Positions 1-38,699 of a DNA stretch of 38,699 nt are shown here, piece after piece (the first letter of the stretch is position 1; each line of letters starts with the position of its first letter). The stretch comes from Myxococcales bacterium. Its GTDB lineage: Bacteria > Myxococcota > Myxococcia > Myxococcales > JAJYLH01. Location of the stretch: positions 1 through 38,699 of the forward strand of contig JAJYLH010000052.1 of the NCBI GenBank assembly GCA_021787845.1, in the 5' to 3' direction. The notes below the pieces were generated by a model. It searched no databases, was not told the origin of the DNA, and saw only the letters and a list, made by a program, of their open reading frames with translations. Both the position numbers and the translations under genes were made by a program.

Positions 1-151
1 AAGGCGCTGCCCCGCCTCCACCAAAAACCGGAACCGCTCCCCACCGGCTTACCCGCCCGCATTCACCAATGCCCACGGTCCCTTTCTCGCGAGCAGAGAC
101 GGGTCATTTCTCACGAGCGCTGAAGCACCGGGTCGAGAATCTGCGGGCGGC

Positions 152-459
152 GTTGCCCAGGCGGCCGATTCGGTGTCCAATCCCGCGCGCTCGTCCCTCG
201 ACTACGCTCGGGATGAGCGGGGGCGGGCCGCTCGGGATGAGCGGTGTCCGTCGACTGGCGCTCAGGATGACCGGTCGGGATGAGCGGCGTTGCCCACGTC
301 CGATGCGGCGAACCCGAAAAGCACCCATGCCCAGCACCCCCGCCGCCGACAAGCACAGCCTCCTGCGAGGACCGCTCCTCGCCCTGCTGATCTTTCGCGT
401 CCTGCGCAGCCTCGCCGCGGGGATGATCACCATCGCCTTCCCGTACCTTGTCCTCCAGG
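152..459 (+). pseudogene. Duplicated 5' fragment of the MFS transporter gene
   Basis: This stretch is a near-identical copy of 8489-8800, the upstream region and first ~44 codons of the intact MFS gene at 8666. The copied reading frame begins with ATG at 327 (MPSTPAADKHSLLRG...) and runs through the first membrane segment to a point equivalent to ...FPYLVLQ. Homology then stops abruptly at about 459 and the sequence becomes the C-terminal part of an IS91-type transposase. Only a few substitutions separate the copies, so the duplication is fairly recent. It cannot make a transporter. The upstream part carries the same CGCTCGGGATGAGCGG repeats as the intact locus. Confidence 0.85.
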
Positions 460-775
460 AACCGCTACCTCGCCCACACCGGCGAGGCGACCACCTACGC
501 CCGAGGCCCGCCGAGCCTGGCGGCGTAGTTCCTCTCGATCCTTCCGGCGACTCTTCCTCGGGCGCTTTTCATGCCGCCCGCCGGGAGAAGCTCGTCTCGA
601 GCCCAGGCCCGAGCGCTCGACTTGACGCTTTCGGACAGAACCTGTACGCTCCTCTGCTCGTGAACCATGCCGACCACCTCGCCAGCGACCTCGACCACGA
701 CGCCACCGAGGCCCGGGTTCGCACCCGACGACCGCTTGGGCTTCTTACACGTCAACCCGCCTACCGACGGCCCGC
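460..775 (+). mobile_element. IS91-type element 3' end (transposase C-terminus plus terminal region)
   Basis: The first ~70 bases encode RYLAHTGEA..., matching the C-terminal RYLAHTGET of the larger IS91-like transposase on the minus strand near 4760. The following ~250 bases match the reverse complement of about 4455-4700, the region downstream of that transposase. The best matched stretch reads in both copies as KPKRSSGANPGLGG versus APKRPSGANPCLGG when translated away from the transposase. The copy is therefore inverted relative to the one at 4455-6270. In IS91/ISCR elements the replication origin lies at this 3' end, so the fragment may be what is left of a one-ended event. The exact right limit is uncertain. 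Confidence 0.75.
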
Positions 776-870
776 CGTGTTAGGAGCTTTCCCGTGGTGG
801 AAATCCAGGCTAGCGTTCGGTCGTCGATTTTTCCGCCGGTTGGCCGGTCGCTGGCGGACGGGAGGGAGCG

Positions 871-1416
871 ATGCGGCACACGATTTCGAACCACGGAAGT
901 CGTACTGCGATTGCCGGCTCCGAGCTCACGGTGATGTACCGCCGGGAGCGGCGCGCGGTGGTCTCGCAATGCCGGCGGATTCTCGGCGACGCGGAGGAGG
1001 CGAAAGACGTGGCGCAGGCCGCGTGGGCTCGACTCCTCACCTTGCTCCGCGACGGCGAGCAACCGTCGAACCTGGCTGCGTTCGTCAGGACGATGGCGAC
1101 CCATCTCTGCCTCGACCTACTTCGCTCCCGCAGGGTGAAAGCGTCGCACGACGGCCTTCTCGACGCCGGGGAGCGATCGGCCACGCCTCCAGATAGGATC
1201 GAACGGGATGAGTTGCTCGCTGCCGTTCTCTTGTCCTGCCCGCGAAAGACAAGCGACATCGCAACCCGATGGCTCGCGCGAGGGGAGAAGGCCGAAATCG
1301 CGCAATCGCTCCGCGTCTCCGAGCGCACCGTAGAGCGACATCTCGCGGCGTTCATCCGACATGCCGAGCGGCGGATCGTCCTGCATGCCGGATCGATCAC
1401 CGGCGGCCCCTGCTGA
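871..1416 (+). CDS. RNA polymerase sigma factor, ECF-like
   Basis: A 181-residue protein with the sigma-70 region 2 and region 4 layout of extracytoplasmic-function sigma factors. Region 2 is at about residues 20-60 (YRRERRAVVSQCRRIL...DAEEAKDVAQ), with RTMATHLCLDLLRSR continuing at 73-88. A divergent helix-turn-helix region 4 is at about 124-168 (KAEIAQSLRVSERTVERHL). The ATG at 871 follows GGGAGGGAGCG, a strong ribosome site. It would direct RNA polymerase to a small regulon. No anti-sigma gene adjoins it: the next genes run convergently (minus strand) and the left neighbour is transposon debris. The region 2 to 4 linker is short, as in ECF factors. Function as a sigma factor is confident; the target genes are unknown. 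Confidence 0.85.
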   Translation: MRHTISNHGSRTAIAGSELTVMYRRERRAVVSQCRRILGDAEEAKDVAQAAWARLLTLLRDGEQPSNLAAFVRTMATHLCLDLLRSRRVKASHDGLLDAGERSATPPDRIERDELLAAVLLSCPRKTSDIATRWLARGEKAEIAQSLRVSERTVERHLAAFIRHAERRIVLHAGSITGGPC

Positions 1417-1492
1417 TTTGCTCGGCCGACCGGGGACCCGCTTGTTGTTCAATCAGTCCTTTGGCGCTTGCGGATCCGCGAACCTGCCGTCG

Positions 1493-1795
1493 TCATCGTT
1501 GGGACGAAACAGAACCCCCGTCCGCCCGTCCACCTGACGACGATGTCGAGCCGCCGTCCGGCATCACCGCCGCTCCCATGCAACACGAGAGGCCGGGCAC
1601 CGGGTACGGCGAACCATTCGAGTCACAGCTCACGTCGACGACGGGCCCCGAGCAGACGAGACCGTGCATGAGCGAGTAGCAATGGCCACCGGCTTGGGCA
1701 CATTTCGACCCCGCGTTCTGCTTCGCGGGTGGAGGGCCAACCAGGCCGCACCCTGAACCCACAACGAGCAGCAGAGCCAGAAGGAAGCTTCTCAT
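1493..1795 (-). CDS. Small Cys-rich lipoprotein (copy 2 of the cassette)
   Basis: A 100-residue exported protein. The N-terminus MRSFLLALLLVVGSGCGLV is a signal peptide ending in a lipobox-like GSGC, so lipid attachment is likely but not certain. The mature part has a Cys pattern CAQAGGHC ... LVC ... SCCMGAAVMPDGG, closely matching the lipoprotein at 2842-3111 (CAQSGGRC ... CC ... MCCDGTMVPRD). It ends in a Ser/Gly-rich low-complexity tail. It starts 11 bases after the stop of the secreted protein gene at 1807 and so looks like the last gene of the minus-strand unit. The paired cysteines suggest a disulphide-stabilised periplasmic or surface domain. I do not recognise a named family. Confidence 0.75.
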   Translation of the reverse strand: MRSFLLALLLVVGSGCGLVGPPPAKQNAGSKCAQAGGHCYSLMHGLVCSGPVVDVSCDSNGSPYPVPGLSCCMGAAVMPDGGSTSSSGGRADGGSVSSQR

Positions 1796-1806
1796 CAGGG
1801 TTGCCC

Positions 1807-2845
1807 TCAGTAGTAGAGGAGCGCAGTGTTACCGAAGAAGGTAAAGTTGCTGACCGATTGGTTGCACGCGCCGCCCAGCGGTTGCGCGATGCTGGACCAC
1901 TTTGATGGGTCGGTGCCCACGGTGTTACGACACCACCACCATGCGGGAACTGGCGGGGTCCATGGGTTGTCGCACTCATCCTGCATCTGCACGGCGATGA
2001 AAGCGGTCGAGCCGTTGGCTCCATCGGGATACTGGCTGCAGGACGTGACGCCGTACTCCTCCAGGACCCCCGTGTCAGCGTACTCGAACGAGACTCCAGG
2101 GTAATTCCACAAGTTCGCCGAGACGTAGGCCGAAGTCCCGTTGCTCGTATCGATCCACTCAACGGTGAAGTCGTCTCCGCCGCCCATCTCGACGATGCCC
2201 TCGATCACATCACCGACATTGACCTCAACAGGTGCGGTGTGCGCGACAACGTTGTCGCCTACGATGATCCAAGCGACCATGGCCCAGTATTGCCCCCCCA
2301 CCGGCTCCGCTCGTTCCCCACTGGAGCGCAGGTTGGAGAGCCGATGAGCTGGAAGCCCACAGGTCGTTGAAGAAGAACAGCGTCTGGCCGGTTCGCGTCG
2401 CCGGGTAGTCCGGCACATTCCACTCGCCGAAGATGTAGTTGAACGGCTTTCCCGCGTCGTAGAAGTACGAGTCGTCGACCCAGTTGGCGAGGTCGGGGTC
2501 CGGCAACGGTTGCTGGCTGGCGCCCGGTGCGCCCCGAACGGGTTGGTTGTGCGTTGGGATGATTTCCACCGTGCACCTGGGCAGCGTCTTGAGCAGCTTT
2601 CCATCGGCATCGATGACGTGCAGATCCTTGTCAACTCGAGCTCCGCTCGGGATCTCATGAACGCACGAGGGCCATGCGTAGCCGACCGGCGTTCTCACGT
2701 ACTTGCTCACATCCACCTGGGCCCGAGCGACCGTCGAGGCGCCGATCTGTACGAGGCACAGGATCGCAACCAAGAGCGCCTGACGCACGGCTCGATGGCG
2801 GCCACCGAATGCCTGCTGGGAAATGCCGGGGAAGTGACCTGTCAT
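1807..2845 (-). pseudogene. Secreted beta-sandwich-like protein, copy 2, frameshifted
   Basis: The start ATG at 2845 follows GGAGGA and overlaps the stop of the upstream lipoprotein gene (ATGA). The N-terminus is a signal peptide (RQALLVAILCLVQIG...ARAQ), then VDVSKYVRTPVGYAWPSC..., co-linear with the intact paralogue at 3126-4199. After LQWGTSGAGGG the frame breaks in a run of seven G (plus-strand C7 at 2293-2299). Removing one G restores the frame and continues QYWAMVAWI... to the shared end ...NTALLYY. Both halves are well conserved (LEEYGVTSCSQYPDGANGS, MQDEC, CRNTVGTDPS), so the frameshift is recent, a sequencing error, or a variable tract. Function is as for the paralogue. Repaired length would be about 345 residues. 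Confidence 0.8.
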
Positions 2846-3111
2846 GGCGTTCCTCCATCGTTCGTGTTGGCGCACTGTGAACCGGCGTCTCGTGGCACCA
2901 TCGTTCCATCGCAGCACATAACCTGCGGCCCGGGCGGCGGTGGCTGACCGTTGTCGATATAGCAGCTCTTGGGTAGAACAGTACCGCAACAGAAGTACGC
3001 GGGATCTGGGGCAACGCATCGGCCGCCTGATTGAGCACACTCCGAAACCGCTGACGAGCCCGGCGAACAACCGGCCAGCACGAAAATCGCAACGAGGACT
3101 GCTCCCTTCAA
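2842..3111 (-). CDS. Small Cys-rich lipoprotein (copy 1 of the cassette)
   Basis: An 89-residue protein with a clear lipoprotein signal: MKGAVLVAIFVLAGCSPG, lipobox LAGC, lipidation at Cys15. The mature region has about eight cysteines (CAQSGGRC, YFCCG, SCY, MCCDG, QC). It is a paralogue of the lipoprotein at 1493-1795. It starts 14 bases after the stop of the secreted protein gene at 3126, and its TGA overlaps the ATG of the next secreted gene (2845-2842), so translation of the two is probably coupled. Asp2-type residues are absent after the Cys (Ser follows), which fits outer-membrane sorting in Gram-negative rules. Its constant pairing with the secreted beta-sandwich-like protein suggests a partner or anchor; this is inference. 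Confidence 0.8.
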   Translation of the reverse strand: MKGAVLVAIFVLAGCSPGSSAVSECAQSGGRCVAPDPAYFCCGTVLPKSCYIDNGQPPPPGPQVMCCDGTMVPRDAGSQCANTNDGGTP

Positions 3112-3125
3112 GATGACACCCCCTT

Positions 3126-4199
3126 TCAGTAGTAAAGACTAGAGATCAGTATTCCGAATATGTTTCCGTTGCTGACCGAGAAGTTGCAGTCGGGGCCGTG
3201 GGAGCCGTTCGACTGCCAATCTTGCTGTTGCCAGGTCGACGGATCTGTGCCAACGGCCTGCCTACACCACCATTCCCTCGCGTTGCACTCATCTTGCATT
3301 CCGATGCCCATGAAGTTGGTACTGCCGTTGCTGCCATCCGGGTACTGATCGCAAGTTGTAACACCGTACTCCTCAAGAACTGCAGGGAAAGCGTCAGTGA
3401 ACTGGATTCCCGGGTAGGAGCCGGTCAGATCCACCGTAAGACCCTCGTCAGCTTCCCCGCCGCCAGAGTTGGACTCATCAATGGATTCAACAACGTACCC
3501 GGCGGGCCGACCAAGCTCGATGATGCCAAGGATTGTGTCGCCGGTGTGTACCGTCACCAGTGGCGTAACGGCCAGGGTCCACGAACCCGTGCCGTCAGAT
3601 GTCCCTTCCACCCACCAGTCGGCCATCCCCCAGTAGTCTCCTCCGCCAATGGGACTCACGCCCCATTGAAGCACTGGCTGGATGATGTCGATATAGTTGG
3701 ACGGACCTACATGATACGCCTGCAGTGCGTCGAAGAAGTACAGGAGCTGCCCCGACTCGGCCGGAGCATCTGGCACGTTCCACTGGTCCGCGATGTAGTT
3801 GAACACCTTGTTGCTGTCACTATACTCGGAGTCCTCGATCCATCCCCCCGTCGCTGGCACCGACGGTGTGTTGATAGCCACGACATCGGCGTGAGGAAAC
3901 GTCGGGATCATCGGGACCGTGCACTTCGGGAGCGTCTCGATCAGCGTCCCGTCGGGCCTGCGCACGTTACGGTTTCGGTCGATGCGCGACCCGGACGGAA
4001 CCACGTGAACGCAGGAGGGCCACACGTAACCGAATGGCGTCCTCGCGTACTTGCTCAGGTTGACCTGTGCCCGCGCCTCGCGGGGAAACCCCAACTGAAG
4101 GACGAGCAAGGCGGCAACGATCAGGAGCCGGGCCCCGGTACGCCCCACGGTTCCGCGCGTGGGAGGCAAGACCACCTTGGACAGCCGAAACGCTCTCAT
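3126..4199 (-). CDS. Secreted beta-sandwich-like protein (possible G1/eqolisin- or neprosin-like), copy 1
   Basis: About 357 residues. ATG at 4199 is chosen because GAGGTG precedes it; a GTG at 4211 is possible. A signal peptide (ARLLIVAALLVLQLGFPREARAQ) with ARA cleavage is followed by NLSKYARTPFGYVWPSCVH. The body is rich in Trp, Gly, Asp and beta-strand-like segments: QWNVPDAP, IIQPVLQWG, GGDYWGMADWWV, HTGDTILGIIELG, then LEEYGVTTCDQYPDG, MQDECN and a terminal SLYY. The Gln of LQWG and the Glu of LEEYG are kept in both copies, which would suit an eqolisin-type Glu/Gln pair, but I cannot prove peptidase activity. It is the first gene of the minus-strand unit and is followed by its lipoprotein partner. 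Family assignment is tentative; export is confident. Confidence 0.8.
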   Translation of the reverse strand: MRAFRLSKVVLPPTRGTVGRTGARLLIVAALLVLQLGFPREARAQVNLSKYARTPFGYVWPSCVHVVPSGSRIDRNRNVRRPDGTLIETLPKCTVPMIPTFPHADVVAINTPSVPATGGWIEDSEYSDSNKVFNYIADQWNVPDAPAESGQLLYFFDALQAYHVGPSNYIDIIQPVLQWGVSPIGGGDYWGMADWWVEGTSDGTGSWTLAVTPLVTVHTGDTILGIIELGRPAGYVVESIDESNSGGGEADEGLTVDLTGSYPGIQFTDAFPAVLEEYGVTTCDQYPDGSNGSTNFMGIGMQDECNAREWWCRQAVGTDPSTWQQQDWQSNGSHGPDCNFSVSNGNIFGILISSLYY

Positions 4200-4725
4200 G
4201 TCGCACCTCACGAAACTGCCGTCACTGGTCGCGGGTCCGTCCCGTGCCCATGCCCTTCATCTGGTAGACGTTTGAGCCGGGCACGCCGCGACACCGGACG
4301 GAAAAGACTCGTGTTCCGGCGGACGTGCGACGGCCCTCGGAGGCCGATGCGTTGCGCCGGTAGAGTCCGACGAGTCGGCTCGCGTTCAAGCCCGCTTCCT
4401 GCACGAGTAGATCTCTTCCTTGCCAGGCCCTCGCGTTCTTCGAGCGAAAGCGGAAGCTGTGGTCAGGCGCTCACGCGTAAGGCGCCCAAGCGGCCCTCGG
4501 GCGCGAACCCGTGCCTTGGTGGCGTCAAGATCGCGGTCGCTGGCGAGGTGGTCCGCATGGTTCACGAGTGGAGGGAGCGTACATGTTCTGTCCGGAAGCG
4601 TCAAGTCGAGCGCTCGGGCCTGGGGTCGAGACGAGCTTCTCCCGGCGGGCTACCTGAAAGCGCCCGCGGAAGAGCTGCCGGAAAGATCGAGACGAGCTAC
4701 GCCGCCATCAGCGGCGGGCCGCGGG

Positions 4726-4748
4726 CGTGGTTCGACAAGCTCACCATG
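4726..4748. repeat. Short repeat (GTTCGACAAGCTCACCATGAGCGG type)
   Basis: The core TTCGACAAGCTCACCATGAGCGG resembles family A (TTCGACTGCGCTCAGGATGAGCGG) in length and layout. It lies inside the C-terminal codons of the dead IS91 transposase, just after AHTGET, and replaces the expected C-terminus. Confidence 0.6.
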
Positions 4749-5036
4749 AGCGGGGTGGTCTCGCCGGTGTGGGCGAGGTAGCGGGCAATCTCGTCGGGGT
4801 CGTGCAGCACGGCGATCGGGCGGAGGCGTCCTTTACAGCGAGAACATTCGAGGGCGTCACCGCCCCACGTCCGGCGGCACAGCTCGGCCCAGAGGAGCCG
4901 CTCGGCGTGCGGCAGTGCAGCAGCGGCCTCGCTCGGCACTGGCTCGGCCATCGGAGGGAGAGCAGCGGTGCCGCTTGGCGGCGGCTCGTCGTGGCGGTGC
5001 TCGCAGGCCGAGCCTCGGCGCTTGGTCGGCGCGGGC

Positions 5037-5072
5037 ACCACGATCCCTCGACTGCGCTCGGGATGAGCGGGA
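5037..5072. repeat. Family A repeat inside the IS91 transposase
   Basis: CCCTCGACTGCGCTCGGGAT followed by GAGCGGG. It marks the frame change between ...ILAPAAK and the C-terminal part of the transposase. Single (unpaired) copy. Confidence 0.75.
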
Positions 5073-5816
5073 TTTCGCCGCCGGGGCGAGGATTCCGAAG
5101 TACTTGCGAGTCGGATGGCCCGGCCCGGGGATGAGGCTGGCGAGCCGCATCAACAGCTCGATCGGCGTGAGCACGAGCGCGGTGTCGCCGTGGCGATCCG
5201 GCTTCTTGAGCCGGTAGGAGAGCAGCCCATCCGGTCGCTCGGTGAGGCGCGCGCTCGAAATCGGTCCGCGCAGGAGATAGCGGCACACGCGCTCCATCCG
5301 GTCGCGATCGTTTCCGTCGATGGGAGAGGAGGCGTAAACGTGGAGTCCCGAAGGTGTCGTCGCCACGAGGCCGCCTTTCGGATGCTCCACCTCGTCTTCT
5401 TCCACCAGCCCGCTATCATGGTGAGCGCAGTCGAACCACGCGCCGGAGCGCTCCCGCTGTCCTTGTCGAAGCGCCACCTGAGCGCACGCCCCGAGCGCAT
5501 CGAGCGCCGGCGGCTCGTTCGTCTGCTCCTCCGCCGGCGTCTGCGTCAGCAGCCCGCGCCGGGCGAGGAGCATCTGGAGCCGCCGATCGAGATCCGTCGC
5601 CAGCTCGCGCAGCTCTTCCGGTGTCGTCCTCGGCGCGCGCACAAAGGTCAGGGCATCGCCCGGCTCGCCCACGAAAGCGCCGTCCAACAGAAGTAAGTGG
5701 GCATGCGGGTGGAGATTGAGCGAGCTCCCAAAACGATGCCGGACCAGCACTCCGCCGGAGCGCCCTCGCTGGCATCGCCGCTCCTGCCAGCGCATTAGCG
5801 TGCGCGTCACCACTTG

Positions 5817-5905
5817 GCCCGCTCATCCTGAGCGACCGAAGGGAGTCGAAGGACGCGCGCAAGAGCTCTGGCTGAATCCTTCGACTTCGCTCAGGATGAG
5901 CGGGA
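5817..5905. repeat. Family A inverted pair inside the IS91 transposase
   Basis: Left arm CGCTCATCCTGAGCGACCGA...GTCGAAGGA and right arm TCCTTCGACTTCGCTCAGGA...GAGCGG are reverse complements flanking a ~30-base spacer, so the element can form a long hairpin. It replaces transposase codons between ...WVVSYPF and ...TRTLMRWQE and shifts the frame. Confidence 0.8.
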
Positions 5906-6118
5906 CGCGCCGAGCCGATCGCGAACGGGTAGCTCACTACCCACTGCCGCACGGGCGCGCGCGGGAGCACGTGATCCACCAGGTGCGCGGCACCATCGGC
6001 CATCGCGCGAGCCGCGCACGAGGGGCAGGTGCCGCGGCGCTTGCAGGAGAACGCCAGGATCTCCTCGTGGCCGCAGGCATCGCACTTGAGGCGCCTACTC
6101 CTGAGGCGATGGACGCCC

Positions 6119-6151
6119 TGCCGGTACCCGGACACTCACGTGTCCGGCTCC
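6119..6151. repeat. Family B repeat inside the IS91 transposase
   Basis: The palindromic core CCCGGACACTCACGTGTCCG plus GCTCC lies between the codons for ...GGLPRFI and the zinc-binding segment. It is one of seven copies in the window (see 16951, 17050, 21398, 21671, 24678, 24830). Confidence 0.8.
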
Positions 6152-6269
6152 CGATGAACCGCGGCAGGCCGCCGTGCTCTTCGCGCGCGGCACGGAGGAA
6201 CTCGTCCAAGTGCTCGCGCACGACCCGGTGGAGCACGCTCGCTTCCGGCCGGTGGCGTACCCGATCCAT

Positions 6270-6622
6270 CGCGGCGCGCAGCGCCGAGCAGGAATCGTTC
6301 CAGCCGCGAAAACCCGCGCATCCGTGCGGCGAGCCGGCCGGTCAGTCTCATTTCGGGACCGTCGAGTCTCAGATTGGGATTCGCCATTCGGAGCGCGGGT
6401 GGGCGGGAGGAGTCGGTCCGCTCGGTCGGGCGATTCGCCGCCCCGGGCGTGATGGAGGGCAGCAGCGGCGTCGACCATCGGCTGCGACGTCGGGATGTGC
6501 AGCTATGGTGAGCGGCAGCGATGTCGGCCATCGGCTGGGCCGTCGGGATGCGGGGCGGTGGAGAGCAGGAGCGGCGGCGGTCGGCGCGGGTGGAGCCGAT
6601 GCCTCCGGCCGAAGTTCCGGGC
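6270..6622. other. Gap without a supported gene
   Basis: Between the IS91 relic and the unknown gene ending at 6623. It holds an imperfect direct repeat: TCGACCATCGGCTGCGACGT near 6470 and TCGGCCATCGGCTGGGCCGT near 6524, each followed by CGGGATG. It may include the 5' end of the IS91 element. No convincing coding frame was seen. Confidence 0.5.
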
Positions 6623-7720
6623 TCACTCCTTGGTCTTCCCCTTCTCGTCCTGCTGTGCGCCCTTGGCCTCGGCCCCGGCGCCGCCGCGTTGGCCCGTCGC
6701 CGGCTCCGCCTTCTTCTCGCCCTTCTCGCCCGCAGCCTCGGAGGCGGGCGCCGGCTGGGGGTTGTCGTTGGGCGGCTGGGGATTGTCGTTGGGCGTCTTG
6801 GGGTCGGTGGCGCGGCGGTGGAAGCGCTTGGGGATTTGGATGTCGATGAGGTCGGCCTGGTCCTTGGCGCCGAACTCGCGGAGGAAGACGGTGACGCGGG
6901 AGAGGACGATCTGGATCTTGAGCAGCGCGTTGTTGACCTTGGTCGCGGCGGCGCCGCGGCGGGGGTCGGTGCCGATGCCGGCGTCGAGGTCGTCGTCGAG
7001 CTGGCGGGTCAGCGGCGCGAGCCTGGCGAGGGACCGCTCGGGGTAGACGCCCTTGCGGTCCAGCAGCTCCAGCGACGCGGTGTCGGCGAGGAGGTCGAGC
7101 TGGCCGTTGGCGATGCGGGCGACGTCCCCGCAGAGGTCGGCGGTCGCGCTCTCGCCGATGCCGGCCCGCGTGCGAACCTCCTTCTCGGCGGCGGTGTGGC
7201 CGGGCACCCGCTCGGTGACCTTGCCCTTGAAGTCGTTGACCTCGACCAGCACCAGGGCGGCATGGTCCTTGGCGGCGGCGCTGTAGATCTGCACCCCGGT
7301 CGGAGCATTGCCGTAGGCTTTCACCGCATCGACGTAGCCGAGCCGCGCATCCTCGATCAGATAGAGGAACCCCGGCAGCTCCTCGGGAGCAGCGGGATCG
7401 AGGTGCGCCGCCGCCACCTCCACCGCCGCGCCGATGCCGCCGATCTTCAGCCGCACCGCGTCGCGGGCGAGGGTGCTGCGAGGCACCGGCTTGAGAGCCA
7501 GGGTCTGCTGGTACTCGGCCTCGGCGTTGGCGACGAGGGTCTTCGATTCCGGTGGCAGCGCCTCGATCCCGCGGGCGTGAACGTCGCCGCGGGTCAGATG
7601 CCCCTCGCGGATCGCCCGGGTGGTCAGGATCTCCGGCGGTGGGGCCGCGGGTTCGCTGGGCGCGGCCGGCGCGGGCTCGGGGGTGGTCGGCGGCTCGTGG
7701 GGAGTCTTGTGCGAGGACAT
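6623..7720 (-). CDS. Hypothetical Ala/Asp-rich soluble protein with Pro/Lys-rich tail
   Basis: A 365-residue protein. The ATG at 7720 follows CTGGAGGTACG, a strong ribosome site, so the longer frame from 7825 is not used. The N-terminal ~30 residues are Pro/Glu/Ala-rich (HEPPTTPEPAPAAPSEPAAP). Residues ~45-285 form an apparently helical soluble domain (LVANAEAEYQQTLALKPVPRSTLARDAVRLK, FLYLIEDARLGYVDAVKAYG, ARIANGQLDLLADTASLELL). A charged, low-complexity tail carries two copies of PNDNPQP and a Lys/Glu-rich end (EKGEKKAEPATG, KGKTKE). There is no signal peptide or membrane segment. It is flanked by transposon debris and a minisatellite, with no operon partner. I do not recognise the family; structural or cell-envelope-associated roles are only guesses. 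Confidence 0.75.
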   Translation of the reverse strand: MSSHKTPHEPPTTPEPAPAAPSEPAAPPPEILTTRAIREGHLTRGDVHARGIEALPPESKTLVANAEAEYQQTLALKPVPRSTLARDAVRLKIGGIGAAVEVAAAHLDPAAPEELPGFLYLIEDARLGYVDAVKAYGNAPTGVQIYSAAAKDHAALVLVEVNDFKGKVTERVPGHTAAEKEVRTRAGIGESATADLCGDVARIANGQLDLLADTASLELLDRKGVYPERSLARLAPLTRQLDDDLDAGIGTDPRRGAAATKVNNALLKIQIVLSRVTVFLREFGAKDQADLIDIQIPKRFHRRATDPKTPNDNPQPPNDNPQPAPASEAAGEKGEKKAEPATGQRGGAGAEAKGAQQDEKGKTKE

Positions 7721-7970
7721 CGTACCTCCAGATGTGCGCGCCCGGTTCGCCCGGGAGCGAAAGGGGTCGGTCTTCGATGGGGAGGGCCGGCCGGGGATGT
7801 CGCATCGCAGATTAGCCGACGCCATCGCGGGCTGTCAAGCGACCGTCCTTCGACTGCGCTCAGGACGAGCGGTGGGGAAGCACGGGCGGGAGTCCTGGAC
7901 CGGTTGGCTCGATTCCTCGGGCGACTCCCGACTCGTCCGGGCCGGAACCGGTGGGGCCCGCCTCGGGGGG

Positions 7971-8075
7971 CAGGAGCGTTCGAGCCGGGGGCAGGAGCGT
8001 TCGAGCCGGGGGCAGGAGCGTTCGAGCCGGGGGCAGGAGCGTTCGAGCCGGGGGCAGGAGCGTTCGAGCCGGGGG
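7971..8075. repeat. Tandem array, five 21-bp units
   Basis: Five perfect copies of CAGGAGCGTTCGAGCCGGGG plus one G, starting at 7971, 7992, 8013, 8034 and 8055. Identity between units implies recent expansion or homogenisation. Confidence 0.95.
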
Positions 8076-8280
8076 CAGAGGGCTCGAGCGGGGGGCAGGA
8101 CCGTTCGGGACGGGGGCAGAGGGCTCGAGCGGGGGGCAGGACCGTTCGGGACGGGGGCAGAGGGCTCGAGCTGGGGGCAGGACCGTTCGGGACGGGGGCA
8201 GAGGGTTCGGGCTGGGGGCAGGACCGTTCGGGACGGGGGCAGAGGGCTCGAGCTGGGGGCAGGACCGGTCGAGCTGGGGG
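8076..8280. repeat. Tandem array, five 41-bp composite units
   Basis: Each 41-bp unit is a 20-mer (CAGAGGGCTCGAGCKGGGGG) plus a 21-mer (CAGGACCGTTCGGGACGGGG + G), starting at 8076, 8117, 8158, 8199 and 8240. A partial 12-base unit follows at 8281-8292. Units differ by a few bases (TTCGGG for CTCGAG in the fourth; GGTCGAGCT in the last). The two half-units are evidently diverged versions of the adjoining 21-bp repeat. Confidence 0.95.
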
Positions 8281-8360
8281 CAGAGGGCTCGTCCCCCACC
8301 CTCTCGTCGCTGGCGGGTTGTCGCCTTCGTTCCGGCTCGGGCCGGATTTCCGTCGCTCTC

Positions 8361-8455
8361 GTGGCACAGGCGTCCCCACCCGTGAAAGGCCGGGGGACCT
8401 CTTGGCGTAGTCGCGTCGGCCATGCCTCCACGGGCGAGGACGCCCGTGCCACGGG
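8361..8455. repeat. Family C inverted pair
   Basis: GTGGCACAGGCGTCCCCACC plus CGTG at 8361-8384 and its near reverse complement CACGGGCGAGGACGCCCGTG plus CCACGGG at 8429-8455, with a ~44-base spacer. A hairpin-forming pair, arranged like the family A and B pairs. No other copy was seen in the window. Confidence 0.7.
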
Positions 8456-8665
8456 AGAAGAACCCGCATCGACCGCTCGCGAGGAGCGGCGTTGCCCAGG
8501 CGGCGGCTTCGGTGTCCAATCCCGCGCGCTCGTCCCTCGACTGCGCTCGGGATGAGCGGGGGCGGGCCGCTCGGGATGAGCGGTGTCCGTCGACTGGCGC
8601 TCAGGATGACCGCTCGGGATGAGCGGCGTTGCCCACGTCCGATGCGGCGAACCAGAAAACCACCC

Positions 8666-9877
8666 ATGCCCAGCACCCCCGCCGCCGACAAGCACAGCCT
8701 CCTGCGAGGACCGCTCCTCGCCTTGCTGATCTTTCGCGTCCTGCGCAGCCTCGCCGCGGGGATGATCACCATCGCCTTCCCGTACCTCGTCCTCCAGGAC
8801 CTGCGCCTGAGCGCGCTCGCGCTCGGCCTCATCTACACCGCGGCGACCGTCGCCACCGCGCTCTTCGGCCTGACCTTCGGCGTGCTCGCGGACGTGTGGG
8901 GCCGGCGAAAGACCCTCCTCGTCGTCGCCGTGATGCTCCCGTTGAGCGCAGGCCTGGTCGTCGTCGGCCACAGCCTGCCCTTGCTCTTCGCGGCGGCGGT
9001 CGTCGGTGGCTACTCCGCGACCGGCTCCTTGATGGGCGGCGGCGTCGGCGGGGCGGCGATGCCGATCCAGACAGCCGTCCTCGCGAGCCTGCTCGGCTCC
9101 GAGAGGCGCACCTTCTACTTCTCGTTCTTCACCTTCGTCAGCGGCATGGCGGCGGCCTTCGGTGTCCTCGCGGCCAAGCCCTTCTCCAACGCCGAGATCT
9201 TCGCCGCGGCGACCGTCCTCTCGGGCTTGAGCGCGCTCCTCGTCCTGCCGCTCGACGTGCCGGAGCACCCGGGCCAGTTGCGACGCTTGAAGAGCCTGAA
9301 GACCATCGGCAAGTTCTCGGCGACGGGAATCCTCAACGGCTTCACGCAAGGGCTCATCACGCCGTTTCTGGTGCCGTTCTTCCTGCTCGTCTACGGGCTC
9401 TCGAAGGAGCAGATGGCCGGCTACGGGTTCTTCGCGGGCGCGCTGGGGTCGATTTCGCTGCTCGCGGCGCCATGGCTGGACAAGAAGATGGGCTTCGTGC
9501 GCGCCATCGCGGTCACCCGGGGCCTGGGTGCGATCCTCGTCGCCCTGCTGCCGGTGATCGGGAGCCTCAAGCTGGCGCTCGCGTTCTACATCCTGATTCC
9601 GCCGCTGCGGGTCGCCGCCTTGCCAGCCCAACAGCGCGCGCTCACCGACATGGTCGAGAGCGACGAGACCGGCCGCGCTCTGGGCATCAATCAGGTGACG
9701 CGTCTCGCCGCCTCCTCCGGCGCCACCACCGCGACCGGCGTGCTCTTCTCGGAGATGGAGTTCGCGCCACCGTTCTTCGTCTACGCCGGGCTGATGGTGG
9801 TCAACATCTACCTCTACTTCCGCTTCTTCGGCCGCTCCCCGGAGCGGTTCGCCGGCGCCCCGCGCGAGGAGGCGTGA
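8666..9877 (+). CDS. Major facilitator superfamily (MFS) transporter
   Basis: A 403-residue integral membrane protein with about 12 hydrophobic segments. After TM2 it has the MFS motif A, GVLADVWGRRKTLL (about residues 71-84). A Gly-rich segment GGYSATGSLMGGGVGGAA follows TM4, and a long cytoplasmic loop after TM6 is basic (EHPGQLRRLKSLKTIGK). ATG at 8666 is preferred by analogy with the duplicated fragment; ATG at 8642 is an in-frame alternative and neither has a clear ribosome site. It would be a proton-linked importer or exporter of a small molecule; the substrate cannot be told. It stands alone, between repeats on both sides, and its 5' end is duplicated at 152-459. Confidence 0.88.
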   Translation: MPSTPAADKHSLLRGPLLALLIFRVLRSLAAGMITIAFPYLVLQDLRLSALALGLIYTAATVATALFGLTFGVLADVWGRRKTLLVVAVMLPLSAGLVVVGHSLPLLFAAAVVGGYSATGSLMGGGVGGAAMPIQTAVLASLLGSERRTFYFSFFTFVSGMAAAFGVLAAKPFSNAEIFAAATVLSGLSALLVLPLDVPEHPGQLRRLKSLKTIGKFSATGILNGFTQGLITPFLVPFFLLVYGLSKEQMAGYGFFAGALGSISLLAAPWLDKKMGFVRAIAVTRGLGAILVALLPVIGSLKLALAFYILIPPLRVAALPAQQRALTDMVESDETGRALGINQVTRLAASSGATTATGVLFSEMEFAPPFFVYAGLMVVNIYLYFRFFGRSPERFAGAPREEA

Positions 9878-9944
9878 GGGGAGCCCTCGGACAGGCAACG
9901 CGCGTGCGCGATGCCGCCGACGGGCGATAATGCGGACGGAGGAG

Positions 9945-10045
9945 CCCCCGCTCATCCCGACCCCTCCGCTCATCCCGAGGGGCTCCCCTTCCGCTCATCC
10001 TGAGCGCAGTCGAAGTGACGAGCGGGGCGGTTCGCTCAGGACGAG
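9945..10045. repeat. Cluster of family A repeats
   Basis: Four tandem or inverted arms: CCGCTCATCCCGACC, CCGCTCATCCCGAGG, CCGCTCATCCTGAGCGCAGT-CGAAG and GTTCGCTCAGGACGAGCGG. The last two form an inverted pair. They fill most of the gap between the MFS gene and the GH36-like gene and end 20 bases before the latter's start. Confidence 0.8.
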
Positions 10046-10065
10046 CGGGAAAACGCAGGCCTACG

Positions 10066-12138
10066 ATGTCCTCTCCGGCTGTACATCGCGATGTGAGATC
10101 GACCGCGCTCCTCGTCGTGCTTCTGCTCTTCGCGTGCAGCGGGGTTCCAGAGCCGCCGTTCGCCGTCGCCATCACGGGCAGCGAGAGCGGTCTCGTCACG
10201 CTCACCGCCCAGCGCGGCAGCCGGCCCGGATTCGTCATCCGCAACGCCGAAGTGCGAGTGCAAATCGACGGCGCGATGCGCTCGACCCGCGGCGCGACGT
10301 GCGTGACGAGCGCGAGCGTGCCGCTCTCGTGCGGCCTCGGCGATGGCCTCGAGCTGAAGCTCTCCTCGGCCAAAGAGGCGAATGGCTTGCTGCTCACCGC
10401 GCACCTGACGAGCACCAAGGCGCACGTGGTCGGCGGGTTCGAGCTCTTGGCGACGAAGGGAAGCGACTCGGCGCTCGAGCTGCCGAAGTCCACCGGCCGG
10501 CTGCGCTATCTGCACAACGGCTACCAGTCGTGGTCGTTCGCGGGCGTGCTCGACCTGCCGCCCCGGCTTTCGCTCCCGCGCAAGAACGACGCGCTCGTCT
10601 ACGCCGCGCCCGATGGCGTCACCGCCTTCGACGAGCACCTGGGCCTGTCTTCGTACGACGCGATGATCGACGGCGGCGATGGGACAGCGCTCCTGCTGGG
10701 CTTCGTCTCGGTGCGGTCGTGGCAGGGCGCCATCGCGCTCGAATCGGACTCGCCGCGCTTCTCGCTGACCGCGCTCAACGGCTTCACCGGCGACACGCTG
10801 GAGGTCGGTCCGTCGACGCCGGTCGACTCGGAGGATCTCTTCGTTTGCGCTGGCACGCCCGAGAACGCGATGACCGCGTATGGCACGGCGATCGATCGGC
10901 GGCGGGATCATTCGCGGGATTCGGTGCCGCTCACGCAGACGGGCTGGTTCTCGTGGAACACGTTCTTCGACGACATCGACGAGCCGACGGTGAAGGCGAA
11001 CGCCGCGGCGCTGGCGAAGCTCTTGCCGGGCGCGCACCTCGTGGAAATCGACGACGGCTGGGAAAACGATTGGGGCGACTGGACGCCGAACGCGAAGTTC
11101 CCGGACTTCGCAGCGCTGCCGCACGACCTGGCCGCCGCGCATCAGACCGTCGGTTTGTGGGTCGCGCCGTTCGTCGTCGATAGCTCGCTACCTGTCGCGA
11201 AAGAGCATCCGGACTGGTTCGTCCGGACGCCAGCCGGCGCCCCGCTCGTTCACCAGCCGTTCGGGACCGGGCGCAGCCTCTACGTCATCGACACCACGAA
11301 CAAGGACGCGCTCGCCTGGGCGGTCGGAAACCTGACCAGGCTGCACGACGCGGGCTTCGACTTCTTCAAGCTGGACTACCTCTACGCGGCGGCGCTCGAC
11401 GGCAAGCGCTTGGACCCGCGCGCGACCGGAGTGTCGGCGCTGCGCATCGGCCTCGACGCGATCTTCGAGGCGCTGCCGACGACGCCGGTGAACCTCTGCG
11501 GCGTGCCCTGGCTGCACGCGGCGCTCGCCCCGAATTCGACCATCCGCATCGGAAGCGACGTCGCGGTCAGGAGTGGAAACGTCACGCTCCAGGGCATCGT
11601 CTTCGTCGCCCAGGCCGCGCGAAACCTCGCCGCGCGGGCGTTCGGACCGCTGTCGAAACGGTCGGACGTCGATCAGATTCCGCTCGCGGGCCTGACCGGC
11701 GACGAAGAGAGCACCGCGCTGTCGCTCGAGGCGCTGACCGGAGGCGCTTTCGCCTTGGGAGACGACCTGACGAAGCTGACCGGCGCCGAGCAGGCGCTGG
11801 TGGGAAAGGCATGGAACGCGGCCAGCGCATCCGCAGACATCACGCCTCGAGACATCTTCGCTCAGGCCGGCGAGACGCTTCTCGGCGCCCCGATCGAGGA
11901 GCAGCTCGAGAATCCGCACCACGTCCAGTCCGTGCTCCCTTCGACGATCGAGAGCCAGACCAGCAAGACCGAGCTGGTTCTCGTCACGAACTGGGGCGAC
12001 GAGCCGGCCGACCTCGCCGTCCCGAGCTTCCCGAGCTCCGCCACGGTCGTCGAGGGCGGCCCGGCTCCGAAGGACGGCCACGTCCACCTCGCGTCGCACG
12101 CCTCGACGTTGCTGCGAATCGACACCAGCGCCGATTGA
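10066..12138 (+). CDS. GH36-like alpha-galactosidase lipoprotein
   Basis: A 690-residue exported glycoside hydrolase. The N-terminus MSSPAVHRDVRSTALLVVLLLFACSG is a lipoprotein signal with lipobox LFAC. A beta-rich N-terminal domain (to about residue 285) includes YLHNGYQSWSFAG, the GH36 substrate-pocket signature. The (beta/alpha)8 part includes TGWFSWNTFFDDI, LVEIDDGWENDWGDWTPN and VGLWVAPFVV. It also has FFKLDYLY, whose Asp437 is the expected nucleophile, and IRIGSDV, whose Asp498 is the expected acid/base. A small C-terminal beta domain ends in LASHASTLLRI. The family removes terminal alpha-galactosides (melibiose/raffinose type) and related sugars. Lipid anchoring would place it at the cell surface or periplasm. 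No sugar transporter or other hydrolase adjoins it except the unassigned MFS gene upstream. Confidence 0.88.
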   Translation: MSSPAVHRDVRSTALLVVLLLFACSGVPEPPFAVAITGSESGLVTLTAQRGSRPGFVIRNAEVRVQIDGAMRSTRGATCVTSASVPLSCGLGDGLELKLSSAKEANGLLLTAHLTSTKAHVVGGFELLATKGSDSALELPKSTGRLRYLHNGYQSWSFAGVLDLPPRLSLPRKNDALVYAAPDGVTAFDEHLGLSSYDAMIDGGDGTALLLGFVSVRSWQGAIALESDSPRFSLTALNGFTGDTLEVGPSTPVDSEDLFVCAGTPENAMTAYGTAIDRRRDHSRDSVPLTQTGWFSWNTFFDDIDEPTVKANAAALAKLLPGAHLVEIDDGWENDWGDWTPNAKFPDFAALPHDLAAAHQTVGLWVAPFVVDSSLPVAKEHPDWFVRTPAGAPLVHQPFGTGRSLYVIDTTNKDALAWAVGNLTRLHDAGFDFFKLDYLYAAALDGKRLDPRATGVSALRIGLDAIFEALPTTPVNLCGVPWLHAALAPNSTIRIGSDVAVRSGNVTLQGIVFVAQAARNLAARAFGPLSKRSDVDQIPLAGLTGDEESTALSLEALTGGAFALGDDLTKLTGAEQALVGKAWNAASASADITPRDIFAQAGETLLGAPIEEQLENPHHVQSVLPSTIESQTSKTELVLVTNWGDEPADLAVPSFPSSATVVEGGPAPKDGHVHLASHASTLLRIDTSAD

Positions 12139-12236
12139 CGACCGCCGCCCCTCCTTGCCATCGCCGCAGGTCGCTCCCACGTTCGCTCGTGAGGATGCAT
12201 GCGCGCCCGAGACCCTGAGCGCGCCGGAGGGGAACG

Positions 12237-12635
12237 ATGATTCGTGGAGCGAAATCGAAGCGCGCGCGGTCCGAAAAGCCAAAGACGCCCGGGGAGCCCC
12301 AAGGGGGCCACATCGCTTCCGCCAAGCCCAAGCGCGCCAAGGCGGGCACGACCACCGGCAGCCACCGCGCGAAGACTCAGGTGAGCGCGCGGACCGTCCG
12401 GATGAGCGAGAAGCCGGTGGCGCGCAAGAAGACGACCGCACCGGCAGCGAAGCCGGCAACCGCCAAGACGAAGCCGGCCGAGGCGAGGACGAAGGTGACG
12501 GGCCGGAAGACGACGTCGAAGAAGACCACCGCCGCCGTCACGCCCTCGAGCCGTGGCCGGCGCCCCGGACGGAAGACCTCGGCGCCGCCGATCGTGAGCG
12601 CTCTGACCGAGCCGGCGCCGACACTGGATTCTTAG
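12237..12635 (+). CDS. Histone H1-like Lys/Ala/Pro-rich basic protein
   Basis: A 132-residue, strongly basic, low-complexity protein beginning MIRGAKSKRARSEKPKTPGE after GGAGGGGAACG, a good ribosome site. It is built of Lys/Ala/Thr/Pro repeats (KKTTAPAAKPATAKTKPAEA, RKTTSKKTTAAVTPS) with an AT-hook-like RGRRPGRK near the C-terminus. Composition resembles bacterial H1-like/AlgP-type DNA-binding proteins and the C-terminal tail of eukaryotic H1. The expected role is non-specific DNA or RNA binding and nucleoid compaction. It begins about 100 bases after the GH36-like gene but has its own ribosome site. No globular domain is present. Composition-based calls in GC-rich DNA carry risk, but the site and start support a real gene. 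Confidence 0.7.
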   Translation: MIRGAKSKRARSEKPKTPGEPQGGHIASAKPKRAKAGTTTGSHRAKTQVSARTVRMSEKPVARKKTTAPAAKPATAKTKPAEARTKVTGRKTTSKKTTAAVTPSSRGRRPGRKTSAPPIVSALTEPAPTLDS

Positions 12636-13096
12636 CGGGCCCCGCGAGGAGGCGATCGCAAATCCCATCGCGCGCGGTGTAACTCCTTGGGGAGCCCCCC
12701 CGAGGGGCGAGCGTTCGAGGCCGCGTGCATGTCCGTGTTTTCCGCCGACGAGTCGCTCATCGCCGAGCGCAAGCGACAGGAAGCGATCGTTCTGGGGTCA
12801 CCACGGGGTGCGGGACAGCGGCACGGACGGGCTGCGATCCCGCCTGCCAGACCGGGTATGCCAGCTCGAACGGCTACTGCGTACAGTCGTCGGGGTGCAC
12901 GCCAGGCGCGACGCAACCAGGCCCCGCCCTGGGTCTGGAACGCCGCCCCGCCGTGGCGGTCGAGCGGCGGTGCGGGCCGCGCTGCACTCACGCGGGCACT
13001 CGCCTCTCGACGGTGCGCGAGTGAGCGCGCTTTCCAGAGGGGTCGCAAACGGATCTCCGCGATCCATGCCAACGAACCAGGGAGCGCGTGGGGCGT
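12636..13096. other. Convergent gap with possible Cys-rich gene relic
   Basis: This lies between two convergent genes. About 12800-12910 on the plus strand reads TGCDPACQTGYASSNGYC then VQSSGCTPG, a plausible Cys-rich extracellular-type fragment. The preceding bases in another frame read MSVFSADESLIAERKRQEAI. A frame change at about 12790 would join them. Neither has a credible complete gene around it. I treat it as decayed coding DNA of unknown origin. Confidence 0.35.
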
Positions 13097-14632
13097 CTAC
13101 AACCCCATCAGATGAATCTTGCGACCCTCGACCTTGCGGTCGCGGCGGTAGAGCTTCTTCTTCCAGGGCAGCTTGCGCTTGTCGATGATGACGAGCCAGC
13201 CCTCTTTCAAGCCGGCGCCGTCGAGGTAGCGGGAAATCTGGCGGAGCCCTTCGGCCAGCGTCTCCCGGTCCCGGCGCACCTTCACCTCGATGGCGTAGCG
13301 CTCGTCTTTCCAGCGCACGAGGAGGTCCAGCGCGCCGCGGCCGAGCGCGTACTCGCGTTCGATTTGTCCGCCGCCGTTGAGGATGCGTTGCAGGAAGGCC
13401 TGGAGCATCAGGTGCGGTCCCGCTTCGCGATAGAAGAAGCCCGCCGCCGCGAGGTGGCCGTCGGTGCGCCAGAACTCCTGGAACGCCGCGAGGAGCTTCG
13501 GCATGTCGAGCCCACCGTCCGGTCGCACGTACCAAGCTGGTTCCTCGCGGATTTGCTCCTGCTGCCGCACGGATAGCACCCGGGGCACGATCTCCCGGTA
13601 GATCGGATTGGCGATTTCCAGCACGCCGCCGACCTTGGCCACCAGCCCGAGGTCACGAACATAGGTGAAATCATCATCGAGCACGTCGTCGCTGGCGCGC
13701 GTGCCGACCAGCATCGGTTCCAGCACGGCCCGCACCCGCGGCTCGCGCAGCTTCGCCGCCAGGGAGTCCAGATGCGTGTCCCGCCGCTCGATCAGGATTT
13801 CCTTGGCCTCGTCCACCTTTGCCCGCGTGATCGGTTTCGAAGGCTCAGGCACCAGGACCTCGACAAGCTGCCTCGCGAGCGCGTTGACGAGCCACGGATG
13901 ACCGCCGGTCAGCTCCGCCGCCCGGTCGATCGCGTCGGGCTCGAACACCTGCCCCGTGTCCGCCGTGTGCTGAAGGTAGAGCTCGGCCACCTCGTCGCGA
14001 GTGAAGTTGCGCAGCGTCAGCGACTCGTCCTTGATGTTGAACGGGCTCGAAGAGCCGACGCGGCCGCTCCCGCCGGCCTGGATGACATAGTCCCGCACGT
14101 CGCGCAGGCCGATGAGCGCCACTGACGAGGGAAACCCGCCCGGCCGGTCGGCGAACGCGGAGCGGAGCTGGCGCAGGACCGAGACCAGGGTCTCGTCGCG
14201 CAGAGCGTCGATCTCGTCGATGAACACGACGAGCGGCCGCACCGAGGCGTTGGCCCAAGCACGAAACGCCGCGGTCAGGCGTGAGGCCGGTGGCGCGTCG
14301 GGCCAGGGCGGCGGCTGCAACTCCGGCGGCAGGCGAAAAGCGAGCGCCCGGCGCCACTCGTCGAGCAGCGCCAGCTCCGCCATCCCGACGTCGCTCGGCA
14401 AAGGCGCGCCGACCTCGGCCGAAACGAACGCCGCCGTGTACCTGCCCTCGCGGGTCAGCTCCCGGGCGAAGGCGTGCATCGTCGTCGACTTGCCGCTCTG
14501 CCGGGGCGCGTGGAGGATGAAATATGCCTTGTTCTCCACGAGCTTCCACACGCGGGGCAAGCGCTTCGTCGGCGCCAGCATGTAGTGGTCGGCGGGGTTG
14601 CACTCGCCCGAGACGTTGAACCGGCGGCCCAT
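13097..14632 (-). CDS. AAA-like ATPase with C-terminal PD-(D/E)XK nuclease-like domain
   Basis: A 511-residue protein. ATG at 14632 follows GGAGGTGCCG and is preferred to the ATG at 14689. The ATPase domain has Walker A APRQSGKST (about residues 42-50) and Walker B LVVFIDEID (about 134-142). A probable sensor region is ALIGLRDVRDYV, and a winged-helix lid follows (LTGGHPWLVNALARQLVE). The N-terminus FNVSGECNPADHYM is typical of the AAA_14/AAA-like family seen with DUF1703-type nucleases. The C-terminal ~85 residues read GALDLLVRWKDERYAIEVK, giving Asp436, Glu449 and Lys451 of the PD-(D/E)XK fold. The family is widespread, often in mobile or defence-type contexts, with unknown biological role. 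It stands alone here, flanked by relics. Confidence 0.85.
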   Translation of the reverse strand: MGRRFNVSGECNPADHYMLAPTKRLPRVWKLVENKAYFILHAPRQSGKSTTMHAFARELTREGRYTAAFVSAEVGAPLPSDVGMAELALLDEWRRALAFRLPPELQPPPWPDAPPASRLTAAFRAWANASVRPLVVFIDEIDALRDETLVSVLRQLRSAFADRPGGFPSSVALIGLRDVRDYVIQAGGSGRVGSSSPFNIKDESLTLRNFTRDEVAELYLQHTADTGQVFEPDAIDRAAELTGGHPWLVNALARQLVEVLVPEPSKPITRAKVDEAKEILIERRDTHLDSLAAKLREPRVRAVLEPMLVGTRASDDVLDDDFTYVRDLGLVAKVGGVLEIANPIYREIVPRVLSVRQQEQIREEPAWYVRPDGGLDMPKLLAAFQEFWRTDGHLAAAGFFYREAGPHLMLQAFLQRILNGGGQIEREYALGRGALDLLVRWKDERYAIEVKVRRDRETLAEGLRQISRYLDGAGLKEGWLVIIDKRKLPWKKKLYRRDRKVEGRKIHLMGL

Positions 14633-14979
14633 CGGCACCTCCGGCGGCGTAGCTAAGGCAATGCGACGAAGAAAGTCAAGGCGAGGCATGATCAGCCGAG
14701 CGTCGAAATGTGGCGACGCCTCCCGCGAGACTCACCGATTGCTCGCGCGGGGTGTGGTACACCGCCCGCGGGGCTCGCCGAAGGTTGAGATCACCAGCGA
14801 TTTGCTCGCGGCTGGACTTCTCCTCCTCGTGATGGGATGTTTCGCGTCGAGGACTCTCGCGATGGCGTTCTTCGATTCCGCCTCCGTCCAATGCGTCGCG
14901 CTCCTCGCCCTCGCCGCCTGTCCGACGACGCTGCCGACCGACGCGCCTGCGGGCCGACGGATGTCGGCCGGATGGCTTG

Positions 14980-15155
14980 CTGACGGACCGGCCCGTACGC
15001 TCGGCGAACGTCGCCGCGAGCTCGTCCAGCGTCTGCCTCGGATGGGTCTCGACTATCTCACGCACGAGCGTCAAGTCGTCTTCACCGAGAGCAGGCTTGC
15101 GCCCACGACCCCTCGCCGAGCTTGCCTTCCTTCCTCCGTCGTCTGAACTCGCCAT
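14980..15155 (-). pseudogene. N-terminal helix-turn-helix fragment of an IS630-type transposase or similar
   Basis: Starting with ATG at 15155, the sequence reads MASSDDGGRKASSARGRGRK then PALGEDDLTLVREIVETHP, RQTLDELAATFAERTGRSVS. This is the layout of the N-terminal HTH of IS630-family transposases. After SVS the expected continuation is lost. A +1 frame then reads TEAESKNAIARVLDAKHPIT, and no DDE catalytic part follows before the ATPase gene. The domain resembles the HTH extension on the IS5-type transposase at 33652 (LREAVTTQPG-type phrase). It is too short to be functional as a transposase; a stand-alone HTH regulator is a less likely alternative. Confidence 0.5.
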
Positions 15156-15357
15156 GACCAGCCCTCTTCGTGGCTGGCCCGGTCGGCACATCGTTCGGGC
15201 GGCTATCCAGTTCTTGGCTACACCAACTTGGGTTGACGCCAATGGGGCTCGTCCGCGCGGCGTCGATGTCCTTGTCCCGGCGGGCGGCCCAAGCGAGGAG
15301 GTCATCGGAGATCCTCGCGCCGTCGCGGATGCTCCCGTTTCGTGGTAGGCTCGTTCC

Positions 15358-16689
15358 ATGAGCCACGATGTCCATTTTCTCGAACGTCTCGCGCGGGTGG
15401 CGGAGGGGCAGGTGCAGCTCGCCTTGTCGCTGTACCGCGACCCGGCGTTGCTGAAGGAGGTGCTTTCGAGCGCGTCCTTGCCGGAGAGCTCGGAGCGGGT
15501 CGCGATTTCGATGGCCGACCCGGTGGAGGGGCCGTTCATCGTGGTGACGCGCGAGGGGAAGTTCGTCACCTGTCTCGGCGCCGGGATGCGCACCCACGAT
15601 CTGCCGGTGGTGACGCGGGCGAAGCTCGATGCGGTCGCGTCGCGGCTGGAGGTCCTGCGCGAACGGATCGACCTCGCCCGGCAGGTCACCGAGAACGGGC
15701 AGGAGCCGGAGATGCTCCCCGTTTGGCGCAAGGTCGTGTGGGAATCGGAGGCCATCTCGCGCGAGGACGTGGCGATGCTGGCCGTGTGGTTGCCGGTGAT
15801 GCGCCCGATGCTCTACGACTTCATGGTGCGCATGAGCAGGCCCAACCGCGCCGTGCGAGAGAAGTTCGCGCGCGAGAAGGGCGACCTCGACCAGCGCCGG
15901 AAGCTGATGGTCGACTTCGCGCGCGTCATCTTCGCCCATGCCCCGATCATCTCGCTGCTCCTGTCGGATCCGGCCGAGCTGAGCCGGCTCTTCGTCGAGG
16001 GCGAGGAGTATCTGCCGACCGCGGTCCGTTTCCTCATCGCCGAAGGCACCATCGACCTGCTCCTGCGGACGAGAGTGGCCACCGCCAACGGCGTCGCGCG
16101 CGGAGGCAAGCCCTACGTCTCGATACTCAAGCACGCGCCGCCGGTCAAGGTCGTGACCGAATTCTACCTGATGGCCATCGGCCTCGCCCACGAGAAGCTG
16201 CGAGCCGAAATCGCGAAGTCGCTCGCCGACGACGCTGCCTTGGAGGCGTTGGGGACCGAGGAAATGCACCAGCGGATGCTCAAGTACGCGCAGGATTCGG
16301 TCTGGTCCAGCTTCGCGAAGGGTGCCCCGGAGTTCGCGGCCCCGTACGGCAGTGCGGACAAGCTGCCGGAGCACCTCGCGCTGGCGCTGCTGCTCAACAC
16401 GGGAGCGCTGACGACCGACGAGGACATCGAAGAGGCGCTCTATCCGATGCTGCCGATGGCCGTCAAGCTCCCGCCGGAGGATCTGTTCCTGCCCCAGGAG
16501 CTTCTGGAAGCGCACGGGAAGCCCGATGAGGAGTCGCTCTGCCACTTCGCCGAGCGGCATGTCGAGGCGCTTCACGTTCGCCGCAAGCGAGAGCCCGTCG
16601 TCACCCAGGCCAAACCCGGCCGAAACGAGCCCTGCCCCTGCGGAAGCGGGAAGAAGTACAAGAAGTGCTGCGGTCGCGGCGACGAATGA
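15358..16689 (+). CDS. SEC-C motif protein of unknown function
   Basis: A 443-residue soluble protein. The C-terminus has the zinc-binding SEC-C motif [17 protein letters not shown] (about residues 424-440), the same metal site that ends SecA. The preceding ~400 residues are mostly helical with no motif I recognise ([58 protein letters not shown]). There is no signal peptide. SEC-C tails are found on many unrelated cytoplasmic proteins and can mediate ribosome or protein binding. The neighbours are an orphan HTH fragment and a repeat-filled gap, so context gives no role. Ribosome site before ATG 15358 is weak (GTAGGCTCGTTCC). Confidence 0.82.
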
Positions 16690-17123
16690 GGCGTCTCGGC
16701 CAGAGGGGTATTCGTCGTTGCGATCTGCATTTCCGGTTGACGCCAGCAAAGTCGGAGCGGCGGCCATCGGCTGCCGCTCCAAGCGGACGCACTGGCGTGA
16801 TCCGGATAAGACCGCATGGCCTGGCGGCCGCCACGTGGCATGAAAAAGATCGGCCAGTGTTTTCGCGCACTTAGCCGATCCTTTTCAGAAGAGCAGTTCG
16901 CAACGATCAATGTCCAGACGCTTCCGGGACGAGCTCCATCTCGGCCGAGATGGAGCCGGACATTTCAGTGTCCGGAGGCGGGCACCGCGAACACGCGTTC
17001 GCAAAGCCAGTACCGGGCTTCTGCCGTCTGGCGTATTCCCAGCACGACCCAGATACTGACGTGTCCGGCTCCAATCCCGGAGCCCGATTTCAGCCCTCTC
17101 CACCGCGTCGGCGCGCCCGGCCC
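16690..17123. other. Convergent gap with a family B inverted pair
   Basis: This gap lies between the SEC-C gene and the end of the exporter operon, which is transcribed toward it. It holds two family B arms facing each other (16951-16980 and 17050-17074), about 70 bases apart. The remaining ~250 bases show no gene I can support. Confidence 0.65.
16951..17074. repeat. Family B inverted pair
   Basis: Left arm TGGAGCCGGACATTTCAGTG followed by TCCGGAGGCG; right arm ACTGACGTGTCCGGCTCCAA. Each arm is itself palindromic around GGACA...TGTCC. Arms are inverted and ~70 bases apart, shorter than the pair at 24678-24867. Confidence 0.75.
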
Positions 17124-18290
17124 TCACACCAGCCGTCGCCGCAGCATGGCGACGGCCATCATGAAGACGGTGGTGCCGATGCCCGCGAGCGCGGCGAGCT
17201 GCGGAAGCAGGTCGGTGATCCGCGCGGACTTGAGGAGCACCGCGCGGAGGATTTCGACGAAATGGCGCACCGGGTCGAACGCGCTGACGGGCCTCAGCCA
17301 GGCGGGCATGTTGGCGACCGGCGTCAAGAAGCCTCCCAGGAGAATCGCGGGAAGGATGAAGAAGATGGCGCCCATGAACGCCTGCTGCTGGTTCGCCGCG
17401 AGGGTGCTGATGAAGAGCCCCACGCCGAGGACGGTCAGGAGATACAGCGCGCCGGCGAAGAAGATGAGGAACAGGTTTCCGCGCAGCGGCACGTGGAAGA
17501 TGACGGCGCCGGCGGCGAGGACCAGGGTGAGGTCGAGCAGGCCGATCAGCGCGTAGGGAATCGTCTTGCCGGCGATCAGGACCGACGGCGCGATGGGCGT
17601 GACCAGCACCTGTTCCAGCGTGCCGACTTCCTTCTCCCGCGCGAGGCCCATCGCGGTGACCATCAGGATGACGACGAGCAGCAGCGTCGCCGCGACGCCG
17701 GGAACGAAGAAGATGCGGCTGTCCAAGGTCGGGTTGTAGAGGACGCGCGGCACGACGCGGGTCTGGGGAAGCTGCAAGGCGGTCCCGAGCGCGGCCGCGG
17801 TGGTCGCGAGCCTTGCTTGCGCCGCGGCGAGCGACTGGCTGAGGACGAAAGCGCTCGCCGCGTTCTGCGCGATGATCGCTTGATTCGAGTTGGCGCCGTC
17901 GACGAGGAACTGCACTTCGGCCGGCCGCTGCGCCGCGAGGTCTCTGGAGTAGCCGCGCGGGATGACCATCGCGATGGGAACCTTGCCCCGGTCGAGCAGG
18001 CTGACCGCCGCGCCGACGTTGGGGACATGCCCGGCCGGGTCGAACGCGTCGCCCGCGGTGAGCTGGCTCGAGAGCTTCCGGCTCGCATCGGTGTGGTCCA
18101 TGTCCGCGACCACCACCCGCACGTGCTCGACTTCGAGGTTGACCGCGAAGCCCAAGAGGATGAGCTGGATGAACGGCGCGACGACCAGGACGAAGGCGAC
18201 GCGCTTGTCGCGCATGGTCTGGCGAATTTCTTTGACGATGACCGCGCCCAGGCTGGTAATCGCATCATGGAAACGCTCGCGGATGGTCAT
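17124..18290 (-). CDS. ABC-2 type exporter permease (YbhR/YbhS-like), second
   Basis: A 388-residue integral membrane protein, one of two paired permeases. ATG at 18290 follows AGGAGGGTCGG and overlaps the previous gene's TGA (ATGA). Topology is one N-terminal TM (VAFVLVVAPFIQLILLGFAV), a large periplasmic loop of ~150 residues, then five C-terminal TMs starting at FFVPGVAATLLLVVILM. The coupling-helix phrase AREKEVGTLEQVLVTPI is characteristic of ABC2_membrane_3 permeases. With its partner it would form the channel of a tripartite drug or small-molecule exporter. It is the last gene of the six-gene operon; no terminator is obvious after it. Confidence 0.9.
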   Translation of the reverse strand: MTIRERFHDAITSLGAVIVKEIRQTMRDKRVAFVLVVAPFIQLILLGFAVNLEVEHVRVVVADMDHTDASRKLSSQLTAGDAFDPAGHVPNVGAAVSLLDRGKVPIAMVIPRGYSRDLAAQRPAEVQFLVDGANSNQAIIAQNAASAFVLSQSLAAAQARLATTAAALGTALQLPQTRVVPRVLYNPTLDSRIFFVPGVAATLLLVVILMVTAMGLAREKEVGTLEQVLVTPIAPSVLIAGKTIPYALIGLLDLTLVLAAGAVIFHVPLRGNLFLIFFAGALYLLTVLGVGLFISTLAANQQQAFMGAIFFILPAILLGGFLTPVANMPAWLRPVSAFDPVRHFVEILRAVLLKSARITDLLPQLAALAGIGTTVFMMAVAMLRRRLV

Positions 18291-19408
18291 CCGACCCTCC
18301 TCTTGAAACGGCCGACCGCGACGAAGAGCATCACCGAGAAATAGGCGGCGAGCGCGAGCGCGTCCGGCCACACCACGCCGATGCCGTTGCCGCGGAGCAT
18401 CACCCCGCGCAGGGCATCGACCAGGTACGTCGCGGGCAAGACGTGCGCCAGGCCGCGCAGGATCAACGGCATCCCGCTGATGGGGAAGATGAAGCCGCTC
18501 AGGAGCATCGACGGGAGCAGGGTGGAGATGGCGGCGAGCTGGCTCGCGAGCACCTGGTTACGCGTCATCACGCTGATCAGAAGCCCTTGCATCAGCATCG
18601 CGAGGAGGAAGAGCGAGGCGATGCAGAAGAGCAGGAAGACGCTCCCGCGCATCGGAACTCCGAAGAGGCCGATGCCGAGGACGAGCACGATGAGGACTTG
18701 CACCAGCCCCAAGACGAAATACGGTCCGAGCTTGCCCAGGATGATGTCGATCTTGCCGACCGGCGTCGCGAAGAGCTGCTCCATCGAGCCGCGCTCGTAT
18801 TCGCGCGCGACCGTCAGAGCGGTCAGCATCACCGCGATCATCACCAGGATCACGACCATCAAGCCGGGAACGAGGAAGACCGTGCTCGACAGCTCCGGGT
18901 TGAAGAGCGTGCGGACCCGCGCGGAGACCGGCGGCGCGACATCGCCGACCAGCGCGGTCAGCCGGCGCTCCGAGGACGCGAGCGCAATGGCGTTGGCATA
19001 ACCGAGACCGACCGCCGCCACGTGATCGTCCGAGCCGTCGACGAGAAGCTGCGCCGAGGCCATGCCCCCGCGCTTGATGTCGCGCTCGAAGTCTTTGGGG
19101 ATGACGAGAGCGGCCTTCGCGACCCCGCGGCGGAAGAGCGGCTCGATGGTGCTCGCGCGCTGGCGGTCGGCGATATCGAGAAAGGCGTCGGAGCTGGTGA
19201 ACGACCCGACCAGCTTCTGCGCTTCGACGCTCCGATCCTGATTCACGACCACCAGCGGAATCTTGTCGATGTCGAACGTGACCCCGTAGCCGAAGAGCAG
19301 AATCATCGCGATGGGAAACACCAGCGCGTAGATCAGAAGCTGCGGGTCACGCTGGATGTGCATGACCTCCTTCAACGCCATCGCCAGGATGCGGCCGAAG
19401 AGCTTCAT
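18287..19408 (-). CDS. ABC-2 type exporter permease (YbhR/YbhS-like), first
   Basis: A 373-residue permease, paralogous to the one downstream. N-terminal TM PQLLIYALVFPIAMILLFGY, a periplasmic loop with VVVNQDRSVEAQKLV, then five TMs from VFLVPGLMVVILVMIAVML. The coupling-helix phrase is AREYERGSMEQLFATPV. Its ATG overlaps the stop of the ATPase gene at 19405 (ATGA) and its TGA overlaps the next start, so the three are translationally coupled. Together with the TolC, HlyD and two ATPases encoded upstream it forms a YbhGFSR-like export machine spanning both membranes. Substrate is not predictable; homologues export cationic drugs and other toxic compounds. Confidence 0.9.
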   Translation of the reverse strand: MKLFGRILAMALKEVMHIQRDPQLLIYALVFPIAMILLFGYGVTFDIDKIPLVVVNQDRSVEAQKLVGSFTSSDAFLDIADRQRASTIEPLFRRGVAKAALVIPKDFERDIKRGGMASAQLLVDGSDDHVAAVGLGYANAIALASSERRLTALVGDVAPPVSARVRTLFNPELSSTVFLVPGLMVVILVMIAVMLTALTVAREYERGSMEQLFATPVGKIDIILGKLGPYFVLGLVQVLIVLVLGIGLFGVPMRGSVFLLFCIASLFLLAMLMQGLLISVMTRNQVLASQLAAISTLLPSMLLSGFIFPISGMPLILRGLAHVLPATYLVDALRGVMLRGNGIGVVWPDALALAAYFSVMLFVAVGRFKRRVG

Positions 19409-20367
19409 GGCTTCGCCCCCGCTTTGCCATTCGCTCCGACGACCGCGAGGAAGACGTCTTCCAAGGTCGCCTCGGCGGGCTCGATCACCGCATCGGCAAG
19501 GCCGTGGCTGGCGAGGAAGGAGGAGAGCCGGGAGCCCTCGGCGAGCGGCCCTTCGATGCGCACCCGGGTTCGATTTCCGAACGGCTGCACGTCGCGAACG
19601 CCCTCGGCGCCGCTGAGCGCGCTGCGAACTCGGGCGGCGTCCATCGCGCCCGCGCGGGCGGCGACCGCGAGCGTCGTGCCGGGAGCGTAGGTCCGCTTCA
19701 ATCCGACCGGGGTGTCCAGCGCGACCAGCCGGCCGTCGACCATGAGCCCGACGCGGTTGCAGTATTCGGCCTCGTCGAGGTGATGGGTGGTGACGAAGAC
19801 GGTGGTGCCCGACCGCGCGAGCTGCCTAATGATGCGCCAGAAGCTGCGACGCGAAGCGGGATCGACTCCGGCGGTGGGCTCGTCGAGAAAGACGATGGTC
19901 GGCTCGTGAATCAGCGACGACGCGAGCGCGAGCCGCTGCCGAATGCCGCCGGGGAGGTTACGCGTCATCATCCCGCGTCGGTCTTGCAGGCCGGCGTGCT
20001 CCAGAGATCTTTCGATGCGTTCTTGTCGCCGCGCCCCGCGCAAGCCGTAGGCGCCAGCGTAGAAGGCGAGGTTCTCCTCGACCGTCAGGTCCATGTAGAG
20101 CGAAAACCGTTGCGACATGTAGCCGATGCCGCGTTTGACCTCCCGCGGCTGGCTCGCGACATCGAGCCCGGCCACGGTCGCGCGGCCGCCGGACGGTTCG
20201 AGCAGGGCGCAGAGCATGCGGATGGTGGTCGTCTTGCCCGCGCCGTTCGCACCGAGGTAGCCGAAGATTTCGCCGCGGGCGACCTCGAAGCTCACGTCGT
20301 TGACGGCGATGAAGTTGCCGTAACGGCGGGTGAGATGGGCGACCTCGATGACCGGCTGTTCGCTCAC
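19405..20367 (-). CDS. ABC exporter ATPase, second half-YbhF
   Basis: A 320-residue nucleotide-binding subunit. Walker A GANGAGKTT (about residues 42-50), Q-loop YMSQRFSLYMDLT, a degenerate signature LPGGIRQRLALA in place of LSGGQ, Walker B IVFLDEP followed by TAGVDPASRR, and switch His in VFVTTHHLDEAE. The C-terminal ~90 residues are the regulatory extension of drug-export ATPases. It pairs with the ATPase at 20364. In E. coli-type YbhF the two are fused in one chain; here they are separate but overlap by 4 bases (ATGA). The altered signature suggests an asymmetric ATPase pair, as known for other heterodimeric exporters; this is inference. Confidence 0.92.
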   Translation of the reverse strand: MSEQPVIEVAHLTRRYGNFIAVNDVSFEVARGEIFGYLGANGAGKTTTIRMLCALLEPSGGRATVAGLDVASQPREVKRGIGYMSQRFSLYMDLTVEENLAFYAGAYGLRGARRQERIERSLEHAGLQDRRGMMTRNLPGGIRQRLALASSLIHEPTIVFLDEPTAGVDPASRRSFWRIIRQLARSGTTVFVTTHHLDEAEYCNRVGLMVDGRLVALDTPVGLKRTYAPGTTLAVAARAGAMDAARVRSALSGAEGVRDVQPFGNRTRVRIEGPLAEGSRLSSFLASHGLADAVIEPAEATLEDVFLAVVGANGKAGAKP

Positions 20368-21353
20368 GCGGATACCTCCGCGGATGGAGTGTGATCAGCG
20401 AGCCAGCCGAGGAACACGTCGTCGAAGTCCGGGCGCACCGATTCCAGGTGCACGGGCGGGCTGGCACGCGCGGCCCAGGATTCGATGCTGGAAACACCTT
20501 CGACGCGGACAACGATGCGCAGGTCCGCGCCGTGTGGCGAGAGCGCGAGGACTTCCGGGCGTTCGCCGAGCGCGGTCTCCGCCTGGCCGCGGTCGGCCGC
20601 GTGAACCTCGAACGCCCGATGCGGAAAGTCGCGAATGAGCTGGTCCGGGGGCCCCTCGGTGAGGAGGCGACCGCGGTCGAGCAGCCCGACCTTGTGGCAG
20701 CGCTCGGCCTCGTCCATGTACGGCGTCGCGATGAGCACCGCCATGCCCTCGTCGACGAACGTGTGCAGGAGCTCCCACAGCTCGCGGCGGCTGACCGGGT
20801 CGACGCCGTTCGAAGGCTCGTCGAGAATCAGGACTTCCGGCTGATGCAGGAGCGCCGCGGCGAGGCCGAGTTTTTTGTACATCCCGCCGGAGAGCGCGTC
20901 GGCGCGGCGGTCCGCGAAGGGCGCGAGGCGGGTGATGGCGAGGAGCCGCTCGGTCCGTCGCGCGAACGCCGCGCGATCGAGGCCGAAGAGACGACCGAAG
21001 AATCTCAGATTCTCCATGACGCTCAAATCGCCGTAGAGGCTGTATTGCTGCGGCATGTAGCCGATCGCTTCGCGCAGCGCCTGACCGCCTTCCGCGAGCG
21101 GCAACGCTTTCGCCCGCGCCTCGCCGCGGTCGGCGTCGAGCAATCCGGTCAGAAGACGAAGCGTCGTCGTCTTCCCCGCGCCGTCGGGACCGACGAGCCC
21201 GTACAGCTCGCCCGCATGCACCGACAAGCTCAGGTCCCGCACCGCCTGCACGTCGTCGAACGCACGCCAGAGACGATCCGCCGCGAGCACGACGCCGTTC
21301 GCCTTGTCGTCTTCGTTCGGCCCGCGGGCGGCCGTCTTGCCGCGTCGGAACAT
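20364..21353 (-). CDS. ABC exporter ATPase, first half-YbhF
   Basis: About 329 residues from ATG 21353 (MFRRGKTAARGPNEDDKANG). A longer frame to 21428 is not used because its first codons lie in a family B repeat. Walker A GPDGAGKTT, Q-loop YMPQQYSLYGDLS, signature LSGGMYKKLGLAAAL, Walker B VLILDEPSNGVDP and a switch position LIATPYMDEAE. In the last, the usual His of the H-loop (TTHHLDEAE in the partner) is replaced by Pro. So one ATPase lacks the consensus signature and the other lacks the H-loop His, which fits a heterodimer with one competent site. The ribosome site is weak; the family B/A repeats inserted upstream (21398-21706) may have replaced the original leader. Confidence 0.92.
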   Translation of the reverse strand: MFRRGKTAARGPNEDDKANGVVLAADRLWRAFDDVQAVRDLSLSVHAGELYGLVGPDGAGKTTTLRLLTGLLDADRGEARAKALPLAEGGQALREAIGYMPQQYSLYGDLSVMENLRFFGRLFGLDRAAFARRTERLLAITRLAPFADRRADALSGGMYKKLGLAAALLHQPEVLILDEPSNGVDPVSRRELWELLHTFVDEGMAVLIATPYMDEAERCHKVGLLDRGRLLTEGPPDQLIRDFPHRAFEVHAADRGQAETALGERPEVLALSPHGADLRIVVRVEGVSSIESWAARASPPVHLESVRPDFDDVFLGWLADHTPSAEVSA

Positions 21354-21734
21354 GGTCAGTCCGTCACCAACGGGTTCACGCGCTGGCCAAAAGGGAAGCC
21401 GGTCACGGGAGTGTCCGGGTACAGGCACGGCGATCGCGATGCTGCTGGTAACCCGTCATGAGTGTCATCGTTCATCACCCCGCTCATCCCGAGCGTAGTC
21501 GAGGGACGGGCGGCCCCGCGAAAAACCACTCGTCCTTCGACTGCGCTCAGGACGAGCGGTTCTTCGCTCAGGCGCCATGAGGGTGCAGGCTTCTGACGGG
21601 TTTCACTAGCGCTGCCCACCTCGGACTCCGAGCCGAGCGAAAGGCCCTGGCGTCCGGTTGGCCCCCATCCGTGCCCCACCCGGACATGGGCGTGTCCGGC
21701 TCCAACTCGTCCAAGCGCTAAGGGATTCGACACG
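21354..21734. other. Repeat-filled gap inside the exporter operon
   Basis: The 380 bases between the HlyD gene and the first ATPase gene carry a family B inverted pair as outer arms (21398-21428 and 21671-21706). A family A inverted pair lies inside them (about 21480-21508 and 21529-21557). All other junctions between exporter genes downstream overlap by 4 bases. The gap therefore looks like repeat insertion into a compact operon. No gene is visible. Confidence 0.75.
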
Positions 21735-22826
21735 TCAATCCTTCCCGCGGTTCGGGATGGTGATTTCGACGGGCATCCCGGGCCGCAGCAGCCGCTTCGG
21801 GTTGTCGATGCGGACTTCGACGGCGTAAACCAGCCGGTCGCGGTCCTCGCGGGTCTGGACGTTACGCGGGGTGAACTCGGCTTCAGTGGCGACGCGCTTG
21901 ATGGTGCCGTGGAAGACGCGACGTGGGTAGGCGTCGGCGACGACGTCGACGGTCTTTCCGGGCGCCGCGGCGGCCAACTCGTCGTTGGGGACATAGAAAG
22001 TCGCCTTGACCTGGCGAATGTCGATCAAGGTCAGGATGCGCGCGCCTGGCATGACCACCTCGCCTGGCTCGTAATTGCGCACGCTGACGATCGCATCGCG
22101 CGGGGCGGTCAAGTCACAGTACCCGACGGCCACGTCCGCGCGCTCTTTGGCCGCCGCCGCCTCCGCGGCCTGCTTTTCCGCCGCCTCCAGCCGTGCCCGC
22201 GCGAGCTTGACCTGAAGCCCCGCGGCGCTCTCCCCGACCTGGACTGCCGCTGCCTTGGCCTGGGCCGCCGCCGCGCCCGCTTCCAGAACCTGGAGCTGCT
22301 GCGCCGCAGAACGCGCCGCGGTTTCGGTCTTGTCCAGCTCCTGCTCGCTCGCGCCGCCGGAGTCGTGCAGCTTCGCCACCCGCGCGGCCGCGCGATCGGC
22401 GAGCTCCTGCTGAACCTCCAAGGGCTTGGGCTCGACCGACGCGACCTTCGCCGCCGCCAGCGCAGCCGCGGTCTGTTTGTGCGCCGCGAAGACGCCATCC
22501 TGCGCCAGCGCGACTCCGACCTGCGCCGCCAGGACCGCCGAATTCGCCGCCGCCACCGCCGACGCCGCCTGCTGCTGGGCCGCCAGCTCGTCTTTGCAGT
22601 CGAGACGCACGAGCAGCGCGCCCTTTTTGACGTCGTCGCCCTCCGCCGCCTGAATCTCCTCGATGGTTCCCGGGATGCGCGCGACGATGTCGACCTCGGT
22701 GCCTTCGATGGTCCCGCTGCCGCCCGCCGGCCCCGAGCTCGCGAGCTGCTGATGCTTGAGCTCGACGTACAGCACCACCGCCAGCGCCGCGACCAACACC
22801 ACAAATCCGATGAGCACCCGCTTCAT
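21735..22826 (-). CDS. HlyD-family periplasmic adaptor (YbhG-like)
   Basis: A 363-residue membrane-fusion protein. ATG at 22826 follows AGGAGCAGAAGCG. The N-terminal anchor is MKRVLIGFVVLVAALAVVLYV. A lipoyl half-motif follows (GTIEGTEVDIVARIPGTIEE, DDVKKGALLVRLD). A long Ala-rich coiled-coil hairpin spans about residues 85-235 (AAQQQAASAVAAANSAVLAA ... EKQAAEAAAAKERADVAVG), then the second lipoyl half (LTAPRDAIVSVRNYEPGEVV) and a beta-barrel ending RPGMPVEITIPNRG. It bridges the inner-membrane ABC permeases and the TolC-like outer-membrane channel encoded upstream at 23001. Confidence 0.92.
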   Translation of the reverse strand: MKRVLIGFVVLVAALAVVLYVELKHQQLASSGPAGGSGTIEGTEVDIVARIPGTIEEIQAAEGDDVKKGALLVRLDCKDELAAQQQAASAVAAANSAVLAAQVGVALAQDGVFAAHKQTAAALAAAKVASVEPKPLEVQQELADRAAARVAKLHDSGGASEQELDKTETAARSAAQQLQVLEAGAAAAQAKAAAVQVGESAAGLQVKLARARLEAAEKQAAEAAAAKERADVAVGYCDLTAPRDAIVSVRNYEPGEVVMPGARILTLIDIRQVKATFYVPNDELAAAAPGKTVDVVADAYPRRVFHGTIKRVATEAEFTPRNVQTREDRDRLVYAVEVRIDNPKRLLRPGMPVEITIPNRGKD

Positions 22827-22898
22827 CGCTTCTGCTCCTGGGAGAAAGCCGTCCGTTCCTGCCAAAGGCCAACCCGCTCGACGCCGGCACGCCCGCAC

Positions 22899-22943
22899 GA
22901 CCGATCGGACCGATCGGACTGATCCGACCGATCGGTCTGATCG
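22899..22943. repeat. Five 9-bp tandem units (GACCGATCG type)
   Basis: Units GACCGATCG, GACCGATCG, GACTGATCC, GACCGATCG, GTCTGATCG. Each holds a palindromic CGATCG/TGATC core. It lies in the leader between the TolC and HlyD genes. It could be a VNTR or a set of binding sites; nothing decides this. Confidence 0.85.
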
Positions 22944-23000
22944 GCGTGGACGCGCCAAGGGGCGGGGCAGCGCCGGTTGCCGTGCTTTGCTTCGGCCATC

Positions 23001-24359
23001 CTACTGGACCTCCCTTTCCGTTCCGGTCAGGCCCTGCGCCTCGAGCCGCGACGCTTGCGCCATCGCCGCCTGGAAGCGCGACTGGAGAACCTGGAGATGC
23101 GCCGCGTCGACCGCGGTCTCCGCCTGGCGCAGGTCGAGATCGGTGCCCATCCCCGCCTGGTGCGCGCCCTGCGCGGCCTTGAGGTAGACCTCGGCCGCCT
23201 CGAGCTGGCTTTCGGTCGCCTCGATGGCGCTCGCCGCCGCGCGTAGCCGCGTCTCCGCATCGACCCGGGCCCGCTCGGCATCCTCGGCCGCCGCCTGCCG
23301 CAGCTTCTCCGTCGCCGCTTCCTTCGCTTGAATCTCGTGATGCTCCCGGCGCTTGAGATCTCCGTCGAAGAGATCCCAGTTCAGCGAGGCGCCGAAAGCC
23401 CAGACCCAACCGGCGTCCGTTTCCACGAACGTGCGCGGATAGTGGTAACCGGCGGTCCCGAAGAGCTGCAGCGTCGGGAAGTAGGAACGGACAATCGCTT
23501 CGGCTTGATCTCCGAGCGCGGACGCCGAGGCGCGCAACGCGGCGACATTGGGCGGTTCGGTCGCCGCACCGGAGGCAGCGGACGAAGCAGGAACCGTCGC
23601 CTCCAACGTGTCCGACGGCTCCGGCGTCTCGCCCTTGGACCATCCCAAGAGCAATCGCAAGGTCTCCGCCGCGCGCGCCCGCTGCTCCTGGGCCTCGACC
23701 AGCCGCGACTCTAGCTCGGCCACCCGGCTCTGCGCGCCCGCCATCGCGACCTGCGAACCCAAGCCGGCATCGAGCCGCGCCTTCTCGATTCGCAGCGCCT
23801 CCTGCGCCGTCGCCAGGGATTTCTGGGTGACGTCGATGACGTCCTGGAACAGCCGATCGCCCAAGTAAGCGGCGCGCACGGCATAAGCGATCTGCGCGGC
23901 GCGCTCCCGCCCCTGAGCGCGAGCGGCCCGGGTCAGCGCGCGGGCGGCATCGATGCGAGCGTCGCGCGCGCCGAAGTCGAACGCGAGCCAGCCCAGGGTG
24001 ACGTCGCCCGCCGCGTAGGTGTTGATGCCCAGGGTCTTGTCGATGTCGATGTGCAGCGGCTCGGTCGCGCCGGGCGGGGTGAACGGGGTGGCGACGGACA
24101 TGTTCAACGTCGGGACCGGACCGGCGTAACGGTAAGTGCCTTGGAGGCCGAGACGAGGGAGCCAAGCGGTTTGGGCCTCGCCCGTCTTTTCTTCCGCGGC
24201 GGTGACGTCGAGCGCCGCCGCGGCGACCGCCGGGTCTCGGGCGAGCGCCTCGCGCACCGCCTCCTTCAACGTGAGCGGCCGGGCTTGCGCCGCGGCGGGC
24301 ACTAGCCAGAGCGCGACAGCGAGCGGCGCGATTCGAGTGGGCGAAGAGGGCCGAGACAC
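23001..24359 (-). CDS. TolC-family outer-membrane efflux protein
   Basis: A 452-residue protein starting with GTG at 24359 after GAGGTGGGAAC. The signal peptide is IAPLAVALWLVPAAAQA. The body is two similar halves of long Ala/Glu/Gln-rich helices (ALARDPAVAAAALDVTAAEE, ALRIEKARLDAGLGSQVAMA, ALRASASALGDQAEAIVRSY, ERARVDAETRLRAAASAIEA) interrupted by beta strands (LQLFGTAGYHY, ASLNWDLFDG), as in TolC/OEP proteins. It is the first gene of the exporter operon and lies about 170 bases upstream of the HlyD gene. It would provide the outer-membrane duct for the ABC exporter. No regulator such as a TetR gene is present nearby. Confidence 0.9.
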   Translation of the reverse strand: MSRPSSPTRIAPLAVALWLVPAAAQARPLTLKEAVREALARDPAVAAAALDVTAAEEKTGEAQTAWLPRLGLQGTYRYAGPVPTLNMSVATPFTPPGATEPLHIDIDKTLGINTYAAGDVTLGWLAFDFGARDARIDAARALTRAARAQGRERAAQIAYAVRAAYLGDRLFQDVIDVTQKSLATAQEALRIEKARLDAGLGSQVAMAGAQSRVAELESRLVEAQEQRARAAETLRLLLGWSKGETPEPSDTLEATVPASSAASGAATEPPNVAALRASASALGDQAEAIVRSYFPTLQLFGTAGYHYPRTFVETDAGWVWAFGASLNWDLFDGDLKRREHHEIQAKEAATEKLRQAAAEDAERARVDAETRLRAAASAIEATESQLEAAEVYLKAAQGAHQAGMGTDLDLRQAETAVDAAHLQVLQSRFQAAMAQASRLEAQGLTGTEREVQ

Positions 24360-24547
24360 GTTCCCACCTCATGAGCGAAGGCGACGACCAGTGCGCCAAC
24401 ACGCCGGTCGCTGGTGAGAGCAAGCGCGGTGCCATCGCGATTCACCGCGCACGGCCGAAGGAGATAGCCCGAACCGCGCATCCCGTGTCAAGCGCGCCGA
24501 CAACCCTGTCGGGTTCCTTGACAGGCGTCAGCGGGAAGAGCCCAAGA

Positions 24548-24617
24548 GGGGTGGAGCGTGAGCGAAACCCATCAAGCGGTCATGGCTGAGAACGATGGGT
24601 TACGTTGCGCTCCACCC
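24548..24617. repeat. Long hairpin repeat
   Basis: Left arm GGGGTGGAGCGTGAGCGAAA+CCCATC (24548-24573) and right arm GATGGGTTACGTTGCGCTCC+ACCC (24594-24617) are imperfect reverse complements with a 20-base loop. The stem is interrupted by a few mismatches. Only one copy seen in the window. Confidence 0.75.
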
Positions 24618-24677
24618 ATGTACGCGTTGGTCCACGGGGGATTGTTAAGGCTCCGCGCTGTTTCGAATGGGAATCGA

Positions 24678-24867
24678 AATTGGAGTTGGAGCCGGACACG
24701 CCAGTGTCCGGGTGCAGGCAGGGACTTCAAGAACCGTTGGGCGGGGGCTTGCCCTCCCCGCCGCACGCTGACGCCGCCCCCAACGGTGGAGGACAAGCCC
24801 CCGCCCTAGAATCCTCATTCGCGTTGCCGTGCCTGCACCCGGACACTGACGTGTCCGGCTCCAATTT
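24678..24867. repeat. Composite nested inverted-repeat element (family B outer arms)
   Basis: Outer arms: AATTGGAGTTGGAGCCGGAC... to GGGTGCAGGCA (24678-24720) and TGCCTGCACCCGGACACTGA... to CTCCAATTT (24830-24867). These are almost perfect reverse complements, each with an internal palindrome. Inner arms: TTGGGCGGGGGCTTGCCCTC (24737-24757) and GGAGGACAAGCCCCCGCCCT (24788-24807). The 190-bp unit can fold into one long nested hairpin and looks like a non-autonomous mobile unit. Confidence 0.8.
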
Positions 24868-24949
24868 CGGCCGAGAAAGAGCATGATCATGAACGTCATC
24901 TCGTTCCCCGCCACCCACGCGAAACAGCGCAGAGCCGGAAGATCTCCAC

Positions 24950-25800
24950 CCGAACCTTGAGCTCATGGCCCTCGACGGCGGTGCCGAGGGGCTGATACGG
25001 CGCGCCATAGCGGTGGCGGCGCAGGCAGGCGCCAATGGCTCGCGCCAGCGGTCGGCCATCAACGGGGTTGCAGGCTCCCGGATGCCGCAGCGCCGCCGCG
25101 CGCGACGTCCGCTGCTCGACCTACCTGCTCGGGCCGCCGACGTCGAAGACGCGCGGAAACCCGGGGAGCGAAGGCTATTCGAGCACTCCGGCGAGCCCTT
25201 GCGGAGGAGATTGTCGCGACGTCGCGACAATTCGGCGAACGGCGGCGAACAGCCGGTGCGGTGTCGGTTGGTGGGCGGGAGCGGTGAAGAGGTGTTCGAT
25301 GCGATCGACGCGCGTAGACGCGGAGGGATGAGCCGCCGAACCGGCGCCCCGTCCACCCTCCGCAAGCTGACTGAGCTTGTTGTCCATCGGCAACGCCGCA
25401 TCGACATGCAGGCTGGGCCGCAAGGCGGGGCGCGGGACGCCACCGCGTCCATCTGCGGTCTCGGTGAGGAGGATGAGCTTCGTCGGCGCACCGCCCTGAG
25501 GGCGACCCAGACCAACGGGACGAATTTCGTCCGGCTGGACGTCGAAGAAATCCTCGCCTTCGATGAGGCATTGCTGGTGGGCACGTAACGTGCGCTTGGC
25601 GGGTTCCGACCGGCCCACCGTGCCGACCGTCGCGAGCTCTCGACGCGCTGGCCGACCTGGATCCGCTCGCGGGAAGCCGTGTCCCAGAGGGAGCGGACGA
25701 TTGGCTGGACTTCTCCCAAGCGCGCGCCCATGAGTGTGACGCCTTCGCGCCGCGGGTGCGGCGCCGGAGGTCGCCCGGCACGGCGTCGGGCAAGCATCAG
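24950..25800 (-). pseudogene. Decayed coding region, possibly phage antirepressor-like
   Basis: Minus-strand fragments resemble protein in different frames. About 25575-25450 reads HQQCLIEGEDFFDVQPDEIR then PVGLGRPQGGAPTKLILLTE, which recalls ORF6N/Rha/antirepressor N-terminal domains (LIEGEDYF...DE...LLTE). Upstream, at about 25735-25660, another frame reads LMGARLGEVQPIVRSLWDTA. At the 3' end, about 25065-24910 reads NPVDGRPLARAIGACLRRHR, YGAPYQPLGTAVEGHELKVR, ending at a stop. No single frame or start joins them. I cannot settle the family; the decayed state is more certain than the identity. Confidence 0.35.
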
Positions 25801-25811
25801 AAGAAGGCGAA

Positions 25812-26021
25812 ATGGCCAAGGGTACAGTGAAGTGGTTCAACGACTCGAAGGGGTTCGGCTTCATCACGCAGGACGACGGGCAGCCGGATGTCTTCTGCCA
25901 TCATTCCGCGATCCAGACGGAAGGCTTCCGGTCGCTGTCGGAGGGGCAGAAGGTCGAGTATGACGTGACGCGCGGCCCCAAGGGCCTGGCCGCGGCGAAC
26001 GTGCGCGTCGTCGTCGGCTGA
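25812..26021 (+). CDS. cspA: Cold-shock domain protein (CspA family)
   Basis: A 69-residue single-domain OB-fold protein: [20 protein letters not shown]... with RNP1 KGFGFI (residues 13-18) and an RNP2 that reads VFCHHSAI (about 27-34) instead of the usual VFVHFSAI. It binds single-stranded RNA and DNA and melts RNA secondary structure. Full family length, own promoter region upstream, and a strong hairpin terminator (26042-26077) right after the stop, so it is a monocistronic unit. The ribosome site is GAAGGCGAA before the ATG. The Cys and His in RNP2 are unusual but the aromatic and basic surface is otherwise normal. Symbol given for family only; paralogues probably exist elsewhere. Confidence 0.93.
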
Positions 26022-26041
26022 AAGCATGCTGTCCGAGCGGG

Positions 26042-26077
26042 AGCCCGGCTGCGAGAGTGCGGCCGGGCTTTCGTTTA
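26042..26077 (+). terminator. Rho-independent terminator of the cold-shock gene
   Basis: AGCCCGGC and GCCGGGCT form an 8-bp GC stem around the loop TGCGAGAGTGCG, followed by TTCGTTT. It starts about 20 bases after the stop codon. Confidence 0.8.
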
Positions 26078-26147
26078 GGCTCGTCTCTCCCTGCCGCGGC
26101 CGGGCGCGGCCAACGCCTTCGCGAGCGCGAGGTGTACGGTGTCGAGC

Positions 26148-26531
26148 ATGATGGACCGGCCGACGTGGAAGCACTGGCCGCGCGGGCAACGCTTCCGGCT
26201 GTCCGCGCGCGGAGGCGAGGCGGAGACGGCCTACCGCGAGGGCATCGTCGCCGCCCGTTCGACGCCGGCGCACTCGCCCTCGGCCGAGGCGCGCTCGTCC
26301 TTCGACCAGGCACGCGCGGCGTGGGCGGCCCGCTATGGCGTCCTGCCGGGCGACGGGCTCTTCTTGGGCGAGATGACGCACGAGCCCCGCACGCTCGACG
26401 AGCTCATCCGCTTGGTGGAGTCCAGCGGCGCCGATCGCCGGGAATCGCACGAGGCGGTCGACCGGCTTGCCGCGGCCGGGCTCGTTGAGCCGCTGGCGCC
26501 GCCGTCCACTCCATCCGTGCCTGGCCGGTAG
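26148..26531 (+). CDS. Small hypothetical protein with winged-helix-like C-terminus
   Basis: About 127 residues from ATG 26148 (an ATG at 26151 and GTG at 26139 are also possible; no clear ribosome site). The N-terminal part is basic and contains PTWKHWPRGQRFRLSARGGE. The middle is AREAFDQ-type helical (SSFDQARAAWAARYGVLPGD). The C-terminal ~35 residues, TLDELIRLVESSGADRRESH then EAVDRLAAAGLVEPL, look like a small winged-helix or HTH module. No signal peptide. It follows the terminator of the cold-shock gene. I recognise no named family; codon use and coherent composition suggest a real gene but the evidence is modest. Confidence 0.5.
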   Translation: MMDRPTWKHWPRGQRFRLSARGGEAETAYREGIVAARSTPAHSPSAEARSSFDQARAAWAARYGVLPGDGLFLGEMTHEPRTLDELIRLVESSGADRRESHEAVDRLAAAGLVEPLAPPSTPSVPGR

Positions 26532-27048
26532 GGCCACGGGGCATCGCTGATTTCGGTTGCGGGCCAGCCGCAACCAGGCGGCGCTCGTCCCAGGATGTCT
26601 CGAGACAGGGCGCCTCGGCACCAGCGGCGGGCGCCTCGCAAAGCACGATCGTGGAGCGACACGCGCGCGGCACGCTCGGGCAGGGCCGGCGCGCGCCTCC
26701 AGAACCCAACGCCTCGCTTTCCGACAGAACCGGCGTGGTCGTCATGAGCTGAACCTATCAGGAGCGCGGCGCACCGCCTCCCAACAATTCGATCATGCGG
26801 GAATTCTTTCAGGGGCTTGCCGACGCTCACCCGGCCATAGTCGAGGTCCTGAGTCTCCTGCTCCACGCCCTCCGGTCGGCCTTCCGCACTCGCGCCGATC
26901 GCGGCCTCGCGAGCCGACTTCTGCGAGGGCCACGGCACCCGCCGCCCCATCGCTCGAGCCGCGTCGACCGGGGTCCGCGACTTGATCTTGCAGGTTTTCG
27001 ACCTGCCCGCCCGATCCGCCGCCCAGTCGGCGGGTAGACTTCCGCGCG
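26532..27048. other. Gap without a supported gene
   Basis: About 500 bases upstream of the lipase-like gene. A minus-strand frame reads EQETQDLDYGRVSVGKPLKE but lacks a credible start and gene-like remainder. Near 27010-27047, CTGCCCGCC and GGCGGGTAG form an inverted repeat (about 25 bases apart) directly before the start of the next gene. It could be an operator or a leader hairpin; unproven. Confidence 0.4.
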
Positions 27049-28929
27049 ATGCGGCTCCGAGTCTGGCTGCTGCTCCCGCTCGGCCTCGCCGCCTGCTCGA
27101 CCTCGCCCCCGGCTTTCTGCTCGGGGCCGACCGCGTTCGACTACGACCCGGCCTCGCCGACCGCGGACCTGACCGCCTTTCCCGACGACTTCTTCACGGC
27201 GGCGGACCCGGCCTCCCGCACCGGTCTCGCCGTCCGCGTCGACCCGACGAACGCCCCGTGGCTCGCCCGGGTGCCTCAGATGCAGCAGAGCGTGTACGAC
27301 GCGCTGTCGAGCCTGGACGGCTTCGGCACCAGCGCCGGCATCATCCTGCGCTTCAGCGCTGGCCTGGGGCGGGTGCCCAGCGGCTCGGCGGCATCGCTCT
27401 CGTCCAAGGCGGTCGAGCTCTTCGACCTCGGCCCCGGCGGCCCCACCCGTGTTCCCTTCGAGACGCAGGTCATCGACGACGGCGCCGGCGTCATCCTCTG
27501 GCCGATGCGGCCCTTGCGCCCGAAGACCCGCCACGCGGTGATCGTCACCACCGCGCAGAAGGACGCCGGTGGCCGGTGCATCGCCCCCAGCAGCACGATG
27601 AGAGCGCTGCTGTCTGGCGAGAACGTTCCCGAGAAGCTCGCTTCGTTGGAAACGGAGATCCACGGCGCCTTGCAAGCGCTCTCGCTCGAGCCGCAGGACG
27701 TGAGCGCTGCCGTGGTCTTCACCACCCAGAGCATCGTCGAGGACTCGCTGGCGGCGGCCCAGGACATCGCCGCACGGACCTACGCCTGGAAGAGCGGACC
27801 GACCTGCACCGACGACGGCAGCGCGCCGTGGCGGGCGTGCCGCGGCGTCTTCACGGCCGAGGACTACCGCAAGAACGGCGTGGTGGTGGACGGCACCCCG
27901 CAAGCGACCTACGACCTGCCGGTCGCGCTGTGGCTGCCGAAGACGCCGGGTCCCTGGCCGGTGGCGATCTACGGCCATGGCCTGGGCGGCTCGAAGCAGG
28001 ACGGCGAGTTCCTGGCGAACCTCGCGGCGCCGCTCGGGGTCGCGACGGTCGCCATCGACGCGCCGGGCCACGGGGAGCACCCGACCGCGCCGCCCGACGT
28101 GAACGAGAACACCGCGGTGCTGACCTTCTTCGGGGTCGACCCCGCGACCGGCACCATCGACCCGCTCGCCCTGCGCGACCACTTCCGCGAGGCGACCTAC
28201 GACAAGCTCCAGGTGCTCGAGCTCCTGCACGACGCGCCGGACGTCGACGGCGACGGGCAGCCCGACCTCGACGAAAGCCGCATCGCCTACTACGGGGAGA
28301 GCCTGGGCGGAATGATGGGCTGCGAGCTGCTCGCGATGGACGGCGGCATCGGTCTCGCCGGGCTCACGGTGCCGGGCGGCCGCATCGCGTCGATCGTCCA
28401 GAACGCGGCCAACTTCTCGCTGCTGGTCGACCTGCTCCAGGACCCGCTCGACCCCGGCTCCATCGACCGGTTCTTCCCGGTGCTGCAAGCGACGGTGGAC
28501 AAGGGCGACCCGGTCAACTGGGCGCCGTACGTGCTGGCCCACCGGCTGCCCTCCCGGGGGGCGACGCCGCCGAACCTCCTCGTCGCCGAGGTCATCGGCG
28601 ACGCGACGATGGCCAACGTCTCGACCCAGGCGCTGGCTCGCGCCCTGGGGATTCCCCAGATGCCGCCGGTGATCGAGCCGATGGACCTCGTACCGGTACT
28701 CGAGAGTGCTCCCGCCCAGGGGAATCTCGACGGGACCACGGCCGCGCTCTTCCAGTTCGACCGGGTCTCGTCGGGCTCCGGGGTGGTGCCCGCGAGCCAC
28801 GACAACATCGTCACGAGCCCCGAGAACGTGGCGCAAGTGCGGGAGTTTCTCCAGACCTGGCTCGCCGGCGGCCCGCCCGAGATCATCGACCCCTATCAGG
28901 CGCTGAACACCCCGCCCCTCGGGCCATGA
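27049..28929 (+). CDS. Lipase-like alpha/beta-hydrolase lipoprotein
   Basis: A 626-residue exported protein. Signal MRLRVWLLLPLGLAACSTSP with lipobox LAAC. The N-terminal ~270 residues (FDYDPASPTADLTAFPDDFF, ALSSLDGFGTSAGIILRFS, PLRPKTRHAVIVTT) match the beta-rich N-terminal domain of bacterial virulence-factor-type lipases (Lipase_bact_N). The hydrolase domain has an oxyanion segment YGHGLGGS (about 308-315) and the nucleophile elbow YGESLGGMMG with Ser418. Likely acid DAPGHGEHP region or Asp near 530-545, and His584 in PASHDNI. Expected activity is hydrolysis of an ester or lipid at the cell surface. It ends 69 bases before the SDR gene, so it may be co-transcribed with the acyl-CoA dehydrogenase operon. 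Confidence 0.87.
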   Translation: MRLRVWLLLPLGLAACSTSPPAFCSGPTAFDYDPASPTADLTAFPDDFFTAADPASRTGLAVRVDPTNAPWLARVPQMQQSVYDALSSLDGFGTSAGIILRFSAGLGRVPSGSAASLSSKAVELFDLGPGGPTRVPFETQVIDDGAGVILWPMRPLRPKTRHAVIVTTAQKDAGGRCIAPSSTMRALLSGENVPEKLASLETEIHGALQALSLEPQDVSAAVVFTTQSIVEDSLAAAQDIAARTYAWKSGPTCTDDGSAPWRACRGVFTAEDYRKNGVVVDGTPQATYDLPVALWLPKTPGPWPVAIYGHGLGGSKQDGEFLANLAAPLGVATVAIDAPGHGEHPTAPPDVNENTAVLTFFGVDPATGTIDPLALRDHFREATYDKLQVLELLHDAPDVDGDGQPDLDESRIAYYGESLGGMMGCELLAMDGGIGLAGLTVPGGRIASIVQNAANFSLLVDLLQDPLDPGSIDRFFPVLQATVDKGDPVNWAPYVLAHRLPSRGATPPNLLVAEVIGDATMANVSTQALARALGIPQMPPVIEPMDLVPVLESAPAQGNLDGTTAALFQFDRVSSGSGVVPASHDNIVTSPENVAQVREFLQTWLAGGPPEIIDPYQALNTPPLGP

Positions 28930-28998
28930 GGAGGGCGGGGCGCCGGTCGCTTTCGCCGGATCTATCCTGCCGGGCTCGGGGAAGACCGGAGCCCACGA

Positions 28999-29958
28999 GT
29001 GCGTGTCGCCATCACCGGCGTTTCGGGCTACCTGGGGCGGTTGCTCGCGCCGCGCCTCGCCGCCGACGGGCGGGTGACCGAGCTCACCGGGCTCGACCTC
29101 GTGGCGCCGTCCGTCGTGGTGCCGGGCCTGCGCTTCGCTTCCGGCGACATCCTGGGACCCGAGCTCGACCGGACGCTCGGTGGCAGCGAGGTCGCCGTCC
29201 ACCTCGCCTTCGTGGTCCAGGAGCTGCGCGACAAGCAGCGGACCCGCCGGGTCAACGTGGAGGGTACCCGCGCCTTCTTCCGGGCCTGCGAACGCGCGGG
29301 CGTCCGTCGCATCGTCCTCGCCTCCAGCATCGCCGCCTACGGCCAAGCGGCAGGGCAGCCGCTCCTCTTGGAGGACTCCCCGCTCCTGGGCAGCCGGCGC
29401 TCCTACTATGCAGAGACCAAGCGCATCGTCGACGAGATGGCCGGCGGCTTTTCCCGCGCCCATCCGGAGGTCACCGTCACCCGCCTGCGGCCGTCGATTC
29501 TCTGTGGCCCCCGGGCGGTCGGCTTCGTCGCCGAGCTGCTCGAGAGCCCGGTCTACCCGTACGTGCTCGGCAACGAGGCGGGGCTCCCCTTCGTGCACGA
29601 GGACGACGTCATCCGCGCGCTCCACCAGGTGGTTGTCGAGCCGCACCCGGGACCGTTCAACCTCGACGCGGGCAACCTCCCTCCCCGGCGCGCCGCCGCT
29701 CTGCTCGGCGTGCGCCCCGTGGGGCTCCCCTACCTGGCGGCGAGAGCGCTCGCGGATGTCGGCTTCGCTGCCGGCCTGCTTCCGTTCTCCAGCCATTGGG
29801 TCGAGCTCGCGCGCGCGCCGTTTCGGGTCAGCACCCACAGAGCGCAAACGCTCCTCGGCTGGCGGCCGACCCGGAGCGCCGAAGAGGCCTTCGCCGAGAT
29901 GGTGGAGCAACACCGTAGCGCTGGCGCCACACGGCGCCGGTTCTGGAGGGCAAGATGA
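28999..29958 (+). CDS. NAD(P)-dependent epimerase/dehydratase (extended SDR)
   Basis: A 319-residue Rossmann-fold enzyme starting with GTG at 28999 (CCGGAG upstream). Nucleotide-binding GVSGYLG (residues 7-13), catalytic Ser in VLASSIAAYG (about 110-119), and YxxxK as Tyr137/Lys141 in YYAETK. Substrate-side segment TRLRPSILCGPRAVG and the downstream FVHEDDVIRALHQVV are typical of the GDP-/UDP-sugar epimerase and 3-beta-HSD-like group. Substrate may be a nucleotide sugar or a hydroxylated lipid. Given an operon of an ADC-like protein and two acyl-CoA dehydrogenases, a lipid substrate is more likely. Its TGA overlaps the next gene's ATG (29955-29958). Confidence 0.88.
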   Translation: MRVAITGVSGYLGRLLAPRLAADGRVTELTGLDLVAPSVVVPGLRFASGDILGPELDRTLGGSEVAVHLAFVVQELRDKQRTRRVNVEGTRAFFRACERAGVRRIVLASSIAAYGQAAGQPLLLEDSPLLGSRRSYYAETKRIVDEMAGGFSRAHPEVTVTRLRPSILCGPRAVGFVAELLESPVYPYVLGNEAGLPFVHEDDVIRALHQVVVEPHPGPFNLDAGNLPPRRAAALLGVRPVGLPYLAARALADVGFAAGLLPFSSHWVELARAPFRVSTHRAQTLLGWRPTRSAEEAFAEMVEQHRSAGATRRRFWRAR

Positions 29959-30716
29959 GCGACTTGTTCAGCGGAATCGTCCAGTGGGAGCTCACCTGGC
30001 GCGGCGAGCCGGGGAAGCTGCCCATTTTCTACTTCGACAACACCGTCCTCACCGCGGTGTTCAGCGCGAAGACGAGCGCGGTCAAACGGCTCTTGCCGCA
30101 CGTAGACCTCCATCCCATCGAGCTCCACCCCGGCCGTAGCCTCGTGGCCGTCACCGCCTTCGAGTACCGCCGCACCGACATCGACGCGTACAACGAGCTG
30201 TCGATCGCGCTCTTGGTCCAGCGCGGCCGGCACCCGCTACCCGGCATCGCTGCCGCCAAGCAGGTGCTCCAGCGGCGCTACGAGGCGTTCGTCTGGCAGC
30301 TTCCGGTGACCACCGAGCGCGCCCGCGTCGCCGGCGTCGAGCTGTACGGCTACCCGAAGTTCCTCGCCGACATCGCGTTCGAACGGACGGGCGAGTCTTT
30401 GCGCTGCGAGCTCGGCCTCGACGGCCAGCGCCTGCTCGCCCTCGACTGCCGCCAGGGGGCGACCAGGCGCGGCCAGCGGCTCCAGTTCGTGACCTACTCG
30501 GTGAAGGATGGCGTCCTGCTCAAGGCGAACGTCCTGGTCGATCCGCTCGAGTACCGCGAGTCGTACGGAGCGGGAGCGCAACTGTCGATCGGCAGCGGTC
30601 ACGGGCTGTGCGACGGCCTGAGGAGCCTGGACCTGAGCCGCCACCCGGTGATGGTCCAGGTCGCGCCACGCGCCCAAGCCATCCTCTTCGGCCCGCGCAA
30701 CCTCGCCGACGACTGA
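29955..30716 (+). CDS. Acetoacetate decarboxylase-like protein
   Basis: A 253-residue protein of the ADC fold. The signature GVELYGYPKFLADIAFER holds the Schiff-base Lys135, equivalent to Lys115 of clostridial ADC. The clostridial neighbour Lys116, which lowers the pKa of the catalytic amine, is Phe136 here, so classic acetoacetate decarboxylation may be weakened or replaced by another Schiff-base reaction. The N-terminal region PIFYFDNTVLTAVFSAKTSA, then VKRLLPHVDLHPIELHPGRS is typical of ADC-family openers. It is the second gene of the operon, coupled by ATGA overlap to the SDR gene. Likely action is on a beta-keto acid or aldol-type substrate. Family is confident; reaction is not. Confidence 0.85.
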   Translation: MSDLFSGIVQWELTWRGEPGKLPIFYFDNTVLTAVFSAKTSAVKRLLPHVDLHPIELHPGRSLVAVTAFEYRRTDIDAYNELSIALLVQRGRHPLPGIAAAKQVLQRRYEAFVWQLPVTTERARVAGVELYGYPKFLADIAFERTGESLRCELGLDGQRLLALDCRQGATRRGQRLQFVTYSVKDGVLLKANVLVDPLEYRESYGAGAQLSIGSGHGLCDGLRSLDLSRHPVMVQVAPRAQAILFGPRNLADD

Positions 30717-30725
30717 GGAGCCGCC

Positions 30726-32126
30726 ATGGAATCGTCCGCCGTCTTCCATCCGCCCGCGCTGGAGCCGATATCGCGCCTCGACCAGCTCGCCGAGGCCGAC
30801 TGGCGCTTGGCCGACCTGCGCCGGCGCGCCCGCGAGTTTCGCGAGCGCTTCATCGAGCCGGTCGCCGCCGACCTGGACCGCGAGATGCTCCTCGACCCCG
30901 AGCGCCGCGCCGACGACCTGCTCCGGCACGGCTGCGAGTACGGCTTCTTGAGCCTGGTGGTGCCGGCGTTCGTCCGCGGCGCCGGCGGGCTCGCGCTCCA
31001 GTCGGCGGTGCTCCTGGAGGAGCTGTCGGCCGGCTGCGCGGGCATCTCGAACCTCTTCGGCGCGCACTACCTCGGCATCAGCGGCCTGTTGATGGGCGTG
31101 GACGTGAGCCTCTTCGACACGCTCTTGCGCGAGGTGGCGGACGAGGAGAAGCGCGGGGTGCCGGTGGTCTTCGCAGCGGCGTTGACCGAGCCGATGGCCG
31201 GCAGCGATGTCGAGGACCAGGAGCTGTTGCCCTTGGCGAAGATCGTCTCCTCGGCGCGCAAGGTGCCGGGCGGCTACGTCCTCAACGGACGCAAGGTCTT
31301 CATCAGCAACGGCAGCATCGCCCGCTACACGCTGGTCGTCTGCCCGCTCGACCAGCGGCATCCGTTGGAGACCTGGAGCGCTTTCGTGGTCCCCTCGGGG
31401 ACCCCCGGCTTCACCGTCGCGCGGGTCGAGCGCAAGATGGGTCAGCGCGCCTGCCACGCGGCGGAGCTGGTGTTCGAGGACTGCTTCGTCCCCGAGCGGC
31501 TGCGGGTCGGGGTCGAGGGGCGCGGGATGGACGTGACCGACCTGGTGCTCGCGGCCTCGCGCGGTCCGGTCGCCGCCATCGCCACGGGCATCGGGCGCGG
31601 CGCCTACGAGAAGGCGCTCGCCTACGCGCGGCGCGAAGGGCTGCTCGACCGGCAGTGGGCGCAGCTCGCGCTCGCGGACATGCTCTCGCGCGTCGAGCTG
31701 GGGCGCTGCCGCTACCTGGAAGCGGCGCAGAGGTTCGACGGCACGGTCGCGCGCGCGCTGCTCGGCCCGCCGGGCCTGCTCGATGCGGCGATGCGGCTCG
31801 TCGGCCCGGTCAGGAGAAGCCCTCTCGGCCAGCGTCTGGTCGCGACCGGGTCGTTCAAGCGGCTGACGAGCCGACTGCACGAGCGAATCGACAGCCGCGT
31901 GCGCGCGCGGTCGTGGGGCCTGTCGTCGATGGCGAAGTTCACCTGCAGCGACCTCGCGGTCGAGGTCTGCCTGCGGGCGCTCGAGATGCTCGGCCCGGCC
32001 GGCGCCGAGGAGCGCGCCGGCGTCGAGAAGCACCTGCGCGACGCGAAGCTGACGCAGATCTACGAGGGCACGAACCAGCTCAACCGTCTGGCCACCTTCA
32101 AGGCGCTGGTGCGGGAGGTGGCGTGA
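30726..32126 (+). CDS. Acyl-CoA dehydrogenase, catalytic subunit type
   Basis: A 466-residue flavoprotein. ATG at 30726 follows GAGGAGCCGCC. The N-terminal helical domain leads to AALTEPMAGSDVEDQE (FAD/substrate-binding signature, about 157-172), the middle beta domain contains GYVLNGRKVFISNGSIARYT, and the C-terminal helical domain ends RDAKLTQIYEGTNQLNRLAT with the catalytic base Glu447 in YEGT. This is a normal complete ACAD, though longer than the usual ~380-400 because of an insertion near PVRRSPLGQRLVATGS. It would oxidise an acyl-CoA to the 2-enoyl-CoA. Its stop overlaps the start of the second ACAD by one base (TGATG), so the two are made together. Confidence 0.9.
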   Translation: MESSAVFHPPALEPISRLDQLAEADWRLADLRRRAREFRERFIEPVAADLDREMLLDPERRADDLLRHGCEYGFLSLVVPAFVRGAGGLALQSAVLLEELSAGCAGISNLFGAHYLGISGLLMGVDVSLFDTLLREVADEEKRGVPVVFAAALTEPMAGSDVEDQELLPLAKIVSSARKVPGGYVLNGRKVFISNGSIARYTLVVCPLDQRHPLETWSAFVVPSGTPGFTVARVERKMGQRACHAAELVFEDCFVPERLRVGVEGRGMDVTDLVLAASRGPVAAIATGIGRGAYEKALAYARREGLLDRQWAQLALADMLSRVELGRCRYLEAAQRFDGTVARALLGPPGLLDAAMRLVGPVRRSPLGQRLVATGSFKRLTSRLHERIDSRVRARSWGLSSMAKFTCSDLAVEVCLRALEMLGPAGAEERAGVEKHLRDAKLTQIYEGTNQLNRLATFKALVREVA

Positions 32127-33184
32127 TGCCGGCGGCGCCGAACGATCTTCTGCTCGAGACGGTCGAACGGTTCCTGCGCACGGAAATCGACCCGCACGCC
32201 GCCGAGCTCGACCTGCAACCCGCGAAGGCCCCGCCGGTCGACCTGGTGGCGATGCTCAACGACCTCGGGCTGCTCGGCCTCTCGGCGATGGACGAGCGAG
32301 CCACGCGTCCCGAGAGCCTCGCGCGGCTCGTCTTCGCCATCGCCCGGCACGATGCCAGCGTCGCTGCCGTCGTCCTCCACGCGCTGGTCGGCGATTTCGC
32401 CCGGCGCCTCGTTCACGACGCCGCCATTCCGGAAGGGCTCGCCGCCTTCGCCCTGCACGAGCTGGGCGACATCGCTCTGGAGGAGGGAAAGCCCCGCTGC
32501 CAGACAGCGCTGCGCGACGGCCGGGTCACCGGAAAGAAACGCGCGGTCGCGCTCGGTCCCTGCGCGCGTGTGTTCGCCATCGCGTGCGCAAAGGACGGCG
32601 AAGCGCGTCTCGCCTGGACGACCGCGTCGCGCGTCGCGGTCGGCCCACCGCTCGGCCTGTTGGGTCTGCGGGCGCTTCCCGTCGCCGACGTCGAGCTCGA
32701 CGGTTGCCCAGCAAAAGCCGTCTCGCCTCTGGGCGCCGCCGAGCTGACCGCGCTGCTCGCGACCTGGGGCCTTCTTTCCGCCTCCGCGGCTTGCGGCACC
32801 GCTTCCGCTGCCCTTGCGGCCGCGCGAAGCTATTCGGCCGATCGTCGGCAAGGCGGCCGGGCCATCGCCGACTACGACGCGGTCAAGCTTCTGCTCGCCC
32901 CCAACGAGGCGGCGGTCGATTCCGCCCAGGCAGGCCTGGAAAGCGCTGCTACCGGGCAGGCGGACGACCGCGACTCGGCCTGGGCGCGCCGGGTGCTGGC
33001 GGCGCGCCTGCCGGCGACCCGTGCGGCGGTGCAGGCGACCCTCGACGCGGTTCAGGTCATGGGCGGTTACGGGTACATGCGCGACTACGGCCAGGAGAAG
33101 CGCTTCCGTGATGCGGTGACGCTTTCGCTCTGCCCGATGGACGGCCAGCGGCTGGCCCTGTTCCTCGCCCACCATGTGGCGTGA
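32126..33184 (+). CDS. Acyl-CoA dehydrogenase-like partner subunit lacking the catalytic Glu
   Basis: A 352-residue ACAD paralogue beginning ATG 32126, within TGATG of the previous gene and after GGGAGGTGGCG. It keeps the family's C-terminal core (VQVMGGYGYMRDYGQEKRFR, then DAVTLSLCPMDGQRLALF). At the position of the catalytic Glu (IYEGT in the neighbour) it has CPMD, i.e. Pro337. The flavin/substrate segment of the middle domain (TEPxAGSD) is also not recognisable. Similar non-catalytic chains pair with a catalytic chain to give alpha2beta2 dehydrogenases, as known for actinobacterial steroid FadE pairs. I infer the same here. It is the last gene of the operon. Confidence 0.87.
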   Translation: MPAAPNDLLLETVERFLRTEIDPHAAELDLQPAKAPPVDLVAMLNDLGLLGLSAMDERATRPESLARLVFAIARHDASVAAVVLHALVGDFARRLVHDAAIPEGLAAFALHELGDIALEEGKPRCQTALRDGRVTGKKRAVALGPCARVFAIACAKDGEARLAWTTASRVAVGPPLGLLGLRALPVADVELDGCPAKAVSPLGAAELTALLATWGLLSASAACGTASAALAAARSYSADRRQGGRAIADYDAVKLLLAPNEAAVDSAQAGLESAATGQADDRDSAWARRVLAARLPATRAAVQATLDAVQVMGGYGYMRDYGQEKRFRDAVTLSLCPMDGQRLALFLAHHVA

Positions 33185-33585
33185 ATCGTCCGGCGGGTTG
33201 CCGCCTTCGCGATCGCGCGGCCGGGGCGTCGCGCCCGGTCGGCACTTGCGATGGCCGTCGCCGGTACCGCGGCCAGCGCTTCGAGGTGCCAATGCCTCTC
33301 CATGGCCCAGCGGGAAATGTTCGCCGAGATACGCCGCTCTCGCTCGCTGGCTCGTGGCGAGCTCGGCCGGCGCCGGTCCCTCGCCGAGACCCGATCGTGC
33401 GGGACTTGTTGACCTTCTCGCGAAGCCGCCGATGTTCACCAGGCTCATGCCGGCACTCCTCGGCCTCCCGTCTCGACGCCGTGCTGGGATGATCTGTTCG
33501 CCCTGAGTGGGTTACTCGGAAGCTGGTGGCGATCCCCTCGACGAATCGCTGCTGAGATCCGCAGCCATCCTCCGCGGGAGGCTTA
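33185..33585. other. Gap before the IS5-type element
   Basis: About 400 bases. No gene supported; minus-strand frames (for example one starting at 33448 with MSLVNIGGFARRSTSP) run into the dehydrogenase gene and are not accepted. At its right end GGGAGG (33576-33581) is the probable original ribosome site of the TPR gene now displaced to 34809 by the insertion. Confidence 0.5.
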
Positions 33586-34808
33586 GAGGGTGTAGCCGAA
33601 AACTGGACAGGCGCCCGGATGGTGCGAGAAAGGGCCTCAGAGGAGGCTGGGATGGGCACCGAAGGGCAACGAGACGAAAGAACGGAGGGGAAGGAGTGCG
33701 AGGATTCGACGCGGCGTAGGCGGCGGCCGTTGAGCGAGGGAGATCTGGCGGCGCTACGCGAGCGGGTGACGACGCAGCCGGGGGTGCCCGCGGCGGAGCT
33801 GGTCGCCTTGATGGCGGAACGTGGCACGACGGTGAGCGCGACGGCGGTGTCGAAAGCGCTGGGTGAGATGGGCTTTCGGAAGGTGCGTCGGCAGCGGCCG
33901 CCGTCGATGCCGACGCCCCAGACGGCGCCGCGCTACACGACCGCCCATCGGCGCGAGCCGACGGCGACGATGTATCCGTCGAGCCTGACCGATGCGGAGT
34001 GGGCGATCTTGGAACCGGTGCTGGAAGCGTCGCGCGACCCGCGGGGATGCAAGCCGAAGCACGACCGGCGCCAGATGATGGACGCCGTGTTCTATCTCGT
34101 GCGCTCGGGTTGCCAGTGACGGATGCTGCCGAAGGGCTTCCCGCCCTGGACGGCGGTGTGGAGCGTGTTTCGGCGGCTGCGCGATTCTGGGGCGCTCGAT
34201 CGCAGCTATGACGCGCTCTTCACGCTCTGGCGCCAGGCCGCCGGGCGCAAGCCGGAACCCACGGCGGGCATCATCGACAGCCAAACCGTCAAGACGACAG
34301 AAAAAGGGGGCCTTTGTGGCTACGATGCGGGCAAAAAGACCAAGGGTCGCAAGCGGCACGTGGTCGTCGAGGTGACCGGTCTGCCGATGGCGATTTGCCT
34401 CCAGCCGGCGAGCACGCAGGACCGCGATGGCGCACTGGAGGTCATCGAGGCCGCGCACGCCAAATACGAGATGCTCAAAAAGCTCTGGGCCGACGGCGGC
34501 TACGCGGGCCGGTGCGAGGAGGAGATCCGAAAGGCCACCGGCTGCGAGCTCGAAATCGTCCGCCGCAGCGACGACGCTCCCCGGGTGTCGTGGATTGCCG
34601 AGGGTCAGCCGCTGCCCGTGGCCGCCGGCTTCAAGGTCGTCAAGTGGCGATGGATCGTCGAGCGTACCTTTGGCTGGCTCGGACGCTACCGTCGCCTGAG
34701 CAAGGACTACGAACAGTCCCCCCAGAGCTCCCTCGCCTGGATCCGGCTCGCCCTCGCCTGGCTTCTCGTGCGCCGCTTGGCCGCCTCATGACTTTTAAGA
34801 CATCCTCC
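33586..34808 (+). mobile_element. IS5-type insertion sequence (IS427-like)
   Basis: A 1.2-kb element whose left end begins GAGGGTGTAGCCGAAAAC and whose right end is the imperfect inverse (plus strand ...CTTTTAAGACATCCTC, reverse GAGGATGTCTTAAAAG). It encodes one transposase interrupted by a stop. Length and terminal pattern fit the IS5 family, IS427 subgroup. A clear target duplication is not visible. Exact ends are uncertain by 1-2 bases. Confidence 0.8.
33652..34791 (+). pseudogene. IS5-family transposase with N-terminal HTH extension, in-frame TGA
   Basis: ATG at 33652 follows AGAGGAGGCTGGG. Residues ~25-90 form an HTH-like extension (RRRRPLSEGDLAALRERVTT, PGVPAAELVALMAERGTTVS, then SKALGEMGFRKVRRQ) unlike standard IS5 openers. 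A normal IS5/IS427 transposase follows: YPSSLTDAEWAILEPVL, AVFYLVRSGCQ. There the expected Trp codon TGG is TGA (34117-34119), after which the same frame continues RMLPKGFPPWTAVWSVFRRL. DDE motifs are IIDSQTVKTTEKGG, WADGGYAG and WIVERTFGWLGRYRRLS. A single base change accounts for the interruption. Unless a suppressor or another copy acts, it is inactive. Confidence 0.85.
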
Positions 34809-35384
34809 ATGGACTTCGCTGACCCCCTCGGGCTCGCCGAACGGCTCCTCTCCGCCGGCGACGAAGCGGCGGCGCTCGCGGCCTACGAACAAGCGGCCCG
34901 AGAAGCGCGCGCCCGATTCGATCCGCTGACCGAGGCGTGTGCCAAGCTCGGCACCGGGGACGTGCACCGGCTCGCCGGCAACGACGAGGCGGCTCGCGCG
35001 GCGTACGAGGAGGCGGCCCAGCGCGCGGTGGAGGGCGGCAGCGTGCTCGTCGAGGCCGATGCCCACTTCGCCTTGGCCCTGACCGCGTTCGACGCCGGGC
35101 GCTCGAAGGACGGTCACGACGCGCTCCTGGAGGCGATGGAGCTCTATCGGCGAGAGCCAGGCGATGCGGCGAAGTCGCGGCTGGCGCGGTCGGTGCGGCT
35201 GTACGGCGAGCACCTCACGGTGCTCGGGAACGCGGTCGAAGCCAATCGAGCCTTGGAGTTGGCGCGGTCGATCTACCGGGAGCTGGGCGATGCCGGTGCC
35301 GCCGCCTCCGTCGACGAGGACTTGAAGCGCATCGAAGCCGACCGGCGCCGGGCGGTGGCCACAAACCCTACCGCTCCTCGCTGA
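34809..35384 (+). CDS. TPR-repeat protein, leader displaced by an insertion
   Basis: A 191-residue soluble helical protein with tetratricopeptide-like repeats: AERLLSAGDEAAALAAYEQA, GDVHRLAGNDEAARAAYEEA, AHFALALTAFDAGRSKDGHD, GEHLTVLGNAVEANRALELA. The natural start is probably ATG 34809 (MDFADPLGLAERLL), directly at the right end of the IS5-type element. Its original ribosome site appears to be GGGAGG at 33576, 1.2 kb upstream on the other side of the element. Translation may now start at ATG 34788, which overlaps the transposase stop (ATGA), adding seven residues. TPR proteins act as protein-protein scaffolds; partners unknown. The gene itself is intact. Confidence 0.78.
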   Translation: MDFADPLGLAERLLSAGDEAAALAAYEQAAREARARFDPLTEACAKLGTGDVHRLAGNDEAARAAYEEAAQRAVEGGSVLVEADAHFALALTAFDAGRSKDGHDALLEAMELYRREPGDAAKSRLARSVRLYGEHLTVLGNAVEANRALELARSIYRELGDAGAAASVDEDLKRIEADRRRAVATNPTAPR

Positions 35385-35514
35385 GCTTGCTGGTCTCGTC
35401 GTAGCGGCGCAGCGGTCGCCCAGACGATCTCTCGGACCCTACCGCTCCGCTCTTCGCGCAAGAGCAAGGTGCCGCGCGTTCCGGAATCCCGCAAGAACAG
35501 AAGGAGCGGAATAT

Positions 35515-35640
35515 CTTCTCGATGAACCGCGGCAACCCGCCGTGCTCCTCACGCGCGATGCGGAGGGCCTCTTCGAGATTCTTGCGCACCGCATGGTGGA
35601 GCACGCTCGTTTCCGGCCGGCTACGCCCGTGGAAGCGGAG
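35515..35640 (-). pseudogene. IS91-type transposase N-terminal relic
   Basis: Minus-strand reading GRKRACSTMRCARISKRPSA and, in the adjacent frame, LHHAVRKNLEEALRIAREEH-GGLPRFIEKIF correspond to RPEASVLHRVVREHLDEFLR-AAREEHGGLPRFI of the 4697-6269 transposase. Homology stops after RFIEKIFRS at about 35515. It is the third IS91-type remnant in the window and sits between the TPR gene and the large lipoprotein gene. Confidence 0.75.
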
Positions 35641-35674
35641 AGGCGCATCGGCTCAGGTGGACTTGGAGCGGGAG

Positions 35675-37951
35675 TTACCGCTTGATCTCCGTTTCAGCGA
35701 AGGCGCGAACGTCCGTCGCCAGCCCGTCCATGTTCGTGGAGTTGAACTGCATCAGGCTCTGGTAGTCCGAGGGTCCAGTCTGGGCTCCAAGCGAAACCGC
35801 CTCCACCAGGAGCCGGGGATTCTGCGTGTTCGCCGACCCGTCCGCGTTGTTCCCGTTCGGCAGGAAGTAGTCGGTGAAGCTATCAACCGGTTCCTGCTCC
35901 ACTGGGTACGGTACCGGGATTTCGTACGACTTCTGGTCCGCCGGCAAGTAGATAGTCCACTCCCCCTCGTTGTTCGTGCCACCGATGTCCACCCGCCAGA
36001 AAGACGTGCCGTCGGGCGCCGGGCCGAAGGTGACCGTCCGGTCGGCCAACGAAGGCTGGGGGATGTCCATGAACGAGGTGTTCCCATCGTTCGTGAGGTC
36101 GATCTTGTTCGGAGCGACTGGGCTTCCAGAGAGGTCGCCCGGGAACGCAACCAACCCAGACATGATCGTTCCGTCCGTATCGGCTCCAATCAGCGGCGGC
36201 AAGTCCACGGCCAGCGCGAGGGTGAAGAGCGGCGAGGTCTCGAATCCATGACTGCGCGAGGCCATCGGAAGCGAAAGCTCACCCGCCTCGAGGCCGGGAG
36301 CGTCCGCATCGACTTCGTCGCTGCCGGAGCTGTCGCTACCGGCCGCGAGCCCGAGCGGAACGACTCCCTGCGACCCGGCGGCCGCCCCACCGACGACAAT
36401 GACGTTCTTCAGCTCCTTGGTCGACCCGTCCGGCATCGTGGCTGACGGCAGGCTTGGCAACTCTACGGTGTTCTTCACCCGAGGAGCCTGGTCGAGCTTC
36501 AAGCCGTCATCGAGGGTGCTCGCGCTGCCGGCGTCCGCGTCAAACGATACGCCCGTGTAGACGCCGGACTGGAGCGGACCGAGAAGCGAGATGAGGGTGG
36601 GCACGAGCGCGGCCACGTTGACGTTCTTGGCGCTGCCTTGGGCGAGGATCGGAGCGAGCGCGTCGGCGATCTTGGCCGACTCCGTGTTCCCGCCGAACCC
36701 CCAAAACGCGCGGACCCCCAGCGGGCTCCGAATCTGGTACCAGCCTTTGGTCATGTAGTTATCCCGGCCAAGCATCGTGCCCTCCGGCAGGGGAATCGGG
36801 TCGGGCGAGAGGCCCGGCATGCCTGTAGGGACCACGTTGCCGACGAGGCTGTCGAACCCCTGGTCAAGCTCGATATCAGCGAGGCTACCGGGTATCGCCC
36901 GCCCGACCAGGGCAAGGTGAACGTCGCCCTGAGCATCGGGAAGACCGGCGAAGTCGTCCGCGAGCATGCCCCCGTTGACGAGCCCGACTTGCGCTGGCTT
37001 GAGGTAGACGACGAAGTCGGTTCCGGGTACGTCAACCAAGGACAGCACTGCGTAGCCGGTGTGCATGACGGTGATATCACCGTTCTTCCAATATGGCGTA
37101 ACGAAAGTGGACCCTATGCCATCATCGTCGGTGGTAGCCCCCGCGCTATAGAGATAGTTGTCTTCCGTTCCATGGTATCCAAAGAAAACCTTCGCACCGC
37201 TGATGGGCTTGCCGGTCGCGGCATCCACGACCACCATGCGCGCCGTGCCCGCGGCGGCCTTCGCGTAGTTCACCACGTTGGCGGGTGTGCACTTCCTCTT
37301 CCCGATGGTCGCGTTCACTGTAAGCGCACCGGTTGTCGAGCCGCCGGTCAACGTGCCGGTCGAATCGATCGTCGCGCCGGTCGAGCCCGTGTCGGTGATG
37401 CTCCAGGTGACCGGCCCCTGATAGGCCAGACCGTTCCCCTGTGGGGCCGCACCCGCGGCCCGTTGGCCGTGTGGGCTCACGGCGAAGACGGAGAGCTTCG
37501 TCGTGTCGCCCTCGTGGACGATAGCGTTTTGAGGTAGCACCATGCACTTCGCCACGTCATCCGCGGTGGGACAAGAGGTACACTGCCCGTCGAGGCAACA
37601 CTGGCTGATGGTGCAGTCGTGGTTCGAACCGCACACCGGCATCACGCACGCAGCGTCGTAGCAGACGCGGCCCACGTAGCTCGGGTCGAACTTCGAGAGC
37701 GCATGGCAGTCGCCGTCCGACTGGCACACCGCAACGCAAGCCTTCGGGTTGCCGAGCACCACCCAGTTGTCCTGCTGCTTCGCGTTTCCGTCCGCGCAAT
37801 CCAGCGCGCTCTCCGGATGACAGGTCTTCGCATCCAGAGGGTTCTTGCAGGGACTCGTCGCCGTCTCGTGCTTCACCGGCCGCGTGCAGCCGGTCATCCC
37901 GAGGGCCGTCACCGCAACCGCAGCTGTCAGGAGTCGTATCACTCGTCGCAT
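35675..37951 (-). CDS. Large multi-domain surface lipoprotein with Cys-rich head
   Basis: A 758-residue protein. ATG at 37951 follows GGGAGGCAGGCG; longer frames to 38032 lack a site. Signal MRRVIRLLTAAVAVTALGMTGC with lipobox GMTGC. Residues ~35-125 hold about 14 cysteines (CKNPLDAKTCHPES, CVAVCQSDGDCHALS, CGSNHDCTISQCCLDGQC). A bacterial Ig-like (Big2) segment follows (GPVTWSITDTGSTGATIDST) at about 180-230. Next is a carboxypeptidase-regulatory-like beta domain (ARMVVVDAATGKPISGAKVF to YAVLSLVDVPGTDFVVYLKP) at about 240-330. The rest is Gly/Asp-rich and unknown. A Cys-knot head plus Ig-like domains is common in Myxococcota surface proteins. No enzymatic motif was found. Confidence 0.85.
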   Translation of the reverse strand: MRRVIRLLTAAVAVTALGMTGCTRPVKHETATSPCKNPLDAKTCHPESALDCADGNAKQQDNWVVLGNPKACVAVCQSDGDCHALSKFDPSYVGRVCYDAACVMPVCGSNHDCTISQCCLDGQCTSCPTADDVAKCMVLPQNAIVHEGDTTKLSVFAVSPHGQRAAGAAPQGNGLAYQGPVTWSITDTGSTGATIDSTGTLTGGSTTGALTVNATIGKRKCTPANVVNYAKAAAGTARMVVVDAATGKPISGAKVFFGYHGTEDNYLYSAGATTDDDGIGSTFVTPYWKNGDITVMHTGYAVLSLVDVPGTDFVVYLKPAQVGLVNGGMLADDFAGLPDAQGDVHLALVGRAIPGSLADIELDQGFDSLVGNVVPTGMPGLSPDPIPLPEGTMLGRDNYMTKGWYQIRSPLGVRAFWGFGGNTESAKIADALAPILAQGSAKNVNVAALVPTLISLLGPLQSGVYTGVSFDADAGSASTLDDGLKLDQAPRVKNTVELPSLPSATMPDGSTKELKNVIVVGGAAAGSQGVVPLGLAAGSDSSGSDEVDADAPGLEAGELSLPMASRSHGFETSPLFTLALAVDLPPLIGADTDGTIMSGLVAFPGDLSGSPVAPNKIDLTNDGNTSFMDIPQPSLADRTVTFGPAPDGTSFWRVDIGGTNNEGEWTIYLPADQKSYEIPVPYPVEQEPVDSFTDYFLPNGNNADGSANTQNPRLLVEAVSLGAQTGPSDYQSLMQFNSTNMDGLATDVRAFAETEIKR

Positions 37952-38028
37952 CGCCTGCCTCCCTTCATCCCAGCGCGCCGATCTGCATCGGCGCGGCATC
38001 TCCGCAGTAGGAGCACCGAACTCGTCCG

Positions 38029-38620
38029 TCACGGCTTCGAGATGACCAGGCGGAAACCCAGGGCAGCGCCGCGGTAGTTTCCATCGGGCGGCGTTCGGGC
38101 AGCAGCACGCACGCTCCCAGCGGCCGCGTACCAGGCTCCTCCACGGTAAATCCGCCGCCCTGGCGCGTCTGTCGGACCAGTCGGATCCGTCACCGGTGAC
38201 GTGGGATACTGCCCGTATTCATCCCATACCCACTGATCGACGTTCCCGAGGATGTCATACAGACCCCAGTCGTTCGGCTCCTTTGCCTTCACTGGTTCAA
38301 CCCCGCTCGGGGAGTCTCCAGCCCACCAGGCAATCGGATCCAAGACAGGGTTCGGCTCGGTTCGACCTGTCAACGTCGAGGTACCATTGTAGGTTCCGGT
38401 CGTTGTTCCTGCCCGAGCGGCATATTCCCACTCGGCCTCGGTGGGCAACCGATAGCCTTGGCAGGTCAAACCGGCGAACGTGATGCCGGTGCAGGAATAG
38501 TCGCCGTCGCAGCCACTCTTGTCCTCCGGGCAGCCGCTTCCTGCGGTACCTGTACAGTCCGTCAGGACATAGCAATCGGGTGCGGCTATTCTGAAACCAC
38601 ATGGAGATGAGCCTTCTGGT
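38029..38620 (-). pseudogene. FGE/sulfatase-modifying-factor domain protein, 5' truncated
   Basis: The minus-strand frame reads DCYVLTDCTGTAGSGCPEDK, DYSCTGITFAGLTCQGYRLP, TEAEWEYAARAGTTTGTYNG, NDWGLYDILGNVDQWVWDEY, IYRGGAWYAAAGSVRAAART, and ends GFRLVISKP. GYRLPTEAEWEYAARAG, the GLYDILGNVxQWVWD segment and the RGGAW...R.A.R segment are the core of the FGE-sulfatase (formylglycine-generating enzyme-like) domain. The N-terminal half of the domain is missing. Upstream of DCYVL the frame has no start codon within the window and meets the tail of another gene (38586-38699). Known relatives include formylglycine-generating enzymes and many non-catalytic Cys-rich lipoproteins of Myxococcota; the catalytic Cys pair of FGE is not visible. 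Confidence 0.75.
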
Positions 38621-38699
38621 GGGCTGGGGCGGAGCGTAGGATGACGTTGCGTGGGTTGCCGTCGGCGTAGCGGGAGAGGTGGTTGCGCGCCTGTTCGCG
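38586..38699 (-). CDS. C-terminal tail of an unidentified gene (runs off the window)
   Basis: Open to the window edge and ending in TAG at 38588-38586. Reads REQARNHLSRYADGNPRNVI, LRSAPAHQKAHLHVVSE. I do not recognise it with certainty; its abrupt junction with the truncated FGE gene suggests a mobile element or a rearrangement end. Partial: only the last 37 residues are in the window. Confidence 0.4.
   Translation of the reverse strand, partial: REQARNHLSRYADGNPRNVILRSAPAHQKAHLHVVSE

Follow-up and report, generated by a model that had tools for sequence, protein, structure and literature searches.

To our knowledge, few catalytic classes of protease studied so far are as rare as the glutamic peptidases, which are represented by a handful of fungal, bacterial and plant enzymes. 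The solved fungal eqolisins use a catalytic pair of Q53 and E136 (PMC6154417), and fungal G1 precursors mature by self-cleavage of a linker (PMC3009609). The zymogen of neprosin is activated by acid and cuts its own linker, a model for the possible activation of the protein described here (PMC9343461). We analyzed a window of 38,699 nucleotides, contig 20 of the 6.24-Mb draft genome of a Myxococcales bacterium. The large secreted protein encoded there is best read as a divergent glutamic peptidase whose N-terminal domain probably serves as a pro-domain.

The gene for this protein, large1 (3126-4199, minus strand), is an intact open reading frame of 357 aa (P0001), predicted from its modeled fold to encode an eqolisin-like protein. 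It is followed on the same strand by small1 (2842-3111), which starts with TTG and encodes an 89-aa Cys-rich lipoprotein (P0002), then by large2 (1807-2845), a paralog of large1, and by small2 (1493-1795), which encodes a 100-aa Cys-rich lipoprotein-like protein (P0004) paralogous to small1. Large1 and small1 are 14 bp apart, small1 and large2 overlap by ATGA, and large2 and small2 are separated by 11 bp. Just 5' of each of the four starts we recognized by eye a purine-rich stretch resembling a ribosome-binding site. The coordinates thus bear out the tight large-small-large-small order given by the first-pass annotation, which however took large2 for a whole gene and overlooked a break in its frame. 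Its proposal that both the large and the small proteins are paralogs also holds, more weakly for the small ones. Large1 and large2, the latter read across the break, share 44% identity over 353 columns (E=1e-88) and are sister rows in a 29-member tree of the family (support 98/97), so the pair was duplicated within its own lineage, long ago. Small1 and small2 share 39% identity over 56 aa, with six Cys in common. The G+C content of the array is 61%, compared with 68% for the window. No second copy of the large protein was found in this genome outside the array, and no other genome of the same family was found among the relatives searched.

The frame of large2 breaks at a run of seven G (2293-2299, minus strand). 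Past it, the 3' half (about 2298-1807) is out of frame with the 5' half, and the homology continues in each frame. Both halves are free of stops and retain the conserved residues: in pairwise and family alignments the codons at 2333-2335 and, in the out-of-frame half, 2059-2061 (both minus strand) match the proposed catalytic Gln and Glu codons of large1. This leaves three readings of the break: a recent event, a fault of the assembly, or slippage at this site. With its frame broken, large2 may be inactive at present. A related peptidase gene in the same order (L003, 1387-2530, in a genome of 5,029,329 bp) is also broken, near the catalytic Gln, has no visible signal peptide and is probably a pseudogene. 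Programmed frameshifting as a signal common to the two was rejected, as the L003 break does not lie in a homopolymer.

The surroundings of the array contain several further elements. An ECF-type sigma factor gene (871-1416, plus strand; Sigma70_r2, 1e-12) is convergent with small2 and is a possible regulator. Directly upstream of the array lies a decayed IS91-family transposase (4697-6135, minus strand), with Zn_Tnp_IS91 and Y2_Tnp in different frames. A 300-bp direct repeat, 98% identical between its copies at 147-446 and 8486-8785, flanks the array and transposase region and carries the apparent start of a transporter gene. The short repeat TCC(C/T)TCGACTxCGCTCxGGAxGAGCGG is dispersed at 194-236, 5044-5086, 5877-5919, 7846-7888 and 8533-8575, also within the transposase frames. 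A tandem array at 7967-8316 consists of units of about 41 bp, each made of two of about 20 bp, with long open frames on both strands. No Rfam family was found within the window, and promoter and terminator scans gave nothing above shuffles.

Searched singly against Pfam, NCBIfam and PDB sequences, the large proteins gave no significant match, and their family is unnamed in any of these libraries. A single-sequence scan of named genomes was likewise without a match, whereas an alignment-based scan of the same genomes retrieved 27 loci, a lower bound as the scan requires exact motif matches. The hosts are myxobacteria, Acidobacteriota, Chromobacterium, Trinickia/Paraburkholderia (Burkholderiaceae) and a few other Pseudomonadota. 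Within the phylum the family is present in only 5 of the 195 genomes searched, and the plasmid records searched contained none. What we describe of the family rests on one intact protein in the window and about 28 relatives. Their architecture is constant: a signal peptide, a domain with a Cys motif, a variable linker and a last domain of 200-240 residues. Large1 carries a predicted Sec signal peptide of about residues 1-44 (4068-4199, minus strand) ending in REARA/Q. The folded N-terminal domain that follows (3897-4067, minus strand), a candidate pro-domain, includes Cys63 and Cys93. In the family this domain is marked by the motif TPFGYFHPSCV, of which TPxGYxxPSC is invariant, and by a second Cys about 30 residues further on. 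In large1 it was modeled at pLDDT 83-94 and is succeeded by the low-confidence variable linker and the putative catalytic β-sandwich domain (3129-3848, minus strand), assigned by AlphaFold, Foldseek and a G1 profile match.

An AlphaFold2 model of large1 from a 30-row alignment reached pLDDT 83.3 and pTM 0.86. Its eight best Foldseek matches in the PDB are all glutamic peptidases: scytalidoglutamic peptidase (SGP) and SCP-B come first (2ifr, 2ifw and 1s2b, at E 2e-6 to 8e-6), followed by five entries of neprosin (E 3e-5 to 1e-4). The predicted model thus shows the SGP type of two seven-stranded antiparallel sheets, with a match probability of 1.00 to 2ifr, 2ifw and 1s2b. TM-scores to SGP are modest, at 0.37-0.41 by query and 0.54-0.60 by target. 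Sequence profiles point the same way. Our comparison set of canonical G1 enzymes came from bacterial genomes that also carry the large-protein family, and its members hit SGP and aspergillopepsin II at around 1e-12. Against this set the catalytic-domain profile scored 38.3, compared with a mean of 13.2 and a maximum of 18.7 in 40 column shuffles; the whole-protein profile scored 38.1, while reversing the columns gave 17.0 and the highest of 50 shuffles reached 25.4. Nevertheless, all members tested miss the PF01828 cut-off of 22.3 bits (large1 gave no hit, large2 15.7 and the best member 20.9), and the G1 motifs WVGIDG and AEWI are absent from the family alignment. We therefore describe the family as eqolisin-like and refrain from assigning it to G1.

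The two residues that would carry out catalysis are Q174 and E276. Q174 (3678-3680, minus strand), in the context IIQPVLQWG, is invariant in 29 of 29 homologs and falls on the G1 catalytic Gln in the profile alignment. E276 (3372-3374, minus strand), in VLEEYGV, is invariant in 27 of 27 homologs and is the only invariant acidic residue. Cys apart, these two are the only fully invariant polar residues of the last domain. E276 lies in a β-strand of the right order but past the confident part of the profile alignment, in which it did not fall on the G1 Glu; from order and strand we infer its equivalence to SGP Glu136. We propose, from sequence, that Q174 and E276 form an eqolisin-type Gln/Glu pair. 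An eqolisin-like peptidase had been conjectured in the first-pass annotation from the Gln of LQWG and a Glu of LEEYG. The conjecture itself is well supported by the fold, the controlled profile comparison and the invariant pair, and the first Glu of LEEYG is indeed E276; the LQWG Gln was misplaced, being replaced by A or G in most members, and the true invariant residue is the Gln of IIQP four residues earlier. A protein with an eqolisin/concanavalin-like fold could also lack peptidase function and serve, for instance, in binding or adhesion with the lipoprotein as its partner. ConA-like folds are common to lectins and glucanases, both of which rank further down among the Foldseek matches, and the family shares very little overall sequence identity with G1. 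We consider this distinctly unlikely given that the top structural matches are all glutamic peptidases and that the only fully invariant catalytic-type residues of the catalytic domain are a Gln and a Glu, an invariance hard to expect in the absence of catalysis.

Neprosin, the other group among the structural matches, does not include the family. The large proteins have no Pfam match to PF03080, and membership was rejected because hhalign against myxobacterial neprosins scored nothing above shuffles with either domain. A Glu/Glu pair of the neprosin type is not present either, as the family has only one invariant Glu and its other invariant residue is a Gln. We also rejected a kinship of the N-terminal domain with the neprosin activation peptide, which a likeness seen by eye ([ST]PxG....CV) had brought up; hhalign gave 11.5, compared with a shuffle mean of 10.6. 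Since the neprosin profile compared with that of G1 yielded nothing above shuffles either, the large-protein family is nearer to eqolisins than neprosin is. True neprosins (PF03080) occur separately: among 189 genomes of the phylum, 13 carry them, and 10 of 13 myxobacterial neprosins read by eye as lipoproteins with lipobox-like signals. Lipid anchoring of glutamic peptidases thus seems to be a habit of myxobacteria.

Searches of the small proteins against Pfam and NCBIfam gave no hit above threshold. Lipoboxes were assigned by eye: that of small1 (LAGC) is canonical and gave 12 bits with PF08139, under the cut-off of 20, and that of small2 (GSGC) is non-canonical. The structure model of the small protein (pLDDT 59, pTM 0.42) was too poor for use. 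A third domain of the small1/small2 type is encoded on contig 80 of the same genome (L077/L078), where it forms the N-terminal part of a 509-aa lipoprotein. The same protein also has three antistasin modules and numerous further Cys-rich repeats. Antistasin is a protease-inhibitor family, and the small lipoproteins might accordingly serve as inhibitors for self-protection, blocking the co-secreted peptidase at the surface of the producer until release or acidification. Their small size, six conserved Cys, probable lipid anchor and shared operon with the peptidase would all suit this role. However, the antistasin module is at the same time a generic Cys-rich module of extracellular proteins, partner families vary between loci, and the peptidase already has a candidate pro-domain. 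Inhibition is the main rival to lipid tethering in trans, the best-supported role of the small proteins, and we judge it unlikely.

The first-pass annotation argued that the two products work together, and suggested that homologs consistently lacking the lipoprotein would speak against this. We compared five distinct myxobacterial loci: the window, L027 (= L009), L079 (= L010), L003 and L017 (= L002). A Cys-rich lipoprotein gene lies directly downstream of the peptidase in four of the five, and the window has two such pairs. In L027 it lies 21 bp after the peptidase stop (6035), and the mature part of its product has ten Cys. The partner in L079 has 20 Cys and begins about 17 bp after the stop; that in L003 begins 66-93 bp past the frame-broken gene. 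The peptidase of L017 has no partner gene, and its own signal ends in LLWAC/G, a non-canonical lipobox-like site. A mechanical detector of Cys-rich lipoproteins, strict enough to miss small1 and the L003 partner, matched at three of the five loci. Its background was 7 candidates in 618 kb of two genomes bearing such loci, about 11 per Mb. By chance, a lipoprotein gene would then start no more than 100 bp downstream, and on the right strand, with a probability of about 6e-4 per locus. At the loci of about 24 non-myxobacterial homologs the detector found no partner lipoprotein. These data indicate that the association is real and confined to myxobacteria, and that the peptidase needs no partner in general. 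The proposed cooperation is thus supported in myxobacteria, where three further loci are paired, while the homologs standing alone outside them go halfway towards the argument against it.

No sequence similarity was found between the partner lipoproteins of different loci, which argues against a specific binding partner, expected to share sequence. The two genes could instead be linked only loosely, as independent surface proteins co-regulated in one operon, a reading to which both the non-homologous partners and the homologs that manage without one would lend themselves. We hold it to be quite improbable, because a downstream Cys-rich lipoprotein at four of five loci stands against so sparse a background, and because the sole unpaired myxobacterial peptidase has a lipobox-like site of its own.

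Returning to tethering, we suggest the following course of events. The large protein would be exported by its signal peptide, with the disulfide-bearing N-terminal domain probably acting as a pro-domain during folding. The co-expressed small protein, lipid-modified and disulfide-rich, would bind the peptidase and tether it in trans to the cell surface, and might in addition maintain its fold or restrain it until it is needed. The peptidase would mature by cutting its own linker, perhaps at low pH as neprosin and fungal G1 precursors do, and Q174 and E276 in the β-sandwich would activate water to cut the peptide bonds of extracellular protein, prey protein being a natural guess. Catalysis, zymogen activation, lipidation, binding and tethering are all putative here. 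Gene order, family, predicted fold, the invariant Gln and Glu and the recurrence of the pairing in myxobacteria support this account, and the lipobox-like site of the unpaired L002/L017 homolog and the mostly lipoprotein-like myxobacterial neprosins count for tethering. Against it stand the missed PF01828 cut-off, the modest TM-scores to SGP, the placement of E276, the unpaired homologs outside myxobacteria and the non-canonical lipoboxes of small2 and L002 (LLWAC). Weighing these, we give the whole reading, a secreted eqolisin-fold peptidase with a pro-domain and Q174/E276 tethered by a bound lipoprotein, an even chance of being right. Somewhat short of even is the broader proposal that myxobacteria have a distinct family of Gln/Glu glutamic peptidases as part of a two-gene module. 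The peptidase itself would be soluble, and a separate Cys-rich lipoprotein dedicated to it would anchor it in trans and perhaps restrain it; different lineages would have exchanged this partner for unrelated Cys-rich lipoproteins, and the array described here would be a tandem duplication of the module. If this holds, the class of glutamic peptidases would reach cultivable bacteria, Chromobacterium and Trinickia, through an unannotated bacterial family that has an eqolisin-type pair and an N-terminal domain of its own. Placing or controlling such an enzyme through a lipoprotein in trans would likewise be new, and of interest for myxobacterial predation and acid-active proteases.

Compared with described systems, the small proteins are set apart from antistasin-type (PF02822) and MXAN_6577-like (NF041328) lipoproteins by matching no family above threshold themselves; links to both exist, as another protein of this genome joins a domain of the small1 type to three antistasin modules and the L027 peptidase ends in an MXAN_6577-like Cys-rich tail. 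Neprosin (MEROPS G3/PF03080; zymogen 7ZVA) resembles the large protein in overall fold (E 2.7e-5, TM 0.46) and in having a folded N-terminal domain and linker ahead of the catalytic domain, but its dyad is Glu/Glu where the large-protein family has a proposed Gln/Glu pair. Eqolisins (MEROPS G1/PF01828, including SGP 2IFR/2IFW/1S2B, aspergillopepsin II and bacterial pepG1) are likewise secreted and share the β-sandwich fold, a Gln/Glu pair (proposed for the large proteins) with its Gln in an [IV]-x-Q strand motif, and significant profile similarity over about 106 columns. Overall sequence identity to them is nevertheless very low, the G1 sequences compared lack the N-terminal Cys-bearing TPxGYFHPSC domain, and the lipoprotein partner is a feature of the myxobacterial large proteins.
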